DNA of 64,000 bases from Planktothrix rubescens CCAP 1459/22 (GTDB lineage Bacteria > Cyanobacteriota > Cyanobacteriia > Cyanobacteriales > Microcoleaceae): positions 2,660,001-2,724,000 of the forward strand of contig LR882958.1 in NCBI GenBank assembly GCA_904830895.1, in the 5' to 3' direction. The position numbers and the translations under genes are program-made. The notes under the pieces are model-generated. The model was not told the origin of the DNA. It saw only the letters and a program-made list of their open reading frames with translations, and searched no databases. Positions 1-64,000 of this stretch are shown here, in pieces. Within the stretch, counting starts at the first letter, position 1. Every line of letters starts with the position of its first letter.

Positions 1-5
1 TAGGG

Positions 6-42
6 AAAAAAAACGGGGGGTTGTAAAGGAAAAAGAACCCCC
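6..42 (-). terminator. Intrinsic terminator of the BMP lipoprotein gene
   Basis: Read on the minus strand, a stem GGGGGTT / AACCCCC encloses a loop of about 14 bases and is followed by a G and a run of eight T. It lies about 85 bases past the stop codon of the minus-strand lipoprotein gene, which is the right place and orientation for rho-independent termination. Confidence 0.65.
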
Positions 43-128
43 AAGCATAGATAAAAAATGATGTTTCTCCGCTTGGCTCATGATTTTTCTAATGATAGTG
101 AACTAAATCTATACTGATCTATTTTGAT

Positions 129-1166
129 TTATTTTGATTTATTGTAATCTGTTGTTGACCCAGAAGGGGTAATATCAATTTTTCCGGTTATAACTTGTTG
201 TTTGATCTGATTAAATTTGGCTTCCTCTTCGGCTGTTAACGTGCCTCTAAAGGGGGCAAAATCATAAATTTGTTCCCGCAAACCATATTTATATTGTTTG
301 CCTTCCCAGCGTCCTTGCTGAACTAAAGTGGCAATTTTTAAGACTAATTCAGGAATATTCTGTAGAACACTGGTTAAAATTTTGCCCGGGACTAAGTTAT
401 ATTGATCTTTCGTCCAACCAATCCCATAAACCTCTGGTTTTTCACTGGCTAATTTTAAAGCTGAAATTCCAGCTTCGTTTGCGTTAATTGCCATAATATC
501 TACTCCTTTTTCCAACCAATCTAGGGCAACTTTATTACCTTTTTCTGCATCTGTCCAAGTTTGTAAAAATTTAGTATAGACTTCAATATCGGGCTTGGTT
601 GCGGTTGCACCCCGCCTAAATAATTCTGCTTCTTCTTGATAAACTGAGTAATCATATCCCACCATGTAACCGACTTTATTAGTTTTGGTTTTGATTGCGG
701 CTAATGCTCCGGCTAGATAACCTACTTCCCCGGAACGAAAAGCAACCGCTCCTAAATTTTTATTATTTCCAGAATAGCTTGTAACCAAAGCAAATTTGAT
801 GTCTGGAAAATCTTTAGCCACCTTTTCCATTGCCTCAATATAACCACCACTATGACCGATAATTAAATTATATCCCTGTTGGGCATAGCGACGAATTGAG
901 GCTTCAACGTCAGTATCTGGCACGTTTTCAGTATAATTAATTTCAGCATTATATTGTTTTTCAATTAATTTTAATCCTTCATAACTGGCTTGACTCCAAC
1001 TATCATCTTTTTTTATGGAACCCGGTAATATACTAGCTACTTTAAATTGACTCTGGGAATCGGAGGTTGTCAATTGTTCTTGATTCAACTGACTACAACT
1101 GACAATAATCACTAAAGTGATGATTCCCAGTAGGATATTGGTCAATAATTTTGGGGTTTGGAGCAT
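129..1166 (-). CDS. BMP-family substrate-binding lipoprotein
   Basis: Probable periplasmic binding lipoprotein of the basic membrane protein (BMP/PnrA) family, whose members bind nucleosides or related ligands for ABC importers. The N-terminus has a hydrophobic stretch ending in a lipobox-like IIVSC, so the mature protein should be anchored by a lipidated cysteine. The body has the typical BMP layout: an ASILPGSIKKDDSW-like ligand loop near residue 50, the GYLAGALAA motif, and a GIGW motif near the end. An upstream in-frame start at 1190 is possible, but the ATG at 1166 has an AGGA ribosome site five bases ahead and makes a normal signal peptide. No permease or ATPase gene lies beside it, so the ligand cannot be inferred from context. 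Confidence 0.85.
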   Translation of the reverse strand: MLQTPKLLTNILLGIITLVIIVSCSQLNQEQLTTSDSQSQFKVASILPGSIKKDDSWSQASYEGLKLIEKQYNAEINYTENVPDTDVEASIRRYAQQGYNLIIGHSGGYIEAMEKVAKDFPDIKFALVTSYSGNNKNLGAVAFRSGEVGYLAGALAAIKTKTNKVGYMVGYDYSVYQEEAELFRRGATATKPDIEVYTKFLQTWTDAEKGNKVALDWLEKGVDIMAINANEAGISALKLASEKPEVYGIGWTKDQYNLVPGKILTSVLQNIPELVLKIATLVQQGRWEGKQYKYGLREQIYDFAPFRGTLTAEEEAKFNQIKQQVITGKIDITPSGSTTDYNKSK

Positions 1167-1278
1167 ACAATTCCTGAATGTTAAAGGCAATAAATAACAC
1201 CTCGATTTAGAGAGTCAATATCATAGAGTAGGTATGACATCTGATCAACTTAGTAGATGCTTCCTTCTGCTATCTTCC

Positions 1279-2886
1279 CTAGCCACAAGCCCAAACAAAC
1301 GCAAACTGATCTTTATGGGTTTTGCATTGCAGAATATGGGCAATTCCCAGATCACCAAACGCATAGTTAAGGTTTTGCTCCGAAGCTAGTTGAAACACTT
1401 GCCGCATTGGAGCCTGACAAACGGGACAGCCTGGACACTCCATACCCTGAACCCAGCGCGGGTAGCCCCCCAGCTTATCGCTCTCATCCGTCGGGTATAG
1501 CTCATCGTAGTTATCCAAATCATCCAGACCCAAACGCTCCATCACCCCGTCCCACAAGTCATTTTCCTGCAACCGCTCCCAGCCGCTTACCAGCGCCACC
1601 AGATCATCAGGGTCGGGATAGTCTTCAATTTCTAGCCATTCGGTGATGGTCTTGGCTGGTAAATAAGTTCCATAATCTTCTCCATCAATTTGCGGTAGTG
1701 GTGGAGTTGAGCCCATACCCACTGGTTGTACTACACGAATTCTAACGTTTTTAATTAGGAATGGAACTCTACCATAATAAATTGTTCCTTCTTCTACCTC
1801 GAACCCACATTTATCAGACATACAGTGGAACATTTGCAATAGACCTGTACCAAACTCCTCACGGACAGGTTCTGGCAATTGACTCAAATTCAGTTGCAAG
1901 AATAGTTGCAGGGGCTCGGCGCAACAGGGGCAAGGGGGCCAGGTTTCATCTATTCCCAGCCAGGGACGACCGGAAAACTTGGAAGCTAGGCGATCGCCAT
2001 CCCCTTCAATCACAATCGGCTTCCAGGCGGGACGAACAAATTGGGTAATATTGAGATTAGAGTTAGGAGAATCATTTACTATTTGGGTAGGTAAAGGTGC
2101 TCCAGAAGATTGGGATGGGCTTGGCTTCCCTTTAGGCAATAGCACATAGCCTTTTTTCAACTTTTCATTGATTTTCTTATAGGCAGCAGTTACGGCTTTT
2201 CTGGGACTGCCATAGGTGCTGTTGTCGGTTTGTCCCGTCGTACCAATACGCCCATAGCGGAACGTGACCGTTAATCCACTCACCGTGACTTCATAGAATT
2301 TGTGGGACTTGTCATCGGAAAATTCTAGGTAAATGGGTTCATTGATATGACCTGGTGTATAGTAAGGGTCTTCACCGCGAATGGTGGAATGGTAGTATTC
2401 TTCGGCCGCTTCTTCGGAATCAAACTCACGCAGTTCGTCAGATAACAGATTTCCACCATAACCAGTATGAATGAACCTTACCTGCCGACCATCTAGGGTG
2501 ATATTTCCATAATTAGGCATTTTACCCGTATCGATCTCAAACTGATGGTTATTTAGATCGGGCTGAGGTAAGGGATAGCAAGGAAAGTCATGATTCCGTG
2601 ATTTATTACTGGGAATCAACACACTCCCACCCAAGAAAAAACTCCCATCCGCTAGGACAAATAATTCTTCAGTGAAAGCCGGGTTTGTCCAAGTCAGTAA
2701 AACGGAGCGACCATCGGTTGAGATGGTGTAATCACCCGAACGATGATGGTTTAATATCTCGCAAGTGCCATTGGGTTCAAATAAATAAGGGTATTTCTTA
2801 TTTTGCAGCCAGATGGAACCCGTTAGTTTTAGGTGAAGATATTTTTCTGGTTCAGAGGATAATTGAGGTGGGGGATTCTTAGGCAT
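1279..2886 (-). CDS. WGR-domain protein with DUF1963-like C-terminus
   Basis: About 535 residues in three parts. Residues 1-170 form a novel-looking beta-rich region. Residues about 180-250 are a WGR domain (YGRIGTTGQT, a lysine-rich helix, then GYVLLPKGK), a fold known from PARP-like proteins and thought to bind nucleic acid or protein. Residues about 285-535 resemble DUF1963/YwqG: GRPWLG near the start, WPPCPCCAEPLQLFLQLNL, and a closing CPVCQAPM with LQC, which could hold zinc. The ATG at 2886 is preferred over an in-frame GTG six bases upstream. The gene is followed, going leftwards, by the lipoprotein gene after a 112-base gap. Function is unknown; the WGR plus DUF1963 combination suggests a regulatory or stress role, but that is only inference. 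Confidence 0.75.
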   Translation of the reverse strand: MPKNPPPQLSSEPEKYLHLKLTGSIWLQNKKYPYLFEPNGTCEILNHHRSGDYTISTDGRSVLLTWTNPAFTEELFVLADGSFFLGGSVLIPSNKSRNHDFPCYPLPQPDLNNHQFEIDTGKMPNYGNITLDGRQVRFIHTGYGGNLLSDELREFDSEEAAEEYYHSTIRGEDPYYTPGHINEPIYLEFSDDKSHKFYEVTVSGLTVTFRYGRIGTTGQTDNSTYGSPRKAVTAAYKKINEKLKKGYVLLPKGKPSPSQSSGAPLPTQIVNDSPNSNLNITQFVRPAWKPIVIEGDGDRLASKFSGRPWLGIDETWPPCPCCAEPLQLFLQLNLSQLPEPVREEFGTGLLQMFHCMSDKCGFEVEEGTIYYGRVPFLIKNVRIRVVQPVGMGSTPPLPQIDGEDYGTYLPAKTITEWLEIEDYPDPDDLVALVSGWERLQENDLWDGVMERLGLDDLDNYDELYPTDESDKLGGYPRWVQGMECPGCPVCQAPMRQVFQLASEQNLNYAFGDLGIAHILQCKTHKDQFAFVWACG

Positions 2887-2908
2887 AGACACTTGGGTAT
2901 TTTTATAG

Positions 2909-3166
2909 TCAAATATAACTCAACTCCATATCAACTTCGGTCATAATTTCTAAAAACTCCTCTTTTCCCTCCCAAGGAGTAGCTAAAAATTCTTTCATCT
3001 GATTTAGTTTATCCTCCAGGGTAATTTCTTGAATAGATTCTTTTTGATTAATCTCGGAATCTCCTTCTCGTATTTTTCGAGCAATATTTTCTAACAACCA
3101 TAGTTTTTCAACTAAGGATAAATTATTGATTGATTTTTCTATTTCTAATAATTGTGGTGAGATCAT
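2909..3166 (-). CDS. Small antitoxin-like hypothetical protein
   Basis: An 85-residue acidic protein, mostly predicted helix (EIEKSINNLSLVEKLWLLENIARKIRE). The start with SL-EKL-LLE helices followed by an acidic tail resembles small antitoxin-like proteins that are common in cyanobacteria, but I see no toxin gene beside it. The ORF can be extended upstream to 3247, but the ATG at 3166 has a good AAAGGA site and avoids an unlikely hydrophobic leader. It ends 23 bases before the start of the WGR gene, so the two could be co-transcribed. The family is not firmly recognised. Confidence 0.55.
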   Translation of the reverse strand: MISPQLLEIEKSINNLSLVEKLWLLENIARKIREGDSEINQKESIQEITLEDKLNQMKEFLATPWEGKEEFLEIMTEVDMELSYI

Positions 3167-3342
3167 GTTAAATTGTCCTTTAAATTTGGATGGGTTTAAA
3201 TTTTTGATATCAATTATAAAAGATGCAAAAAAAATTAACACGAACATTTGATGTGATGATTGAAGATTTAGTATAAATTAGATAGGCTGTCAGTTTTCAC
3301 TAACAGCCTGTTTAATCTCTAAAATTAATCTTGTAGAATTTG

Positions 3343-6066
3343 TTAGAGTCTGAAAAAGGTTTTTCCTCTCAAGTCTTCATCCCAAGGAATATTAATAAAT
3401 TGGTAATTTTCCCAGTCTGTGGGATAAACAGGAGGGATATGAATATGATTTGATCTGACTAAGATTAACCAACGTCCATCTACGGTTAAATAACCCAATT
3501 CTGCGATATAATCCCGATCACTCATGGGAATAGAAATATGCCATTCTCTAGCCATCTCATCACACTCATATTCCTGCACCGACAATGGCGGCTGGGTATC
3601 AAGATCAATTGCAGTCACATCATAAACCCGCAGGAGAAGGTGTTTTCCTCCTTGGTGACGTAGATGTTCCTTATGTTCGTTGGGAATATCCCAATACGCA
3701 TAGGCCCAATTTGGGTCACGGGGTAACAGGAAAATCTGACTTTGACCATATCCATTGGGTAATGGTGGAAGTTCCTGGTCTACATCCGCCAGGGATGGCT
3801 CAAATTTTATTTCCTTTCCTACATTAAATTTAGTAGCCGCTACGCCTGTTTCTGAACGAACATCTTGATGAGATACTCCTAATTCTATTTCTTCATATCC
3901 CCCCGTAGACGGGGGGTTGGGGGGGGCAGATTCTACTGCTATTAACTGATGATCAACCTTAGCAACTGTTGATTGTATTTCTATAATATCTGATTCCAAA
4001 ATAACATATTTATTCTGAATTTCAGGCTCAGATTCTACTATTTCTAAAACTGGTATTTCCGGTTCCGTTAATTGATAATCAACTTTAGCAAGTGTTGATT
4101 CTATTTCTATAATATCCGATTCCAAAATAACAGATTTATTCTGAATCTCAGGCTCAGATTCTACTATTTCTGAAACTGGTATTTCCGGTTCCGTTAATTG
4201 ATCATTAACCGTAGCAACTGTTGGTTCTATTTCTATAATATCCGATTCCAAAATAACAGATTTATTCTGAATTTCAAGCTCAGATTCTACTATTTCTAAA
4301 ACTGGTATTTCCGGTTCCGTTAATTGAGCATCAACCGTAGCAACTGTTGATTCTATTTCTATAATATCAGATTCCAAAATAACAGATTTATTCTGAATTT
4401 CAAGCTCAGATTCTACTATTTCTGAAACTGGTATTTCCGGTTCCGTTAATTGAGCATCAACCGTAGCAACTGTTGATTCTATTTCTATAATATCAGATTC
4501 CAAAATAACAGATTTATTCTGAATTTCAAGCTCAGATTCTACTATTTCTGAAACTGGTATTTCCGGTTCCGTTAATTGATCATCAACTTTAGCAACTGTT
4601 GATTCTATTTCTATAATATCCGATTCCAAAATAACAGATTTATTCTGAATTTCAAGCTCAGATTCTACTATTTCTGAAACTGGTATTTCCGGTTCCGTTA
4701 ATTGATCATCAACTTTAGCAACTGTTGATTCTATTTCTATAATATCCGATTCCAAAATAACAGATTTATTCTGAATTTCAAGCTCAGATTCTACTATTTC
4801 TGAAACTGGTATTTCCGGTTCCGTTAATTGATCATAAACCGTAGCAACTGTTGATCCTATTTCTATAATATCTGATTCCAAAATAACAGATTTATTCTGA
4901 ATTTCAAGCTCAGATTCTACTATTTCTGAAACTGGTATTTCCGGTTCCGTTAATTGATCATTAACCGTAGCAACTGTTGGTTCTATTTCTATAATATCCG
5001 ATTCCAAAATAACAGATTTATTCTGAATCTCAGGCTCAGATTCTACTATTTCTGAAACTGGTATATTCTCAATTTGTGTTTTTGTTGTCAAAAATTCTGC
5101 AATTACAGTTTCATCTTCATCCGGGTCAATTTCATTGATTAATACTACTTCTGAAACTTCTTCAATTCCCCCATTTTTAACAGGATAAAATTCCGGCTTA
5201 GGAGAGTTTGCGGAGATGAAAAATTCTCCTTCCGGTGGGATTTTAACCTGATTTTCAAATAGGATTAATTCATGCGGGGGAATGGCGATCGCAGAATCTA
5301 AATTATCCCTCTCCGATTCTATTAAACTAATAGATGATCCTTGGGTTTGTAGATTATTTTCTAGTTGAAACGTTTCCGTCTGATGCCGTTTTTGAATAAT
5401 AGTACGAGGGAGAGAAACAGTAGTAACTGCTGGAGAAAATGGTGTTTTTAAAGGTTCTATAAACGGGTAATTACTATTAGGAGAAAATGGTGTTTTCAGA
5501 GGTTCTGTCAAACTATTAAAGTCCAGTTTAGTAGAATTTTTCTGAGGTTGCTCCCCGGTGACATCGGGTTTTGTAGATAAGGGAACAGAAATAGGGTCTT
5601 CTTGTTTTTTGACTGGGGACTTAGAACGTTGAGCTTTCAATTGTAAATTAACCCATAAACCCAAAAACGGGATCACAGGGAGTAACCACCATAACCAAAT
5701 CGGGATTTCTCCTTCCGTTGCGGGAACTGCCGTCGGCTGTATTTGGGAAGATTGCCCCACTAGGCTATCATTGTTCGCGTTAGTTTGGGGTGAACCCGAA
5801 TCAATCTGGCTCAATAGAATCTGTTGTTGAGAACTCAACCCTAACCCAGAATCTGATCCCGGTTTGGGTTTCAACTCTCCTACTGGGGGAACAATATTAA
5901 TATTCCTAACCTGTGGGGGAGACAACAAGGACGACTCTGAAAGCGCGGAAGAATTGACGCTAGAGTTAGAGTTCCATCGAGAAGTCGCCCAGGCGATGGG
6001 ACTCGTCGCTATTGATAACAATAACGTTAAGGTCAATATCGATGTATCTTTTTTATTTAACAACAT
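3343..6066 (-). CDS. DUF4912 protein with nine 42-residue repeats
   Basis: A 907-residue protein. The N-terminus has a signal-like hydrophobic segment (residues 8-27, ending AWA), then a Ser/Pro/Gln-rich stretch, a second hydrophobic segment at about 123-142 (WLWWLLPVIPFLGLWV), a long low-complexity region, nine tandem 42-residue acidic repeats at about 334-711, and a C-terminal DUF4912 domain from about 755 (PLPNGYGQSQIFLLPRDPNWAYAYWDI). DUF4912 is frequent in cyanobacteria and its biochemical role is unknown. The two hydrophobic segments suggest membrane attachment, with the repeat region as a spacer holding the C-terminal domain away from the membrane (inference). The repeats are nearly identical at DNA level, so length variation between strains is expected. 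Upstream lies a short palindromic repeat element. Confidence 0.85.
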   Translation of the reverse strand: MLLNKKDTSILTLTLLLSIATSPIAWATSRWNSNSSVNSSALSESSLLSPPQVRNINIVPPVGELKPKPGSDSGLGLSSQQQILLSQIDSGSPQTNANNDSLVGQSSQIQPTAVPATEGEIPIWLWWLLPVIPFLGLWVNLQLKAQRSKSPVKKQEDPISVPLSTKPDVTGEQPQKNSTKLDFNSLTEPLKTPFSPNSNYPFIEPLKTPFSPAVTTVSLPRTIIQKRHQTETFQLENNLQTQGSSISLIESERDNLDSAIAIPPHELILFENQVKIPPEGEFFISANSPKPEFYPVKNGGIEEVSEVVLINEIDPDEDETVIAEFLTTKTQIENIPVSEIVESEPEIQNKSVILESDIIEIEPTVATVNDQLTEPEIPVSEIVESELEIQNKSVILESDIIEIGSTVATVYDQLTEPEIPVSEIVESELEIQNKSVILESDIIEIESTVAKVDDQLTEPEIPVSEIVESELEIQNKSVILESDIIEIESTVAKVDDQLTEPEIPVSEIVESELEIQNKSVILESDIIEIESTVATVDAQLTEPEIPVSEIVESELEIQNKSVILESDIIEIESTVATVDAQLTEPEIPVLEIVESELEIQNKSVILESDIIEIEPTVATVNDQLTEPEIPVSEIVESEPEIQNKSVILESDIIEIESTLAKVDYQLTEPEIPVLEIVESEPEIQNKYVILESDIIEIQSTVAKVDHQLIAVESAPPNPPSTGGYEEIELGVSHQDVRSETGVAATKFNVGKEIKFEPSLADVDQELPPLPNGYGQSQIFLLPRDPNWAYAYWDIPNEHKEHLRHQGGKHLLLRVYDVTAIDLDTQPPLSVQEYECDEMAREWHISIPMSDRDYIAELGYLTVDGRWLILVRSNHIHIPPVYPTDWENYQFINIPWDEDLRGKTFFRL
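3933..5066 (-). repeat. Nine tandem 126-bp coding repeats
   Basis: Nine in-frame copies of a 126-bp unit inside the DUF4912 gene. Each encodes 42 residues of the form P-V-S-E-I-V-E-S-E-x-E-I-Q-N-K followed by SVILESDIIEIE and TEPEI. Copies 3 and 4 encode identical peptides, as do most of copies 5 and 6; the last copy (lowest coordinates) is the most diverged. The fixed 126-base spacing can be read from the recurring GGTATTTCCGGTTCCGTTAA block. Confidence 0.95.
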
Positions 6067-6196
6067 ATATATAGCAATCCTAAATCAGTTGTAATATTTC
6101 CATCTATCTCGACCCCTCCCAACCCTCCCCTTAGTAAGGGGAGGGCTAGGGTGGGGTTCTATATTCTGATCGCAAATCATTTAAGATTGCTATATA
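6067..6196. repeat. MITE-like element with inverted ends
   Basis: About 130 bp bounded by TATATAGCAATCCTAAAT on the left and its inverted counterpart ending in GATTGCTATATA on the right. In the middle is a perfect-looking stem, CCCTCCCCTTA / TAAGGGGAGGG. The left end touches the start codon of the DUF4912 gene, so it would form part of its leader. A related fragment (GGATTTAGGATTGCTATA) recurs near 10622. Confidence 0.6.
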
Positions 6197-6413
6197 ACCG
6201 CAAGCTGTTGACCGAAAATCCGAGGACGCCAGCCCCCAAATTCATTGGCGGGGATTAGTCCGATGGGGAATTCGTTCCCCATAATTTCTAATTTAACTGA
6301 AAATCACAGTTAACGATCAATATTTGAGCTTAGTCTATCAGAAAATTGGAGTATGGGGGACTGGGGCTAAGTCCCCGGGAATATCATATTGAATTCTTAA
6401 TGATTAATGTTTT
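6197..6413. other. Structured intergenic region with a UUCG hairpin
   Basis: No protein-coding signal is seen here. At 6263-6282 an eight-base-pair perfect stem, ATGGGGAA / TTCCCCAT, closes a TTCG loop, and at about 6355-6380 there is a further GGGGACT / AGTCCCC-type pairing. A small structured RNA or a long leader of a neighbouring gene is possible, but there is no family I can name. Confidence 0.35.
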
Positions 6414-6725
6414 TTATTCATCGTCATGAATATCATCCCCATAACCGGGAGAAGATTTATATAAATTATCTAATTGATTTCGCGCATCTTGAACGGACAA
6501 AGAGCGCATCACTAACAAAGGTTCATTAATTAAATTTCCCGTTTCATCGAGTAGTTCTGGATGTAGGGTTTTTCGCGTCTGTCCTGAATTATTTAACCCG
6601 CCATAGTTTCGAGGGTCATGAAGTTTATGGGATTCCATACTCACTGTCAAAAGACTTTGAATTAAATTCCGAACCGCGAGAAAAGCCAAAATTGTAAAAG
6701 CTAAGACGTAAACTAAATGTAACAT
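6414..6725 (-). CDS. DUF2973 family membrane protein
   Basis: A 103-residue protein with one N-terminal membrane helix (residues 2-21, LHLVYVLAFTILAFLAVRN), then a polar tail with LLDETGNLINEPLLVMRSLSVQDAR and an acidic end. This is the usual architecture of the cyanobacterial DUF2973 family. Its partner DUF2605 gene sits 196 bases upstream on the same strand, an order that is conserved in many cyanobacteria, so the two probably work together. The role is unknown. The start has a good purine-rich site (AAGGAGA) on the minus strand just before the ATG. Confidence 0.85.
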   Translation of the reverse strand: MLHLVYVLAFTILAFLAVRNLIQSLLTVSMESHKLHDPRNYGGLNNSGQTRKTLHPELLDETGNLINEPLLVMRSLSVQDARNQLDNLYKSSPGYGDDIHDDE

Positions 6726-6921
6726 TTTTATCTCCTTAATGCTAGGGTTTATTTGGTTAATCTAAAGCCGTTTTCTAATAGAAAGGGTATTTTATTTTAG
6801 AGCTTGATCCGGGGTGGGTCATTGAAACTCTCATTTACCTGGATTTTGATATATTCTATCAACAGATTGAACCTTTCTACTTAAAAAGTTGATTAATTTT
6901 TGGGGAGTTCAGCCTCCCATC

Positions 6922-7254
6922 TCAATTTTTGACATGATTAGCCTGTTCTACCCGAAAGCGAGTCGCCACTTGCCAACATTCTGTCAATAGTTTATGCCAA
7001 GGCATTAATACGGTCATTTCTATTCCAACTTGTCCCCCCGTGGCATAAAACATGGTTTTGGTCGCTATCACCTTCTGTTGGGCTTGGATAATTCGGTTCA
7101 ACAGGTCAGATTGTTGAGGCTGAGTCAAAAAGGACATCTCCTCCGTTTCTAAAAGATGGCGCGATCGCTCAAACCAGTATTCAAAATCCTCTAGTAGCGG
7201 TTCTAAGATCGATTTGAGAAGCTCTGACTCTTCGGGCAAGTTGGAACTTAGCAT
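6922..7254 (-). CDS. DUF2605 family protein
   Basis: A 110-residue, largely helical soluble protein: [25 protein letters not shown], then a linker and a second half with [18 protein letters not shown]. This matches the cyanobacterial DUF2605 family. It is followed on the same strand by the DUF2973 gene, its usual neighbour. No catalytic residues are evident and the function is unknown. The gap to DUF2973 (196 bases) contains no ORF. Confidence 0.85.
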
Positions 7255-7531
7255 GGATGGTTAGATTAAGACTTCAGTATAAGACAATATTAACACTCTT
7301 TACATTTCTTAATAATTTTCTTAACAAAAGTTTTATAGCCATGGATCTAAACCAGAATCAACCCTCTCCCCCAACGCAAATTGAGAGATCATTCTTAAAT
7401 AATTGTTAAGTTTATGGATATAACCCGAAAAAGTGTAACAATGAATACAGAAATAAAAAGATCATTTAAAATTCATTTACAATTTGTCTCAAAGACAGTC
7501 CCTTTAAAACTAAGCTCAGGAGAAACAGCAG

Positions 7532-7963
7532 ATGAAACTAACCTATCGTGGTCATCAGTACGAAACCTCTTTTTCGCCAGTTGATCTGGTAGAAAGCGAA
7601 TTAACAGGCAAATATCGGGGTCAAAGCGTCCACCTTCACTATCCTCGCCATGTTCCCGTGCCTCAAACCCCGCACCCCCTGAAATATCGGGGTATTTCCT
7701 ACGGAAGTACGGAGCCACAACATCCTCATCCTCTGCACGAAGTCAAAGCCATTGCCTCCAACAAAAGCCAAGTGGCGGAAACCCGTGGAGGAGCCTTACT
7801 CCATTTAGCCGCATCTGAGAAGCCACTGGACGAGAATCTGGCAAAAGTTCATGCCGATCATTTATGCCGTTTACTCGACCGTAGACGTCAAGCAGCAGTG
7901 GCCCGGGGCGATCTTCATCTGCTGCGTTTATTAGATTTAGAAGCAGAACATATTGCCTGCTAG
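7532..7963 (+). CDS. DUF4278 domain protein
   Basis: A 143-residue protein opening with KLTYRGHQYE, the signature of DUF4278, a small cyanobacterial family. The motif recurs as GKYRGQSV near residue 28 and LKYRGISYG near residue 50, so the N-terminal half has three related strands. The C-terminal half is helical and basic (CRLLDRRRQAAVARGDLHLLRLLDLEAEHI). The start is supported by an AGGAG site (CTCAGGAGAAACAGCAG) ten bases upstream. The 270-base upstream gap is the probable promoter region; I see no clear operator in it. Function is unknown. Confidence 0.8.
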   Translation: MKLTYRGHQYETSFSPVDLVESELTGKYRGQSVHLHYPRHVPVPQTPHPLKYRGISYGSTEPQHPHPLHEVKAIASNKSQVAETRGGALLHLAASEKPLDENLAKVHADHLCRLLDRRRQAAVARGDLHLLRLLDLEAEHIAC

Positions 7964-8085
7964 AGCAAGGCTTGACCCGGTTGGGTTTGAGCGATCCCAT
8001 CAGATATCTAACATCAAAAAACTTAGGAATATTGCTTCCTTAGTCTAAAATTGTTTCTGGACTTGTAGACAAGAAAAGAAGCCTT

Positions 8086-10248
8086 ATGTCCGTTCTTCGT
8101 AATTTGATGGCTGTGGGAGTGAGTGGAGCAATCACCTTAATCAATGTGGGGCCAGGAACAGCAGTTCCTTCCCCCATTGCATCTCAGGATAAATTGCCTG
8201 ACTCGAATACAACTCAACCGCAGGATTTTCAACAAAATTCAACCAAATCTCAGTATCCGGCTCCTGAGCAAGCAGAAACGTCTTTACCCGCAGAAATCCT
8301 AACTTCAACCTTTAAACAAAATCCTACAAAATCTCAGTCTAGGGCTTCTAGTCCTGGCCGTCGGATCATTGATAATCTATTAATGACAAAGGAATCCGTT
8401 ACTGAGTCTTCGATACCATCGAAATTACCCACGCCAGTTTTTAAACAAAATCCTACAAAAACCGCCCAACAGCCTGCACCCATGACAACGGCATCCACTG
8501 GTGTTGAAGCAACACCGAGGATGACCCCGGCTGTTTCTAACCCAACAACCGCAGAGACTCCCCCAACACCAACAACTAGGGTCAACCCCGTTTTTAACTT
8601 GCCCCATCCCCTAGGGAACAATAGACTATCCTCGCAAAACAATAGTCTCCAAGAGATTGAGGTTGCATTACCCAATCCCTCTACCCAAGCTGCAACCCTA
8701 ACCGATTCTGTGAATCGAGTTCAGCAATCTCAACCCACTCAACTGGCTCAAGTCAGTAGACCCGCTTTAACGGTTCCTGACCTGACCCCTCCCACGACTC
8801 CCTTTCCCCCTCCGACTCCCAATGGAACCTTACAAACCAATCCTCCCCGGATTCTGCTCCCGAGTAGTGATCCCTTGTATCGCCCCACCTTACCGGAACA
8901 GGTAAATATTGAGGAAACGGTTCCTGTCACCCTTCAACAAGCGATTGATTTAGGGATTCGGAATAATGAAAATGCCAGTATTGCCCAACTGCAAGTTGAA
9001 CAAAGCTTGGCGGCGGTCAGGGAAACCCAAGCAGATTTATATCCGAGTTTGGTCTTTCGTTCCGGTTTTTCTCGCAATGTGTCTGCTGCGGAGGACTTAC
9101 AGGTTCGTGCAGCCAACCGTACCCTACGAGTGAATAGGTTCAATAACGTTCCCGGGGCGAATGATAGGGAATTTCAGACCCGCTATGGAACCTATTCCTT
9201 TGATAATTCCTTTCAATTGCAGTACGACCTGGGAATTAATGGATTGAGAGGGGCCAGAATTAAAGCATCAGAAGAACAGTTACGGATTCTGGAGTTAAGG
9301 TTAGAAACGGCCTTAGAAGAAATCCGATTTAATGTGGCTCGTTCCTATTACAATTTGCAAGAAGCAGATGCGGCAGTGGAAATTCAAGCGGCTGCTGTGC
9401 GAAACTCTCAAAAGAGTTTAGAGGATGCCGAAGCTTTGGAACGGGCTGGGGTGGGAACCCGTTTTGAAGTGTTGCAAGCTCGTGTCACCCTCGCCAATAA
9501 CCAACAGGATCTGACTAATTCTCAGCGCAATCAATTTCAAAGTCGGCGAGAACTGGCCGCGCTTCTGAATATTGATGAAAATACGAATTTATTGGCGGCT
9601 GACCCGATTGCTTTGGCGGGAGCTTGGGATTTAACCTTGGAAGAAACGATTGTTCAAGCCTATCAAAATCGGGCGGAGTTGGAAGAACAGTTAGCTGAAC
9701 GCGATCGCGCTCAACAATTACGCCGGGCTGCCCTAGCCGCCACTCGTCCAAATGTTACCGTGGGGGCGACTTACAACGTTTTGGGAAGAATCAATGATAA
9801 CCCTGATTACCGGGCTGTGCGGGGCTGGGCCGATGGCTATGATGCTCAAGTTCAGTTATCTTGGAATTTCTTTGATGGGGGTGCGGCTAAAGCTCAAGCC
9901 CGACAGCGTGAGTTAGATATTGGTATCGCGGATGAGCGCTTTAATCAATTACTGAATCAAATTCGTTTGGATGCGGAACGGGCTTACTATGACCTCCAAG
10001 CTAACTTTGATAATATTCAAACCTCTAGTTTGGGGGTTGAGGAAGCAACGGAAGCGTTACGTTTAGCGCGTTTACGGTTTCAAGCCGGGGTGGGAACTCA
10101 GTTAGAAGTGATTAACCAAGAAACGGACTTAACCCGCGCTCAAAACCGACTCCTCAATGCCATTATTGGTTATAACCGTGCTTTGTCTGCCTTGCAACGG
10201 GCTGTTAGTAACCTTCCGGGGAATATTCTGTCGGATTATCCTCTTTAG
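8086..10248 (+). CDS. TolC-family outer membrane efflux protein
   Basis: A 720-residue TolC-type protein. Residues 1-27 look like a signal peptide (LMAVGVSGAITLINVGPGTAVP). Residues 30-270 are a Pro/Thr/Gln-rich spacer with a repeated FKQNPTKSQ motif, unusual in length compared with enterobacterial TolC. From about 285 the two OEP repeats follow: VTLQQAIDLGIRNNENASIAQLQVEQSLAAVRETQADLYP, and the second beginning at LTLEETIVQAYQNRAEL. Coiled-coil helices and short beta segments alternate as expected for a trimeric channel. Such proteins pair with HlyD/ABC exporters; the DevBCA-type genes near 25-30 kb are candidate partners, but this link is inference. A ferredoxin gene follows 55 bases downstream. 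Confidence 0.9.
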   Translation: MSVLRNLMAVGVSGAITLINVGPGTAVPSPIASQDKLPDSNTTQPQDFQQNSTKSQYPAPEQAETSLPAEILTSTFKQNPTKSQSRASSPGRRIIDNLLMTKESVTESSIPSKLPTPVFKQNPTKTAQQPAPMTTASTGVEATPRMTPAVSNPTTAETPPTPTTRVNPVFNLPHPLGNNRLSSQNNSLQEIEVALPNPSTQAATLTDSVNRVQQSQPTQLAQVSRPALTVPDLTPPTTPFPPPTPNGTLQTNPPRILLPSSDPLYRPTLPEQVNIEETVPVTLQQAIDLGIRNNENASIAQLQVEQSLAAVRETQADLYPSLVFRSGFSRNVSAAEDLQVRAANRTLRVNRFNNVPGANDREFQTRYGTYSFDNSFQLQYDLGINGLRGARIKASEEQLRILELRLETALEEIRFNVARSYYNLQEADAAVEIQAAAVRNSQKSLEDAEALERAGVGTRFEVLQARVTLANNQQDLTNSQRNQFQSRRELAALLNIDENTNLLAADPIALAGAWDLTLEETIVQAYQNRAELEEQLAERDRAQQLRRAALAATRPNVTVGATYNVLGRINDNPDYRAVRGWADGYDAQVQLSWNFFDGGAAKAQARQRELDIGIADERFNQLLNQIRLDAERAYYDLQANFDNIQTSSLGVEEATEALRLARLRFQAGVGTQLEVINQETDLTRAQNRLLNAIIGYNRALSALQRAVSNLPGNILSDYPL

Positions 10249-10303
10249 TTGACAATTGCTCAAAACTCTACCAGTTAAGATTTTAGGAAAATAGGACATC
10301 AAA

Positions 10304-10612
10304 ATGGGTAATATCAGATTCGTGAGTGAAAACAAGGAAATCATTGCCGCGGACGGGGCAAATTTAAGAATTAAGGCCCTAGAAAACCAGATTGATTTAT
10401 ATACTTTCACGGGCAAAATGATGAACTGTGGCGGTTATGGTCAGTGTGGGACTTGTATTGTGGAAATTGTCGAAGGTATTGATAATCTTCCTCCCCGCAC
10501 AGAGGCTGAAGCCCGGATTCTGAAGAAAAAACCCGATAGCTATAGATTGGCTTGCCAAACTATTGTTAATGGCCCGATTAGTGTTCAAACTAAACCGCAA
10601 AAACGGAAGTAA
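10304..10612 (+). CDS. 2Fe-2S ferredoxin
   Basis: A 102-residue ferredoxin with a 2Fe-2S fold. Cluster ligands are C42, C48, C51 and C84, in the C-x5-C-x2-C ... C spacing ([11 protein letters not shown] then ACQT). It begins without a targeting sequence, so it acts in the cytoplasm. The long Lys-rich tail is not shared with photosynthetic PetF, whose acidic surface is absent here, so this is probably a special-purpose ferredoxin rather than the main photosynthetic carrier. It lies 55 bases after the TolC gene and may be read through from it. Start: AGGACATCAAAATG. Confidence 0.88.
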
Positions 10613-10666
10613 AGAGGATCACGGATTTAGGATTGCTATAGTTATTAGTTATTAGTTATTAGTTAA

Positions 10667-11911
10667 TTAGATAAAATCAAATAACTGATGGGCTAATTGT
10701 AACTTGCTACAAACCCCAACTTCTAATTTCTGTCCCTGACGACTTAATAATATCCCTTGATTGGTTTCACTACTAAATCCAGCATTAGCTAAATCAATCG
10801 GATTTGCGACAATAGCATCTAAATTTTTTCGCTGTAATTTATCTTGAGCAGGTGTTAAAATTTCCCCGGTTTGTGCCGCAAATCCGACTAATTTTTGGTG
10901 AGGTTGTTTCATTTTTCCCAGTTCTGCTACAATATCAATAATAGGTTCTAATCGTAGTTCCTTGGGTAAAAGAGCTTTGGGTAATTTATCCTGACTATAA
11001 ATAGCAGGTTTCACATCTCCCACGGCCGCTGCCATCACTGTTATATCTGCTTGGGGAAATCTGGCGATCATTTCCTGATACATTTCCTCACTACTGGTGA
11101 CAGAGACTAACTCTACTTCTGGCAAATTTCCCAGTAATTCCGTACTCATGGGGCCATGAACCAAGGTGACTGAGGCTCCTCGGTGAATTGCTGCTTGTAC
11201 TAAAGCCAGTCCCATTTTACCCGTTGACGGGTTGCCAATAAACCGCACCGGATCAAGATGTTCCCGGGTTCCACTCGCACTAATTAATATTCTTTTTCCA
11301 ATTAAATCTCGCTTGCCTTTGGTATTTAATAAAGAATTAATATGAGCTAATATTTGTTTGGGTTCAGCCATTCTTCCGGCTCCTGGCGTGGAGAAATTGC
11401 CTGGGTTTGTGGCGGGAAGATCACAGGCGAGAATTCCGGTAGTGGGAGTAATACCATGAAATCGAGAATCAGTTAACAGAAGTTGCCAATTGCGTTGTAC
11501 CGAAACCTGTTTCCACATTTCTCGATTCATAGCTGGAGCGAGTAACACCGGACAACTAGAGGCTAAAACCGTATTGGTGAGTAAATTATCCGATAATCCT
11601 GTAGCTAATTTAGCTAAGGTATTAGCGGTGAGGGGTGCAATCAAAAAAATATCCGCCCATTCCCCTAACTGAATATGTAAGGGACGGCCGTGAGTTGGTT
11701 GCCAGAATTCTTGATCCGTATAGGCCCGATGACGGGAGAGAGTCGCAAAGGTTAAAGGAGTAATAAATTCTTGGGCTGAGTCGGTCAAAATCGCCCGCAC
11801 ATCAGCCCCAGCTTTCGCTAAAGTTGAAACAATTTCACAGACTTTATAAGCTGCAATGCCCCCACTAATTCCAATTAGAATATGCTTGTTTAAGGTGGAA
11901 GGCAAAATCAT
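10667..11911 (-). CDS. coaBC: Bifunctional phosphopantothenoylcysteine decarboxylase/synthetase
   Basis: CoaBC performs two steps of coenzyme A synthesis: joining cysteine to 4'-phosphopantothenate (CoaB) and decarboxylating the product (CoaC). The 414-residue length is normal. The N-terminal flavoprotein half shows LIGISGGIAAYK, LSRHRAYTDQEFW, the LIAPLTANTLAKLATGLSDNLL segment and PAMNREMW, the PxMNxxMW substrate clamp. The C-terminal synthetase half starts near residue 205 with RILISASGTREHLDPVRFIGNPSTGKMG and contains AAAVGDVKP. It is cytoplasmic and essential in most bacteria. It is followed on the same strand by nothing close; the DUF2555 gene lies 43 bases upstream and may be co-transcribed. 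Confidence 0.95.
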   Translation of the reverse strand: MILPSTLNKHILIGISGGIAAYKVCEIVSTLAKAGADVRAILTDSAQEFITPLTFATLSRHRAYTDQEFWQPTHGRPLHIQLGEWADIFLIAPLTANTLAKLATGLSDNLLTNTVLASSCPVLLAPAMNREMWKQVSVQRNWQLLLTDSRFHGITPTTGILACDLPATNPGNFSTPGAGRMAEPKQILAHINSLLNTKGKRDLIGKRILISASGTREHLDPVRFIGNPSTGKMGLALVQAAIHRGASVTLVHGPMSTELLGNLPEVELVSVTSSEEMYQEMIARFPQADITVMAAAVGDVKPAIYSQDKLPKALLPKELRLEPIIDIVAELGKMKQPHQKLVGFAAQTGEILTPAQDKLQRKNLDAIVANPIDLANAGFSSETNQGILLSRQGQKLEVGVCSKLQLAHQLFDFI

Positions 11912-11954
11912 TTCTATTCGTTAATCCAGTTGTAACCTAAAAACGATCAAAGAG

Positions 11955-12167
11955 TTAGGCTTCATCATAGGCTTCAAGGTCGAGCAAGTAAACATAGGGT
12001 TCCACTAGCTCTGGACGTTGAAATGCGATCGCGCGTAACAAATGCCAATCATTGAGTCCTTCAAAGGCATTATCATAATCATCTCCTTCCAGACGAGCAG
12101 CAAGTTCAGCCACATCATCGGCCGTTAGAGTGGGAATATTCGGTGAGGATCGAGTCAAGGTTGTCAT
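11955..12167 (-). CDS. DUF2555 family small protein
   Basis: A 70-residue acidic protein with LTADDVAELAARLEGDDYDNAFEG and NDWHLLRAIAFQRPELVEPY, which is the DUF2555 signature conserved across cyanobacteria. No enzyme motif is visible. A good AGGT site (GGGAGGTTTAACTCATG on the minus strand) fixes the start. It lies just upstream of coaBC on the same strand (43 bases). Function is unknown to me. Confidence 0.82.
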   Translation of the reverse strand: MTTLTRSSPNIPTLTADDVAELAARLEGDDYDNAFEGLNDWHLLRAIAFQRPELVEPYVYLLDLEAYDEA

Positions 12168-12256
12168 GAGTTAAACCTCCCGTGAATTGCATTTGCTTTG
12201 AGCACGACTAGGCGAAGTTACCATTAATGGATAACCCCACCTCTATACTAAGGCTA

Positions 12257-12880
12257 TTAGGTTGATTGTGGCATCAAATCCATAACAAAACTTTTTATTA
12301 ATCCTAAAACCTCGGGTCGAATTTCATGACCCATATTAAATTCTTGGTACTGAACTTTTGCCCCCAACTGTTCAAAAGCAGTCCTGGCTTGCTGGGCGGC
12401 TTCTATTGGCACAATTGGATCTTGTTTTCCATGAACAATTAATACCGGGGGTAAATCATGGTCTAAAGGTTCGGGGGAAAAATGCAAATAACCACTTAAA
12501 ATAATTAGACCCGCTAAAGGAAAATAACGTCCCATATCCAAGGCCATTGCCCCCCCTTGGGAAAATCCCCCTAAAATAGTTCGGGACAGGGGAACTCCGG
12601 TACTCGCTTCTAAGGATTCTAGCCATTCCCTGACCTGCTGTTGGGTTTCGGCTAATCCTTCATATTCAGGGGTTTCCAAGGCGTACCAAGCCCGTCCCAT
12701 CGGGGCTTGAGGATGGGGAAAAGGGGCTTGAGGAAAGACAAATTGATAGTCGCTCAAACGCAACATCGGAGCCAGGGAGGTGAGATCCTCAGCATTTGCT
12801 CCCCAACCGTGCATTAGTACAATTAACCCTTGAGGGGGTTTGCCAGTTTCAGGGGGGATGGAGATAAACTTTAAGGCCAT
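12257..12880 (-). CDS. Carboxylesterase/phospholipase-type alpha/beta hydrolase
   Basis: A 207-residue serine hydrolase of the acyl-protein thioesterase/phospholipase-carboxylesterase group. The oxyanion-side loop LMHGWGANAEDL, the nucleophile elbow GGFSQGGAMA (Ser near residue 114), the acid in HGKQDPIVP, and the base in NMGHEI make the complete catalytic triad. There is no signal peptide, so it is cytoplasmic. Substrate is unknown; short acyl esters are typical for the group. It stands alone, with 89 bases to the DUF2555 gene. Confidence 0.88.
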   Translation of the reverse strand: MALKFISIPPETGKPPQGLIVLMHGWGANAEDLTSLAPMLRLSDYQFVFPQAPFPHPQAPMGRAWYALETPEYEGLAETQQQVREWLESLEASTGVPLSRTILGGFSQGGAMALDMGRYFPLAGLIILSGYLHFSPEPLDHDLPPVLIVHGKQDPIVPIEAAQQARTAFEQLGAKVQYQEFNMGHEIRPEVLGLIKSFVMDLMPQST

Positions 12881-12929
12881 GATTGTCGTTGATTTTTAAC
12901 CTTCATGGTTTATAAAATAACATGGGAGA

Positions 12930-13142
12930 TTGAAAACTCAGTCTAGGATTAAATTCGACATTCCCCCTAGTCTGTTAGATAAGCTTAATTCCTATATTGA
13001 GGAGACAGGCACAACGAAGACTGATGTTATGATTAATGCGATCGCCCAATACATCGGTTGTGTTGATAGCGTGCCGTTGACGCAATGGATGGCTGAGTTG
13101 TAACGGCAAATGAATCAACTGAGAGATTTAGTTAAGAAATAG
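12930..13142 (+). pseudogene. Decayed ribbon-helix-helix-like gene
   Basis: One reading frame encodes KTQSRIKFDIPPSLLDKLN, a helix with ETGTTKTDVMINAIAQYIG, then PLTQWMAEL, an in-frame TAA at 13101, and RQMNQLRDLVKK before the final TAG. The pattern (a basic beta strand followed by two helices with T-K-x-D-V-M) resembles ribbon-helix-helix DNA-binding proteins. There is no ATG; only a TTG at 12930 could start it. The missing start and internal stop indicate a dead gene. It ends 17 bases before the coiled-coil cluster and might have been its regulator. Confidence 0.6.
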
Positions 13143-13159
13143 TTTAATTAAGAGAAAAA

Positions 13160-13639
13160 ATGAGCGATCAGCAACGGTTACAAGATTTAGAAAGAAACCT
13201 GCAAATTCTCTATGAAAAATTGGGAGAGTTTGAGCAGGAGTTGATTATCACTGCACACGCTCCTACAAAATTTGAACTCAGACAGCGAATTAAGCGTGAG
13301 ATTTCGCCCAGTATCCGACGCTATGAAGCCGAATATTGGGAGCTTTACCCCCAAGAAGCAATTCTGATTTCTGAGGAAGAAGCCGCAACCCAGTTAGTGA
13401 GAGTAGAGCAGGCAGTTGAAGCCATTGAACGTATCCCGCAGACTGAGTATCCTCCAGAACTCATGAGCCTATTACAAGAAATCCGCACTAAGTTAGACGA
13501 AGGAGATAAAGCAGCATCCGCCAAGTTGAAAGTCGCACTGCCTTTAATTCCACTCCTTGCATCTTATGAATTAGAGATGGATACTGAGGCAATGATGTAC
13601 AAAACTTGGGAGTCACTTAAAAAGATAGTGCGGAGATAG
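13160..13639 (+). CDS. Effector-associated-like coiled-coil protein, copy 1
   Basis: A 159-residue helical protein. Residues 3-50 (LQDLERNLQILYEKLGEFEQEL, then TKFELRQRIKREI) follow the pattern of the small helical effector-associated domains that recruit partners in NTPase-centred conflict systems: a coiled coil, a K-F-E-L motif, then a second helix. The remainder (YEAEYWELYPQEAILISEEEAATQ, and a long helix with LEMDTEAMMYKTWESLKKIV) is not recognised. A near-identical copy forms the C-terminal part of the next gene. The stop is three bases before the next ATG, so the genes are translationally linked. The start is behind a purine-rich AAGAGAAAAA leader. The assignment is by motif resemblance only. 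Confidence 0.7.
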   Translation: MSDQQRLQDLERNLQILYEKLGEFEQELIITAHAPTKFELRQRIKREISPSIRRYEAEYWELYPQEAILISEEEAATQLVRVEQAVEAIERIPQTEYPPELMSLLQEIRTKLDEGDKAASAKLKVALPLIPLLASYELEMDTEAMMYKTWESLKKIVRR

Positions 13640-13642
13640 GAA

Positions 13643-14371
13643 ATGTCTGAGGAGAAGTTAAAGCAAGCTCTTAGAAATTGGCAAAATAAAATTGATGATC
13701 TTGAGTATGAATTATCAATGACTTCCTATTGGGATTTTAGTAAAAAAGATTATATATATATGCTTATTAAAGAGTATAAAATTAAAATTAATGAAATCAG
13801 CAAGCAAATTAAATTAATTAGTATTCCTGATCCAGAAGAAATTAAAGAAGAAACTAAAAAAGCAGAATATATGATTGATAAAATTGAAAAAATGAGCGAT
13901 CGCCAACGGTTACAAGATTTAGAAAAAAACCTGCAAATTCTTTATGAAAAATTGGGAGACTTTGAGCAGGAGTTGATTATCACTGCACACGCTCCTACAA
14001 AATTTGAACTCAGACAGCGAATTAAGCGTGAGATTTCGCCCAGTATCCGACGCTATGAAGCCGAATATTGGGAGCTTTACCCCCAAGAAGCAATTCTGAT
14101 TTCTGATGAAGAAGCAGCAACCCAGTTGGTGAGAGTAGAGCAGGCTGTTGAAGCTATTGAGCGTATCCCGCAGACTGAGTATCCTGATAAACTCATGGAA
14201 CTATTAGAAGACATCCGCACCAAGTTAGACGAAGGAGATAAAGCAGCATCTGCCAAGTTAAAAGTCGCACTGCCCTTAATTCCACTCATTGCATCTTATG
14301 AATTAGAGATGGATACCGAGGCAATGATGTACAAAACTTGGAAGTCACTAAAAAAAATAGTGCGGAGATAA
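13643..14371 (+). CDS. Coiled-coil module fused to a second copy of the 159-residue protein
   Basis: A 242-residue protein. Residues 1-83 begin like the following gene (MSEEKLKQALRNWQNKI) and form an AT-rich, Lys/Glu-rich coiled coil (KEYKIKINEISKQIK). From M84 onward it repeats the preceding gene almost residue for residue (MSDRQRLQDLEKNLQILYEK to SLKKIVRR). The internal ATG at 13892 sits in the same context as the start of copy 1, so it could also be used as a start. The gene looks like the outcome of a tandem duplication in which the boundary between the two cistrons was lost. The next gene begins three bases after the stop. Confidence 0.75.
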   Translation: MSEEKLKQALRNWQNKIDDLEYELSMTSYWDFSKKDYIYMLIKEYKIKINEISKQIKLISIPDPEEIKEETKKAEYMIDKIEKMSDRQRLQDLEKNLQILYEKLGDFEQELIITAHAPTKFELRQRIKREISPSIRRYEAEYWELYPQEAILISDEEAATQLVRVEQAVEAIERIPQTEYPDKLMELLEDIRTKLDEGDKAASAKLKVALPLIPLIASYELEMDTEAMMYKTWKSLKKIVRR

Positions 14372-14374
14372 GAA

Positions 14375-15106
14375 ATGTCTGAGGAGAAGTTAAAGGAAGC
14401 ACTTAAAAATTGGCAAGATAAGCTGGCTCATTTTGAGTATGAATTGTCCTATACAGCTAGTGCAGAAAAGAAGTTTGAGTTAAGGAAACAGATTGAAGAA
14501 TGCGACACAGAGATTCAAAGATTAAAAACTAGAATTTCTGCTGTACTCTTAGAGCAGGAGCAAAAAAAGCAACAGCTAAACTCACCAAATATTCCCCAAA
14601 TCGTAAAAATTGAACTTAAAAGTGAAAAGGGGGTTGACTACTCTCAACTGCGTGATCTTTTAGCAGCAGGAAAGTGGCAGGAAGCAGATGAGGAAACGGC
14701 AAGAGTGATGTGTCTTGCTGCGGGAAGGGAAGAAGAAGGATGGCTGCGAACAGAAGATATTGATAACTTTCCCTGTGAAGATTTACGCACCATTAACCAA
14801 CTTTGGTTGCACTACAGTAACGGTAAGTTTGGTTTCAGTGTTCAGAAGGAAATTTACCAAAGTCTGGGAGGCACAAGAGAGTATAATGAGGAGGTATGGA
14901 AGAAGTTTTGCGATCGCGTCGGTTGGCGTGTAAAAGGGGAGTGGTTGTACTACGAAGACCTAACTTTTGATCTGGAAGCGGCCCCTGTGGGCCACCTCCC
15001 GCTTCAGAAGGCGTTGGCTTCGTGTTATGAGAGTTGGGAGGTGAGATGTTTTTGGTGGGATATTCGGGGGTTGAGTGTGCCTCTTCTCTCGCGCAGAGAC
15101 TTGTAA
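14375..15106 (+). CDS. GUN4-domain protein with N-terminal coiled-coil module
   Basis: A 243-residue protein. Residues 1-55 are a coiled coil with EKKFELRKQIEECDTEIQRLK, the same style of module as in the two genes before it. Residues about 85-240 are a GUN4 domain: VDYSQLRDLLAAGKWQEADEET, then RTINQLWLHYSNGKFGFSVQ, WKKFCDRVGWR, GHLPLQKAL and the closing LLSRRDL. True GUN4 binds Mg-porphyrins and stimulates Mg-chelatase, but many cyanobacterial GUN4 domains sit as C-terminal modules on signalling proteins and are unlikely to act in chlorophyll synthesis. The coiled-coil fusion and tandem neighbours place this one in the second class. It is the third of three genes separated by three bases each. 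Confidence 0.85.
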   Translation: MSEEKLKEALKNWQDKLAHFEYELSYTASAEKKFELRKQIEECDTEIQRLKTRISAVLLEQEQKKQQLNSPNIPQIVKIELKSEKGVDYSQLRDLLAAGKWQEADEETARVMCLAAGREEEGWLRTEDIDNFPCEDLRTINQLWLHYSNGKFGFSVQKEIYQSLGGTREYNEEVWKKFCDRVGWRVKGEWLYYEDLTFDLEAAPVGHLPLQKALASCYESWEVRCFWWDIRGLSVPLLSRRDL

Positions 15107-15484
15107 CCTTTAGGATATAAGAACTCCAGGCTTTTTGTCAAGCTTATTTTTTAGTCTTTTTTTTACACAAACATCGGCTTTTTCCTAACTCAATACCTGG
15201 CACGGCATACCTGAGAAAGCAAGGGTTTCCAGTGATGAACTAGCAGCCAAGTGAATCCATTGCTTTGTTAAACGTTCAAGAGTTATTAAAAAATTGCATT
15301 GCCACTTTCGGGTCATACCAGTTGGCTAACACAAACTTTTCAGCAACATCTCGAATTTCATCTTAATCAGGACTTACGCAGAAACCCGGTTTCTTGTTCC
15401 GTTTTTATCAATAAAGTCTACTGTCCTTAAGAGAAACCCGGTTTCTTGAGCCTCATGTGTAAGTCCTGATAAAGCGTAAACTAA
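15107..15484. other. Intergenic region with a gene remnant and a repeat element
   Basis: Between the GUN4 gene and gdhA. On the minus strand, 15362 down to 15276 reads DEIRDVAEKFVLANWYDP and then KVAMQFFNNS before a stop; it starts right after a stop codon and has no ATG, so it looks like the tail of a lost gene that I cannot name. To its right is the palindromic element at 15366-15470. Confidence 0.35.
15366..15470. repeat. Palindromic MITE-like element
   Basis: A 105-bp element with terminal inverted repeats ATCAGGACTTAC / GTAAGTCCTGAT. Inside are two copies of GAAACCCGGTTTCTTG, each itself palindromic. The ends match those of the perfect palindrome at 39322-39353, which suggests a common mobile family with a transposase acting in trans. 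There is no coding sequence. Confidence 0.7.
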
Positions 15485-16774
15485 TTAAGGATACAAACCC
15501 CGATCTTTTAAGGCTTGAGCCACTCGACCAACCCCTAAAGTATAGGCTGCTAATCGCATAGAAACCCCCCGTTGTTTGGCTCGTTCACTTACACGAGCAT
15601 AGGCCTGTACCATCAGATGTTCCATTTCTGAGTTAACCCGTTCTTCATCCCAGAATACAAAGGATTGACCCTGTACCCATTCCCAATAACTGACGACCAC
15701 ACCTCCAGCATTAGCGAGAATATCGGGTAAAACCATAATTCCCCGAGCTTCTAACATTTGATCAGCCAATAATGTAATCGGGGCATTAGCAGCTTCAGCG
15801 ATCATTTTAGCCTTGATTTGATCGGCATTTTCTTCGGTAATTTGATCTTCCATTGCCGCCGGAATTAACACATCACAAGCTAATGTTAATAATTCGGCAT
15901 TGTCAATCGGTTCACTATCAGGAAATCCCGTGATATCATGATTGTTTTGAGTCGCGTAGACTTGCAGGGCTGGAATATCTAAGCCATTTTCTGAATAGAT
16001 CCCGCCATGGACATTAGAAACCGCTAAGACCTTCGCTCCCGCTTCATAAAACAGTTGCGCCGCAGCCTCCCCGACTTTTCCGAAACCCTGAATCACAATG
16101 GCTGTACCTTTGAGGGATTTACCCTGTTCGGCTAAGGCTTCCCGCACGGCAATCATCACGCCCCGTCCGGTTGCCATTTCCCGTCCTTTCGACCCACCAA
16201 TGGATAGGGGTTTTCCGGTTACAACTCCCAGCACCGCCCGCCCCATATTCATCGAATAGGTATCCATAATCCAGGCCATTTCCCGGCCTCCGGTTCCCAC
16301 ATCGGGGGCGGGAATATCGGTTTCTGGCCCAATATCTTTAATCAGTTCACTCGCGTAGCGACGGGTGATCCTTTCTAACTCGTTAATACTATATTGGTGG
16401 GGGTCAAAGCCAATGCCACCTTTAGCACCCCCGTAGGGAATTCCCAATAAAGCGCATTTCCAGGTCATTAACATCGCTAGGGCGGAGAGTTCCCCCAAGT
16501 TCACCGAAGGATGATACCGTAAACCTCCTTTATAGGGGCCAAGTACATCGCAATGCTGCACACGATGTCCGGCTAAAACCTCAACTTTACCGTTATCAAG
16601 TTTGACCGGAATTGAGACGGTGACAACTTTGCGGGGTTGTTGTAATACCACCAGCACATTGTCATCGAGATCCAATTCAACCGCCGCTTGTCCTAAATAG
16701 CTACAGGTGCGATCGTAGGGACAAATATAGGCTGGAGTCGGTGCGGGATTAATTCTGACGGGAGAGGATACCAT
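15485..16774 (-). CDS. gdhA: Glutamate dehydrogenase
   Basis: A 429-residue Glu/Leu/Phe/Val dehydrogenase, catalysing the reversible reductive amination of 2-oxoglutarate to glutamate. The substrate site is seen in GPYKGGLRYHP and the catalytic lysine in GIPYGGAKGGI; PAPDVGTGGREMAWIMDTY follows. The dinucleotide-binding motif is VIQGFGKVGEAAAQL, and the C-terminus has NAGGVVVSYWEWVQ. Length is close to the usual 410-450 for hexameric forms. It gives the cell a second ammonium route besides GS-GOGAT. The start is the ATG at 16774 behind AGGAGG on the minus strand (ATAGGAGGTCTGC). A candidate NtcA site lies 87 bases upstream, fitting nitrogen control. Leu dehydrogenase specificity is less likely but cannot be excluded by sequence alone. 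Confidence 0.9.
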   Translation of the reverse strand: MVSSPVRINPAPTPAYICPYDRTCSYLGQAAVELDLDDNVLVVLQQPRKVVTVSIPVKLDNGKVEVLAGHRVQHCDVLGPYKGGLRYHPSVNLGELSALAMLMTWKCALLGIPYGGAKGGIGFDPHQYSINELERITRRYASELIKDIGPETDIPAPDVGTGGREMAWIMDTYSMNMGRAVLGVVTGKPLSIGGSKGREMATGRGVMIAVREALAEQGKSLKGTAIVIQGFGKVGEAAAQLFYEAGAKVLAVSNVHGGIYSENGLDIPALQVYATQNNHDITGFPDSEPIDNAELLTLACDVLIPAAMEDQITEENADQIKAKMIAEAANAPITLLADQMLEARGIMVLPDILANAGGVVVSYWEWVQGQSFVFWDEERVNSEMEHLMVQAYARVSERAKQRGVSMRLAAYTLGVGRVAQALKDRGLYP

Positions 16775-16860
16775 TTGCAGACCTCCTATTGAGATCAGAT
16801 AGTTGAATTTGTCTTCATATCTGTAGCCTAACCTGTGATCCCGAAGAAAAGGTTAAATTT

Positions 16861-16874
16861 GTAATAATTGTTAC
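16861..16874 (-). promoter_or_regulatory. Candidate NtcA binding site upstream of gdhA
   Basis: GTAATAATTGTTAC fits the canonical NtcA consensus GTA-N8-TAC exactly and is nearly palindromic. It is 87 bases before the gdhA start. A TAGGCT that fits TA-N3-T lies about 30 bases further towards the gene, slightly farther than the usual 20-24, so the promoter class is uncertain. Confidence 0.5.
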
Positions 16875-16949
16875 AGAATTTTACGTTTTTGAGTGATGGG
16901 GGAGGAAATAGGGAACAGTTTGCTTTCGTAATTCGTAATTCGTAATTCC

Positions 16950-17342
16950 CTAAACCCCCAATTCTAGGGGACAAATACAGTGACTATCCTTTAACCAGTG
17001 TTCTCCCACCTGTTTCAAGGCGACTAAAATCGGTTGAAGTTCCCTTCCCTTATCGGTTAGACAATATTCTACCCGTGGAGGAATTTCAGCATAAACTGTG
17101 CGGAGGATTAACCCATGTTTTTCTAACTCCCGCAAGCGGACAGTCAGGGTTTTGGTACTAATTCCGGGTAACGATTCTAATAATTGATGGGTGCGTTGGT
17201 GTCCCTGAAATAACTCCCGCAGGATGGAGATTGACCATTTTGTTCCGATTAACTCTAGGATGAACTCAATGGGACAAATGGCGTCCAGACATTGGTTGCT
17301 TTCCCAGATTTCCGTGGTTTTGTAACATTCCTTAACTTTCAT
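16950..17342 (-). CDS. HxlR-family transcriptional regulator
   Basis: A 130-residue winged-helix regulator of the HxlR/MarR-like group. The core is CPIEFILELIGTKWSISILREL, then LESLPGISTKTLTVRLRELEKHGL as the recognition region and RVEYCLTDKGREL as the wing. Residue C23, at the cysteine position conserved before the first helix, and further cysteines near the N-terminus (C6, C18) and C-terminus (C122, C124) could make it redox-responsive, as in YodB/HypR-type members (inference). It is transcribed away from ppsA, from the shared 373-base region, and could regulate that gene or itself. Confidence 0.85.
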   Translation of the reverse strand: MKVKECYKTTEIWESNQCLDAICPIEFILELIGTKWSISILRELFQGHQRTHQLLESLPGISTKTLTVRLRELEKHGLILRTVYAEIPPRVEYCLTDKGRELQPILVALKQVGEHWLKDSHCICPLELGV

Positions 17343-17715
17343 TCGCGCCTCCTAATAAAACTTAACGTTTCTTAAAATATCTCTCAGAAGCCGATAGGTC
17401 GTTATTCTTTCCTTTAAGTAACTAAGACTATTTTAGCAAGAGGGATACCGATTTCCCACAGAAGAAATAAGATAAAAGTAGGAACAATTAAACGCCAACA
17501 ATTGAGTCAGCTACCCCTGCTCTCCAACTTAAACAAAATTGAACTAGACGTTTAAACTATGGGGATCAAGGATTTTTATATTGTAAAGGAAATGTTAACT
17601 CCGTCGAAAGACAGAAAAAACTAACCTTTTCCTTCAACGGACTTATTTTGCAACAAAAGTACACAAACCCTATCTAAGTATTAGATAGTCAGTTGCGTTT
17701 GGAGAGATTTAAACC
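17343..17715. other. Divergent intergenic region between hxlR-type gene and ppsA
   Basis: This 373-base region must hold the promoters of two divergent genes. I see an AT-rich stretch with short direct TTAAAC/TTAAC motifs but no perfect operator, riboswitch or small ORF. GTTAACTCCGTCGAAAGAC near 17593 does not form a convincing hairpin. Confidence 0.4.
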
Positions 17716-20145
17716 ATGTTAAAAACTTTACCATTTAAACCCCTATCTCAATCTAAAGAACAAGCCTTAATTCTGTGGTTTGATCAAGTCGGAATTAAAG
17801 ATATTGGGTTAGTCGGAGGAAAAAATGCTTCTTTGGGAGAAATGATTCAACAATTACAACCCAAAGGAATTAATGTTCCCCAAGGATTTGCAATTACAGC
17901 TTACGCCTATTGGTATTTTATTACCTATGCTAATTTAGAACAACAACTCAGACAATTATTTGCCAAATTAGATGTCGAAGATCTGAAAAATCTGCGTGAT
18001 TGTGGTCAACGGGCGCGATCGCTAATTTTAAATACCCTATTTCCGCCAAAATTAGAAACAGAAATTCTATCCGCCTATCAAAAACTTAGCGATCGCTACG
18101 GTCAAAATACTGATGTTGCTGTGCGTTCCTCCGCCACCGCCGAAGACTTACCGGATGCTAGTTTTGCTGGACAACAAGAAACCTACTTAAATATAAAAGG
18201 AGGTAAAGCTGTCTTAGATGCAACTCGTCAATGTTTTGCCTCTATTTTTACCGATCGCGCTATTTCCTATCGGGCTTTAAAAGGGTTTGATCATCTAAAT
18301 ATTGCCCTCTCCGTCGGGATTCAAAAAATGGTACGTTCCGACTTAGCCACATCGGGAGTTATGTTCTCCATTGATACCGAAACAGGGTTTAAAAATGCTG
18401 CCTTAATTACGGCAGCTTATGGGTTAGGAGAAACCGTTGTTCAAGGTGCAGTTAATCCCGATGAATATTTAGTTTTTAAACCCACCTTGCGGGAAGGATT
18501 CAAACCTATTTTAGAGAAACGCTTAGGGACAAAAGCGATTAAAATGGTCTATGAAATGGGACAAACTACCAAAAATATTAATGTTCCGATTTCTGAACAG
18601 AAAAAATATGCCCTCTCCGAAGATGAAATTCTAAAATTAGCCCAATGGACAGTGATGATTGAAGATCACTATTCTCAAGTCCGACAATGTTATTCGCCGA
18701 TGGATATTGAGTGGGCAAAAGATGGCTTAACTGGAGAGTTATTTATTGTTCAAGCTCGCCCAGAAACCGTACAATCTCAAAAAATAGGTCGGGTATTAGA
18801 GAATTATAAATTGCAAGGTCAAGGTCGCATATTAGTTACAGGTCGGGCAGTTGGGGATAAAATTGGACAGGGAAAAGCCCGCATCATGACTAATATTAAA
18901 AATATGGATCAGTTCCAATCTGGGGATGTATTAGTTACCCATCGCACTGACCCCGATTGGGAACCAATTATGAAAAAAGCCAGTGCAATTATTACTAACT
19001 CCGGGGGTAGAACTTGTCACGCGGCGATTATTGCCAGGGAGTTAGGAATCCCGGCAATTGTAGGATCAATTAATGCCACGGAAATCTTAAATACCGGAGA
19101 TAAAATTACGGTTTCCTGTGCGGAAGGAGAAGAAGGAAAAGTCTATCAAGGTTTAATTCCTTTTGTGGTGGAAGAAACGGTATTAGACCATCTTCCCAAA
19201 ACCCATACCAAAATTATGATGAATGTGGGAAACCCGGAAGAAGCGTTTAAATTATCTGCTATTCCTAATGATGGTGTTGGGTTAGCGCGGTTAGAATTTA
19301 TTATTGCCAATCATATCCAAACTCACCCCTTAGCGTTAATTCATTTTGATCAATTAGAGGATCAAACCGTCAAACAACAAATCGCCGAATTAACCGAACA
19401 ATATAAACATAAACCGGATTTCTTTGTAGATAAACTTGCCCAAGGAATTAGTATGATTGCGGCGGCATTTTATCCCAACCCTGTTATCGTGCGGATGAGC
19501 GATTTTAAGAGTAATGAATACGCGAATTTATTGGGGGGTCGGCAATTTGAACCTATCGAAGAAAATCCGATGATTGGTTGGCGGGGTGCTTCCCGATATT
19601 ATGATCCGAAATATCAAGAAGCATTTGCCTTAGAATGTCAAGCGTTAAAACGGGTAAGGAATGAAATGGGATTAGCAAATGTGATCCCGATGATTCCTTT
19701 TTGTCGCACACCGGAGGAAGGGAAAAAAGTCTTAGCAGAAATGGCAAAACACGGGTTAGTTCGCGGTCAAGAGGGGTTACAAGTTTATGTGATGTGTGAA
19801 TTACCCAGTAATGTTTTGATGGCGGATGAATTTTGTCAGGTGTTTGATGGGTTCTCAATTGGATCGAATGATTTAACCCAATTAACGTTAGGATTAGATC
19901 GAGATTCTGCTTTAGTTGCCCATATTTTTGACGAACGGAATGAAGCAGTAAAACGGATGATTGAAATGGCAATTACTACGGTTAAAGAATATAATCGTAA
20001 AATTGGAATTTGTGGTCAAGCACCGAGTGACTATCCTGAATTTGCTCGTTTCTTAGTGGAATTAGGAATAGATTCCATCAGTTTAAATCCTGATTCGGTG
20101 TTGAGGACAACTTTGGATATTGCTCAGATGGAAGCATCCCTCTAG
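17716..20145 (+). CDS. ppsA: Phosphoenolpyruvate synthase
   Basis: An 809-residue PEP synthase (pyruvate, water dikinase), making PEP from pyruvate and ATP for gluconeogenesis. The N-terminal ATP-grasp part shows LVGGKNASLGEMI and VAVRSSATAEDLPDASFAGQQ; the mobile phosphohistidine domain has ITNSGGRTCHAAIIARELG (active histidine near residue 434); the C-terminal TIM barrel contains RMSDFKSNEYANLLGG, CELPSNVL and the closing GICGQAPSDYPEFA. All parts are complete. Start: ATG after GGAGAG (ttggagagatttaaacc). A strong hairpin terminator lies 33 bases after the stop. Confidence 0.95.
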   Translation: MLKTLPFKPLSQSKEQALILWFDQVGIKDIGLVGGKNASLGEMIQQLQPKGINVPQGFAITAYAYWYFITYANLEQQLRQLFAKLDVEDLKNLRDCGQRARSLILNTLFPPKLETEILSAYQKLSDRYGQNTDVAVRSSATAEDLPDASFAGQQETYLNIKGGKAVLDATRQCFASIFTDRAISYRALKGFDHLNIALSVGIQKMVRSDLATSGVMFSIDTETGFKNAALITAAYGLGETVVQGAVNPDEYLVFKPTLREGFKPILEKRLGTKAIKMVYEMGQTTKNINVPISEQKKYALSEDEILKLAQWTVMIEDHYSQVRQCYSPMDIEWAKDGLTGELFIVQARPETVQSQKIGRVLENYKLQGQGRILVTGRAVGDKIGQGKARIMTNIKNMDQFQSGDVLVTHRTDPDWEPIMKKASAIITNSGGRTCHAAIIARELGIPAIVGSINATEILNTGDKITVSCAEGEEGKVYQGLIPFVVEETVLDHLPKTHTKIMMNVGNPEEAFKLSAIPNDGVGLARLEFIIANHIQTHPLALIHFDQLEDQTVKQQIAELTEQYKHKPDFFVDKLAQGISMIAAAFYPNPVIVRMSDFKSNEYANLLGGRQFEPIEENPMIGWRGASRYYDPKYQEAFALECQALKRVRNEMGLANVIPMIPFCRTPEEGKKVLAEMAKHGLVRGQEGLQVYVMCELPSNVLMADEFCQVFDGFSIGSNDLTQLTLGLDRDSALVAHIFDERNEAVKRMIEMAITTVKEYNRKIGICGQAPSDYPEFARFLVELGIDSISLNPDSVLRTTLDIAQMEASL

Positions 20146-20177
20146 GTCAACAGGTGTAATATAGTGTAAGTCAATCT

Positions 20178-20208
20178 CTGCTTTAGCATCTGCTAGAGCA
20201 GTTTTTTT
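20178..20208 (+). terminator. Intrinsic terminator of ppsA
   Basis: An eleven-pair stem, CTGCTTTAGCA / TGCTAGAGCAG with one G-U pair and a two-base loop, is followed by seven T. Position and strand fit ppsA. Confidence 0.85.
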
Positions 20209-20250
20209 GTAGGGTGCGCAATATTCTATCCTTTAATCGCTAATTTAACC

Positions 20251-20305
20251 ACAAAGACACAAAGACACAAAGACACAAAGACACAAAGACACAAAGACAC
20301 AAAGA
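20251..20305. repeat. Short tandem repeat, period 8 (ACAAAGAC)
   Basis: Almost seven head-to-tail copies of ACAAAGAC. Short tandem repeats of this kind are common in filamentous cyanobacteria and likely to vary in number between strains. Related degenerate repeats (ACACTAAG) occur near 49050. Confidence 0.95.
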
Positions 20306-20400
20306 AGTTGTAAACACTAACTTTGATCTTCCGAGTTGTTTTAAGTTAAATTATAGATGGAGTTAATTGTTAGTCTTTAATTGAAATTAAATATTTATTT

Positions 20401-20703
20401 ATGCCAACTCAATCCCCTCGTTGTGTGTTAATTTGTCAGCATCAGTCTTGCCAACTCCAAGGGTCTAGTAAAGTTCTGGAGGCTTTCCAAAATTGTAATA
20501 TTGAGGGCGTCACAATGGAAGCCAGTGGTTGTCTGGGTCAGTGTAATATTGGCCCGACGGTGCGAGTAATTCCCGATGAAATTTGGTATTATCGGGTTAC
20601 ACCGGAAGATGTTCCCCTGATAGTTGAACAACATTTAAAACAAGGCGAACCCGTCCAAGAAAAACTCAACCCCCGCTTTCATCCCCGATATCAATATTAT
20701 TAA
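20401..20703 (+). CDS. Thioredoxin-like 2Fe-2S ferredoxin
   Basis: A 100-residue protein with a CVLICQHQSCQLQGS start and a GCLGQCNIGP motif. The four ligands C12-x4-C17 and C44-x3-C48 (numbering from the ATG at 20401) match the thioredoxin-fold 2Fe-2S ferredoxins, the fold also found in NuoE/HoxE. It is cytoplasmic. Its partner is unknown; hydrogenase genes lie 40 kb away. The ATG lies in an AT-rich leader without a strong ribosome site. Confidence 0.85.
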   Translation: MPTQSPRCVLICQHQSCQLQGSSKVLEAFQNCNIEGVTMEASGCLGQCNIGPTVRVIPDEIWYYRVTPEDVPLIVEQHLKQGEPVQEKLNPRFHPRYQYY

Positions 20704-20764
20704 ACCGTTGTTGCGATTCATCGCATCTTGATTATTAAACCGTTGTTGCGATTCATCGCATCTT
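20696..20764. repeat. Two copies of a 35-bp repeat
   Basis: ATTATTAAACCGTTGTTGCG, continuing ATTCATCGCATCTT, occurs twice with a period of 35 bases. The first copy begins within the last codons of the ferredoxin gene and supplies its stop codon. The CCGTTGTTGCG core also appears in the repeat cluster at 30046-30157. Confidence 0.85.
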
Positions 20765-20840
20765 AACAACCTTGACTAATGAGCAAAGGATTTATTATAT
20801 CCCCCTTAAAAAGAGGGATTGAGAGGCCATAATTAAGCGA

Positions 20841-21737
20841 TTAAACCTGTTCTAAAACCCAAGAACGAATAATAATATTAACCTGTTCAGGAACTTCATC
20901 ATGGGGACAATGACCCGCATTTAGAAAATATTCCTGTAACTGGGGATAATATTGATGAAACTTGCCACTTCGTTCTCGACATTTCATCCAAGGATCACCC
21001 TCTCCCCAAATTAATAATAGAGGAGCAGTTAACTGATTTAATAATATATCAACTTTTTCTCCTTGGGGACTTTTGAATACTGAGGCAAACACCTGCGCTG
21101 CACCAGGATCACAGGAGGGAAGATAAATTTCTTCGACTAATTGATCGGTAACTGCATTGGGATCAAGATAGACTTTAAGTAGGGTTTTACGAATAATTGA
21201 ACGGCGTTTTGTCCATTGAAAAATTAAAAAACTTACCCAATCTTGGCGAAATAGCGATCGCATCGTTTGAGAAATGGCCTTTTGCCAAAAAGTCGGTTCT
21301 GGACGGGGATCAATCTCCGTAAATGGCCCGGCACTATTGAGTAAAATGATCCCTTTTGCCGTTGATGGATATTGGGCGGCAACACATAAACACGCATACC
21401 CTCCTAAAGAATTTCCAGCTAAAATCACGGGTTGACCAATCACCTCCGTAATGAAGTCATGGAGTTGATCTCGCCACAGTTGTCCACTATATTCGACCTG
21501 GGGTTTTGCCGAACGACCAAACCCTAATAAATCAATTGCCCAGACCTCAAAATCCGATTGTAACCCTTGTATATTTTTCCGCCAGTGGTCAGTAGAAGCC
21601 CCAAACCCATGCACCAGAAGCAACGGTGGACGCTGGGGATGACGTTCACCCGCACGGACATAGTAAATGGACTGATCTCGCCACTGCCAATATTGTCCTA
21701 GGATCACTTCCGGGCTAATTGTTGGGGGGGTTATCAT
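20841..21737 (-). CDS. Alpha/beta hydrolase
   Basis: A 298-residue alpha/beta-fold hydrolase. The HGFGASTDHWRKNI oxyanion loop, nucleophile elbow GNSLGGYACL, acid in WGEGDPWM and base in GHCPHDEVP make a full triad. A lid region lies between residues about 150 and 220 with many aromatic and basic residues. There is no signal peptide. The group includes esterases, haloalkane dehalogenase relatives and chlorophyll-related hydrolases; specificity cannot be read here. The minus-strand start at 21737 is preceded by an AT-rich leader. Confidence 0.88.
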   Translation of the reverse strand: MITPPTISPEVILGQYWQWRDQSIYYVRAGERHPQRPPLLLVHGFGASTDHWRKNIQGLQSDFEVWAIDLLGFGRSAKPQVEYSGQLWRDQLHDFITEVIGQPVILAGNSLGGYACLCVAAQYPSTAKGIILLNSAGPFTEIDPRPEPTFWQKAISQTMRSLFRQDWVSFLIFQWTKRRSIIRKTLLKVYLDPNAVTDQLVEEIYLPSCDPGAAQVFASVFKSPQGEKVDILLNQLTAPLLLIWGEGDPWMKCRERSGKFHQYYPQLQEYFLNAGHCPHDEVPEQVNIIIRSWVLEQV

Positions 21738-22148
21738 GTAGTTTTATCAAAAAATGTTAAGTTACATTAATAATATTAACAAAAGTATTATAAGAATGAA
21801 AGCTAATTTGGTCTTTTGTATCAATAGCTACTAACTTTTATCCATTAGGATAAATCAAGAGGGTTGATTTTATCATCATAATCAACAGTCAAATCTCGGT
21901 CTTTTCTTGACTGTTTTACTGCAAAATTCCTTGATTTATCGAAGGTTGAGATTGCTTGTATTTCAGAAATAATACAAAAAAATACACTATTTTTCAAAAT
22001 CAATTGTGTTTTTTCCTATTCTTTTGGTAATCTAATGAATGAACGGGTACTCACGCTCACCCACTCAGATTAAATTCCAAAGTAAGAGAGAATTTATAAC
22101 TATGTAGGGTGTGAGGTTTATCCACCACGTTGCCAGGGAGTTTTCCGT
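21738..22148. other. Intergenic region upstream of two divergent genes
   Basis: A 411-base region between the hydrolase and the anti-sigma-factor gene. It is AT-rich with long T and A runs around 21960-22030 and no credible ORF. CACCCACTCAGATT and similar pieces do not match any RNA family that I can name. Confidence 0.4.
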
Positions 22149-22622
22149 GTGATTGCTTTAACATCGCGTCCGGTTAAACGAAACTGGGTCACTATCAGCT
22201 TTGCTTCCACATTGTATCTCTGTCCAGTTTTGGACTTGCTTCTGTATGACATTCCAGACCCGTTGCAAGCCGAAATTCGTCTAGGACTACAGGAAGCTCT
22301 TGTCAATGCTGCCAAGCACGGCAATAAGCTAGACCCAAGTAAAACAGTAGTCGTCCGTTTTTGTCTGATTCAAGATTATTGTTGGTGGATTATATCAGAT
22401 CAGGGCGGTGGTTTTAAACCTCCTTGTCAATGTCAATTGCGTCAGGAGGAAGATTGCGAACAAGAAACCCACGATTCTAATTTACCTCATGATGAACATG
22501 AATGTGGACGGGGTTTGTACATTCTCTATCAAATCTTTGATCGTGTGCAATGGAATCGAACCGGAACAGAACTGACGTTATGTAAGAAAGTGGCAACTGC
22601 TTATAGACGACAGGATTGGTAA
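22149..22622 (+). CDS. RsbW-type anti-sigma-factor serine kinase
   Basis: A 157-residue GHKL ATPase of the RsbW/SpoIIAB class. It has the N-box in EIRLGLQEALVNAAKHGNKLD, the G1 box in ISDQGGGFKPP, and the G2 box in HECGRGLYILYQIFD. Such kinases bind and inhibit sigma factors or phosphorylate STAS-domain anti-sigma antagonists. A Cys-rich insert (CQCQLRQEEDCEQE) between G1 and G2 is a feature seen in cyanobacterial members. The start is a GTG at 22149; no ATG precedes it in the frame after the stop at 22083. No sigma factor or STAS gene lies beside it. Confidence 0.85.
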   Translation: MIALTSRPVKRNWVTISFASTLYLCPVLDLLLYDIPDPLQAEIRLGLQEALVNAAKHGNKLDPSKTVVVRFCLIQDYCWWIISDQGGGFKPPCQCQLRQEEDCEQETHDSNLPHDEHECGRGLYILYQIFDRVQWNRTGTELTLCKKVATAYRRQDW

Positions 22623-22758
22623 TAGTTTCAATATGTTAAAATCAGTTAAAACTACTTATTCCATAGGGAGTTGAGCAACTATCGGTAGAGATTTGATCTC
22701 TAATTTTGTCCTAAATTGCTTGATTTCAACTCCCAATTTTAGGGTTAGTTCATGATAG

Positions 22759-23082
22759 TTATGACTTATTTTTTTTAGTTGTGCCATGGGTAGGACAGGG
22801 GGGAGCGGAAATCAATCGTTCTAACCAACCCACCGCTTGATTTAACCGAGGAATAACTTCTTTCGGCTGATTCTTGAGCAGAAAGACTAAGGCGGCTGCT
22901 AAATGTTCCCCAGCGCGAGCATTGCGGTCAGACTTGAGGCGGTGCCAGTCTCGTTCAGGAATGGCTAACCGTTCCGACAGGGCTTGGGCGAGTTCTAATG
23001 TGCTATACTCGCTGAGACTAGCCGTGCGCGGACTGAGATTAGGGTGAGAAAGGTCGGGAGTCGTGGAATTGATGTTGGTCAT
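22759..23082 (-). CDS. Conserved cyanobacterial protein (DUF6439-like)
   Basis: A 107-residue protein with a disordered first 20 residues, then LELAQALSERLAIPERDWHRLKSDRNARAGEHLAAALVFLL and a closing LNQAVGWLERLISAPPCPTHG. This block is well conserved in cyanobacteria; I believe it is the family called DUF6439, but the number is from memory. Predicted structure is helical. It is transcribed away from the next gene with 44 bases between the starts, so the two share a promoter region. Confidence 0.65.
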   Translation of the reverse strand: MTNINSTTPDLSHPNLSPRTASLSEYSTLELAQALSERLAIPERDWHRLKSDRNARAGEHLAAALVFLLKNQPKEVIPRLNQAVGWLERLISAPPCPTHGTTKKNKS

Positions 23083-23126
23083 AAATGATAGTGTTAATTG
23101 CGGGGTGAATTCGGTCTTTTATTATT

Positions 23127-23513
23127 ATGGCAAGTCAACCATCGTCTCAACCCCCATCAACGAATAATTCTGATCAGGATGGGACTCAAGATATTGAACA
23201 GGGGTTAACAGAGGTTGAACAATCTTTGATTAATCTTAAACAACGATTGACGCAAATTCAACAGGATGAACGGCGTCAAATTGAATTGAAAAACCGTATT
23301 GATGAAATTATTCCTCAAATTCGTCAAACGAAATCGCAACAGTTAAAAGAGGAATTAAACCAATTAAAAACGCAGTTAGAAACTATAGAATTTGATTTAG
23401 AAAGTCGTTTGGTGACTTGGGGAAGTTTTAAGGAACCTTTTTGGCAAGCGGTTCGTTTTGGAGGGTTAGGAATTGTCATCGGTTGGGTTTTAAAATCTTG
23501 TTCTGGGGGATAG
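23127..23513 (+). CDS. Coiled-coil protein with C-terminal membrane anchor
   Basis: A 128-residue protein: Ser/Gln-rich start, a coiled coil from about 25 to 95 (LTEVEQSLINLKQRLTQIQQ ... LNQLKTQLETIEFDL), and a short C-terminal hydrophobic segment (FGGLGIVIGWVLKSC). It is probably tail-anchored, with the coiled coil in the cytoplasm. No catalytic site is visible. A truncated reading frame follows seven bases later, so this gene was probably the first of an operon that a cassette has interrupted. Confidence 0.65.
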   Translation: MASQPSSQPPSTNNSDQDGTQDIEQGLTEVEQSLINLKQRLTQIQQDERRQIELKNRIDEIIPQIRQTKSQQLKEELNQLKTQLETIEFDLESRLVTWGSFKEPFWQAVRFGGLGIVIGWVLKSCSGG

Positions 23514-23520
23514 AAATAAA

Positions 23521-23607
23521 ATGATATCAGAAATTCGGGAACAACTCCAACCTTGGCGAGATGTCGATAAAAATATGTTTTTAGTCAAACAAAATTCCCA
23601 CTTTTGA
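23521..23607 (+). pseudogene. Truncated gene stub
   Basis: An ATG-led reading frame of 28 codons encodes MISEIREQLQPWRDVDKNMF and then LVKQNSHF before a stop. It begins seven bases after the previous gene, as in an operon, and stops 12 bases from the end of the convergent nuclease gene. The peptide looks like the N-terminus of a longer conserved protein, so I read it as the 5' remnant of a gene cut by the arrival of the ParA cassette. Confidence 0.45.
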
Positions 23608-23619
23608 AATCAGTATATC

Positions 23620-24078
23620 TTATCTAAATTGCTTCCAATCAATTTTATCACTTTCTTTTAATTTGGGAATATCTTCTACTGCTGTATAGTATTGATCTGT
23701 CTTTGCTAATACATCAACAAGTGTTAATAAATGAATGGTAATATTTTCCAAATGAGGATGACCGAACAGACGTTCTATAAAAGTTGGTTTATATCCTATA
23801 CCTGAAAGCATAATGCAGATTACAGCACGATGGTACATTATATCAGCATAGAAAAGCTTGGCATGATTAACATCTAGTTCAGATTGACTGAGCTTACTTT
23901 GGAAATAAATTAAGCCCCTATCTTCTCTATAAAGTACACCATCTATCCCACCATCTTTACCAGGAGGGCCAGGGTGAAAACCTAGAATTTGTGCAAAATC
24001 ACGACCAAGTTCTTGTTTTCGTTGAGGACTAATATTAACTATCCCCAACGCGAGATGATAAGCAATATACTTTTCCAC
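23620..24078 (-). CDS. PD-(D/E)XK-like nuclease
   Basis: A 152-residue protein that shows a restriction-endonuclease-like core. Residues 20-62 hold a helix (KQELGRDFAQILGF), the GKDGGIDGVLY motif with acidic D46, and IYFQSKLS with Q60-x-K62. The D ... QxK spacing is the Mrr-type active site. After it come two helices and a strand (AVICIMLSG). It is the last of three genes with four-base gaps, so it should be co-expressed with the coiled-coil protein and the ParA-like ATPase. No signal peptide. The catalytic assignment is by motif; a structural comparison would be needed to place the family. Confidence 0.65.
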   Translation of the reverse strand: MEKYIAYHLALGIVNISPQRKQELGRDFAQILGFHPGPPGKDGGIDGVLYREDRGLIYFQSKLSQSELDVNHAKLFYADIMYHRAVICIMLSGIGYKPTFIERLFGHPHLENITIHLLTLVDVLAKTDQYYTAVEDIPKLKESDKIDWKQFR

Positions 24079-24082
24079 TCAG

Positions 24083-24589
24083 TTAATTATTGGTAAATAA
24101 AGAAGGCAATTTTTTTTGATCAACTAAACGATAATAGAGTAACTCTATCCCAGTATTGATATAAATAAAATACGCATCTGCTATTCGAGACTTCAAGACA
24201 AGATCAAGATTAGACTCAAGTATCTCAAAAGAGATAAGTTCATTATCTTTAGCTACAGATTCAAGTTTTTTTCTGAGTTCTTGAAGTGATAGTTGATTTT
24301 GTTGAATTTCATTATATCCATAAGCAAATGCGATATTCAGAAGATTTTTCTCATCTGAACGCAGTTTTTCTTGAAGTTTATTGAGCTTAAGTTTTCCTTC
24401 TTGCAATAACTGTACTGGTTTCGGTAGCATTGTTTCTTCCTGCAAAGACTCTCGAATTGATGATTCAACAATTTCCCCTATATACTCTTCATGTTTCTTC
24501 TGTTTTTCATCTTGACTTCGAGCCATCAAAGCTGGATCACGGCGTTTTTTAGGTGGTAGCGTTGAGGACTTAGGATGAATTTCTGCCAT
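24083..24589 (-). CDS. Coiled-coil linker protein of the ParA-nuclease cassette
   Basis: A 168-residue protein without recognised domain. The first 45 residues are basic and probably disordered (KSSTLPPKKRRDPALMARS), residues about 60-125 are coiled coil (LQEGKLKLNKLQEKL ... LSLQELRKKLE), and the end is helical with aromatic residues (YFIYINTGIELLYYRL). It is placed between the ATPase and nuclease genes with four bases on each side, so it may link them. The basic start could touch DNA (inference). Confidence 0.6.
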   Translation of the reverse strand: MAEIHPKSSTLPPKKRRDPALMARSQDEKQKKHEEYIGEIVESSIRESLQEETMLPKPVQLLQEGKLKLNKLQEKLRSDEKNLLNIAFAYGYNEIQQNQLSLQELRKKLESVAKDNELISFEILESNLDLVLKSRIADAYFIYINTGIELLYYRLVDQKKLPSLFTNN

Positions 24590-24593
24590 TGTA

Positions 24594-25256
24594 TTACTCC
24601 ATTATAACTCTATTGTAATAATCCCAAAGATGTTCGCAACCCAAGTGATTCCATATATATTCATAAGGTGGCTTGAAAACGGTATTTCCAACTTCCTTGG
24701 GCAACCAATCAACAGGTTCAAGCACCTGATAATCATTATAGCGACTATCAATATACTCTTGAAAATCAGCCAGGACTACTCCGATAGGCACTATCTTTAC
24801 CATTGGAGCAGTTATAGGGCGAATCATCTCCAGTGTTAATAGCATATCGTTTAAGGCATCAAATGAGCCAATATCATCCCTCTTAACTGTTAACAGTACC
24901 AAATCGGGTTTGATCTGTATTAATAAAGTTGATATTTCTTCCAAACTGGGTAAGACATCAATTACAATGTGATCAAATGATTGTTTTTTAATTAGCTTTT
25001 CATAGTTATCTACCCAACTTTTATTTTTAACCTGATTGCTTTTTGTGAAAATATAAAGCATATCTTCTTGAGTAATTAGGATTTCACCACCTAGTTTTGG
25101 TACTGATCCCTCAGTGAAAAACCTAAAACTACGAGCCGATGAGTCGGCATCTACTAACAGCACTCGATTTCCTGTCTCTAGAAAAACTCCTGTAATATGA
25201 ATAGCTGTTGTTGTTTTACCAACTCCACCTTTATGATTGACACAAATAACTTTCAT
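24594..25256 (-). CDS. ParA/MinD-like ATPase
   Basis: A 220-residue deviant-Walker ATPase. MKVICVNHKGGVGKTTTAIH has the signature lysine of the ParA-type P-loop (residues 9-16), LLVDADSS is the A' motif, and HIVIDVLPSLEEIS is the Walker B region. It is short for a partitioning ParA and has no N-terminal DNA-binding extension. No parB gene or parS-like repeat is seen nearby. Its place at the head of a cassette with a nuclease suggests a role as switch or sensor rather than in partition (inference). The upstream gap of 97 bases before devA carries the likely promoter. Confidence 0.85.
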   Translation of the reverse strand: MKVICVNHKGGVGKTTTAIHITGVFLETGNRVLLVDADSSARSFRFFTEGSVPKLGGEILITQEDMLYIFTKSNQVKNKSWVDNYEKLIKKQSFDHIVIDVLPSLEEISTLLIQIKPDLVLLTVKRDDIGSFDALNDMLLTLEMIRPITAPMVKIVPIGVVLADFQEYIDSRYNDYQVLEPVDWLPKEVGNTVFKPPYEYIWNHLGCEHLWDYYNRVIME

Positions 25257-25353
25257 GCTTCAATTTAATAGATTAATTTGCTATTATAAAGTTTGTATGC
25301 ACATCCAGTAAAACCTGCTAAGTCTAGTATATCCTAAATTGGGGATAATAAGA

Positions 25354-26103
25354 CTACATTTTTAACTGATTATTGGGTGTCAGTTCAGAATTAGTAACTA
25401 ATGCTCCATCTTCCATTTTAATAATTCGATCGGCAACATCTAAAATCCGGTTATCATGGGTAACAATTAAGATAGTACAACCCTGTTCTTTGGCTAAGGT
25501 TTGCATTAAATTAACCACATCTCTCCCCGAATGACTATCAAGGGCTGCTGTGGGTTCATCGGCTAATACAATGGGGGGATGACTAACTAATGCCCTGGCG
25601 ATCGCAACTCGTTGTTTTTGTCCTCCAGATAGATTATCAGGATAATAATTTAAGCGATTTCCTAACCCAACTTTTTCTAACATTGCCGTGGCTTTTTGCT
25701 GGATTTCTGTACGGGAAAATTTACCCTGAACTTCTAACCCCATTTGCACATTTTGTAACGCCGTTAAGCTACCATGTAAATTATGAGCTTGGAAAATATA
25801 ACCTGTATTTCGTCTGGCTTTAACTAAGTCTCCTGAACGCGCACCTAAGAATTCTCGTCCTAATATATTTAAACTTCCCGACTGTACAGAACGTAAGGCT
25901 CCAATTAAGGTTAATAATGTGGTTTTTCCTGAACCAGAGGGGCCAGTCATAATCACAATTTCACCGATGGTAATTTCTAAGTTAATATCATATAACACTT
26001 GTTTTTGCAATTGCCCTTTTCCAAAATAATGATCTAAATTTTGAATTGCAATTGCAGCATTGCATTTTGTGGAATCTTGAATATCTTGGATTTGAGTTTG
26101 CAT
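25354..26103 (-). CDS. devA: DevA-type ABC transporter ATP-binding protein
   Basis: A 249-residue ATPase: Walker A GPSGSGKTTLL, signature LSGGQKQRVAIARAL, Walker B IVLADEPTAALDS, and the switch histidine in ILIVTHDNRI. The N-terminal LDHYFGKGQLQKQVLYDINL is typical of DevA, the ATPase of DevBCA exporters that move glycolipids or other hydrophobic compounds with a TolC channel. The permease and membrane-fusion genes lie at 27.5-30.0 kb on the same strand, but three plus-strand genes separate them from devA. Its start codon is only 15 bases from the ATG of the divergent GNAT gene, so its promoter must lie inside that gene or be newly formed. The AGGTTAACTCC leader gives a ribosome site. Homologues in non-heterocystous species do not serve heterocysts, so the symbol names the family only. 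Confidence 0.85.
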   Translation of the reverse strand: MQTQIQDIQDSTKCNAAIAIQNLDHYFGKGQLQKQVLYDINLEITIGEIVIMTGPSGSGKTTLLTLIGALRSVQSGSLNILGREFLGARSGDLVKARRNTGYIFQAHNLHGSLTALQNVQMGLEVQGKFSRTEIQQKATAMLEKVGLGNRLNYYPDNLSGGQKQRVAIARALVSHPPIVLADEPTAALDSHSGRDVVNLMQTLAKEQGCTILIVTHDNRILDVADRIIKMEDGALVTNSELTPNNQLKM

Positions 26104-26118
26104 GGAGTTAACCTAAAA

Positions 26119-26724
26119 ATGGATATTTTTTTAGAAACGAAACGGTTAATTTTACGGCAGTTTACCGAACTGGATGCAGATTTTTTATGGAATTTAGATA
26201 ACGATCCCAGGGTGATGAAATATATTAATGGCGGACATCCCACACCCAAAGAAGTTATTCAGACTCAAACGTTACCGAGATTTATGAGATATTATAGCAG
26301 ATATTCATATTTTGGGGTGTGGGCTGTTGTTGAAAAAGCAACGGGAGAGTTAATGGGTTGGGTACATTTTTTGCCAGCCATTGATCATCCTTTTGCAGTA
26401 GCGTTAAATCTAGTACAACCCAATGAAATTGCGTTAGGATATCGGTTTATTTATAATAGTTGGGGGAAAGGATATGCAACGGAATCTTGTCAAATTTTAG
26501 TAGATCAAGGGTTTTCAGAATGGAGAGTAAAACGAGTTATTGCTTGGGCATTAGTGGCTAATAAAGGCTCAATTCGAGTGATGGAAAAGCTAGGATTAAC
26601 CTTGGAAAAGCAGTTTAGATTTAGTCAACATCAACTCCCCTATTTTAGTTTTGAAGAACGTCAAGCTGTTAAATATAGTCGGAGTAGATCGGAAATCCCT
26701 CCAGAAACCGGGTTTTTCCGATAA
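26119..26724 (+). CDS. GNAT acetyltransferase, RimJ/RimL type
   Basis: A 201-residue N-acetyltransferase: FLETKRLILRQFTELD at the start, then LGYRFIYNSWGKGYATESCQ, the acetyl-CoA-binding pattern, and NKGSIRVMEKLGL near the end. Substrate unknown. An upstream frame extends to 26041, but would overlap devA; the ATG at 26119 gives the family-typical N-terminus. The final residues (PPETGFFR) are encoded by AGAAACCGGGTTT, the same short palindrome that recurs in the repeats near 15380 and 61170, so the tail may be repeat-derived. The gene is inserted between devA and devC on the opposite strand. Confidence 0.82.
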   Translation: MDIFLETKRLILRQFTELDADFLWNLDNDPRVMKYINGGHPTPKEVIQTQTLPRFMRYYSRYSYFGVWAVVEKATGELMGWVHFLPAIDHPFAVALNLVQPNEIALGYRFIYNSWGKGYATESCQILVDQGFSEWRVKRVIAWALVANKGSIRVMEKLGLTLEKQFRFSQHQLPYFSFEERQAVKYSRSRSEIPPETGFFR

Positions 26725-26787
26725 CTTTTCCATAACTGATTTTATAATCTATAATAGATGTTATCAAGTCTAGCTGGAATAAAACTG

Positions 26788-27015
26788 ATGTCAAATCAAA
26801 GCCTATACAGTATTAGTCTGGAAAGTCAAGATATTATTATTAAATTTAATCGAGAGATGGTAAATTTGGAGTTATTAACTCAATTTTTAGAATATCTTGA
26901 GTTAGAATCAATTCGTAATCGTAGTCAACTGACAGCAGAAGAAATAACTAACCTGAGTCAAGAAGTTAATCAAGAAGTTTGGGATAACTTAAAGTCTAAG
27001 TCTTGGGTTAGTTAA
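26788..27015 (+). CDS. Small protein, putative antitoxin of a PIN pair
   Basis: A 75-residue protein from the ATG at 26788 (an in-frame ATG at 26758 would add ten residues). It has a strand-rich start (YSISLESQDIIIKFN), then helices and an acidic LTAEEITNLSQEVNQEVWDNL tail. Two bases after its stop begins a PIN-domain reading frame, the usual order of a VapB-like antitoxin with a VapC-like toxin. No DNA-binding fold is recognised with confidence. Confidence 0.6.
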   Translation: MSNQSLYSISLESQDIIIKFNREMVNLELLTQFLEYLELESIRNRSQLTAEEITNLSQEVNQEVWDNLKSKSWVS

Positions 27016-27017
27016 TT

Positions 27018-27437
27018 ATGTTAACTCAAAAGCCGATTATTGTTGATACCAATATATTGTTTTCTGCATTACTTAGGGAAAATTCTCGTTTCAATGAATT
27101 ATTGCTAACTTCAGAGTATACGTTTTTTGTTTGCGAACTTGTATTTGTAGAACTATTTAAGCGCAAGGAAAAAATTATTCAACTTAGTCATTTAACCGAA
27201 GAATAAATTATTCAAATCTATTATATTTTGCTAAAACGTCTTCATCTCTATAAAGAAGATTTAATTACTTTAGAATATCGTAGAATAGCTTACGAACTAT
27301 GCCAAGGTGTTGATGTGAGTGATACCCCTCATGTAGCATTAACACTGCAATTGAATGGATTATTATGGACTGGAGATAAAAAATTAAAACTAGGCTTAAA
27401 AAACAAAGGATTTGAACAATTTTTTGAACTCAAATAA
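27018..27437 (+). pseudogene. PIN-domain toxin with internal stop
   Basis: A single reading frame of 139 sense codons holds a complete PIN domain: IIVDTNILFSALLREN with the first Asp, FVCELVFVELFKRKE with the Glu, SDTPHVALTLQLNG with the second Asp group and LLWTGDKKLK. It is interrupted by one TAA at 27204-27206 (LTEE, stop, IIQIYY). A single T to A change in a TTA codon would explain it. The first product is 62 residues and lacks half the active site, so the toxin should be inactive unless the stop is read through. Confidence 0.85.
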
Positions 27438-27492
27438 ATATCAACCCAGTTCTTTTACTCCTCATTCACAACTAGACACTTAGAAGTAAGAA

Positions 27493-28668
27493 TCAAAAGA
27501 TATCGGCAGGATCGGCGGCTTGTAATTTACGAGTGGTGATCGCACCGGATAACATACACATGATAATCGTTAATATTAACACTTGAACTGCTCTAAATAA
27601 AGTCATATATAACGGTAAATTTGTGGCTTGTCGGGTTAAACGATATAAACCTAAAGAAATCGTAGCACCCGGAATAAATCCCATAATAGCTAAAATAATT
27701 GCTTCTTCAAAAACAATCCCTAATAAATAGGCATTTCTAAATCCCATGGCTTTAAAAGTGGCATATTCGGGGGTATGATCAGAAACATCTGTAGCCAAAA
27801 CTTGATAAACAATAATTACCCCGACAACAAACCCCATGGCTGTCCCTAAACTAAACACAAATCCAATAGCAGTGTTTTTTGACCAGTAATCTTTTTCAAA
27901 GGCTAAAAATTGTTCATTGGTTAAAACTTTTACATCTTTGGGTAAATAATTTTGTAGGTCTGTTGCTACTTTTTCCACATCATAACCCGGTTCAATTTTA
28001 ATCAATCCAGCACTAATTCCGCCTGGTTTTCTTCGGGGAAATAATCGTAAAAAATTGCGATCGCTAGTAATTAATGTTCCATCCGCAGCAAAGGAAGCCC
28101 CAACTTTAAATAATCCAGCAATTTTGAGGGTGCGTTTTTCCAATTCTGTACTAACAATTTCACCCTGATCAACTTTGTCAATAACTTCTTGATAATCTCC
28201 TCTGGAAGATCGATCAAATAAAACCTGATCGGGTAATTTAATCACCTCTAAATTTTGTTGAACTTCAGGTAAATTAAAAGCTGACTGACGCGGATCAAAT
28301 CCGATGACTAAAATCGCTGTTTTTTTCCCAGTTTTAGGGTTTTTCCAATCGGAAAAATTAACATATAATGGGTCTGCGGATTTCACCCCTGGAACATCCA
28401 TTGCTTGATATAAACGTCGCCGGGGTAAGGTTGATAAATTAACTAAATTTCTAGCTTGGGGACTAATAATAAAAATATCCGCATCTAAATGATTATGCAA
28501 TCTGGTATTACTATCATATAATGCTGTTTGAAATCCTAATTGCATAAAAATTAAAACATCGGCAAAGGCAATGCCTGACAATGCCACTAACATTCGGGCT
28601 TTATCATGACTTAATTGCAACCATCCTAACGGCGTTCTATTTGTTAATCTCTGTATAAATCCAATCAT
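27493..28668 (-). CDS. devC: DevC-type ABC exporter permease
   Basis: A 391-residue FtsX-like permease: an N-terminal helix (ARMLVALSGIAFADVLIFMQLGFQ), a large extracytoplasmic domain (residues about 45-260, with LFDRSSRGDYQEV), then three membrane helices near the end (IGFVFSLGTAMGFVVGVIIVY, ILAIMGFIPGATISLGL, VLILTIIMCMLSGAI). This is the DevC architecture. The gene begins 17 bases after devB stops. devA is not next to it here but 1.4 kb away beyond an insertion. Confidence 0.88.
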   Translation of the reverse strand: MIGFIQRLTNRTPLGWLQLSHDKARMLVALSGIAFADVLIFMQLGFQTALYDSNTRLHNHLDADIFIISPQARNLVNLSTLPRRRLYQAMDVPGVKSADPLYVNFSDWKNPKTGKKTAILVIGFDPRQSAFNLPEVQQNLEVIKLPDQVLFDRSSRGDYQEVIDKVDQGEIVSTELEKRTLKIAGLFKVGASFAADGTLITSDRNFLRLFPRRKPGGISAGLIKIEPGYDVEKVATDLQNYLPKDVKVLTNEQFLAFEKDYWSKNTAIGFVFSLGTAMGFVVGVIIVYQVLATDVSDHTPEYATFKAMGFRNAYLLGIVFEEAIILAIMGFIPGATISLGLYRLTRQATNLPLYMTLFRAVQVLILTIIMCMLSGAITTRKLQAADPADIF

Positions 28669-28685
28669 AAATTACGAATTACGAA

Positions 28686-29987
28686 TTACTGGTTAATGGT
28701 GACTTTAACCTGTAAATTAGTTAAACTAGCAGCTTTTTTGCTAGAAATATCATCTAATTTAACTCGAACTTCGATAACTCTAGCATCAATATTTGTGGTC
28801 GGATCAATATCTAAAGCACTTTGTTTTTTGACTCTTAACCCAACTTCTTCAACTGTACCTTTTAAGGGTTCAGGTAACGCATCAGCCGTAATAGTTGCTA
28901 TTTGTCCCGAATGTATTTTAGGAATATCACTATCATAAACTTCAGCAACGGCATACATTTGTTCGGTTTGTCCCAATTCAATAATACCTTCATTAGAAAT
29001 TAGTTCTCCGGCGTGGGTATTCACCTCGATCACCCGTCCGGCTTGGGGCGATCGCACATAGGCCTGTTCTAAATTGACATTAGCTTGTTTAACAGAGGCT
29101 TGGGCCTTGGTTAACTCACTTTTAGCTAACTTTACATCCACTGGACGGACTTCGCTAACGGCCGTTAAAGTCGCTTGGGCTTCGGCAATTTGTTGGTCAA
29201 CGGTGGCGATGGTGCGGCTAAGGTTAGCTTGGGCTTCTCGAATTTGTTCCGTGCGGCTGCTAATAGTTTCGTTCAGGTTAGCTTGGGCTTCCTGTAAGCG
29301 TTTGCGACTGGTTTCGGCCTGCAAACATTGACTATCCCGATCTTGGGCGGATACGGCCCCATCCTGATATAAATTGTCGTAGCGTTGACAGTTAGTTTCA
29401 GCGTTGTTGAGTTCCGCTTGAATCCGGTCTAGGGTCGCTTTTTGGGCGCTACGTTCTCCCCGCAATTGGGCTTCTAAGGTGGCAATAGTGGCTTTTTGAG
29501 TGATAATTTGCCCATCTAACTCCGCTTGGTTGCCCTGAAATCGGGCTTTTTGGGCCTGAATATCCCCCTGTTTCGCCCCGGCTTGAACTTGCTCTAAACG
29601 GGCAACGGCTACTTCTACTTCGGTTTTGGCTTGTTCTAGGGCCGATTGTAGCCGATCTCGACTATCCAAAATTGCGATCGCTTGTCCCCCCTCTACCAAG
29701 TCTCCCTCTTTCACTAATAATTGATCTACCCGACTCCCTTGGTTGGACTGGGGGGCAGATAGTTTAATAATTTCTCCCTGGGGTTCTAACCAACCTAACG
29801 CCGTAACGGTTTTTATTTCTGGGACAACGGTTTCGGGTAGGGCTGCGGGTTCGGCGGGAGTGGGACGATACCGCCAGAAAGTATAGGCCATTAAACCACT
29901 CAAGGCTAGGGTAGTTGCTGTGATCAAAATCCCCGTATGGGGTAATTTCGGGGATGAAAGTTTACCGACTGTTGTTTGGCGTACCAT
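28686..29987 (-). CDS. devB: DevB-type membrane fusion protein
   Basis: A 433-residue HlyD-family periplasmic adaptor. One N-terminal membrane helix (GILITATTLALSGLMAYTFW), then the lipoyl half-motif SRVDQLLVKEGDLVEGGQAIAIL, a long coiled-coil hairpin (residues about 110-290) rich in Ala/Gln/Glu, and the second lipoyl half VNLEQAYVRSPQAGRVIEVN, followed by the beta-barrel domain. This adaptor connects the inner-membrane ABC pump with a TolC channel. The start is supported by GGGAG eight bases upstream. A palindrome that looks like a TetR operator lies 26 bases upstream. Confidence 0.9.
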   Translation of the reverse strand: MVRQTTVGKLSSPKLPHTGILITATTLALSGLMAYTFWRYRPTPAEPAALPETVVPEIKTVTALGWLEPQGEIIKLSAPQSNQGSRVDQLLVKEGDLVEGGQAIAILDSRDRLQSALEQAKTEVEVAVARLEQVQAGAKQGDIQAQKARFQGNQAELDGQIITQKATIATLEAQLRGERSAQKATLDRIQAELNNAETNCQRYDNLYQDGAVSAQDRDSQCLQAETSRKRLQEAQANLNETISSRTEQIREAQANLSRTIATVDQQIAEAQATLTAVSEVRPVDVKLAKSELTKAQASVKQANVNLEQAYVRSPQAGRVIEVNTHAGELISNEGIIELGQTEQMYAVAEVYDSDIPKIHSGQIATITADALPEPLKGTVEEVGLRVKKQSALDIDPTTNIDARVIEVRVKLDDISSKKAASLTNLQVKVTINQ

Positions 29988-30012
29988 AATTTTTTCTCCC
30001 GCCCAATCTTAA

Positions 30013-30036
30013 AACTAAACTGTTTAGTTCAGTATA
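30013..30036 (-). promoter_or_regulatory. Likely TetR operator with -10 box upstream of devB
   Basis: AACTAAAC-T-GTTTAGTT (30013-30029) is a perfect 17-base palindrome with one central base. On the minus strand it lies just after TATACT (30031-30036), a good -10 box, and 26-42 bases before the devB start. Such a placement would let a bound repressor block initiation. The TetR gene at 31920 is the obvious candidate regulator (inference). A -35 box at the usual spacing is not evident because a repeat cluster begins there. Confidence 0.6.
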
Positions 30037-30045
30037 TCACAAAAA

Positions 30046-30157
30046 CCGTTGTTGCGCTTCAGCGCATATCCCCGTTGTTGCGCTTCAGCGCTCCAAGAGG
30101 GGCTAAAGCCCAACAACGGGAAATCCCTAAGAGGGGCTAAAGCCCAACAACGGGGTT
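30046..30157. repeat. Cluster of interspersed palindromic repeats
   Basis: Two direct copies of CCGTTGTTGCGCTTCAGCGC are followed by two inverted-type copies of AAGAGGGGCTAAAGCCCAAC. The two kinds can pair through CCCGTTGTTG / CAACAACGGG to make large hairpins. The right end runs into the 3' end of the VWA gene and encodes its last residues and stop. Confidence 0.85.
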
Positions 30158-31627
30158 GTTAGCGGTTCTAACTTCTAGGGTGACATCTCCTAATTTGCGT
30201 TGTTCTCCATCATGGAGTTCTTGTTTAAGAATTTTCATCCCTCTTTCCTTCATTTCCTCGTCAAATTCCATAATAATTTTTTCTCCTTCGGTGTAGATTT
30301 TAGCAGTAATTGGGGGATATCCTTGACTTTTTCTGAGGTAAATATGGTTATTTTCTGAACTTCCTAATAAAACTGGTTCTGCTCCTAAATTAATCTTAGT
30401 TTGTTCGTTAGGTGTCCAATAAACAATTAACCAAGATTCCCGACTGAACTGTTCAATTAAAGCAATCATTAAACCAATAAAAAATCCAATAATTGCCGCC
30501 CCAATTAATCGCCCCACTAAATCACCCGATACGGCCGAAATAATCAGAAATCCAATGGCTCCGGCTGTTCCACCCATGGCCCCGCCCTGCACCGCCCGCC
30601 CCCGTTGCAAGTTCGGAACAAAAAAAGACATTCCCCCACCGACCACCGAGCCTAAAATTGTCCAGCCGATAATTCTGCCCCCAATGGCCAGAATCGGAAT
30701 ACCAGCAAAGGGAATAAACAATAGTTGACCCACTCCTCCGGCCACCAGTCCCGCCATTAAACCCCCGACAACACCCATACCCGCTTGTTTGGGAGTCAAG
30801 AGACGGCGACGGAGGTAATAGTTTTGGCCAGCAATTAAGGCTAGGGACGTACCAATGGCCAAAAGTGCCGTCCATCCGCCTATCCGTAAAACCGAGTAAA
30901 TAACGCTATAATTTCCCGTGGGGCCAGATTCCACCAATTGACTGCTATATATGGCTTTTTCCGCCTGTCGAAAGGCTTGCTCAAAGTCACCGGAGTTCAC
31001 ATAAAAAACCCGATCAGGGTCGCCCGTTAGTTTAGCGAGAAAATTGGTATCAGCATCCCCTGTAGCAACCGCAACTAAGTTAATATTCTGGGATGCAGCT
31101 ATTCTCATTGCCGACAAGGTTTTTGCCTGTTCCCTCTTGAGGTTTGTGTTTGCAAACCCTGGTTGTCCATCGGTGAATAAAAGAATATTGCGCCGTTGTG
31201 GGGTTGACTGGAGTTCTTGAGTGGCAGCGAGTAGGGCCTGATCCATATTAGTACCGCCCCCGTCAGAAATTCGGGCGATCGCTTCTTCTAAAGTAGGTTT
31301 ATTGTCAGTTAAACTAGCCGCAGTTTGAACATTAGTACCAAAGCCAAATACAGCTAAACGATTTTCCGATAAATCTTGCCGTTGGACAAAGGCTTGAGCC
31401 GCGGTTTTGACTTCTCGGAGTTTGCCATCATCATTCATACTGCCAGAAGTATCAATTAGTAGCACAATTGCTAAGGGAGATTGATCGACTTTGGGGGAAA
31501 TTTTTGTTAATTGTAATAGGGGTTCACCGAATATTGTTGCCGCACCTAAACAACCCATAGCACCATATAAACCAAATAGTAAAGGTTTGCTCAGTTTTTG
31601 TCGGAGTTGTCCAAAAAAATTGTTCAT
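30137..31627 (-). CDS. VWA-domain membrane protein with FHA-like tail
   Basis: A 496-residue protein. A membrane helix at about 17-35 is followed by a von Willebrand factor A domain with an intact MIDAS: LLIDTSGSMND, GGGTNMDQAL and FTDGQPG. Residues about 240-400 hold several hydrophobic glycine-rich helices (GWTALLAIGTSLALIAG, VVGGLMAGLVAGGVGQLLFI, GFLIISAVSGDLVG). The C-terminal 90 residues (VLLGSSENNHIYL ... LGDVTLEVRTA) resemble an FHA-type beta sandwich. The last codons (NNPVVGL and stop) are supplied by a palindromic repeat, so the native tail may differ. It lies 149 bases before devB on the same strand. Confidence 0.85.
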   Translation of the reverse strand: MNNFFGQLRQKLSKPLLFGLYGAMGCLGAATIFGEPLLQLTKISPKVDQSPLAIVLLIDTSGSMNDDGKLREVKTAAQAFVQRQDLSENRLAVFGFGTNVQTAASLTDNKPTLEEAIARISDGGGTNMDQALLAATQELQSTPQRRNILLFTDGQPGFANTNLKREQAKTLSAMRIAASQNINLVAVATGDADTNFLAKLTGDPDRVFYVNSGDFEQAFRQAEKAIYSSQLVESGPTGNYSVIYSVLRIGGWTALLAIGTSLALIAGQNYYLRRRLLTPKQAGMGVVGGLMAGLVAGGVGQLLFIPFAGIPILAIGGRIIGWTILGSVVGGGMSFFVPNLQRGRAVQGGAMGGTAGAIGFLIISAVSGDLVGRLIGAAIIGFFIGLMIALIEQFSRESWLIVYWTPNEQTKINLGAEPVLLGSSENNHIYLRKSQGYPPITAKIYTEGEKIIMEFDEEMKERGMKILKQELHDGEQRKLGDVTLEVRTANNPVVGL

Positions 31628-31919
31628 AATTTTAGTTTTTTGTATAATAACAAATTAACATTTAACGATGAATTTTTACACTAATAACCGTTATCCCAGA
31701 CGCGCCGTGGCACGTCTCTACGTACTCAAGATTGCTACATCAACCTAGCAATAAATTCCAGAAAAAATTTTCTAATTATTGCCAAGGGGAGATTATCGGC
31801 TAAAATTGCTACAATGTAGGGAATTATAGGAGGAATTTCTATTGAATGTATTGGCCTGAGTCGATTTTCCTCTGGTGGTTTCAAAACACACTCATTCACA
31901 AATCTCCTCTGTATTTTTT

Positions 31920-32558
31920 ATGGACGCAGTAGAACAGACCGAAATCTCCCAGTTGGATAGTATTTGCGAGAAAGCAGAACAAATTTTTGAAGGGGCGCTG
32001 CAAGAATTTTTAGTCCATGGGTATGCGGGTACCAGTATGGATCGGGTTGCTGCATCGGCGGGGGTGTCGAAGGCAACGGTTTATAACCATTTTGGGGACA
32101 AAGAAGGGTTATTTATTGCCCTGGTTAAGCGGTTAGCTCAGAAAAAATATCAAATTATGGTGGAGTCCCACAAAGCCGAATTGATGGAAACTGAACCTGC
32201 TGTTGTGGTGCGACAAATTGCTAATACAATTTTAGATAATTCCTTGGATGATCAAGAACATTTAGCTTTTGTTCGGCTTGTAATTGGGGAGTCGGGGCGA
32301 TTTCCAGAATTAGCTAAAACCTTTGTGCATCATTTGGGAAAACCAGGAATTGAAGTTTTAACAGAATATCTAACAACTCAGTGCTATATTACTATTCTTG
32401 ACCCCGAAGCGATGGCGCGGGTAATTATTGGAACCCTAGCCCATTATGTATTAATGCAAGAGATTTTGCAAGGTAAGGAAATTATTCCGATGGAACGGGA
32501 TCGAATTATTAATACTTTGGTGGATTTAGTTGATCACCACCCGAAACCCGAAATTTAA
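31920..32558 (+). CDS. TetR-family transcriptional regulator
   Basis: A 212-residue regulator. The N-terminal HTH is typical: AEQIFEGALQEFLVHGYAGTSMDRVAASAGVSKATVYNHFGDKEGLFIAL. The C-terminal ligand domain is variable (AMARVIIGTLAHYVLM). An upstream in-frame GTG at 31875 exists but the ATG at 31920 gives the usual length. It is transcribed divergently from the VWA-devBC group, and a palindromic site typical for TetR occurs before devB, so it likely controls the exporter. The DUF3685 gene begins six bases after its stop and is probably co-transcribed. Confidence 0.88.
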   Translation: MDAVEQTEISQLDSICEKAEQIFEGALQEFLVHGYAGTSMDRVAASAGVSKATVYNHFGDKEGLFIALVKRLAQKKYQIMVESHKAELMETEPAVVVRQIANTILDNSLDDQEHLAFVRLVIGESGRFPELAKTFVHHLGKPGIEVLTEYLTTQCYITILDPEAMARVIIGTLAHYVLMQEILQGKEIIPMERDRIINTLVDLVDHHPKPEI

Positions 32559-32564
32559 TGTTTT

Positions 32565-34373
32565 ATGACCTCATCTACTGTACGACTTTTAATCATTGAT
32601 GATGACCCTATTTTTCGGATGGGGTTACTAAGTGCATTAGAACCGTTTTCAGATTTGGAAGTTGTTGCAGAAGTTGAGAGTTTAGAGAGTGCCTTCAGGG
32701 TTTTAGAAACTGAGATTAATTCAGAGGAGCAGAAACCTGTTGATTTAATTATTTTGGAATTGGGGTTAAAAATTAAGGAAAATCCATCGGTTAAAAATCA
32801 TCCTATTTTGGATTTTTGCCAACAGTTAAAAACTCAATATCCTAAAATTCTGATTTTGTTGTTAACTACAGTTAAACAACCACATTTATTACTAGCAGCC
32901 CAAAAAATTGGGGTAGATGGTTATTGCAATAAGGGGATTCCAGTTAGAGAATTAGTAATTATCATTAATCAATTAGTCGCGGGAGAACGCTATTGGTTAG
33001 AATCTTTAGCTGCATTAAATCGAGAACCATTTGTGGGAATAGTATCTCGAAAAACTGGATCATTTTTGGGAAATATTCAAGGGTTTTTAGTTCAACCAGG
33101 AATGCGACAAATTGAACAAGCGATCGCAGAAGTTAATCAAGAAATTAAACGAAATTTAGAACAATTCAATCAACAAGATACTATTACGATTATTAATAAG
33201 TTAATTCTGACGGGAAAACGGCGGGAATTGTTAACAGCAAGGTGGATTGTTAGTCAACTTTCATCGGACAAAACCTCACCCAGTCTTGAGGTATCTGCTC
33301 AGGTTTCTAGTGATGATTTTAATTATGATAATTATGAACCTCTGAATAACTATCAAAATAGTGCTTTAGTTATCACTTCTAACCCTACAAATGAGCAAAG
33401 TTCAGGAATTGTAGCTAATAATTTAAAATCAGTTTTATTTGATAAAACCGTAATAAAACTGCAATCAGGATTAATTAATTTAACCGGAATGCCTTTAGAA
33501 ATTGATATTCTAAGATTATCTAAAAAACGAGAATTGCTATATATATTGTTAAAACAATTAGAAATATTATTAGATGAATTAATTTTGTCTGACCTGCAAT
33601 ATGAACAACTAGCCGAAAAAATACCTAGTTTAATTACAGACTTTTGGCAAGCTGCAACTTTCGATTTTTTTGGGAAATATTATACTGTGATTAAGAATAA
33701 TCAAAATATTGAAATTGTGACAATTATATTAAAAGATGCTGATTTGATTCAAAACAATATTTTAAATAAAATCCCTTTAGTAAAAGATTTATTTGAGCAT
33801 TTATTATTTTGTAGACCCTTAACTATTGATAATTTATCCTGTCCGGCGGGAGGTTTAGACGCAGTGGAACGTGCAGAAGCGTTATTACAAAATCTGTTAA
33901 TTCAAGTAGCAAATGCGATTATTCAACCTTTACTCAATTATTTTTCAGATTATGAAGAAATCAAACTCAAATTTTATGATCGACGTTTATTATCGACCCG
34001 TGAAATTGAGAAATTTAGGAATAGTTTATCCTGGCGATATCGTCTTGATCAATATGTCGCCGAACCCAAGGCAATTTTTGAAAGTTCTTATTTACTCCTG
34101 GTTTTAGGAGAAAGAGGAATTCAAAAACAGGTAATTTATTCCCCCCGCCGAGATGAGTTAGAAAAGTTATCAGGAATTCCATTAACGATAACATTAATAT
34201 TAGAAACCCGTGATGCGGTTGCTCCTCCTCTACGGGCGACGATTTCCTTTGTTGGAAGTGCGATTATTTATGTTTTAACTAATGTTGTCGGTCGAGGATT
34301 GGGTTTAATTGGAAAAGGGATTTTACAGGGAATTGGCACATCTTTTCAAGATAATCGGATGGGGAAAAAGTGA
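32565..34373 (+). CDS. Receiver-like protein with DUF3685 domain
   Basis: A 602-residue protein. Residues 5-145 are a receiver domain: LLIIDDDPIFRMGLLSAL with the acidic pair, VDLIILELGLK, LLLTTVKQPH and the conserved lysine in YCNKGIP. The position of the phosphorylated aspartate is a glutamate (E65), so it may not be phosphorylated in the normal way. From about 180 to the end is the cyanobacterial DUF3685 region, helical, with a C-terminal hydrophobic Gly-rich part (ATISFVGSAIIYVLTNVVGRGLGLIGKG) that may associate with membranes. There is no DNA-binding output domain. It follows the TetR gene by six bases. Confidence 0.82.
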   Translation: MTSSTVRLLIIDDDPIFRMGLLSALEPFSDLEVVAEVESLESAFRVLETEINSEEQKPVDLIILELGLKIKENPSVKNHPILDFCQQLKTQYPKILILLLTTVKQPHLLLAAQKIGVDGYCNKGIPVRELVIIINQLVAGERYWLESLAALNREPFVGIVSRKTGSFLGNIQGFLVQPGMRQIEQAIAEVNQEIKRNLEQFNQQDTITIINKLILTGKRRELLTARWIVSQLSSDKTSPSLEVSAQVSSDDFNYDNYEPLNNYQNSALVITSNPTNEQSSGIVANNLKSVLFDKTVIKLQSGLINLTGMPLEIDILRLSKKRELLYILLKQLEILLDELILSDLQYEQLAEKIPSLITDFWQAATFDFFGKYYTVIKNNQNIEIVTIILKDADLIQNNILNKIPLVKDLFEHLLFCRPLTIDNLSCPAGGLDAVERAEALLQNLLIQVANAIIQPLLNYFSDYEEIKLKFYDRRLLSTREIEKFRNSLSWRYRLDQYVAEPKAIFESSYLLLVLGERGIQKQVIYSPRRDELEKLSGIPLTITLILETRDAVAPPLRATISFVGSAIIYVLTNVVGRGLGLIGKGILQGIGTSFQDNRMGKK

Positions 34374-34473
34374 TAGAATTGTTAACTGTTGATTATGAAA
34401 AAATAGGGTCGAGTTTCTCAAGATTTGGGTTTATTTTAATGAATAAATATCTAGCAAAACCCGCCCCTATATA

Positions 34474-34513
34474 AAAATCCGTGAAATCAGTGAAATCCCT
34501 CTAAATCCGTGAT
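34474..34513. repeat. Partial copy of the 'atccgtga' element
   Basis: AATCCGTGAAATCAGTGAAA, continuing TCCCTCTAAATCCGTGAT, matches the right half of the inverted-repeat element at 58599-58677. It lies between the DUF3685 and Uma2 genes, which converge here, and could act as a shared end structure. Confidence 0.6.
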
Positions 34514-34519
34514 CATTTT

Positions 34520-35227
34520 TTATTCGGGGTTAATTCCAAGCGATCGCAACTGTTCTGCTAACCTTTCAGCCCGTTGACGTTCCTGTTCTGCTTGTTGTTC
34601 AACTGCTTGTAAACGCTGTTGAGTTTGTTCAACCTCCTGTAACGCCGTATTGAGTTGTTGAGAAATGTCTAAATAACTAACAAAAGGTTGACCATCGGGA
34701 CGATAAAGTTTTAATTCTTCCTCAGAACAATTAAAACGAATTCCCAAACGAGGACTCACCCAATTTTCCATTATTTCAATCACTTCTAAACCATTTTCTC
34801 CCCGTAACCAACCCGTCAAATCATTCTTATCTGGATCATAAATATAGTATTCTTCCACACCATAACGTTGATAAAAGACCTGCTTTTTATTCATTTCCGT
34901 CAAGGTATTTCCCGGGGAAAGAATTTCAAAGGCGACTTGGGGGGAAATGTGATTTTCTTTCCACTGCATATAAGATCCGCGATCGCCTTTAGGAACACCA
35001 AATATTACCATAACATCCGGTGCTTGACGGATTTTATTATTTCCCTCAACAGCATACCAAAGTAAATCACCCGCCACAAATACGTTAGGATCATTAGCAA
35101 ATAACCATTCTAAATTATGGTAAATAACCGTAATCCAGCGAAATTGTTTGGTATTATCTGACATGGGTTTGCCATCGCTATCGGGGTAAATAATATCGGT
35201 TTTTGATCGTTCTTCTATTCCAACCAT
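34520..35227 (-). CDS. Uma2-family putative restriction endonuclease
   Basis: A 235-residue protein of the Uma2 (DUF820) family, very abundant in cyanobacteria. It has IIYPDSDGKPMSDN, VFVAGDLLWYAVEGN, APDVMVIFGVPKGDRGSYMQW, the PD-(D/E)XK-like QVAFEILSPGNT and YYIYDPDKNDLTGWLR. The last 50 residues are a Gln-rich coiled coil (QVEQTQQRLQAVEQQAEQERQ is the style). Activity of these proteins is not established. The start has a strong CAGGAGGGTT site. Confidence 0.88.
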   Translation of the reverse strand: MVGIEERSKTDIIYPDSDGKPMSDNTKQFRWITVIYHNLEWLFANDPNVFVAGDLLWYAVEGNNKIRQAPDVMVIFGVPKGDRGSYMQWKENHISPQVAFEILSPGNTLTEMNKKQVFYQRYGVEEYYIYDPDKNDLTGWLRGENGLEVIEIMENWVSPRLGIRFNCSEEELKLYRPDGQPFVSYLDISQQLNTALQEVEQTQQRLQAVEQQAEQERQRAERLAEQLRSLGINPE

Positions 35228-35265
35228 AACCCTCCTGTTGTTGATAGATGATTGAAAAAATAGAT

Positions 35266-35820
35266 TTATCTAATAGTAGCATTTTTCCACCAACTCAGCA
35301 AAGGATGATTTCTATGGGGAATATACCGTCCTTTAACTTGGATATTATCAAGTACAGTCCGTAATTCTTCTGAATTAAGGTTAGCTGATTCTGACCAATA
35401 TTTAATGATTTCTAAGGTTGAAAAAATCTGTAGATTAAGTCCTTCTTTTTGACAAAATGTGATCGCTTTTTTATCATCTGTTGCCATAGCATATTCTCGA
35501 TGAACAGCGATCGCACAAGTCGCTGATTCACCATCATCTCCAAGTTCAAAGACATAATTAATATAAGTTTCTTCCTCAGCTTCTGACTCAAAATCTACAA
35601 CTATAAGTAGATCTTGCTCAATCGCCATCTGCAACTGAACTGCGCCCTCGTTTTCCTGATTTTCAAGTTTTTGTAGGGTCAATAGTTCGCGTGCTTTAAC
35701 TACTTCTGTCACCACAACCTGGGCTGGAATAGCCTTTAAGATTGGTAGGAAATTGCCCGACGCGCAAAAGTTTAAAATACAGCAAGCATCAAGAACAAGA
35801 TGGGAGTGTTGAATCAACAT
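35266..35820 (-). CDS. PIN-like domain protein, last gene of the QueC-like operon
   Basis: A 184-residue protein with a PIN-type acidic set: LVLDACCILNF (first Asp), a conserved helix with VVVTEVVKARELL, LGDDGESATCAIAVHREY (Asp/Glu) and MATDDKKAITFCQ (last Asp). Such domains are Mg-dependent ribonucleases and often act as toxins. The ATG at 35820 is preferred, since GGGAG lies eight bases upstream; an ATG at 35835 would include that site. It follows the XRE-ImmA gene by 18 bases. The XRE-ImmA/IrrE protein beside it is a plausible antitoxin or regulator (inference). Confidence 0.75.
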   Translation of the reverse strand: MLIQHSHLVLDACCILNFCASGNFLPILKAIPAQVVVTEVVKARELLTLQKLENQENEGAVQLQMAIEQDLLIVVDFESEAEEETYINYVFELGDDGESATCAIAVHREYAMATDDKKAITFCQKEGLNLQIFSTLEIIKYWSESANLNSEELRTVLDNIQVKGRYIPHRNHPLLSWWKNATIR

Positions 35821-35838
35821 AAAAAATTCTCCCAAATT

Positions 35839-37032
35839 CTACGGTTGACGTAAATCTAAATGGGCAATTTCCTCTATCATTCCACTTGAATAATCCCGTA
35901 ATAATTCCGCAATCCGACGAGCTTCTATACGATCAACCCCTAAGAAATTGGCAAAACGTCCTTCTGTAATCAGCCCTTGATCGAAAGCTTCAATTGCAAG
36001 GTATTGATAGTGAATGGGAAGCATATCAGTGCGCTGTGGAATTTCTTCTAACCCAAGTTCTTGTTGAACTTTTCTAACTTTTAATCCGCGATCGCGCAGT
36101 CGATCCACAGTACCAGAAGGTATCAGTTTTATAGATTCTAAACGATTACCAAGGGCTTCAATAGATACCCCATAATAATGAGCTAAGGTAAATAAATTAG
36201 TGGGAGTAAACTTCCCGTGAGTCTGGTACATATCATTAAATCGTTTAAGTAAACCACTGGTTGGCATTAGAAAATAGTCAGGGAAACTGTCAGCTAGTCG
36301 TTCAGTATCTGGCTTTCTTTGGTATTGATTTTCATAGTCAAGTACAGGCTTGCGTCGATGCGCTAGAAAATGAAGATATTCATGAGCAAGTGACCAACGC
36401 CGCCGATCTTCTGGGTGTTTAGCATTAATCGCAATACAGCCACCAAGTTGTTCATCGTAGCTATATACACCTGAATATTTAGATGGCATTTCCAAATAGA
36501 AAATACGCAGTCCTACGCTCTGTTCTAAAACATCCCTAAGAATGGGAATCGGGCTATCACCAAGCCCTAATCGTTGACGTTCTGCAATGGCAATACTTTC
36601 TGCTGCTGCCTCTATTGGCATATTCGTTACATCATATTCTTGAGGATAATTCCGAGGTAAAGGAGCATCCATAATTTTCTCAAGTTCTAAATAGTTTTGA
36701 CAGAGTTCCTCTAAGCGCCAAATTGCCGGATTAATTTGGGCTTCTTCTGTCTCGCTACGTCGATAAGCGGCGCGAAATTGAACTTCAAACGGCTCAATAA
36801 TAGGGCTTTGTCGAACAAAATTACTAACAGCCTGCCCATAAGCACGAGCCAGTTTAATTAGTTCGTTGGGTTTAAGGCGACGTTCTCCTTTTTCAATAGC
36901 AACAATAGTTGTTCTTGCAGCATCAATAATTTGAGCGGCATCAGCTTGAGTCATGCCAGATTTCTTCCGCGCTTGTTGCAGTCGTTCACCCAATTGGCGG
37001 AGATCAATTTTATCGAGAATGTTAACAGTCAT
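35839..37032 (-). CDS. XRE-family regulator with ImmA/IrrE metallopeptidase domain
   Basis: A 397-residue protein. Residues 14-70 are an XRE-type HTH (LGERLQQARKKSGMTQADAAQIIDAARTTIVAIEKGERR is the block, with the MTQADAA helix). Residues about 130-300 form the ImmA/IrrE (COG2856) domain with the zinc motif H217-EYL-H221 in SLAHEYLHFLAH and SYDEQLGGCIAINAKH before it. ImmA-type proteins cleave repressors, often their own or a neighbouring one, on induction. In this operon it probably senses and controls expression, or neutralises the PIN protein. It begins 12 bases after the QueC-like gene stops, with GAAGGA as ribosome site. Confidence 0.88.
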   Translation of the reverse strand: MTVNILDKIDLRQLGERLQQARKKSGMTQADAAQIIDAARTTIVAIEKGERRLKPNELIKLARAYGQAVSNFVRQSPIIEPFEVQFRAAYRRSETEEAQINPAIWRLEELCQNYLELEKIMDAPLPRNYPQEYDVTNMPIEAAAESIAIAERQRLGLGDSPIPILRDVLEQSVGLRIFYLEMPSKYSGVYSYDEQLGGCIAINAKHPEDRRRWSLAHEYLHFLAHRRKPVLDYENQYQRKPDTERLADSFPDYFLMPTSGLLKRFNDMYQTHGKFTPTNLFTLAHYYGVSIEALGNRLESIKLIPSGTVDRLRDRGLKVRKVQQELGLEEIPQRTDMLPIHYQYLAIEAFDQGLITEGRFANFLGVDRIEARRIAELLRDYSSGMIEEIAHLDLRQP

Positions 37033-37044
37033 AATGTTTTTCCT

Positions 37045-38496
37045 TCAACTTGACTGAACAGTAACTAGACGTTGATCTGATATCTGGTGATTGTTTTCTT
37101 GATCTAACATACCAACCGAAATTTGTGGCTCTACCGCATCCCATTCAGAAAGATACGTTTGATAAAGCTGTATTAGACGTTGTTGCATTTGAAAAGGTAA
37201 CAGATTTTCTGATTCAGAACTTTGATCCACAATATCCTCTAGTTCTAAGAATCTTTTGGTTAAATTCTGCCACTGAAGGTTAGGGTTAGTTGAATTATTC
37301 AGCAACTTTTTGAGCATGGTAACTTGTTCGAGCATATTTTGCAGATACAAGCTTGGATCTCCTGCTGGTTTTTCGCCATGAAGCACAACATAACGGGTTT
37401 GATCGTTCATATTTGAAGCAGCGATCGCTTGCCGTCTTAAAAGGCAGGAAGAACAATATCCACATTGAAAGATTTGCTTCTTGCGATGTGGACTATCACA
37501 TGAAACTGTTAGCGATACTAAGTTGTTTCTGTCATCTTCAGCTAAAGCTTTGCACATTTGAGCTTTAGTCCAAAATAGGAAAGGATTTTTTATTCTAAAT
37601 TCTTGTCCTAAAAGCTCTGAAACAATATCGCTCACCATAATTAAAGTCAATGGGTGAACAGATCGAGTGTGATCTAATCCAACAGCAGATTTACGGTAGG
37701 GAAGATTGATTGCACCAATTCCATTTTCATAAACAAAAAGCTCTTTCTGACCCATCAAATAAGCACAAGCCGAACCCAATAATGTAAATACAACACCTCG
37801 CGCACGGGAAATTTTATTTTTTCGATGCTGTTTGCTATCAGAAAAATGAATTGGAACTCGGCAAAGGTTGAGACGATTGGGGAAATATGGATTGAGTGCT
37901 TTGAAGACTTTTTGCTGAAGATCATGGGTATTATGATTACTCCCAGTTCCAAACAACATAAACGGCTCTGTATCACTGGCTTGAAGTCTGGTATAAAGAC
38001 CTGCAAGAGCATCAAGTCCGCCACTCCACAATGCTACCTCACACCCTTCAGGAACGATGGGAAGAATTTGCTGTTTTTCAATTGTTCGGTCTAGTGTAGT
38101 TCGTTTTTGGAAATCAAAAGACCATCGGCTCCCAGTAGTCCATTCAAGCAAATTTTCTAATTTTGCATGAAATATACTGGTATTTAGTAATTCGGGATGA
38201 CGCACAGGAAGCACTACAAAAATATGCCTCTGCTCTTGGTGTAAATGTTGTAAGACAAGACGATCACTAGCTTGGATTGCAACCGCTAGGTCAATTAGAT
38301 CAGCAATGATTGATGGAAATTCCTGCCAGACGCGATATTTAAAATCCTGATCATCTACAGTAATTCCTATAGTGCTTTCCTTACCGCTTGAGTGATCGAT
38401 AAATCGAACCTTTCCATTACTATTCAAAATGGAGTCAAAGTGTAACGTATAATCGCTATCGTAGGTGTAGTGTTTTTTCATAATATTTAACCTCAT
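37045..38496 (-). CDS. QueC-like ATP pyrophosphatase
   Basis: A 483-residue protein related to QueC (7-cyano-7-deazaguanine synthase), but twice its usual size. Residues 1-145 are a specific N-terminal domain (IFVVLPVRHPELLN near 92-105, then WTTGSRWSFDF). The P-loop is SGGLDALAG (158-166), with Ala where QueC has Ser. RARGVVFTLLGSACAYL, ENGIGAINLPYR and the zinc set C333, C345, C348, C351 (QCGYCSSC) match QueC. The last 110 residues are extra. QueC-like proteins of this kind are known in defence systems (QatC of Qat; type IV CBASS), and no other queuosine gene is here. Its start overlaps the previous stop as ATGA; an ATG at 38481 is an alternative. Confidence 0.85.
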   Translation of the reverse strand: MRLNIMKKHYTYDSDYTLHFDSILNSNGKVRFIDHSSGKESTIGITVDDQDFKYRVWQEFPSIIADLIDLAVAIQASDRLVLQHLHQEQRHIFVVLPVRHPELLNTSIFHAKLENLLEWTTGSRWSFDFQKRTTLDRTIEKQQILPIVPEGCEVALWSGGLDALAGLYTRLQASDTEPFMLFGTGSNHNTHDLQQKVFKALNPYFPNRLNLCRVPIHFSDSKQHRKNKISRARGVVFTLLGSACAYLMGQKELFVYENGIGAINLPYRKSAVGLDHTRSVHPLTLIMVSDIVSELLGQEFRIKNPFLFWTKAQMCKALAEDDRNNLVSLTVSCDSPHRKKQIFQCGYCSSCLLRRQAIAASNMNDQTRYVVLHGEKPAGDPSLYLQNMLEQVTMLKKLLNNSTNPNLQWQNLTKRFLELEDIVDQSSESENLLPFQMQQRLIQLYQTYLSEWDAVEPQISVGMLDQENNHQISDQRLVTVQSS

Positions 38497-39116
38497 CGAA
38501 GGTCTTCATTTAGGTCTATTGGTTTTTGTGCAGAACGGTGAGGTATAGGCAATTTTTCTATACTGTGATGTTTAATAGCAGTTTTAGCCCATTTGCCTAT
38601 AACATCATCGATAATTGGCTTAATTTCTCCAATACGTTTTGAAAGAGTTGCTTGATCAATTCCGTCATGATGTGTAGAGGTGAGTGGAACCCGTTCCTTA
38701 AATTCAGATTCATAGACAGTTTTCATGTATCTGTGCAAAAATGTTTCTATAGTGTTACTAGAATCTATGTATTGTCCATATCTGAAATCGTGAAGTAAGC
38801 TCTTGCCAGTGAGACGAACAACTTCTTTCAAGCGATGTGAGCCATCGGCTTGTTGCACTAACTTATCAAATTCCAGAGTCAAACCAGCCCAGTTCACAGG
38901 GCTATTCTCAGCAGCACTAATAGCTCTATCTAAAATCTCCGCCATGGTTTGGGCAAGCTGAACAGGAAGATCTCCTTTTTTCACAATGTCCTTCTTGAAT
39001 GCTTGCATAAGAACATGAGCACACTCATCAATCGTTGCTTTTCCTTCACAAAGCCACTTATAAGGCTTTTGATAAATCCCTCCGAGCCTGCTGTGAATAA
39101 TATCTCCATCAGCCAT
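38493..39116 (-). CDS. Unknown protein heading the QueC-like operon
   Basis: A 207-residue protein with no domain that I recognise. It is mainly helical, begins MADGDIIHSRLGGIYQKPYK, has LTLEFDKLVQQADGSHRLKEVVR in the centre and a basic end (IKHHSIEKLPIPHRSAQKP). The start is clear: a full Shine-Dalgarno, GGAGGTGA, lies five bases upstream of the ATG, which is stronger than for most genes here and may reflect a foreign origin. Its stop overlaps the start of the QueC-like gene by four bases, so the two are translationally coupled and probably act together. It could correspond functionally to the poorly understood partner proteins of other QueC-like systems; this is speculation. Confidence 0.7.
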   Translation of the reverse strand: MADGDIIHSRLGGIYQKPYKWLCEGKATIDECAHVLMQAFKKDIVKKGDLPVQLAQTMAEILDRAISAAENSPVNWAGLTLEFDKLVQQADGSHRLKEVVRLTGKSLLHDFRYGQYIDSSNTIETFLHRYMKTVYESEFKERVPLTSTHHDGIDQATLSKRIGEIKPIIDDVIGKWAKTAIKHHSIEKLPIPHRSAQKPIDLNEDLR

Positions 39117-39762
39117 AACATCACCTCCAACAGTTGGGGTTTCTTTTCACTCTCATGGTAGTGTCCCAACCTGTCATTGTCAAGTGTTAAAATTATTTTT
39201 TTTTAAAAATGTCAGATTTTGACGAGAAGAATAGTAACGACGCCCCGGTACAGATTAAATGCCATTTCTGATCTAGGAATATTAATCTTTGTAAACAAAG
39301 ATTAAAGAGTCAGGTTTTATTAACAGGACTTACGCAATTGCGTAAGTCCTGTTTTAGTTAAATTTCCTTACGTTCTATAGAAAAGCCTTGACCTATATGA
39401 TGATAGTCATTGGAGGCTGGGCGATCGCTCCTATTTGAGTCACCTCCTCAAGTCAAACCATGGGAGCGATCGCAGTTGCAGAACTCAAAACCTATAGAGT
39501 ACATTTTTTCCATCACCCATAGCAAGATTGGCTATTCCCCGCCCTCCAAGAATCAAACAACCATTACGGGGTAATTTATTTAGGCTTTATTGAAGCTAAA
39601 TTTATGTTAAGGGTTAAAATATAAGGACAACGGTTTTGACTAGACTGATCACCTTGTAATCCGGTATACTACCAGGTGCTTAGGTATCCTGTTAAACCTT
39701 AAATACTTAGGTTCACAGGTGAAATTCAGATCAGCCAGCGAACTTCTCAGGAAAAGTAAAAA
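39117..39762. other. Intergenic region with a 32-base palindrome and HIP1 sites
   Basis: 646 bases between the QueC-like operon and the DUF6679 gene. It contains a perfect palindrome at 39322-39353 and two HIP1 octamers (GCGATCGC) near 39421 and 39465 within inverted surroundings. A run of eight T at 39195 is not preceded by a good hairpin. No ORF with coding character was seen. Confidence 0.5.
39322..39353. repeat. Perfect 32-base palindrome
   Basis: AACAGGACTTACGCAA is followed directly by its reverse complement, with no loop. The arm shares the AGGACTTACGCA end of the element at 15366, so this looks like two element ends joined with the interior lost. Confidence 0.9.
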
Positions 39763-40074
39763 ATGCTACATCGCAAGATTTATCAACTTTGTTGTGACGG
39801 TCGGGAAGTCTCTATTTTCTTACGAGATCAGCAACGTTGGATTGAGAAAGCTCGAATTACAGACATTGAGGGAGATCTAGTCACGCTACGTTATGAGACA
39901 GATGAGGAGGATGAGGTCTGTTCTTGGGAAGAAATGATCCGCATAGAAAGCATTGGATCAATTAGTCAGAAGTTGGCCTCCGTTCCCAGGTGCTATTTTG
40001 ATCTGCCAGTTTCTGAAGATTGTCCCGAAGCGGAACAAATTCATAATCCCACTTCCGAATCTAGTCCCGAATAG
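39763..40074 (+). CDS. Conserved cyanobacterial protein (DUF6679-like)
   Basis: A 103-residue protein beginning LHRKIYQLCCDGREVSIFL, then RDQQRWIEKARITDIEGDLVTLRYE and an acidic EEDEVCSWEEMIR. The compact strand-rich N-terminus resembles an SH3-like or Sm-like fold. It is strongly conserved in cyanobacteria; I recall the family number as DUF6679 but cannot check it. The C-terminal 35 residues are variable. Start after AGGAAAAGTAAAA. Confidence 0.7.
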   Translation: MLHRKIYQLCCDGREVSIFLRDQQRWIEKARITDIEGDLVTLRYETDEEDEVCSWEEMIRIESIGSISQKLASVPRCYFDLPVSEDCPEAEQIHNPTSESSPE

Positions 40075-40263
40075 GTTGGACAATTGTTGTTCAATCCAAT
40101 TTTCCAAGGGAATCAAGCTCCGTCCTTATCTCGACAGGCTCAGTGGCTTGATGGGGCGGATTTTTCTTGTGTTGGCTTGAGATTTGGCGGTTGCAGCAAC
40201 AAGTCAGGGCTACTAATAACTGATATGATCGGGATTGGAAAGTTTAACAAACACGCAGAAATC

Positions 40264-40731
40264 ATGCCCAAGACTGTTGCTGAGGTGATGACCCCGAATC
40301 CAATCCTGGTTAAGCCAGAGATGCCACTCAGAGAAGCACTGCAACTGATGGTGGAAAGACATATTGGTTGTTTACCTGTGGTAAATGAATCCGGCCATTT
40401 GGTGGGTTTTATCTCGGGAACGGATTTGATGTGGCAAGAAAGCGGTGTGACTCCACCTACTTATATTACTTTTCTTGACAGTATTATTTACCTGGAAAAT
40501 TTTTCCCGGTATGAACAGGAATTGCATAAGGCATTAGGCCAAACTGTGGGAGAAGTGATGACTCCTGCCCCGATTATTACGATTACCCCTAATAAATCTT
40601 TATCCGATGCCGCCCGGTTATTGAATGAAAAGCGCATTCATCGTTTACCTGTGGTGGATGATTCCGGTAAGGTGATTGGGATTCTCACCTGTGGCGATAT
40701 TCTGCGGGTGATGGCAATGGCAAAGAGTTAA
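40264..40731 (+). CDS. Two-CBS-domain protein
   Basis: A 155-residue protein consisting of a CBS pair. The first domain begins VAEVMTPNPILVKPEMPLREALQLMVERHIGCLPVV with DLMWQES at its end; the second has VGEVMTPAPIITITPNKSLSDAARLLNEKRIHRLPVVDD and ends GDILRVM. CBS pairs bind adenosyl nucleotides and act as energy sensors. Upstream frame extends to 40084, but the ATG at 40264 gives the usual family start (MPKTVAEVM). In cyanobacteria such stand-alone pairs are common; the partner is not known here. Confidence 0.9.
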   Translation: MPKTVAEVMTPNPILVKPEMPLREALQLMVERHIGCLPVVNESGHLVGFISGTDLMWQESGVTPPTYITFLDSIIYLENFSRYEQELHKALGQTVGEVMTPAPIITITPNKSLSDAARLLNEKRIHRLPVVDDSGKVIGILTCGDILRVMAMAKS

Positions 40732-40911
40732 AATTTATCGGATTTTGTGAATAAAAACAAGGCTGGTCGGGACATTAGGTTTTGACCCTGGCTTGGTGTT
40801 CGTTTTTGCCAAGTTTTTAAAAAAATATTGATCTATTGAAGTCAAAAAATATGATATTATCCTGATCATTTCAAAACCATTTAGAGCGTTCATTTCAAAA
40901 CCTTAATTTTT

Positions 40912-41568
40912 ATGACAATTACCCCTGAATCTGTTGAGAAGTTGTTAAGTTCTAGTGATTTTGGCGATCGCTTGCGCGGTGTCAATCAACTCCGACAACT
41001 GCCCCCAGCGATCGCTTTTGAGTTAATTCAAGTCCCGATTAAAGATAGTAATAGTCGGGTACGATATGCGGCTATTAGTCAGATGGCAACTTTGGGGAAG
41101 CAGGATTTAGAAACCTCCTATCAAGTCCTGCATTATCACTTATTAAATGATCCTGAAATTGATGTGCAATCGGCGTCGGCGGATGGGTTAGGGGCGTTGA
41201 AACTTAAGGATGCTTTTGATGATTTACAAAACATCTATAATACTACGCCAGAATGGTTACTTAAACTGAGTATTGTGGCGGCGGTGGGATCAATAGAAGA
41301 ACCTCGCGCTTTTGAATTATTAGAAACAGCGCTTCAAGATGATAATAGTTTAATTCAAACCGTTGCTATTAGTGCATTAGGGGAATTAGGGGACAGACGA
41401 GCAGTTCCTTTATTAGTTCCTTATGTGACCAATTCAGACTGGCAAATTCGCCATCGGGTCGCCCAAGCGTTAAGTCGTTTAGGGGGTAGCGAAGTTGAAA
41501 CTATGTTAAAACAATTAGCGGAGGATGAAGTTGAGATTGTGGCTCAAGAAGCTAAGGCTAAAGTATAA
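40912..41568 (+). CDS. nblB: NblB-like HEAT-repeat protein
   Basis: A 218-residue HEAT-repeat protein: SDFGDRLRGVNQLRQLPPAIAFELIQ, then repeats around RVRYAAISQMATLG, VQSASADGLGAL, LIQTVAISALGELGDRRAVPLL and IRHRVAQALSRLGG. This matches the NblB/phycobilin-lyase-like family; NblB takes part in phycobilisome breakdown on nutrient starvation. The length agrees with NblB. Lyase-type HEAT proteins (CpcE/F) are less likely because no phycobiliprotein gene is near. The start follows CCTTAATTTTT and the ribosome site is weak. Confidence 0.78.
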   Translation: MTITPESVEKLLSSSDFGDRLRGVNQLRQLPPAIAFELIQVPIKDSNSRVRYAAISQMATLGKQDLETSYQVLHYHLLNDPEIDVQSASADGLGALKLKDAFDDLQNIYNTTPEWLLKLSIVAAVGSIEEPRAFELLETALQDDNSLIQTVAISALGELGDRRAVPLLVPYVTNSDWQIRHRVAQALSRLGGSEVETMLKQLAEDEVEIVAQEAKAKV

Positions 41569-41644
41569 ATTTGAGGGATAGAATAACCACACAAACAGTT
41601 AGGAATGCTACAATACCTCATAATGCTGACGGAGAATTGAGAAA

Positions 41645-42820
41645 ATGCTATTTGCGCCCGTTGAAGAAAAAATGTGGGAGAAATCTTCCTCAAAACGTCA
41701 AAAAAAAATGTCTGATGGAGAAATTAATGATAAATACTCCTCACAAGAAAACCGAATTCTAACTGAAATTAATCGGGAAAAACTCCCTAGCTTTGCTGAA
41801 GCTTTAAAGAAAAAAGGATATATGAATGTACAGCCCGTTTACCAAAGAAGACCCCGATGGGATGCCAAGATGAAGTCACGATTAATTGAGTCATTCCTAA
41901 TTAATATTCCTGTTCCGCCCATTATTCTGTTTGAAGAAGATTACAATTCTTATGAAGTCATGGATGGTCAACAGAGAATTACAGCAATTAGAGAGTTCTA
42001 TGAAAACAAACTCAAACTAACGGGACTCGAACTTTGGCCAGAAATCAATGGACGTACTTATGATCAACTTCCAATTAAAGTTAAAGCAGGAATTGATCGA
42101 CGATCTATTTCATCTATTGTTATTATTGCAGAATCAACTTCTGATCCTGAAATAGCTTTTTTCCTCAAACAGAAAAGTTTTGAACGTTTTAATACCGGAG
42201 GCGTAGATTTAAGTCAGCAGGAAGTACGGAATTGTTTGTATCAGGGGAAGTTTAATTCATTATTGCTGGAATTATCTCGTGATCCTATCTTTACTCAATC
42301 TTGGGGAATTCCTACAGATGAAAATGACCCTGATTTATTAAACAATAATCTTTATAAAAAAATGGAGGATGCAGAATTAGTGCTTCGTTTCTTTGCCTTG
42401 AGGAATGTAGACCATTTTCAACGGGGAATGGAAGGATTTCTTGATCTTTATATGATCAAAAGTTTAAAATTTTCTGATCAGGATATTTTAATCCTAAAGG
42501 AAGTATTTTTAAAAACAATTAATCTAGCTTACCAAATTTATAATGATAATTTATTCAAACCCTTCGATCCAAAATCTATGACTTGTTGGAAGAAAGATTC
42601 CTATAAAGCTTATTATGATGCGGTCATGGTTGGATTTAATCGACATTTGGATGAAAGAGAAATTTTAATCAATAAAAAAACAAGAATTATTGAAGAAACA
42701 AAGAAACTCTTTGAACGGGAAGAATCACGTCTTTTAACAGGAGGTGGGAAAAGTAAAGCGGAAATTCAGCAACGAATCCAACTCTTTGATGATATGCTAT
42801 CGCAGGTTATTGGAGAATAG
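41645..42820 (+). CDS. DUF262 domain protein
   Basis: A 391-residue protein. From about residue 50 it has VQPVYQRRPRWDAKMKSRLIESFLINIPVPPIILFEE and YEVMDGQQRITAIREFYEN, the DUF262 (ParB/Srx-like) domain, with the DGQQR motif intact. The C-terminal half is helical and includes RFNTGGVDLSQQEVRNCLY. DUF262 is the N-terminal part of GmrSD-type modification-dependent nucleases, but the C-terminal DUF1524 HNH motif is not seen, so it may be an NTPase-like sensor. The start at 41645 has a GGAG site; an in-frame ATG at 41708 is an alternative. The following small gene starts six bases later. Confidence 0.82.
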   Translation: MLFAPVEEKMWEKSSSKRQKKMSDGEINDKYSSQENRILTEINREKLPSFAEALKKKGYMNVQPVYQRRPRWDAKMKSRLIESFLINIPVPPIILFEEDYNSYEVMDGQQRITAIREFYENKLKLTGLELWPEINGRTYDQLPIKVKAGIDRRSISSIVIIAESTSDPEIAFFLKQKSFERFNTGGVDLSQQEVRNCLYQGKFNSLLLELSRDPIFTQSWGIPTDENDPDLLNNNLYKKMEDAELVLRFFALRNVDHFQRGMEGFLDLYMIKSLKFSDQDILILKEVFLKTINLAYQIYNDNLFKPFDPKSMTCWKKDSYKAYYDAVMVGFNRHLDEREILINKKTRIIEETKKLFEREESRLLTGGGKSKAEIQQRIQLFDDMLSQVIGE

Positions 42821-42826
42821 CTGGCA

Positions 42827-43066
42827 ATGTTTGAGAATCTTTTAGAGAAAGCTATTAGAAAAGTTGAAACTGTTCGTGAAATGATCAATACTAATGAGAG
42901 ACTTAGGGCAATTGTTTCTGGAAATAACGCTCTATTGAATGATAGACTTAGGGCAGTTGTTTCTGAAAATAACGCTCTATTAAAGGAACTATCTTCTGGT
43001 TCAAAAGTTGGTTTAAAGTTTAACATTGATGCTCAAGAAGGATTCAAGCTTTATGTAATCAATTAA
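42827..43066 (+). CDS. Small partner protein downstream of DUF262
   Basis: A 79-residue protein, ENLLEKAIRKVETVREMI then a duplicated segment (NERLRAIVSGNNALLN / DRLRAVVSENNALLKE) encoded by a 45-bp tandem repeat, and a C-terminal FNIDAQEGFKLYVIN. The repeated helices form a short coiled coil. It begins six bases after the DUF262 gene and likely forms an operon with it. Its last eight bases overlap the convergent ABC-transporter gene. Confidence 0.6.
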   Translation: MFENLLEKAIRKVETVREMINTNERLRAIVSGNNALLNDRLRAVVSENNALLKELSSGSKVGLKFNIDAQEGFKLYVIN

Positions 43067-45053
43067 AGTTACTATTTCTAATATTTCCTGAAGGAATAGA
43101 AGCAATTAATTGACGGGTATAGGCTTGTTTGGGATAGCGATAAATTTCCTCGGCGGTTCCAGTTTCTTCGATTTTTCCTTGATTCATCACAATAATCCGA
43201 TCGCTCATAAATTTAACCACACTTAAATCATGGGAAATAAAAATATAAGTTAGATTAAATTCCGATTGTAACTCTTTTAAGAGGTTCAAAACCTGCGCCT
43301 GTACCGACACATCTAGGGCGGAAACTGATTCATCACAAATAATAAATTTAGGGTTTAATGCTAAAGCTCTAGCAATACAAATCCGTTGTCTTTGTCCTCC
43401 TGAAAATTCATGGGGATAACGACGCATTAAATCAGGATTTAATCCCACTCTTTCCAATAAATAAGCCACGCGATCGCATTTTTCCTTAAAATTATTTCCC
43501 ACTTGATGAATAATTAAAGGTTCCATTACCGCGTCTCCAATGCTGATTCTAGGGTCAAGGGAACTAAAAGGATCTTGAAAGATAATCTGCATATTTCGCC
43601 GCACCCAACGCATTTTATGATTAAATTGTTGTTGATTTCGATAATTTTTAAATCCACTAAATATAGCTGTTTCTAAATAAGGGGCGGTAATATCTTGACC
43701 TTCAAATAATACCTGACCACTCAAGGGCTTAATTAGTTGTAAAATTGCTCTGGCTAAGGTACTTTTTCCACAGCCCGACTCTCCCACTAATCCCAAGGTT
43801 TCCCCTGGATAAACCTCAAAAGAAACATCATTAACCGCCATAAATAACCGTTTAGTTTGACCCAATACTCCGGGTATTTTAAAACCAACTCTTAAATTTT
43901 TAACGGATAAAATTGGATTATCCGAGGGGAGACTCGGTAAAAAGGATTTAGAACTTAAAGCAATATTAGAAATATTATTATAAATTTTATTGACTTCTGC
44001 TTGAGGTTTTTCCCTAATTTCTTTTTCGCCATTTTCTAAGGTGACAACCTCCATAAAATCCGCCACCGTTGGTAATCTTACCGCCGGGTTATCTAAGGTA
44101 GGACGACAGGCTAATAATCCTTTAGTATAGGGATTTTGAGGGGCTGTAAAAATTTGCTGAATAGTTCCTGACTCGACTATTTTTCCCTGGAACATTACCG
44201 CCACTTGGTCAGCAATTTGAGCGATAATTCCCAAATCATGGGTAATAAAAATCATCGCCATTCCCCGATATTCTTGTAACTCTTGAAGTAACTCTAATAT
44301 TGTTGCTTGTACGGTAACATCTAAGGCCGTTGTGGGTTCATCCGCAATTAATAATATCGGGTTACAAGAAATCGCCATAGCAATCATTACCCGTTGTAAT
44401 TGTCCCCCCGATAATTCATGGGGATATCGATCTAACATAGCTCGTTTTTGAGCATTCACTTGTTGAATTACTTCTCTTTTTCTGGTGCGTTTATCTTGTA
44501 ATTCCTGGGGAGAACGGGATGTTGCTTGATGGTTTTGTTCTTCTAATGCTTGCTGCATTAATTGATCATCACTTGGGAGTAATTTAACTTCCTGTAATAA
44601 CGATGCTGCTTTCCACATCGCCTGTTTAGGGGATATTTTTTGATGCTGAATAATAGCTTCTGCTAACTGAAAACCAATGGTAAATACGGGATTCAGGGAG
44701 GTCATTGGTTCCTGAAAAATCATGGAAATTTGACCGCCGCGATAGGTTTGTTTTTGAGTTGATGAAAGTTGTAATAAATTAGCAGGTTGGGAATAGGGGT
44801 TATAGTCTTCAGATTCAGGAATTTGAAACCAAACTTCTCCATCAACTTGAGTGGTTGCGGTCGAAAGTAACCCCATAATTGCTAATGCTGTCACGGATTT
44901 TCCTGAACCGGACTCGCCCACAATTCCCAAGGTTTGTCCCCGTCCGACCTGGAAGGAAATGTCATCAACGGCGGTAAGCGTCCGTTCGTCGGTTTCAAAC
45001 TCAACCCGCAGATTATTTACGTTCAGGACAGCATATTGCATGGAAGTTACCAT
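43059..45053 (-). CDS. Double-ATPase peptide/nickel-type ABC transporter protein
   Basis: A 664-residue protein with two complete nucleotide-binding domains of the DppD/DppF (GsiA-like) class. Domain 1: GESGSGKSVTALA, LSGGQLQRVMIAMA, LLIADEPTTALDVT. Domain 2: GESGCGKSTLARAI, FSGGQRQRICIARAL, FIICDESVSALDVS. Between them is an interdomain with the usual oligopeptide-type zinc-free CRPTLDNPAVRLP. Fused ATPases of this kind energise import of di/oligopeptides or glutathione; the permease and binding protein must lie elsewhere. The C-terminus overlaps the neighbouring convergent gene by eight bases. Confidence 0.92.
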   Translation of the reverse strand: MVTSMQYAVLNVNNLRVEFETDERTLTAVDDISFQVGRGQTLGIVGESGSGKSVTALAIMGLLSTATTQVDGEVWFQIPESEDYNPYSQPANLLQLSSTQKQTYRGGQISMIFQEPMTSLNPVFTIGFQLAEAIIQHQKISPKQAMWKAASLLQEVKLLPSDDQLMQQALEEQNHQATSRSPQELQDKRTRKREVIQQVNAQKRAMLDRYPHELSGGQLQRVMIAMAISCNPILLIADEPTTALDVTVQATILELLQELQEYRGMAMIFITHDLGIIAQIADQVAVMFQGKIVESGTIQQIFTAPQNPYTKGLLACRPTLDNPAVRLPTVADFMEVVTLENGEKEIREKPQAEVNKIYNNISNIALSSKSFLPSLPSDNPILSVKNLRVGFKIPGVLGQTKRLFMAVNDVSFEVYPGETLGLVGESGCGKSTLARAILQLIKPLSGQVLFEGQDITAPYLETAIFSGFKNYRNQQQFNHKMRWVRRNMQIIFQDPFSSLDPRISIGDAVMEPLIIHQVGNNFKEKCDRVAYLLERVGLNPDLMRRYPHEFSGGQRQRICIARALALNPKFIICDESVSALDVSVQAQVLNLLKELQSEFNLTYIFISHDLSVVKFMSDRIIVMNQGKIEETGTAEEIYRYPKQAYTRQLIASIPSGNIRNSNFN

Positions 45054-45153
45054 TTTGATTAATTGTATTCTTGAATCAATTATGATACAATATAGATAGG
45101 TTTTAAAGGTTTGTCAAATTAACTCGTTCAATTTAGCTGGATAGGTTAGAGAC

Positions 45154-45756
45154 ATGATTAATTCTCTCAACATAGCTCGCTATTTTATTGTAAAAGCTTA
45201 TCAGGATGGTATAGAAGCAGAAATGACAAATATGAAAGTACAAAAACTTTTATATTATGCACAAAGCTTATATTTAGCCCTCTATGATCAGCCTTTATTT
45301 GAAGAAGAAATTCAAGATTGGCGTTATGGCCCTGTTTGTCCTCCTGCTTATCAATATTATAGTGAATTTGAAGCCAATCAACTCCCAATTCCTGACGCAG
45401 AAATTATCTTAGAAATTCCTGATGATCAGAAGTCAGTTTTAGAAGAAGTTTGGGATTATTTTGGCGGGTATCACGCTTATAGATTAAGTGGGATGACTCA
45501 CCTAGAATTTCCTTGGAAAAAAGCACGTCAGGGTTTATCCTCAGAAGCAAGATCAACTCAACCAATTTTGATTGAGGATATGAAAGCATTAGGATATCAA
45601 AAATTAGACGTTATAGAACGAGATCATCCGGCTTATGAACCTGTAATGTCTGAAGTTTTGAAAGATACTATAACTTCCGTAAATAATCAATCAGAACCTT
45701 CAACTCTTATTCATAAAGGAGAAGTGCGTGACTGGATTAACTCCCTTCTCGATTGA
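45154..45756 (+). CDS. Panacea (DUF4065) domain protein
   Basis: A 200-residue protein of the Panacea/SocA family: NIARYFIVKAYQDGIEAEMTNMKVQKLLYYAQSLYLALYDQPLFEEEIQDWRYGPV is the pattern, with KVQKLLYYAQ and DWRYGPV as hallmarks. Panacea domains act as antitoxins in many toxin-antitoxin pairs and as proteolytic adaptors (SocA). No toxin is evident beside it; the neighbour to the right is a HicB-like protein. C-terminal residues 145-200 are less conserved. Confidence 0.85.
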   Translation: MINSLNIARYFIVKAYQDGIEAEMTNMKVQKLLYYAQSLYLALYDQPLFEEEIQDWRYGPVCPPAYQYYSEFEANQLPIPDAEIILEIPDDQKSVLEEVWDYFGGYHAYRLSGMTHLEFPWKKARQGLSSEARSTQPILIEDMKALGYQKLDVIERDHPAYEPVMSEVLKDTITSVNNQSEPSTLIHKGEVRDWINSLLD

Positions 45757-45819
45757 ATCTTCTTTGCGATCGCTAATTATCCTGAATTTGAATTAAACTC
45801 ATTATTAAGGAAACTTTAA

Positions 45820-46137
45820 ATGATGTTAACAGATTATATTTACACAGCCATGAATCGAGCAAAATATGAGATATTAGATGATGGGATATTTTATGGAGAA
45901 ATACCCGACTGTCAGGGAGTTTGGAGTAGTGCTAAAACCTTAGAACAATGTCGAGAAAATTTACAAGATGCGTTAGAAGGATGGATCATTTTAGGGTTAC
46001 GTTTGGGTCATCAATTACCAATTTTAGACCATATTAACTCCTCTTGTTCCAATGCTCTGCATTGGAATACTAATCTTGAGGCTCTGCCTCAAATAATAAT
46101 AGGAGGCGGAGCCTCCATGAATAGCATTTCTAGGTAG
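45820..46137 (+). CDS. HicB-family antitoxin with repeat-derived tail
   Basis: A 105-residue protein. Residues 8-73 are a HicB fold: AKYEILDDGIFYGEIPDCQGVWSSAKTLEQCRENLQDALEGWI, then LGLRLGHQLPILDHIN. From residue 74 the sequence (SSCSNALHWNT, NLEALPQI, IGGGASMNSISR) is a translation of the palindromic repeat at 46039. The normal HicB end is therefore lost or replaced. There is no HicA gene next to it. The antitoxin core may still fold, but its DNA-binding or partner tail is missing. Confidence 0.8.
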   Translation: MMLTDYIYTAMNRAKYEILDDGIFYGEIPDCQGVWSSAKTLEQCRENLQDALEGWIILGLRLGHQLPILDHINSSCSNALHWNTNLEALPQIIIGGGASMNSISR

Positions 46138-46155
46138 AACCTAGAAACGAGGGGG
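46039..46155. repeat. Palindromic repeat with four hairpins, copy 1
   Basis: Contains in series CCAATGCTCTGCATTGG, GAGGCTCTGCCTC, GGAGGCGGAGCCTCC and TCTAGGTAGAACCTAGA, each a near-perfect hairpin. The same unit occurs twice at 52980-53225. It begins inside the HicB-like gene. Confidence 0.92.
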
Positions 46156-46181
46156 AAATCATGGGAATTGGATGATCTTTT

Positions 46182-48998
46182 TTAGGTTTTACCCTCAACT
46201 ATTTTAATTTCTGCTTCTGTTAATCCATATAATTCATAAACCAGTTGGTCTATTTGTTGTTCTAAGGTATTATTTATTGAAGGATCATTGATTAATTTTG
46301 ATGCTAAGTTTACCAGTTCATTTTGCTGTTTATCTGTAGGATTTAGGGGAATAGATATGGGTTCTAAATATTTTGTTTTAAAGCGAAAATAACCTCCTTG
46401 AACAATATTACCTGTATTTGATAAGAAAAACCACATCAGTCGAGAATTAAGAATAGCTAAAAAATATTCGATTCTTAAATGTACATCAGTTTTCAAAATT
46501 AATGCGTAGGTTGTGTCATTATGAAAATAGTTTCCTTCCCTATCTAAACTCATTTTTGTCCCCAAACAGATATCAGGAGTTAAAATTTTAGGACTATTTA
46601 AGTTAATGATTTGACGAGAATTCCATAAAGCATACCAAGCTGGATATTTCATTTTTGAACTTCCTCGTATTGATAACCTCTTTTCGTGGTTTTTTAAATA
46701 TTGATAGGTTAAGGGATAATCTTCAACTAACTGTTTTTCTGGAATTAACATAGTACGCTTATTTAATAAATAATAGGGATAAATTATATAAAGATCAGAA
46801 TTTTGATTTTTCCATTTTTTTATATTTTTTCCCGTTAGCAAAGGTTTACATATTTGTTTTTCTAGTTTAACCTGATTATTGAGTGCTTTAGAATAGCCGA
46901 AAATATGTTCTTCTAATTCAATACAATTATACAAATAAAATATATCATTATCTCCTGAGATAATTCCTTGAAAAATCCCTTCAAATATTGAATTAATGGG
47001 TTTACCTTTGGTTTTAACATGATCAATAATTTTTTGATGAATTTTAGAGTTACTTAAAGTCCATGAATTTTGATTTAATTCTCCGTAACTAAGTTTATTG
47101 AATTTTAAATATTCTCCAGATTTAAGCATTTCAGGATTAATTCTTATGAATTGCAGTTGGGAATTATTGCGGGAGAAAAAGGTAATACAAGTATAAGTTG
47201 TTGCATCTTCAAAAACCTTATGATCCTCAAAATGAATAATTTTATTAACAAACTGATTCTGTTTTAGATAGTCTCTTGTATTAGTAGCAAAGTCAGCAAC
47301 TAAATATTTATGTGGAAGAATATATGCAGAATAGGAGGATTTTTTTGTAATTTGATTTAGAAGTTCAATAAATAGTACATAGATATCATATTTCCCATTA
47401 GCTATAAAATAATGATGATGATAAAATTCTTTATTAGAAACTTCTTGAAATCCCAGATAAGGCGGATTTCCCATCACCACATCAAAACCGATAAAATTAC
47501 CATCATCATCCAAAATTTCAGGAAACTCAAACCGCCATTCAAACGCATTATTATAAATTTTACCGCTTTCAATATCAATACCACTTTTCTTTAACGCTGG
47601 TTTTAAGTCCGCATCCAAGGGAAAACGACTAATTAAAGAGTTACCGCACTTGATATTAATATCAATATTCGGTATGGTTTCTAATTCTGTGTAATTACTA
47701 TCCGCTTTATAATAGGCATTTTTTAGTAATTCTATCCATAACCGTAACCGACATATTTTAACAGAGTTGGGGTTAATATCCACACCAAATAGGCAATTTT
47801 CTATAATTGTTTGTTTTTCGTGAAATAGGGTTTCTTGGATGCGTTGACTTTCTGGGTTTTGGGGAATATAGCTAAATAATTTATGATCTTCATCCGTGAT
47901 TATTAACTGATCATTTTCTACCATTATTTGATATTCTTTTAATCGTCTTCCAGTTTGATCCTGTAGAATATTGAGATCATGTTTAATGGCGATAATTTCA
48001 TTCAACGCTGACACTAAAAAATGTCCCGAACCCACCGCCGGATCACAAATTTTTAAACTATTAATAATTTGATTTGCTTCGGTTCTATCTTCTATTTTAT
48101 TATATAAATCATCCAGATTTTGGCAATTCCAACTTTTAATTTCATTGAATTTCTGGACAACTGCTTTCCGCAAAGTTTCTCGACACATATACATGGTAAT
48201 AAAACCAGGGGTAAAATATGACCCGTCTTTATAACCGTTAATTTTCTCAAAAATTAGTCCTAAAACCGAAGCATTAATCAGGGTTTTCTGTTCTTCTTGA
48301 ATACCTTCTAAACCTTCGCTACTAAAATCATAAGCATCGAGAAACTCAAATAAATATTGTAGGGTATTCAGTTCTCCGGTGCGTTTATTTCCGTTAGAAT
48401 CTTTTAAAACAGTTGTTGATAAAATTGGGAGTTTTTCGGTTCTCAGGTTACTAATAACTAGGGTTTGATGTTCGAGTTCTGTGGGTTCAAATAGTGAACT
48501 ATTCAGATAGGGAATATTAGCAAAAATTGTTTTTATATCTTCCTGGCGTTGATTTCGTTTAACTGATAACACCTGAAAAAATAGACGGTTTAAATCATCG
48601 AAATCATGAATTTTATCTAAATTTAGAAAGGCAAAATTGCGATCGCCTTTGTAAGTAATTAGTTGAGATTCTAATAATTTTAAGAATAGAATCCGGTTTA
48701 TCCAAGTAATTGATAATTCTAAAGCAATATTAAAAACCTGTTCGGTTGCAGTTTCTCCAAATTGTTCGGGTTTTTCCAGTCGGGAAATTTTATCTAAACT
48801 ATCGAGTTGTAAAATAGCATTTTCCAGCAGTGAACCAGGATTTCTTTGTGCTTCGGTTTGACGTTTGATCAGTTTTTTATTCTTTTCTTTGGTTTCGGTT
48901 AAACCAATAATATGCAGTAATTCACTATAAAAACTTTTATCGAGAGTATTGCTATCGTTATTTAAGGTTTCTCTAGGTTGTCTTTGGTTATTTTTCAT
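46182..48998 (-). CDS. Nuclease-less type IIG methyltransferase paralogue
   Basis: A 938-residue Eco57I-like adenine methyltransferase. Motif I is DPAVGSGHFLVSAL, the catalytic motif is NPPYLGF, and the last part is a TaqI-like specificity domain. It is a close copy of the next gene upstream but lacks its N-terminal nuclease region: RQPRETLN joins directly to NDSNTLDK. A second in-frame loss removes a coiled-coil of about 95 residues (GIDIE joins SGKIY). The specificity region differs strongly, so it would methylate another sequence. The ATG at 48998 is chosen; an in-frame GTG lies 12 bases upstream. The C-terminal 25 residues are identical with those of the paralogue. Confidence 0.88.
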   Translation of the reverse strand: MKNNQRQPRETLNNDSNTLDKSFYSELLHIIGLTETKEKNKKLIKRQTEAQRNPGSLLENAILQLDSLDKISRLEKPEQFGETATEQVFNIALELSITWINRILFLKLLESQLITYKGDRNFAFLNLDKIHDFDDLNRLFFQVLSVKRNQRQEDIKTIFANIPYLNSSLFEPTELEHQTLVISNLRTEKLPILSTTVLKDSNGNKRTGELNTLQYLFEFLDAYDFSSEGLEGIQEEQKTLINASVLGLIFEKINGYKDGSYFTPGFITMYMCRETLRKAVVQKFNEIKSWNCQNLDDLYNKIEDRTEANQIINSLKICDPAVGSGHFLVSALNEIIAIKHDLNILQDQTGRRLKEYQIMVENDQLIITDEDHKLFSYIPQNPESQRIQETLFHEKQTIIENCLFGVDINPNSVKICRLRLWIELLKNAYYKADSNYTELETIPNIDINIKCGNSLISRFPLDADLKPALKKSGIDIESGKIYNNAFEWRFEFPEILDDDGNFIGFDVVMGNPPYLGFQEVSNKEFYHHHYFIANGKYDIYVLFIELLNQITKKSSYSAYILPHKYLVADFATNTRDYLKQNQFVNKIIHFEDHKVFEDATTYTCITFFSRNNSQLQFIRINPEMLKSGEYLKFNKLSYGELNQNSWTLSNSKIHQKIIDHVKTKGKPINSIFEGIFQGIISGDNDIFYLYNCIELEEHIFGYSKALNNQVKLEKQICKPLLTGKNIKKWKNQNSDLYIIYPYYLLNKRTMLIPEKQLVEDYPLTYQYLKNHEKRLSIRGSSKMKYPAWYALWNSRQIINLNSPKILTPDICLGTKMSLDREGNYFHNDTTYALILKTDVHLRIEYFLAILNSRLMWFFLSNTGNIVQGGYFRFKTKYLEPISIPLNPTDKQQNELVNLASKLINDPSINNTLEQQIDQLVYELYGLTEAEIKIVEGKT

Positions 48999-49115
48999 AG
49001 TCAAAATCACTAGAAATACGGGTTAAAGAAAGTACAAAGAAGGAAACACAAAGACACTAAGACACTAAGAAATGAAGATTATCAAGGGAAAATTAGGGAG
49101 AGTGGATAATCTTTT

Positions 49116-52100
49116 TTAGGTTTTACCCTCAACTATTTTAATTTCTGCTTCTGTTAATCCATATAATTCATAAACCAGTTGATCGATTTGTTGTTCTAAT
49201 ATTATTGTATCTGCATTGGGGTTAGATTGTTTGGCGGTGAGGATTTCATCAACAAGTGAAATAATAGGTTTACCTTGTTCTTTAGTTATGTTAGGAATTG
49301 GGATTTGTCCAAAATATTTCCAGATCAATTGATATCCATTTTGAATAGCTGTACAGTATTTTGAAATCAGCCACCAACCCATTTTTGAATTAAGAATCGC
49401 CAATAAAACTTTATCTTCTTTTGAAATAATCCACATAGAATCATTACAGTAAAGCCCTTGCTCATCATAAATAAAGCATGGTTTTACCTGAAATTTTTGA
49501 TACATGATTTTAGGTTTTTCAAATTCTTGGTAATAATCTGAAGCGTATCTCTGCATTGCATACCATTCATATCGTACACCTGTTTCTGTTAAATTTCTTT
49601 TTTCAAGTTTTTCTTTGTAACCTAGCAAATGATTATAGATACTAGGATATTCTTGCTTAAACATTAATTCAGCTTCAACAGATGCTCCTTTTATATTTAC
49701 ATCATCTTGCAAAGGGAAATGCCAAGGTATGAATAGAAGATGTTTCTCAGCATTTGGAGTCAAATATTTTCCAACATCTCGTCCTTGTAATATTGATTTA
49801 ATAACTTTCTTGTATTTAAGATTTTGAGATATTAACTCTATCTTTTTGGAATTGTCAATCAAAAATGCTTCTGTTAAACCTGTTACAATTCCTCGAAATG
49901 ACTTGTTATCAACATATTCAGCTAATAAAACACATTTACTTTTTATTGTTGAAAGTAATTTTTGATCACCATCAGAAGAAATTACCCAAGTTTCATCATT
50001 TAAGGCTTCAACTGTTATTTGATTAGAGATACTTTCTATATATGAGCTAAATCCATTATGATAATTAAGTGTTTTCACAGCAGCAGAAATAAAATCAGCA
50101 TTATTGCTTTGTTTTGAAGCATTAAGAATACAAGGATAAGTAGTTGCTTCTTCAAATACTTGTAGATAACCAAAATCAATAATTCCCTGGAGTTGATTTT
50201 CTAAAAATAAGATTCTTAATGCTTTCCCATAACCTGTTTGCATCCACTTATTAGGCATAATATAGCAGAAGTTCCCAAATCCTCTTAATATTTCAAACGC
50301 CTTTTCTACAAAAAATACATACAAGTCAGCAGTTCCCGAATAGGTTCTAAAATGAGTCTGTAAATATGGTTTTTGGGTTTTAATTTCTTCTTGTCGAATA
50401 TAAGGAGGATTTCCAATCACAACATCAAAACCAATAAAATTAGCATCATCATCCAAAACTTCAGGAAACTCAAACCGCCATTCAAACGCATTTTCATAAA
50501 TTTTACCACTTTCGATTTCCTCAATTTCCACCCTTAACTTATCAATCTCATTATTCAACTTAATAATTTTTTTCTCCCGCGCTTTTTGTTCGGTTTTAGT
50601 TTCCTCAAATAGCGAAAGTTGATTCTCTAAATTATAAACTTCCCCCTCTAACTGTCTTAACTTCGTTTTCTTGGGGTCAACTCCTTGAAGTGTGGTTTTG
50701 AAATTACTTTTAATACTATTAATTAACCTTTCCATATCCCGCTTTTGCTGTTTATTCTCCGCATGGCGATAGGTCTGGACAGCGTTTTGATAGGTTTCAA
50801 TATCAATCCCACTTTTCTTTAACGCTGGTTTTAAATCCGCATCTAAGGGAAAACGACTAATTAAAGAGTTACCGCATTTAATATTAATATCAATATTCGG
50901 TAGAGTTTCCAATTCCGTGTAATTACTCTCCGGTTTATAATAGGCATTTTTTAATAATTCTATCCATAACCGTAACCGACAAATTTTAACCGAGTTGGGG
51001 TTAATATCCACACCTAATAAACAATTTTCGATAATTGTTTGCTTTTCATGAAATAGGGTTTCTTGGATGCGTTGACTTTCTGGGTTTTTCGGGGTATAGC
51101 TAAACGGTTGATGATCTTCATCGGTGATGATTAATTCATCATTTTCTACAATAACTTGATATTCTTTTAATCGTCTCCCGTTTTTATCCTGTAGAATATT
51201 CAGATCATTTTTAATTGCAATTATTTCATTCAACGCAGACACTAAAAAATGTCCTGAACCCACCGCCGGATCACAAATTTTGAGACTATTAATAATTTGA
51301 TTTGCTTCGTTTCTATCTTCTATTTTATCATATAAATCATCAAGAGTTTGACAATTCCAACCTTTAATATCATTGAATTTCTGGACAACTGCTTTCCGTA
51401 AAGTTTCCCGACACATATACATGGTAATAAAACCAGGGGTAAAATATGACCCATCTTTATAACCGTTAATTTTCTCGAAAATTAGTCCTAAAACCGAAGC
51501 ATTAATCAGGGTTTTCTGTTCTTCTTGAATACCTTCTAAACCTTCGCTACTAAAATCATAAGCATCAAGAAACTCAAATAAATATTGTAGGGTATTGAGT
51601 TCTCCGGTGCGTTTATTTCCGTTAGGATCTTTTAAGACTGTTGATGATAAAATCGGTAGTTTTTCGGCTCTCAGGTTACTAATAACTAGGGTGTGATGTT
51701 CGAGTTCGGTGGGTTCAAATAGGGAACTATTCAGATAGGGAACATTAGCAAAAATCTTTTTTACATCCGATTTTCTCTCACTAGATTTAACCGCTAATAC
51801 TTGGAAAAATAACCGATCTAAATCATCAAAATTATGAATTTTATCTAAATTGAGAAAGGCAAAATTGCGATCGCCTTTATGATAAGTTATTAATTGAGAT
51901 TCTAATAATTTTAAGAATAAAATCCGGTTTATCCAAGTAATTGATAGCTCTAAAGCAACATTAAAAACCTGGTCGGGTGCAGTTTCTCCAAATTGTTCGG
52001 GTTTTTCCAGTCGGGAAATTTTATCTAAACTATCGAGTTGTAAAATAGCATTTTCTAGCAGTGAAGCTGGATTTCTTTGTGCTTCGGGTTGACGTTTGAT

Positions 52101-52913
52101 CAGTTTTTTATTCTTTTCTTTGGTTTCCGTTAGACCGATAAGATAGAGTAATTCACTATAAAAGCCTTTATCCAGGGTATTACTATCATTAGCAGTCGGT
52201 AATTTTAATAAATGTTGCGGGGAAAGTAACTTAAATAAAGCGATCAGTTTTTCATCATTTTCGGGGTTATCATCTCTAACAAATGCTTCATAGTCTTGAA
52301 TATTAAAATAAGTGAATTGTAGTTCATTTTTAATCTTTTCAATGGCAGGTTTAGCAATTTCTTTATAGAAAAAATCGGTAGTTTTACCCGTTAAGCGTCC
52401 GGCGGCAAAATCTTCAAATTGTTGAATTAATTGTTTATTTTCACAAAAGTATTTCTCAAAAGTCTGAGCATCAAAAATAAACCATTCATTAATATTAGTA
52501 GCAATTAAATGTTTAATTTCTAGGTTATTATTGGTAATTCGTTCTCTCAAAAAATATAAAACTAACTCTTGCAATGCTTTGGCATTCAGGTTTTCAACCT
52601 TAACCATTTCCGCTTTATTTTTGGGTTTCTTGACTTCGAGAATAATACCTACACTGCTTTTAGAATCTTTTTGATTGTGAATAACTAGATCGTTGCGTTC
52701 TTTGGTATTAATAAAATAATTAGGACTATAATAGGTATTTTTCAGGAAATCAGCCATGAGATTTTTATGAAATTCTTCCGACTCCTTATCGTTGATGTGT
52801 TCGAGGAGATTAATCAAGTTAGCCTTGAATTTTTCAATATCACTGCGGCTGACTTTGACTTTCAGAAATGCTTTATTTAATGCTTCTCTCGGTTGTCTTT
52901 GGTTATTGTTCAT
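49116..52913 (-). CDS. Type IIG restriction-modification enzyme
   Basis: A 1265-residue combined nuclease and adenine-N6 methyltransferase. Residues about 20-245 contain a PD-(D/E)XK nuclease (RNDLVIHNQKDSK then GIILEVKKPKN, with the E-x-K), a helical connector to about 545, motif I DPAVGSGHF (about 550), a coiled coil (about 707-800), NPPYIRQ (about 835) and a C-terminal target-recognition domain ending in LVYELYGLTEAEIKIVEGKT. It resembles the Eco57I/MmeI class that cuts at a distance from its site. The ATG at 52913 is used. Transcription is from right to left; the paralogue follows after 117 bases. Confidence 0.9.
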   Translation of the reverse strand: MNNNQRQPREALNKAFLKVKVSRSDIEKFKANLINLLEHINDKESEEFHKNLMADFLKNTYYSPNYFINTKERNDLVIHNQKDSKSSVGIILEVKKPKNKAEMVKVENLNAKALQELVLYFLRERITNNNLEIKHLIATNINEWFIFDAQTFEKYFCENKQLIQQFEDFAAGRLTGKTTDFFYKEIAKPAIEKIKNELQFTYFNIQDYEAFVRDDNPENDEKLIALFKLLSPQHLLKLPTANDSNTLDKGFYSELLYLIGLTETKEKNKKLIKRQPEAQRNPASLLENAILQLDSLDKISRLEKPEQFGETAPDQVFNVALELSITWINRILFLKLLESQLITYHKGDRNFAFLNLDKIHNFDDLDRLFFQVLAVKSSERKSDVKKIFANVPYLNSSLFEPTELEHHTLVISNLRAEKLPILSSTVLKDPNGNKRTGELNTLQYLFEFLDAYDFSSEGLEGIQEEQKTLINASVLGLIFEKINGYKDGSYFTPGFITMYMCRETLRKAVVQKFNDIKGWNCQTLDDLYDKIEDRNEANQIINSLKICDPAVGSGHFLVSALNEIIAIKNDLNILQDKNGRRLKEYQVIVENDELIITDEDHQPFSYTPKNPESQRIQETLFHEKQTIIENCLLGVDINPNSVKICRLRLWIELLKNAYYKPESNYTELETLPNIDINIKCGNSLISRFPLDADLKPALKKSGIDIETYQNAVQTYRHAENKQQKRDMERLINSIKSNFKTTLQGVDPKKTKLRQLEGEVYNLENQLSLFEETKTEQKAREKKIIKLNNEIDKLRVEIEEIESGKIYENAFEWRFEFPEVLDDDANFIGFDVVIGNPPYIRQEEIKTQKPYLQTHFRTYSGTADLYVFFVEKAFEILRGFGNFCYIMPNKWMQTGYGKALRILFLENQLQGIIDFGYLQVFEEATTYPCILNASKQSNNADFISAAVKTLNYHNGFSSYIESISNQITVEALNDETWVISSDGDQKLLSTIKSKCVLLAEYVDNKSFRGIVTGLTEAFLIDNSKKIELISQNLKYKKVIKSILQGRDVGKYLTPNAEKHLLFIPWHFPLQDDVNIKGASVEAELMFKQEYPSIYNHLLGYKEKLEKRNLTETGVRYEWYAMQRYASDYYQEFEKPKIMYQKFQVKPCFIYDEQGLYCNDSMWIISKEDKVLLAILNSKMGWWLISKYCTAIQNGYQLIWKYFGQIPIPNITKEQGKPIISLVDEILTAKQSNPNADTIILEQQIDQLVYELYGLTEAEIKIVEGKT

Positions 52914-52979
52914 GATCAGCAACAAAGTTACTCAACTATCTATATATAGCAGGGAATGGGTAATGGGTAAAAGACTTTC

Positions 52980-53225
52980 TCTGGTTCCAATGCTCTGCAT
53001 TGGAATCCTAATCTTGAGGCTCTGCCTCAAATAATCATAGGAGGCGGAGCCTCCATCAATAGCATTTCTAGGTAGAACCTAGAAACGAGGGGAAATCTCT
53101 CGGAGATTCCTCTGGTTCCAATGCTCTGCATTGGAATCCTAATCTTGAGGCTCTGCCTCAAATAATCATAGGAGGCGGAGCCTCCATCAATAGCATTTCT
53201 AGGTAGAACCTAGAAACGAGGGGAT
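52980..53225. repeat. Palindromic repeat with four hairpins, two tandem copies
   Basis: Two copies of the unit described at 46039, with a period of 131 bases. Each copy starts at CTGGTTCCAATGCTCTGC and ends at CCTAGAAACGAGGGGA. The stretch 52926-53378 has no gene apart from these copies and the promoter at 53315. Confidence 0.92.
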
Positions 53226-53314
53226 AATGCGATCGCTAGTCAACCGCTATTCAACCGCCTACCCACACAATGTAACGAAATATTACAAAAATGCCGTCAT
53301 AGAGGCATAACGTC

Positions 53315-53361
53315 TTGACATCTTGAAAAAGGTTCGTTATCTTGAGACACATACCCGGGTA
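53315..53361 (+). promoter_or_regulatory. Sigma-70 promoter and palindrome upstream of the ycf46 operon
   Basis: TTGACA (53315-53320), a 17-base spacer and TATCTT (53338-53343) form a near-consensus promoter. TACCCGGGTA, a perfect ten-base palindrome at 53352-53361, lies just after it and could be an operator for the ribbon-helix-helix protein encoded immediately downstream (inference). Confidence 0.7.
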
Positions 53362-53378
53362 CACAAGTTCACAGTCTT

Positions 53379-53747
53379 ATGCAAAATAAGCAAAAAGTCA
53401 CTCTCTATATTCCGCCAGAACTGCATCGCAAATTAAAAATAAAAGCGGCAGTTGAATCAGAGCCGATGTCATCCATTGCTGAACGGGCGATTGTTTTTTA
53501 CCTGAACAATTCCGAGTTAGTCGATGAAGTGGAGGCATCCTATGGACAAGCCCATCGGGTTTACTCCTGTCCAGACTGTTCCAGTTCCATCATCCTCAAG
53601 GAAGGGGAATTGACCTCCCTGAGAGAGCAACCCAGCATCCTATCCGATGACGAACTACCAGTCGGGTCTGTGAGAGAGATGGAATCTAGCACAGCCCAAT
53701 CAGGAGAGGAAAAACTGGTTCCCTGCTCAATCCCTAGCTTGATCTAA
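53379..53747 (+). CDS. Ribbon-helix-helix-type protein
   Basis: A 122-residue protein. The first 50 residues (KVTLYIPPELHRKLKIKAAVESEPMSSIAERAIVFYL) fit a CopG/MetJ-type ribbon-helix-helix DNA-binding domain. Residues 64-67 have CPDC, followed by a second half that is acidic and probably disordered, with one more Cys near the end. It lies 55 bases before ycf46 on the same strand, with a good promoter and a palindrome just upstream, so autoregulation is plausible. The family is well represented in cyanobacteria. Confidence 0.8.
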   Translation: MQNKQKVTLYIPPELHRKLKIKAAVESEPMSSIAERAIVFYLNNSELVDEVEASYGQAHRVYSCPDCSSSIILKEGELTSLREQPSILSDDELPVGSVREMESSTAQSGEEKLVPCSIPSLI

Positions 53748-53802
53748 AGTTAGGACTAGCAAATTCTGTAAACGTTAAACCGTCTCTATTGGATCGAGGA
53801 CT

Positions 53803-55323
53803 ATGCAAGAAGAACTCAGTATCTTAATTGAAGCCCGATATCCTCTGATCTACCTCGTTACTTCCGAGGAAGAGCGGTCTGAGCAGGCTATAGCTAAAAT
53901 CGCACAAGCCAAGCGCCAGAGAGAGGTTTATGTGTGGACAGTCACTCGCGGTTTAGTCAAATACGATCAGACCAGAACGGCGGTTCAATCTAACACAGTC
54001 TCTCCACAAGCGGCGATTGAGTGGGCGATTCGGCACAAAGAGCCTAACGTAAGCGGAAGTATCTATATATTTAAGGATTTGCATCCCTTCAAGGATTCCC
54101 CTGAAGTGACCCGGTGTTTGCGGGATGCGATCGCCAGTTTCAAAGGCACAAATAAGACCATCATCTTAATGTCGCCGATCCAATCCATTCCTATCGAGCT
54201 AGAGAAAGAAGTTGTGGTTCTGGACTTCGCTCTACCCGATATGAAAGAACTGAATTTAGTCTTAACCTCCCAACTGGAACAAGCTCGGTCTCGACGTTTA
54301 ACCACCGAAGGACGAGAAAAACTGCTCAAAGCAGCTTTAGGCTTAACCCAGGATGAGGCCGAAAAAGTCTACCGCAAAGCCCAAGTCACCGCCGGACGTC
54401 TGACGGAAGAAGAAGTGAATGTTGTTCTCACCGAAAAGAAACAACTAATTCGACGCAATGGCATTTTAGAATACATTGATGTCGATGAAACCATAGATTC
54501 CGTAGGCGGTTTAGAAGAACTGAAACGCTGGTTACACCAACGTTCCAACGCCTTCACCGAAAGAGCAAGGGAATATGGTCTACCTCAACCCAAGGGGATG
54601 TTAATTTTAGGGATACCCGGATGCGGAAAGTCCCTAATTGCTAAAACCACCTCTCGGTTATGGGGATTACCCTTACTCCGGTTAGATATGGGTCGGGTCT
54701 ATGACGGTTCTATGGTAGGTCGTTCCGAAGCCAACCTCAGAAACGCCTTAAAGACGGCCGAATCAATCTCCCCCGTGATTTTATTTATCGACGAATTAGA
54801 TAAATCCTTTGCGGGTAGTGGCGGATCAGCAGACTCCGATGGTGGAACCTCAAGCCGGATCTTTGGATCATTCCTGACCTGGATGCAGGAAAAAAGCTCT
54901 CCTGTATTTGTCATGGCAACGGCCAACCGCGTCGAACGCCTACCTGGGGAGTTCCTCAGAAAAGGTCGATTTGATGAAATCTTCTTTGTGGATCTACCAA
55001 CCCAAGAAGAACGCCAAGATATTTTTAAAATTCATCTGTCCAAACGCCGCCCGGAAATCGAACGCTTCGACATAGAACAACTGTCTAAGGTTTCCGAAGG
55101 CTTTTCTGGAGCAGAAATTGAGCAGGCCGTAATCGCTTCGATGTACGAAGCCTTTGCTCAAGACCGCGAGTTTACGCAGCTTGATATCATTGCCGCGATT
55201 AAGTCCACGATGCCCTTGTCCAAGACCATGAACGAACAGGTCACAGCACTACGAGATTGGGCAAGACAGCGTGCACGTCCGGCTGCGTCGTCCGTCGCTG
55301 AATATCAGCGCATGGAGTTCTAA
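53803..55323 (+). CDS. ycf46: Ycf46-type AAA ATPase
   Basis: A 506-residue AAA+ protein. N-terminal part (LSILIEARYPLIYLVTSEEER) is the Ycf46-specific domain; from about 225 follows the AAA module with LGIPGCGKSLIAKT (Walker A), ILFIDELDKSF (Walker B), sensor 1 in VMATANRV, and arginine fingers in EFLRKGRFDEIF. Ycf46 is conserved in cyanobacteria and red-algal plastids and has been connected with photosynthetic regulation and CO2 use; mechanism unknown. Complete and of usual length. A ycf35-like gene follows 153 bases later. Confidence 0.92.
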   Translation: MQEELSILIEARYPLIYLVTSEEERSEQAIAKIAQAKRQREVYVWTVTRGLVKYDQTRTAVQSNTVSPQAAIEWAIRHKEPNVSGSIYIFKDLHPFKDSPEVTRCLRDAIASFKGTNKTIILMSPIQSIPIELEKEVVVLDFALPDMKELNLVLTSQLEQARSRRLTTEGREKLLKAALGLTQDEAEKVYRKAQVTAGRLTEEEVNVVLTEKKQLIRRNGILEYIDVDETIDSVGGLEELKRWLHQRSNAFTERAREYGLPQPKGMLILGIPGCGKSLIAKTTSRLWGLPLLRLDMGRVYDGSMVGRSEANLRNALKTAESISPVILFIDELDKSFAGSGGSADSDGGTSSRIFGSFLTWMQEKSSPVFVMATANRVERLPGEFLRKGRFDEIFFVDLPTQEERQDIFKIHLSKRRPEIERFDIEQLSKVSEGFSGAEIEQAVIASMYEAFAQDREFTQLDIIAAIKSTMPLSKTMNEQVTALRDWARQRARPAASSVAEYQRMEF

Positions 55324-55327
55324 AGGC

Positions 55328-55421
55328 TTACTCCTAGTCCAAATAGGAGTTAAGGCTAGTCCCCAAAACCGACTAGCAGTTCCCAAAACCAAAAAAAGCC
55401 GTCCCCTCTTATAAAGACGGC
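55328..55421. other. Hairpins between ycf46 and ycf35
   Basis: Two stems: ACTCCTA / TAGGAGT near 55331-55351, and GCCGTC / GACGGC at about 55398-55421. The second is preceded by seven A, so it would terminate minus-strand transcription rather than plus-strand. In the plus direction they may act as attenuator or RNA-stability elements. Confidence 0.45.
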
Positions 55422-55476
55422 ATTGATTCTAACCAAACCGTTGTTGTTTCGTTTTCAGTTCACGGAGGATACCGAA

Positions 55477-55830
55477 ATGTCTCACTTTAGCACACTGCGT
55501 ACTAAAATCGCCGATTCTGAAATCCTGAAAGCTTCTCTGAGTGATATTGGTATTAGCACTAAAACTAATGCTGATGTTCGTGGCTATAATGGCCAACGGG
55601 TTCGTGCCGACTTGGTTGCAGTCCTTGAAGGCGAATATGACCTCGGTTGGTCTCGCAACAGCGATGGTACTTTCGATTTAATTGCTGATCTGTGGGGTGT
55701 GGCTAAAAAACATAACCAAACCGAACTGATCAACTCTATTAATCAAAAATACGCCGTTAATAAGACCTTAGCTGATGTTAAACAGCGCGGTCTGCAAAAC
55801 GCCAACGTGAAATTGGTTGTCCAAAAATAG
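55477..55830 (+). CDS. ycf35: Ycf35 (DUF1257) protein
   Basis: A 117-residue protein: SHFSTLRTKIADSEILKASLSDIG, then VRGYNGQRVRADLVAVLEGEYDLGWSRN and a helical end with YAVNKTLADVKQRG. This is DUF1257, the Ycf35 family of cyanobacteria and plastids. Its function is unknown. The start at 55477 has a strong CGGAGGATACCGAA site; the reading frame is open upstream to 55423 but without support. A hairpin terminator follows 24 bases after the stop. Confidence 0.88.
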   Translation: MSHFSTLRTKIADSEILKASLSDIGISTKTNADVRGYNGQRVRADLVAVLEGEYDLGWSRNSDGTFDLIADLWGVAKKHNQTELINSINQKYAVNKTLADVKQRGLQNANVKLVVQK

Positions 55831-55854
55831 TTGGTCTAAGCGTTCCCAAGCTTG

Positions 55855-55891
55855 CGGGTTAACCTGAATTTATCGGGGTTAACCCGTTTTT
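55855..55891 (+). terminator. Intrinsic terminator of ycf35
   Basis: A ten-pair stem CGGGTTAACC / GGTTAACCCG with a loop of 12 bases, followed by TTTTT. It lies 24 bases after the stop codon. Confidence 0.85.
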
Positions 55892-55983
55892 CTATTTGCA
55901 ACTAGATCAATTTATGAGATATTTTGGTAATATTCATCATAGTAGATCGGTAATCTACTAATTAAAAAACGTAGCAAATTCTC

Positions 55984-56664
55984 ATGCAAACTGAAGCTTT
56001 TAGCGAGCTTTTTCCACTATTCAAAGGGGCCAATCCTGAAACATTAGAATGGCTGTTATCCGTTGCTGTCAAACATGAATATCCGGCTGATAGGGCGGTG
56101 GTCATGGAGGATGCTTGGGGAAATGCAGTTTATTTTGTCGTTTCTGGATGGGTGAAAGTCCGACGGTTATCGGGGGATGAAGTTGTCACATTAGCCATTT
56201 TGGGGCGAGGAGATTTCTTTGGAGAAATGGCGATTTTAGATGAATCTCCCCGGGCCAATGATGTGATCGCCCTATCTTCGGTGCGGTTAATTAGTGTTTC
56301 GGCTCAACGCTTTATCCAGACGCTGTTTAAAGATCCCCAACTTCACCATAGAATGTTGCAGTTGATGGTGCGTCGTTTGCGTCAAACCAACCAACGGTAT
56401 CAAATTCGTCACCGACCTCCGGCGGTTAAACTCGCCAATACCTTGGTAGAATTAGCTGAAAATTACGGTCAGCCCACGGAAAAAGGGGCGGATATTTTTA
56501 ATATTCCTTTCCAAGATTTAGCGGATGTTACGGATATTTCTTTAGAAGAAACAACTAAAATTATGGATAAAATTATGAGTAAAGGATGGATGAATATTGA
56601 TGAAGAAAAACAAATGATTCATTTACTCAATCTCAAACATTTAAACCATCTTTCTAGCCAATAA
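55984..56664 (+). CDS. Crp/Fnr-family transcriptional regulator
   Basis: A 226-residue regulator. The cyclic-nucleotide-binding fold is seen in YFVVSGWVKVRRLSGDEV and GDFFGEMAILDESPRANDVIA, where the Arg of the phosphate-binding cassette is present. The C-terminal winged helix has IPFQDLADVTDISLEETTKIMDKIMSKGW. The recognition helix lacks the R-E-T pattern of NtcA, so it is not NtcA. Ligand unknown: the cassette is close to, but not the same as, cAMP-binding SyCrp1. It is monocistronic, with 152 bases upstream. Confidence 0.9.
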   Translation: MQTEAFSELFPLFKGANPETLEWLLSVAVKHEYPADRAVVMEDAWGNAVYFVVSGWVKVRRLSGDEVVTLAILGRGDFFGEMAILDESPRANDVIALSSVRLISVSAQRFIQTLFKDPQLHHRMLQLMVRRLRQTNQRYQIRHRPPAVKLANTLVELAENYGQPTEKGADIFNIPFQDLADVTDISLEETTKIMDKIMSKGWMNIDEEKQMIHLLNLKHLNHLSSQ

Positions 56665-56768
56665 ATCCCAAATATTCAACGCTAAAATTCAGCGTTGTTA
56701 ATTTTCCCTTCTCTTTGACGGAGGGGAAAATTATTGTTTATTAACAATTTTTTTTATCTATAAAAATC

Positions 56769-58556
56769 ATGACTGAAGCAACTCAAACCCGTCCTGATTA
56801 TCAAGCTACAATTATTCCTAGCTTACAGTATTGGGTAGCTATCCCCAAACCAGAATCCCATTTATTTGAAGTCACCTTACGGATTCAAAAAGATATTATT
56901 TCATCCTCCGTATTAGATTTAAAAATGCCCGTTTGGACTCCGGGCTCCTATTTAGTGCGGGAATATTCCCGACATTTACAGGATTTTGCTGTTCGTGACC
57001 AGGATGGAAGCCCTTTAAATTGGCAAAAAATTAGTAAAAATCATTGGCGAATTACAACTAATTCCGCCACAGAAATCACAGTTGATTATCGAATTTTTGC
57101 GAATGAATTAAGTGTAAGAACCAATCATTTAGATAGTTCCCATGGTTATTTTAATGGGGCGGCTTTGTTTTTATATGTACCAGAATATAAACAACAATCA
57201 ATTCAAGTCACCATAGAACCCCCTAAAAATTGGATAGTTAGCACCACTTTACCCCCGGTTTCCCATCAACCTAATACGTTTTATGCTCCTGATTTTGATA
57301 CCTTAGTTGATAGTCCCTTTGAAATTGGAACCCATCGTTTATATGAATTTGAAATCGAGGGAAAATCCCATCAATTAGCTATTTGGGGCGAAGGAAATCT
57401 TAATCCTGAAAGGTTAATTACGGATTTCCAAAAAGTTATCGCCATAGAATCGGAATTATTTGGCGGACTCCCCTACGAACGCTATTTGTTTTTATTACAT
57501 CTTTCTAATCATGGTTTTGGAGGCTTAGAACATAAAGAATCTTGCTCTTTAATTTATTCTCGATTTGGCTTCCGTAGCCCCGATAAATATAATAGATTTA
57601 TGCAGTTAGTCGCCCATGAATTTTTCCATTTATGGAACGTTAAACGCATTCGTCCGAAAGCATTAGAAGTGTTTGATTATGAACAGGAAAATTATACTCC
57701 TTCCCTGTGGTTTTCCGAAGGAACAACCAGTTATTATGATATGGTAATTCCCTATCGGGCGGGAATTTTTGATGTTAAAGGCTTTTTTCATGCTATTTCT
57801 AAAGAAATTACTCGCTTACAAACCATTCCCGGGCGGTTAGTTCAACCATTAAGTGAATCGAGTTGGGATACTTGGATTAAACTTTATCGGCGAGAATCCC
57901 ATAGTGATAATAACCAAATTTCCTATTATTTAAAAGGAGAATTAGTTTCATTTTTACTGGATTTATTGATTAGAAGTAAACATGGAAATTCCCGTTCTTT
58001 GGATGATGTAATGCGCCAAATGTGGAAAGAATTTGGTCAACCGGAAATTGGCTTTACTCCCGAACAATTAGAACAGATTATAGAGTCCGTTGCGGAAACA
58101 TCTTTAAGCGATTTTTTCCAACAATATTTGTATGGAATTACCGAACTTCCCTATAATGAATATTTAGAACCCTTTGGTTTACAATTAATTGCAGAAACCA
58201 CCGATGAAACCCCCTATTTGGGTTGTAAAGTTGCATCGGAAAAAGGCAAAGAAATCATCAAATTTGTAGAAACGGATAGTCCCGCCGAAACCGCCGGATT
58301 AGATATTAATGATGAACTTTTAGCTTTAAATGGATTTAAAGTAACCTCCGACCAATTCCATGAACGTTTAAAAGATTACAAACCTGGGGATATAATAGAA
58401 TTAACATTTTTTCATCAAGATTTGTTGCGAACTTGTCAAGTTACCTTAACCTATCCCCGTCCTAATCATTACAAAATTATTTCCGTAGCCCAACCCACCC
58501 CCCAACAAAAACGAAACTTTGAAGGTTGGTTAGGTTGTCCCTACCACAATTTATAG
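56769..58556 (+). CDS. M61-family glycyl aminopeptidase with PDZ domain
   Basis: A 595-residue peptidase. Residues 10-180 are the N-terminal beta domain, 210-480 the gluzincin catalytic domain with H283-EFF-H287 in VAHEFFHLWNVKR and the downstream glutamate in LWFSEGTTSYYD, and 480-575 a PDZ domain (FVETDSPAETAGLDINDELLALNG). M61 enzymes remove glycine or acidic residues from peptide N-termini. There is no signal peptide, so it is cytoplasmic. Length is normal. The 105-base upstream gap contains a small hairpin-like sequence. Confidence 0.92.
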   Translation: MTEATQTRPDYQATIIPSLQYWVAIPKPESHLFEVTLRIQKDIISSSVLDLKMPVWTPGSYLVREYSRHLQDFAVRDQDGSPLNWQKISKNHWRITTNSATEITVDYRIFANELSVRTNHLDSSHGYFNGAALFLYVPEYKQQSIQVTIEPPKNWIVSTTLPPVSHQPNTFYAPDFDTLVDSPFEIGTHRLYEFEIEGKSHQLAIWGEGNLNPERLITDFQKVIAIESELFGGLPYERYLFLLHLSNHGFGGLEHKESCSLIYSRFGFRSPDKYNRFMQLVAHEFFHLWNVKRIRPKALEVFDYEQENYTPSLWFSEGTTSYYDMVIPYRAGIFDVKGFFHAISKEITRLQTIPGRLVQPLSESSWDTWIKLYRRESHSDNNQISYYLKGELVSFLLDLLIRSKHGNSRSLDDVMRQMWKEFGQPEIGFTPEQLEQIIESVAETSLSDFFQQYLYGITELPYNEYLEPFGLQLIAETTDETPYLGCKVASEKGKEIIKFVETDSPAETAGLDINDELLALNGFKVTSDQFHERLKDYKPGDIIELTFFHQDLLRTCQVTLTYPRPNHYKIISVAQPTPQQKRNFEGWLGCPYHNL

Positions 58557-58598
58557 CCGTCACACAAAGGTGATGAAATCTTTTCTTTCCCATTACCT

Positions 58599-58677
58599 AT
58601 CACGGATTTAAGAAGATTACGCAGATTAACACAGATTAAAATCCGTGAAATCCGTGAAATCCTCTTAAATCCGTGAT
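58599..58677. repeat. 79-bp inverted-repeat element
   Basis: ATCACGGATTTAAGAAGATT at the left and AATCCTCTTAAATCCGTGAT at the right are inverted copies with one mismatch. Inside is a short direct repeat (ATCCGTGAA twice). A right-half copy is at 34474-34513, and a left-end fragment (GATCACGGATTTAGG) is at 10617. Confidence 0.85.
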
Positions 58678-58727
58678 CCCTGTTTCCTTCTATATGACAT
58701 AATTAGGGGGAAATATTCACAGGTTAG

Positions 58728-58826
58728 GTTAATGGAAGTTCCGCATCCCCCTTCGATTACACCCCGTCAAAAGCACAACTGATTGAAACCATTACTCGTA
58801 AATTAGGAGAATTTATTCAGAAATAA
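58728..58826 (+). pseudogene. C-terminal remnant of an unidentified gene
   Basis: After a stop codon, the frame reads VNGSSASPFDYTPSKAQLIE and then TITRKLGEFIQK before TAA. It has no start codon and looks like the final 30 residues of a lost protein. I cannot name the family. Confidence 0.35.
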
Positions 58827-58905
58827 AAGATGATTCAATAGATAGGGGATAACTTCTAAATCCCCTTTATATTTTTCAAGAAAAAACCGGATTATCGAGT
58901 TAAAA

Positions 58906-59733
58906 ATGTCAAATTCTATGAATGACATCAATAAACAAGCTCACAAAGGCCGTATTGCAGCTATCATTGAAATTCTTAATCAAGAAATGACTGATTTAGG
59001 GGTAACTAATCGGGCTATTTATATCAATAATATCTTGCAATTGCTGTGTGAAGCGAAGAATGCTGAATCCTTAGAAAAATCAATAGTTGTTAGTAAAGTT
59101 CGTGGGATTTTAGAATCAATTTCACCCCATAATATTCGTCGAGTTCATATTAATAGTCGTATCCGACAAGAAAAGCAATTACTCTGGTTAGAGGATATTA
59201 CTCAAGATCCTGAAAATCAACTATTATGGTCGGAAGAAATTATTCTTAAAAAACCTAATATTTTTTATAAAATTCCAGGTTCAAATCCAAGAGATTCCGC
59301 CATTGAATCCTTATCTAATCAACCCAAATCTAGTCAAATACAACAAAATTTAATTTGGGCTATTGCTGTTACTGTAGTATTAATATTAATGGGATTTCTT
59401 CTGTATAATGCCTTACAATTTCAATTATTAGAATCCCTACAATCTCAGCCACAAAATGATATAGAATCTTCTCCTCAACCGCCAGAAACTTTATCTTCAG
59501 CCCAACAATTTAGTCGCGGAGTAAAAATCGCAGAAGAAGCCGCCGCCGAGGGAAAATTTGCTGATACCCGTCAAGAATGGTTAGAAATAGCCCAGAAATG
59601 GCAGCAAGCCGCCGATTCTATGGAAGTAGTTTCTCCCGATTTTGAACGCTATGCTACCGCCCAAAATCGGGCTGCATTATATCGTCGCAATCAAGAACAA
59701 GCTCAACAAGAAGCTGACGCGATGAATAATTAA
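58906..59733 (+). CDS. Hypothetical membrane protein
   Basis: A 275-residue protein. Residues 1-145 are a helical cytoplasmic domain (RIAAIIEILNQEMTDLGVTNRAIYINN, SKVRGILESISPHNIRRVHINSR). One membrane helix at about 149-171 (LIWAIAVTVVLILMGFLLYNAL) leads to an outside part rich in Gln, Glu and Ala (QFSRGVKIAEEAAAEGKFADTRQEW) with TPR-like helices. The family is not recognised. The gene is convergent with recR, 54 bases away. Confidence 0.65.
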   Translation: MSNSMNDINKQAHKGRIAAIIEILNQEMTDLGVTNRAIYINNILQLLCEAKNAESLEKSIVVSKVRGILESISPHNIRRVHINSRIRQEKQLLWLEDITQDPENQLLWSEEIILKKPNIFYKIPGSNPRDSAIESLSNQPKSSQIQQNLIWAIAVTVVLILMGFLLYNALQFQLLESLQSQPQNDIESSPQPPETLSSAQQFSRGVKIAEEAAAEGKFADTRQEWLEIAQKWQQAADSMEVVSPDFERYATAQNRAALYRRNQEQAQQEADAMNN

Positions 59734-59787
59734 GGTTTTTTGGTAAAACCCAAGTCTAAATCAAGAAACTCTGCGGGTGGGTATTCT

Positions 59788-60423
59788 TTAATCCAACTCC
59801 CGCCGCCCTTCTAATGCTCGGGCTAAGGTAATTTCATCGGCATATTCTAACTCGCCTCCCATGGGTAAACCAAAGGCAATTCTAGTTACTCTCGTAAAAG
59901 GTCTTAATAGTTGACCGATATATAAAGTCGTGGTTTCCCCCTCAACACTGGGACTAATAGCAATAATCACTTCTTTAATTTGTTGTTGACTCACCCGACG
60001 CACTAGGGGTTGAATGGTTAATTGTTCGGGGCCAACCCCATCCATAGGAGAAATTACCCCACCCAAAACATGATATTTACCCTTATATTCCCGGGTTTTT
60101 TCTAAAGCGATGACATCCCGGGAGTCGGAAACCACACAAATTGTATCGGGGTCGCGTTGAGGGTTGCGACAAATATCACAAACGGGTTCAGCCGAAAGAT
60201 GGAAACAAACCTGACAAAAACCGACTTGCTGTTTAGCATCCAATAACGCCTGGGCTAAGGCTTGCACATCTTCATCAGGACGCTTAATAATATGCAGCGC
60301 TAGGCGTTGGGCAGTTTTTGGCCCCACACCGGGTAAATGCTGTAATTGCTCAATGAGTCGAGCTAAGGGACGAGTATAAACCGTCGGACTTCCTCCAATT
60401 CCAAACCGTAGTAAGCCCTTCAT
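59788..60423 (-). CDS. recR: Recombination protein RecR
   Basis: RecR helps RecO load RecA at gaps and forks. Core features: [30 protein letters not shown] (HhH), the zinc finger C-QVC ... CDIC, and a Toprim domain with [17 protein letters not shown]. The usual start would be just before VYTRPL, but that codon is ACG, preceded by a perfect GGAGGA at the right distance. The nearest ATG is at 60423, adding 14 residues ([14 protein letters not shown]); the frame is open up to a GTG at 60507 through a tandem repeat. I use 60423. The gene is otherwise complete. Confidence 0.88.
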
Positions 60424-60510
60424 GGCTTTCTGAGAGAGTCCTAAAGGACTCACTACAAACCGTAGTAAGCCCTTCATGGCTTTCTGAGAGAGTCCTAAAG
60501 GACTCACTAC
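60403..60510. repeat. Two copies of a 54-bp repeat at the recR start
   Basis: Two head-to-tail copies of a 54-base unit (AAACCGTAGTAAGCCCTTCA, continuing to GACTCACTAC). As 54 is a multiple of three, both copies stay open in the recR frame, each encoding [16 protein letters not shown]. The GGACTCACTAC part recurs at 62396 near hypA. Confidence 0.92.
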
Positions 60511-60660
60511 ATCTTACCTTAAAAATTCCCCCTCTCCTTCCCGACCTATCTATTCGGTTTCCGCATAGAAACTATGCTCAATAGGTTTTGATTGTTTGAA
60601 GAAGTGTGACTAAGCTAGGGACAACGGACAACAAAAACGAATAACTTAAATAAAATCTGT

Positions 60661-61152
60661 ATGTTTGAATTAATCCCCTTTCATAAATTCCGCGATACTC
60701 CCAGTGTTCGTTTTTTTGATATTACCATTGCCAATTCTAACGCCCGCGATTTAGTATTCCATGAGGGGCCAGCTATTAGCCCGAATAACACCGAAACTGG
60801 ATATTGGCAATTTTATCTTCATCCCCATCAAGAAGATAATTTGTTAGCAGTGAGTGGGGGACGTACTTTTTATTTAGTTAATTTTACTTGGAAAAATCCC
60901 TATCATATTGTTAGATTAGATGCTAACCGTCACATTTTAAGGATTCCCCCCGGAACGTTCCATCGTTCTGTATCAGACCCCGATGGTTCTTTGGTATTAA
61001 ACCAAGCCGTTAGAACTGCTGAAGCTACTATTAAAAGTGAGTTTCGGGTTTATAATAGTTTTGAAATTCCCCGTTTACTCAGAGTTACTTCTAAATTCGG
61101 CCCTGAACCAATTCTACATGGTTTTGATCAGGAAGAACGACAAGCGGCTTAA
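60661..61152 (+). CDS. Cupin-like hypothetical protein
   Basis: A 163-residue protein, rich in beta strands: FELIPFHKFRDTPSVRFFDI, then GYWQFYLHPHQEDNLLAVSGGRTFYLVNF, YHIVRLDANRHILRIPPGTFHRSVSDPDGS. The H-x-H and PPGTFHR pattern is that of a cupin with a metal or sugar-binding pocket, similar to dTDP-sugar epimerase-like folds. Substrate unknown. It is convergent with the hydrogenase accessory genes; a hairpin lies between them. Confidence 0.65.
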   Translation: MFELIPFHKFRDTPSVRFFDITIANSNARDLVFHEGPAISPNNTETGYWQFYLHPHQEDNLLAVSGGRTFYLVNFTWKNPYHIVRLDANRHILRIPPGTFHRSVSDPDGSLVLNQAVRTAEATIKSEFRVYNSFEIPRLLRVTSKFGPEPILHGFDQEERQAA

Positions 61153-61166
61153 ATTGGACTTTGACT

Positions 61167-61203
61167 AGAGAAACTGGATTTCTTCAAGAAACTCGGTTTC
61201 TCT
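61167..61203. terminator. Hairpin between convergent genes
   Basis: AGAGAAACTGGATTTCTT pairs with AAGAAACTCGGTTTCTCT, making a stem of 18 pairs with three mismatches and a tiny loop. It lies between the cupin-like gene and hypB, which converge, and could end transcription from both sides. No long T run is present, so the terminator role is uncertain. The arms resemble GAAACCCGGTTTC of the element near 15380. Confidence 0.45.
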
Positions 61204-61222
61204 GTCTCTCCAGTGTAAATAG

Positions 61223-62008
61223 CTAATTAATCTTTAATTCTAAAATCTGTTGCTCTAAAAATTGATACCATTCATTCATCCCAACACCTGTTTTAGCAGA
61301 AACTTCAAAAATTCGAGCTTGGGGAACAATTTTTTTAATATTATTTAAGGCTAATTCTCGATCAAAACCCACGACTTCCGCAATATCAATTTTATTAATA
61401 ATTACCACATCAGCAGTTTTAAATAATGTCGGATATTTCAAGGGTTTATCTTCCCCTTCCGTGACGGAAAGTAAAGCAATTCGTTGATTTTCTCCTAAGT
61501 CATAGGCCGCCGGACAGACTAAATTTCCGACATTTTCAATAATTAATAATTTGACTGAATCTAAGTTAATTTCAGAAAGGGCTTTAGCGATCATATCCGC
61601 TTCCAAATGACAAACATTTCCGGTGGTAATTTGAACCACTTGCGCCCCCGACCGTCTGAGTCTTTGAGCATCATTATCGGTGGCTAAATCTCCAACAATT
61701 ACAGCCCCAGGAAGATAGGAATTAATATCAGTTAGAGCCCGTTCAATAAAAGCGGTTTTTCCCGAACCAGGGGAGGATAAAACGTTTAAAACAAATAGTC
61801 CTTTACCCCAAAAAAAGCCTCGATTTCGTTCTGCTAATCGTTCATTTTTAGAGAGAATAGCTTCGTGAATTGTTAAGGTTTGATGGGGATGTTCATGATC
61901 AGAATGTTGATCATGGTGATGATCATGGGTGTGGAGATGGTCGTGATGATCATGACTATGGATTTCAATTGTTCCAGGGGTAACAGCGCAACCGCAATTT
62001 GTACACAT
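61223..62008 (-). CDS. hypB: Hydrogenase nickel incorporation protein HypB
   Basis: A 261-residue GTPase that delivers nickel to NiFe hydrogenase (and in some species urease). It begins MCTNCGC, the high-affinity metal motif, followed by a histidine-rich stretch (residues about 14-45, [19 protein letters not shown]) for nickel storage. P-loop: [15 protein letters not shown]; later [12 protein letters not shown] (NKxD). The ATG at 62008 is chosen; an in-frame TTG two codons upstream would overlap hypA by four bases. The gene follows hypA with a two-base gap. Confidence 0.95.
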
Positions 62009-62010
62009 AA

Positions 62011-62352
62011 TCAAGAAACCTCTAAAGATGTTAATTCTAACTCTTTTCCCTGAAGAATATCAAGGCTATATTGATGACAATGGGGACATTCATAAATATA
62101 ATCGTCCGGCTGAAATTCAACCTGACAATTATGACAATAACAGCGAACAGAAATTGAATCGATTTCAAAAATAGCGGTTTCTGCCATTGTTCCTTTCGCC
62201 ACCACATCAAAGGCAAATTCTAACGCCTCTGGGATAACTCCCGATAGAGCCCCTACTTTCATTTTAAGCCAATGAATTTGAGTTGCCCCTTGTTGTTTAG
62301 CATGGTTTAAGGCAATCTCTAGGGTTTGTTCCATAATACTAACTTCGTGCAT
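62011..62352 (-). CDS. hypA: Hydrogenase nickel incorporation protein HypA
   Basis: A 113-residue nickel chaperone. It starts [15 protein letters not shown], with the nickel-binding His2, and has a zinc site formed by CHNC and CPHC (residues about 73-95). Works with HypB to insert nickel in the large subunit of NiFe hydrogenase. The complete length is normal. It is followed immediately by hypB, and the maturation protease lies 80 bases upstream in the same direction, so the three probably make an operon. Confidence 0.95.
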
Positions 62353-62432
62353 AATTATTTGTAGTAACCTCTTTAGGGTTTTTTTTGAGTCCTGAAGGAC
62401 TCACTACGGTTGGTTTTAATTATAACTTATTT

Positions 62433-62864
62433 TTAGGTTTTATTGATAAAAGTTTTAATAATTCTTAAAGCCTCTTGGATGCCTTGTTGAGCTTTTTGCG
62501 AAAGGCTTTCAGAGAGTTCAAAATTTTCGCCAGGAATAGCAATTAACCATGATTGGGGTTGCTTTTGATAGAGAAATTGGGTTAAGGATAAAAGCGATCG
62601 CGGATTTAAAGAATGTCCCCAATTAAATAAATCTGAGGGTAAAGGTTCTAAGGAGGTAATATTAACCGTCTTCCCTTCTAAACTCGCATCGACAAAAATT
62701 ACTGTATCCACTTCAGCCATTTCTGCTGCAACTTCCGGGGTGAGTTGATGCAGAGAAAGCGATCGCACATTCATTAAATTCAACTGTTCCAATTCAGTAA
62801 TTACCGCTTGACCAATCCCATCATCCCCTCGAATGGGGTTCCCATATCCCACAATTAAAATCAT
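62433..62864 (-). CDS. Hydrogenase maturation protease
   Basis: A 143-residue HycI/HoxW/HupW-type endopeptidase that trims the C-terminus of the hydrogenase large subunit after nickel insertion. ILIVGYGNPIRGDDGIG holds the first metal-binding acid; FVDASLEG the second; and NPRSLLSL with the histidine in GHSLNP the third. The ATG at 62864 gives the family start MILIVGYGN; the upstream frame to 62909 lacks support. Being next to hypAB suggests a hydrogenase in this genome, but no structural genes are in the window, so HoxW versus HupW cannot be decided. Confidence 0.9.
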   Translation of the reverse strand: MILIVGYGNPIRGDDGIGQAVITELEQLNLMNVRSLSLHQLTPEVAAEMAEVDTVIFVDASLEGKTVNITSLEPLPSDLFNWGHSLNPRSLLSLTQFLYQKQPQSWLIAIPGENFELSESLSQKAQQGIQEALRIIKTFINKT

Positions 62865-63079
62865 ATTATTTTCTATAGTTAGTATTGGGAAATAATCAAA
62901 ATTAATCACTTTAAATTTAGAAGTTTTTAACCTTTATTTGAATCATAGTAAGTGTTTAATTTTATTCAATTACTTTCGGGTTAAGCTGTACTCTCATTAA
63001 ATGGGATAATTCTTAATTTCTTACACCTGACTTAACCCAATTGTTGAGAGTAACAGCCTATTTCCTATTCCCTCCGGGA

Positions 63080-63550
63080 TCACATTTTACTAATAATTCG
63101 TTGGACGATTTCGACTCCGGTAATAGCTTGCCAAGCAAACAGTCCCAGGATGATAGTATTCAGGGTAATATGACTATATCTCGCCCAATTAACTCCTTTT
63201 TGCATATAGGGAGTTAAGGAAGCAGAAATCGCAATCATTCCGGTCATTCCCAGTCCCGCCAATAAGTGGGGGCCAACAAACAGTTTCCCGTTGTTAATAT
63301 AAGTCACACCCATGCCACCAATACTTCCTAACACCATTAAAGCCAGCAAAACTGAGCCAATTTGGTGATGTTTAATATTGAATTTTCCCTTAATTAACTC
63401 TTTTTTGGTGTCTCCGTCCGCTTCCCGGGTACGACGAATTTGTACCCCCAAATACATCGCATAAATAGATAATCCTAACAAAATCCACATCAACACCGGA
63501 TGAAAAAAATTCAGCCAAGGTTTAATCGAGACTAGAATCGGCGAATCCAT
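63080..63550 (-). CDS. DUF4079 membrane protein
   Basis: A 156-residue membrane protein with four predicted helices: WLNFFHPVLMWILLGLSIYAMYL, IGSVLLALMVLGSIGGMGVTYI, LLAGLGMTGMIAISASL and ITLNTIILGLFAWQAITGVEI. Conserved histidines (FHP, KHHQIG, GPHLLAG, SHITLN) lie near helix ends, as in heme-binding cytochrome b561-like membrane proteins. This fits DUF4079, common in cyanobacteria. Function unknown. It is divergent from uvrB. Confidence 0.85.
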   Translation of the reverse strand: MDSPILVSIKPWLNFFHPVLMWILLGLSIYAMYLGVQIRRTREADGDTKKELIKGKFNIKHHQIGSVLLALMVLGSIGGMGVTYINNGKLFVGPHLLAGLGMTGMIAISASLTPYMQKGVNWARYSHITLNTIILGLFAWQAITGVEIVQRIISKM

Positions 63551-63664
63551 AATGTCCTCTCAGCAAGCCACAAAACTTAATAAAAATTAGCATACACCAG
63601 TTAACAGTCGCCCGTCTATGATATCCTGCTGCTATTCTAGTTGAATCCTTAATCAAGTTTGGCA

Positions 63665-64000
63665 ATGAAACCCTTTAAACTTCATGCCCCCTTTCAACCC
63701 CAGGGAGACCAGCCCCAGGCGATCGCCCAACTTACCGATAATATTCAAAACGGGCAACCCTTCAGCACCCTATTGGGGGCAACGGGAACCGGAAAAACCT
63801 TTACCATCGCCTCGGTAATCGAAAAAATCGGACGTCCGACCCTAGTTTTAGCCCATAACAAAACCCTCGCCGCCCAATTATGTAACGAATTTCGGTCATT
63901 TTTTCCTGAGAATGCTGTCGAATATTTTATCAGTTATTACGACTATTATCAACCGGAAGCCTATCTTCCTGTTACAGATACTTATATTGAAAAAACCTCA
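63665..64000 (+). CDS. uvrB: Excinuclease ABC subunit B, 5' part
   Basis: The first 112 residues of UvrB, cut by the window edge. [19 protein letters not shown], the Walker A motif [28 protein letters not shown], and [15 protein letters not shown] are all typical; the last is the start of the beta hairpin that clamps DNA. UvrB verifies damage in nucleotide excision repair with UvrA and UvrC. The start is the ATG at 63665. Confidence 0.95.

What the first reader, a model, noticed from the sequence alone, without database searches (positions are those of the whole stretch)
35266..39116. Candidate new system: unknown protein, QueC-like enzyme, XRE-ImmA peptidase and PIN-like nuclease in one operon
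Four minus-strand genes are tightly packed (four-base ATGA overlap, then 12- and 18-base gaps). The second is a 483-residue QueC-like enzyme with an extra N-terminal domain, SGGLDALAG P-loop and intact zinc cysteines, but there are no queuosine genes. Related QueC-like proteins are known from Qat and type IV CBASS defence, where partners differ (KAP-like ATPase and TatD, or a cyclase). Here the partners are a metallopeptidase-repressor and a PIN-type RNase, a combination I do not know. One model: the QueC-like protein modifies a target or the 207-residue partner, and the ImmA/PIN pair is the sensor and toxic arm.
Basis: partly seen in the sequence, partly recalled or inferred. Interest (0 to 1): 0.9.

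Follow-up and report, generated by a model that had tools for sequence, protein, structure and literature searches.

The report
QueC-like immunity operon with toxin–antitoxin arm
A four-gene cassette, seen in cyanobacteria and on plasmids of unrelated bacteria, joins an enzyme pair resembling the core of the Qat anti-phage system to a probable toxin–antitoxin pair; it looks like a new variant of bacterial immunity, still to be tested in the laboratory.

Summary
In two draws of genomes from the window's phylum and order, every well-covered copy of this QueC-like clade (22 of 22) is followed by the XRE-ImmA gene; 17 loci have all four genes full length. The same order is on alphaproteobacterial plasmids (13 of 13 examined; 25 carry the adjacent middle pair). 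The QueC-like protein is a QatC relative. The first protein may be a QatB counterpart (weak evidence), but starts X-Asp-Gly instead of MGTS. The last two genes look like a toxin–antitoxin pair: a DUF3368-like PIN protein and an XRE-M78 protein with a UPF0175-like tail. Intact QueC-like genes never lack the XRE-ImmA gene, while that gene persists without the QueC-like gene in 13 genomes. Two phage contigs carry the XRE-ImmA gene and a shortened PIN gene at 97.7% DNA identity to the window. The protease glutamate is missing from 31 of 39 cyanobacterial copies, which weakens the protease-sensor idea. Best reading: a Qat-like immune core coupled to an RNase toxin–antitoxin arm. Phage protection, chemistry and coupling are untested. 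I found no description in the papers searched.

The parts
38493..39116 (-). Gene A: 207-aa predicted all-helical protein, possible QatB counterpart; N-terminus MADGD, conserved C-terminal tail (IDLNEDL here)
39102..39116 (-). Codons 1-5 of A (M-A-D-G-D); D3, G4, D5 invariant in the alignment
37045..38496 (-). Gene B: 483-aa QatC/QueC-family protein
38008..38025 (-). B residues 158-163, SGGLDA (pyrophosphate-binding loop of the family)
37651..37668 (-). B residues 277-282, TRSVHP, aligned to QatC TRTTHP (substrate-site threonines)
37444..37500 (-). B residues 333-351, four cysteines C333/C345/C348/C351 aligned to the QatC zinc site
35839..37032 (-). Gene C: 397-aa XRE HTH plus M78 (ImmA/IrrE-like) domain plus UPF0175-like segment; predicted antitoxin and operon repressor
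36370..36384 (-). C residues 217-221, HEYLH; Glu replaced by Gly or Asp in 31 of 39 copies in the phylum
35920..36003 (-). C residues 344-371, UPF0175-like stretch (weak Pfam match)
35266..35820 (-). Gene D: 184-aa predicted PIN-fold protein, DUF3368-like; acids D11, E45, D96, D115 conserved
39172..39183 (-). Operator-like imperfect palindrome TTGACAATGACA containing a -35-like TTGACA, upstream of A
39208..39215 (-). Second operator-like site CTGACATT, 32 bases further upstream
39124..39128 (-). GGAGG, probable ribosome-binding site of A

Best explanation
The operon is an anti-phage system with two arms under one repressor. Arm 1 (A+B) works like QatB-QatC: the QatC-like enzyme B binds the helical protein A and, using ATP, modifies A's N-terminus, which sits at a fixed distance from an Asp-Gly motif. 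Arm 2 (C+D) is a toxin-antitoxin pair: C represses the operon through a TTGACAwTGTCA-like operator and holds the PIN RNase D inactive with its UPF0175-like tail. On infection, a change in the A-B complex is passed to C, which frees D to cut RNA and stop the cell. Shown here by sequence: gene order, family relations of B, C and D, recurring operator-like sites, selection, pattern of gene loss. Inferred: the A-B complex and reaction, C-D neutralisation, C-operator binding, the signal from A-B to C-D, the phage trigger.
Confidence: 0.42

Rival explanations
1. Addiction cassette: C+D is an ordinary toxin-antitoxin module that stabilises the A+B cassette, which is a stand-alone Qat-like defence; the two arms share a promoter but no signal.
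For: C without B in 13 genomes, unbroken D in 10 of them; presence of A+B changes at least 5 times on C's tree, with remnants of lost A or B in six genomes; QatBC alone suffices against some phages (PMC13279940); a COG2856/XRE TA locus beside a multiubiquitin cassette was read as stabilising it (PMC4963859, passage).
Against: The operator-like sites lie upstream of A, so C probably controls A+B too; the linkage holds across two phyla; simple addiction does not readily explain phages carrying C with a shortened D.
Confidence: 0.3
2. A+B is the defence and C is mainly its repressor or restraint; D is an expendable accessory, and A+B would be harmful without C.
For: B of at least 80% coverage never lacks C (22 of 22), while D is broken in two such genomes.
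Against: D is under purifying selection, keeps its acidic residues, and is still unbroken beside C in 10 of 13 genomes without B, as expected of a toxin-antitoxin pair.
Confidence: 0.2
3. Not immunity: a stress or plasmid-maintenance regulon in which B makes a 7-deazaguanine-type small molecule.
For: The genome has other 7-deazaguanine genes: QueC and TGT over cut-off, and QueD- and QueE-like matches below cut-off.
Against: B matches QatC structures, and no QueC or Cap9 chain up to E 1; QatC cannot replace QueC (PMC13329287); six of 11 annotated plasmid copies sit near genes I count as defence-related (no background count).
Confidence: 0.08

Closest known systems
qatABCD (QatB-QatC core)
   Same: QatC relative with hydroxyl residues and HP at the substrate site and the zinc cysteines; preceded by a possible QatB-like gene, with a 4-base overlap in the window as in qatB-qatC of L077, L078 and L079
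   Different: No KAP ATPase QatA or TatD nuclease QatD; XRE-M78 and PIN instead; A starts X-DG(D/P), not MGTS; SGGLDA loop in the aligned copies of the phylum (one later copy has SGGLDS)
Type IV CBASS (Cap9 and CD-NTase, N-terminal deazaguanylation)
   Same: A QueC-family enzyme beside a putative protein substrate
   Different: No CD-NTase found here; B aligns with QatC, in which threonines replace the Tyr/Asp substrate residues (PMC13279940)
RosmerTA and XRE/COG2856-PIN toxin-antitoxin pairs
   Same: XRE-ImmA antitoxin-like protein beside a PIN-like toxin; the pairing is mentioned in PMC2701414 and PMC10440598 (passages)
   Different: A UPF0175-like tail on the antitoxin, and a QatBC-like pair in the same operon
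UPF0175-DUF3368 (COG2886-PIN) toxin-antitoxin
   Same: D aligns over most of its length with DUF3368 PIN proteins, and C's tail with UPF0175
   Different: The antitoxin segment is fused to XRE and M78 domains

Membership tests
qatABCD | QatC at the NCBIfam equivalog cut-off (280 bits) | tested here: not met
   170.6 bits
qatABCD | QatA KAP ATPase and QatD TatD nuclease in the operon | tested here: not met
   Pfam on the four operon genes and six flanking genes: neither found
qatABCD | QatB N-terminal MGTS (essential glycine) | tested here: not met
   A starts MADGD; 0 of 24 copies or remnants in the phylum start MG; 11 of 13 QatB fetched here start M/V-GTS
qatABCD | QatB fold of the first partner | tested here: inconclusive
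qatABCD | SGGxDS loop and TxT-HP substrate site | tested here: inconclusive
   SGGLDA and T/S-R-S-V-HP: hydroxyls kept at the substrate site, last loop Ser lost
Type IV CBASS | CD-NTase in the operon | tested here: not met
   Pfam on ten genes and PADLOC on the four operon genes: none
RosmerTA | XRE-M78 antitoxin RmrA | tested here: inconclusive
   PADLOC RmrA 4.9e-27, but that library gives no cut-off and other XRE and M78 models match too
RosmerTA | Known RmrT toxin partner | tested here: inconclusive
   D matches no PADLOC model; whether the library holds RmrT models was not checked
Type II toxin-antitoxin pair | Toxin gene beside antitoxin gene | tested here: met
   D match found in 22 of 23 genomes with C, of the 386 searched; some D copies are broken
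Type II toxin-antitoxin pair | Autoregulatory operator | tested here: inconclusive
   recurring sites in 12 of 12 scanned loci with an A start and 6 of 12 without; DNA binding not tested
Type II toxin-antitoxin pair | D toxic, C neutralises it | not testable with these tools
   needs expression assays

The most novel reading that the evidence does not exclude
A distinct class of immune system, found in at least two phyla, in which a QatC-like enzyme conjugates a small molecule to a non-glycine N-terminus (X-Asp-Gly) and one XRE-M78 protein acts as shared antitoxin and repressor for both the conjugation pair and a PIN RNase, with phages carrying that antitoxin as a counter-measure.
Probability: 0.3. 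Interest if true: 0.92.

Novelty: new variant of a known kind. Interest (0 to 1): 0.78.

Why it matters
What QatC does to QatB, and how that stops phage, is stated as open in PMC13279940. This operon offers a natural variant: same enzyme family, a different N-terminus on the partner, and a candidate readout, the PIN toxin. If A-B controls D, the unknown QatC reaction could be assayed through RNA cleavage. It would also show protein N-terminal modification wired to a toxin-antitoxin pair, on chromosomes and on plasmids (7 of the 13 plasmids examined are typed conjugative). Phage copies of the antitoxin would be a candidate counter-defence.

Tried and rejected
Queuosine biosynthesis gene: rejected, as B matches QatC structures and no QueC chain up to E 1, and a canonical QueC is elsewhere in the genome.

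ImmA-type proteolysis as the general trigger: demoted, since Glu of HExxH is present in only 8 of 39 copies of C in the phylum (Gly 29, Asp 2).

Uma2 gene 34520-35227 as a fifth member: rejected; no relative was found in L001 and L015-L025 (it was a query), and of the 12 C loci printed it stands beside D only in the two same-genus ones.

A as an ordinary QatB: not accepted, because MGTS is absent and hhalign probability is 4.9%. hhalign and VIA give different registers (A 119-141 to the last QatB columns, against A 10-195 to QatB 64-287), so no residue mapping is claimed. A and A' show no clear sequence similarity (P 0.065).

Model quality: the PIN model of D is confident in the best of five models only (pLDDT 92.5; the others 64-70). 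Hhalign probabilities for D against DUF3368 and C's tail against UPF0175 are 36% and 68%; the support comes from P-values and shuffles, and from alphaproteobacterial D' (97%). For these comparisons I used 14 of 20 DUF3368 loci and 16 of 20 UPF0175 loci.

No clade relative of A or B was found in viral contigs (pattern searches). Plasmid and phage searches with window B returned only hits under 60% identity covering less than 80%; the alphaproteobacterial set was reached through D and then Methylocystis B. Phage records hold two weak C hits.

Operator: the pair pattern occurs in 7 of 1242 400-base stretches, which include the loci themselves. The palindrome alone is not unusual in the window (8 of 100 shuffles reach 3 matches). 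The pair was missing in 6 of 12 upstream regions of C without A (L064, L065, L069, L072, L073, L075); the 18 loci were not scanned; the single-site pattern was missing in 8 of 13 alphaproteobacterial loci.

N-terminus of A: for L001, L015, L020, L205 and L207 an in-frame start lies upstream, and I took the ATG next to the motif; the tally of 24 includes broken copies and remnants (L018, L022, L070, L074, L203).

Defence neighbours on plasmids were read from annotation with no background count; the label 'defence-related' is my own.
Full report
Observation. Searches confirm the four minus-strand genes, the ATGA overlap and the 12- and 18-base gaps. I call them A (207 aa), B (483 aa, QueC-like), C (397 aa, XRE-M78) and D (184 aa). 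The window lies in a 5.7-Mb genome. That it is a cyanobacterium is inferred: a Snowella MAG carries the same cassette, and its contig appears among the genomes of the window's order (G133).

Conservation in cyanobacteria. In 386 genomes drawn from the phylum, B matched 13. Two of these (G170, G113) I read as Qat loci with QatA-like, MGTS QatB, QatC and TatD-like genes (read by eye, the second on a 3.4-kb contig). The other 11 are the clade of this report. In the same 386 genomes A matched 12, D 23 and C 23. A second draw of 388 genomes of the order gave 28 B matches; two (G471, G546; about 30% identity) have no A, C or D beside them, and I did not look at their other neighbours. The union is 27 clade genomes. 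Of these, 17 have all four genes at 93% coverage or more; two lack A because the contig ends (G629, G464); G022 has a broken A; G305 and G450 have a broken D; G087 and G490 have A and B fused by a deletion; G440, G644 and G233 are decayed. Of the 22 with B at 80% coverage or more, all 22 have C next to it. The genomes are related, so these are not independent events. Within the window's genus B is rare: of 10 genomes, one of them of the same species, only the window's own has it.

Direction of loss. Thirteen genomes have C without a B match: G157, G261, G042, G048, G064, G074, G118, G155, G207, G326, G380, G215, G229. D is in one unbroken ORF in 10 of them, broken in G042 and G215, and absent in G229. 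Six carry remnants of A or B: B's last 20 residues in G157 and G261, A's start in G118, A 15-45 in G155, A's start and B's end about 32 kb apart in G380, and in G048 a short ORF that by my reading joins A's start to B's end. On C's tree the presence of A+B needs 8 changes, of which well-supported branches force 5; the tree alone does not tell gains from losses, the remnants do for six genomes. I found no full-length D without C.

Outside cyanobacteria. A plasmid search with D hit one record, Methylocystis rosea NZ_CP044329.1, with the same order. Its B found 25 plasmid records at 80% coverage or more; the 25 best hits of its C are the same 25 accessions at neighbouring coordinates. Four of the 25 are near-identical Labrenzia plasmids. 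I examined 13 of the 25: all 13 have B', C' and D' in order, with B' split in Mesorhizobium, and a gene in the place of A'. Besides Methylocystis itself, A' was recognised by sequence in nine (two weakly, E 5e-4 and 0.003; one of the nine is short, in S. fredii) and in three only by position and annotation (L222, L224, L226). Profile comparison links B, C and D to their alphaproteobacterial counterparts (7.7e-27, 4.4e-65, 6.1e-21); A and A' share little beyond the N-terminal motif. Of 11 records with annotation, six have a gene in the fetched stretch that I count as defence-related: AbiE and AbiJ (L215), Lit (L218), restriction endonuclease (L220), AbiEii and a DNA methylase (L221), Shedu (L222), AbiEii (L225). 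No background was measured.

What B is. B matches the solved QatC structures 9vlk and 9zee (6.6e-25, 4.4e-22) and no QueC or Cap9 chain up to E 1. Against 11 QatC sequences fetched here the profile comparison gives 1.9e-39. Several QatC motifs listed in PMC13329287 (RxRxxxF, ExG, HP, PxxxxTK, a CGxC...RR zinc region) can be read in the alignment, though the first zinc cysteine is 11 residues before the next in the window, not 19. The QatC threonines T278 and T280 (PMC13279940) correspond to T/S277 and S279 here. The last Ser of SGGxDS is Ala in all nine aligned copies; one later copy has Ser (L200).

Operator. In 12 of 12 loci scanned upstream of an A start (remnants included), a CTGACA-type site is followed by a TTGACAwTG-type site, 32-33 bases later in 11 and 41 in L021. 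The pair is upstream of C in 6 of 12 loci without A. The 18 loci were not scanned. TTGACATTGTCA also stands 49 bases before A' in three of 13 alphaproteobacterial loci (L215, L221, L223) and TTGACATTG in two more (L216, L217); the pattern was not found in the other eight. C is the natural candidate to bind it; binding was not tested.

Phages. Two IMG/VR contigs, 99.5% identical to each other over 11.2 kb, carry C and a D shortened to 156 aa (counted from the TTG start) in a 1663-base segment 97.7% identical to the window, against 90.7% and 93.2% to the two same-genus loci. L188 also carries thymidylate synthase, thymidylate kinase and anti-repressor genes. No A or B relative was found in viral contigs. 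A third contig of 188 kb has a C relative (60% identity) with no D-like ORF beside it and a degenerate HExxH by my reading; a terminase small-subunit gene is nearby. Phage counter-defence by antitoxin is a guess.

Selection. In six pairs of loci, for genes intact in both, dN/dS was 0.22-0.41 for A, 0.15-0.21 for B, 0.06-0.10 for C and 0.18-0.27 for D. A changes fastest.

Literature. Read: PMC13279940 parts 1-3 of 6; PMC13329287 parts 1-2 of 5 plus a word search with no hit for XRE, ImmA, toxin or cyanobacteria; the abstract of PMC11996544; passages of PMC10440598, PMC2701414 and PMC4963859. Searches for the combination: searches returned no paper, two and 29 (12 listed), of which I saw titles and abstract starts apart from the papers named above. 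The library lacks most subscription papers and holds no bioRxiv collection.

Verdict. A real, conserved four-gene unit in two phyla: a QatC-family enzyme with a possible QatB counterpart, plus a probable PIN toxin-antitoxin pair. It is not a member of qatABCD (three defining features tested and not met), but part of it may work like one. I put anti-phage function at about 0.75, a C-D toxin-antitoxin relation at about 0.85, N-terminal modification of A at about 0.55, and signalling from A-B to D at about 0.4; these are judgements.

Noticed in passing
L188 5001-6668, L189, L190 5001-6170: Viral contigs carry gene C: two with a shortened D at 97.7% DNA identity to the window, one 188-kb contig with C only and a degenerate metal motif. 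Possible phage-borne antitoxin.
   Followed up: partly
L084 2962-5589 (Bradyrhizobium plasmid CP126019.1): A QatB/QatC-like pair is followed by an ASCH-domain protein (Pfam 3.4e-4) instead of TatD, perhaps another partner swap in the QatC family.
   Followed up: no
L074 7491-7646 and L075 8247-8297: In genome G380 the start of A and the end of B lie about 32 kb apart, with the middle of both genes gone.
   Followed up: no
window 41645-42820: GmrSD N-terminal-domain protein (3.5e-23).
   Followed up: no
window 45154-45756: SocA/Panacea antitoxin-like protein (1.3e-18); no toxin partner was looked for.
   Followed up: no
L082 2759-5092 (Natrinema plasmid NZ_CP084474.1): Archaeal QueC-like gene preceded by two small unknown genes, with no QatA or QatD annotated beside it.
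   Followed up: no
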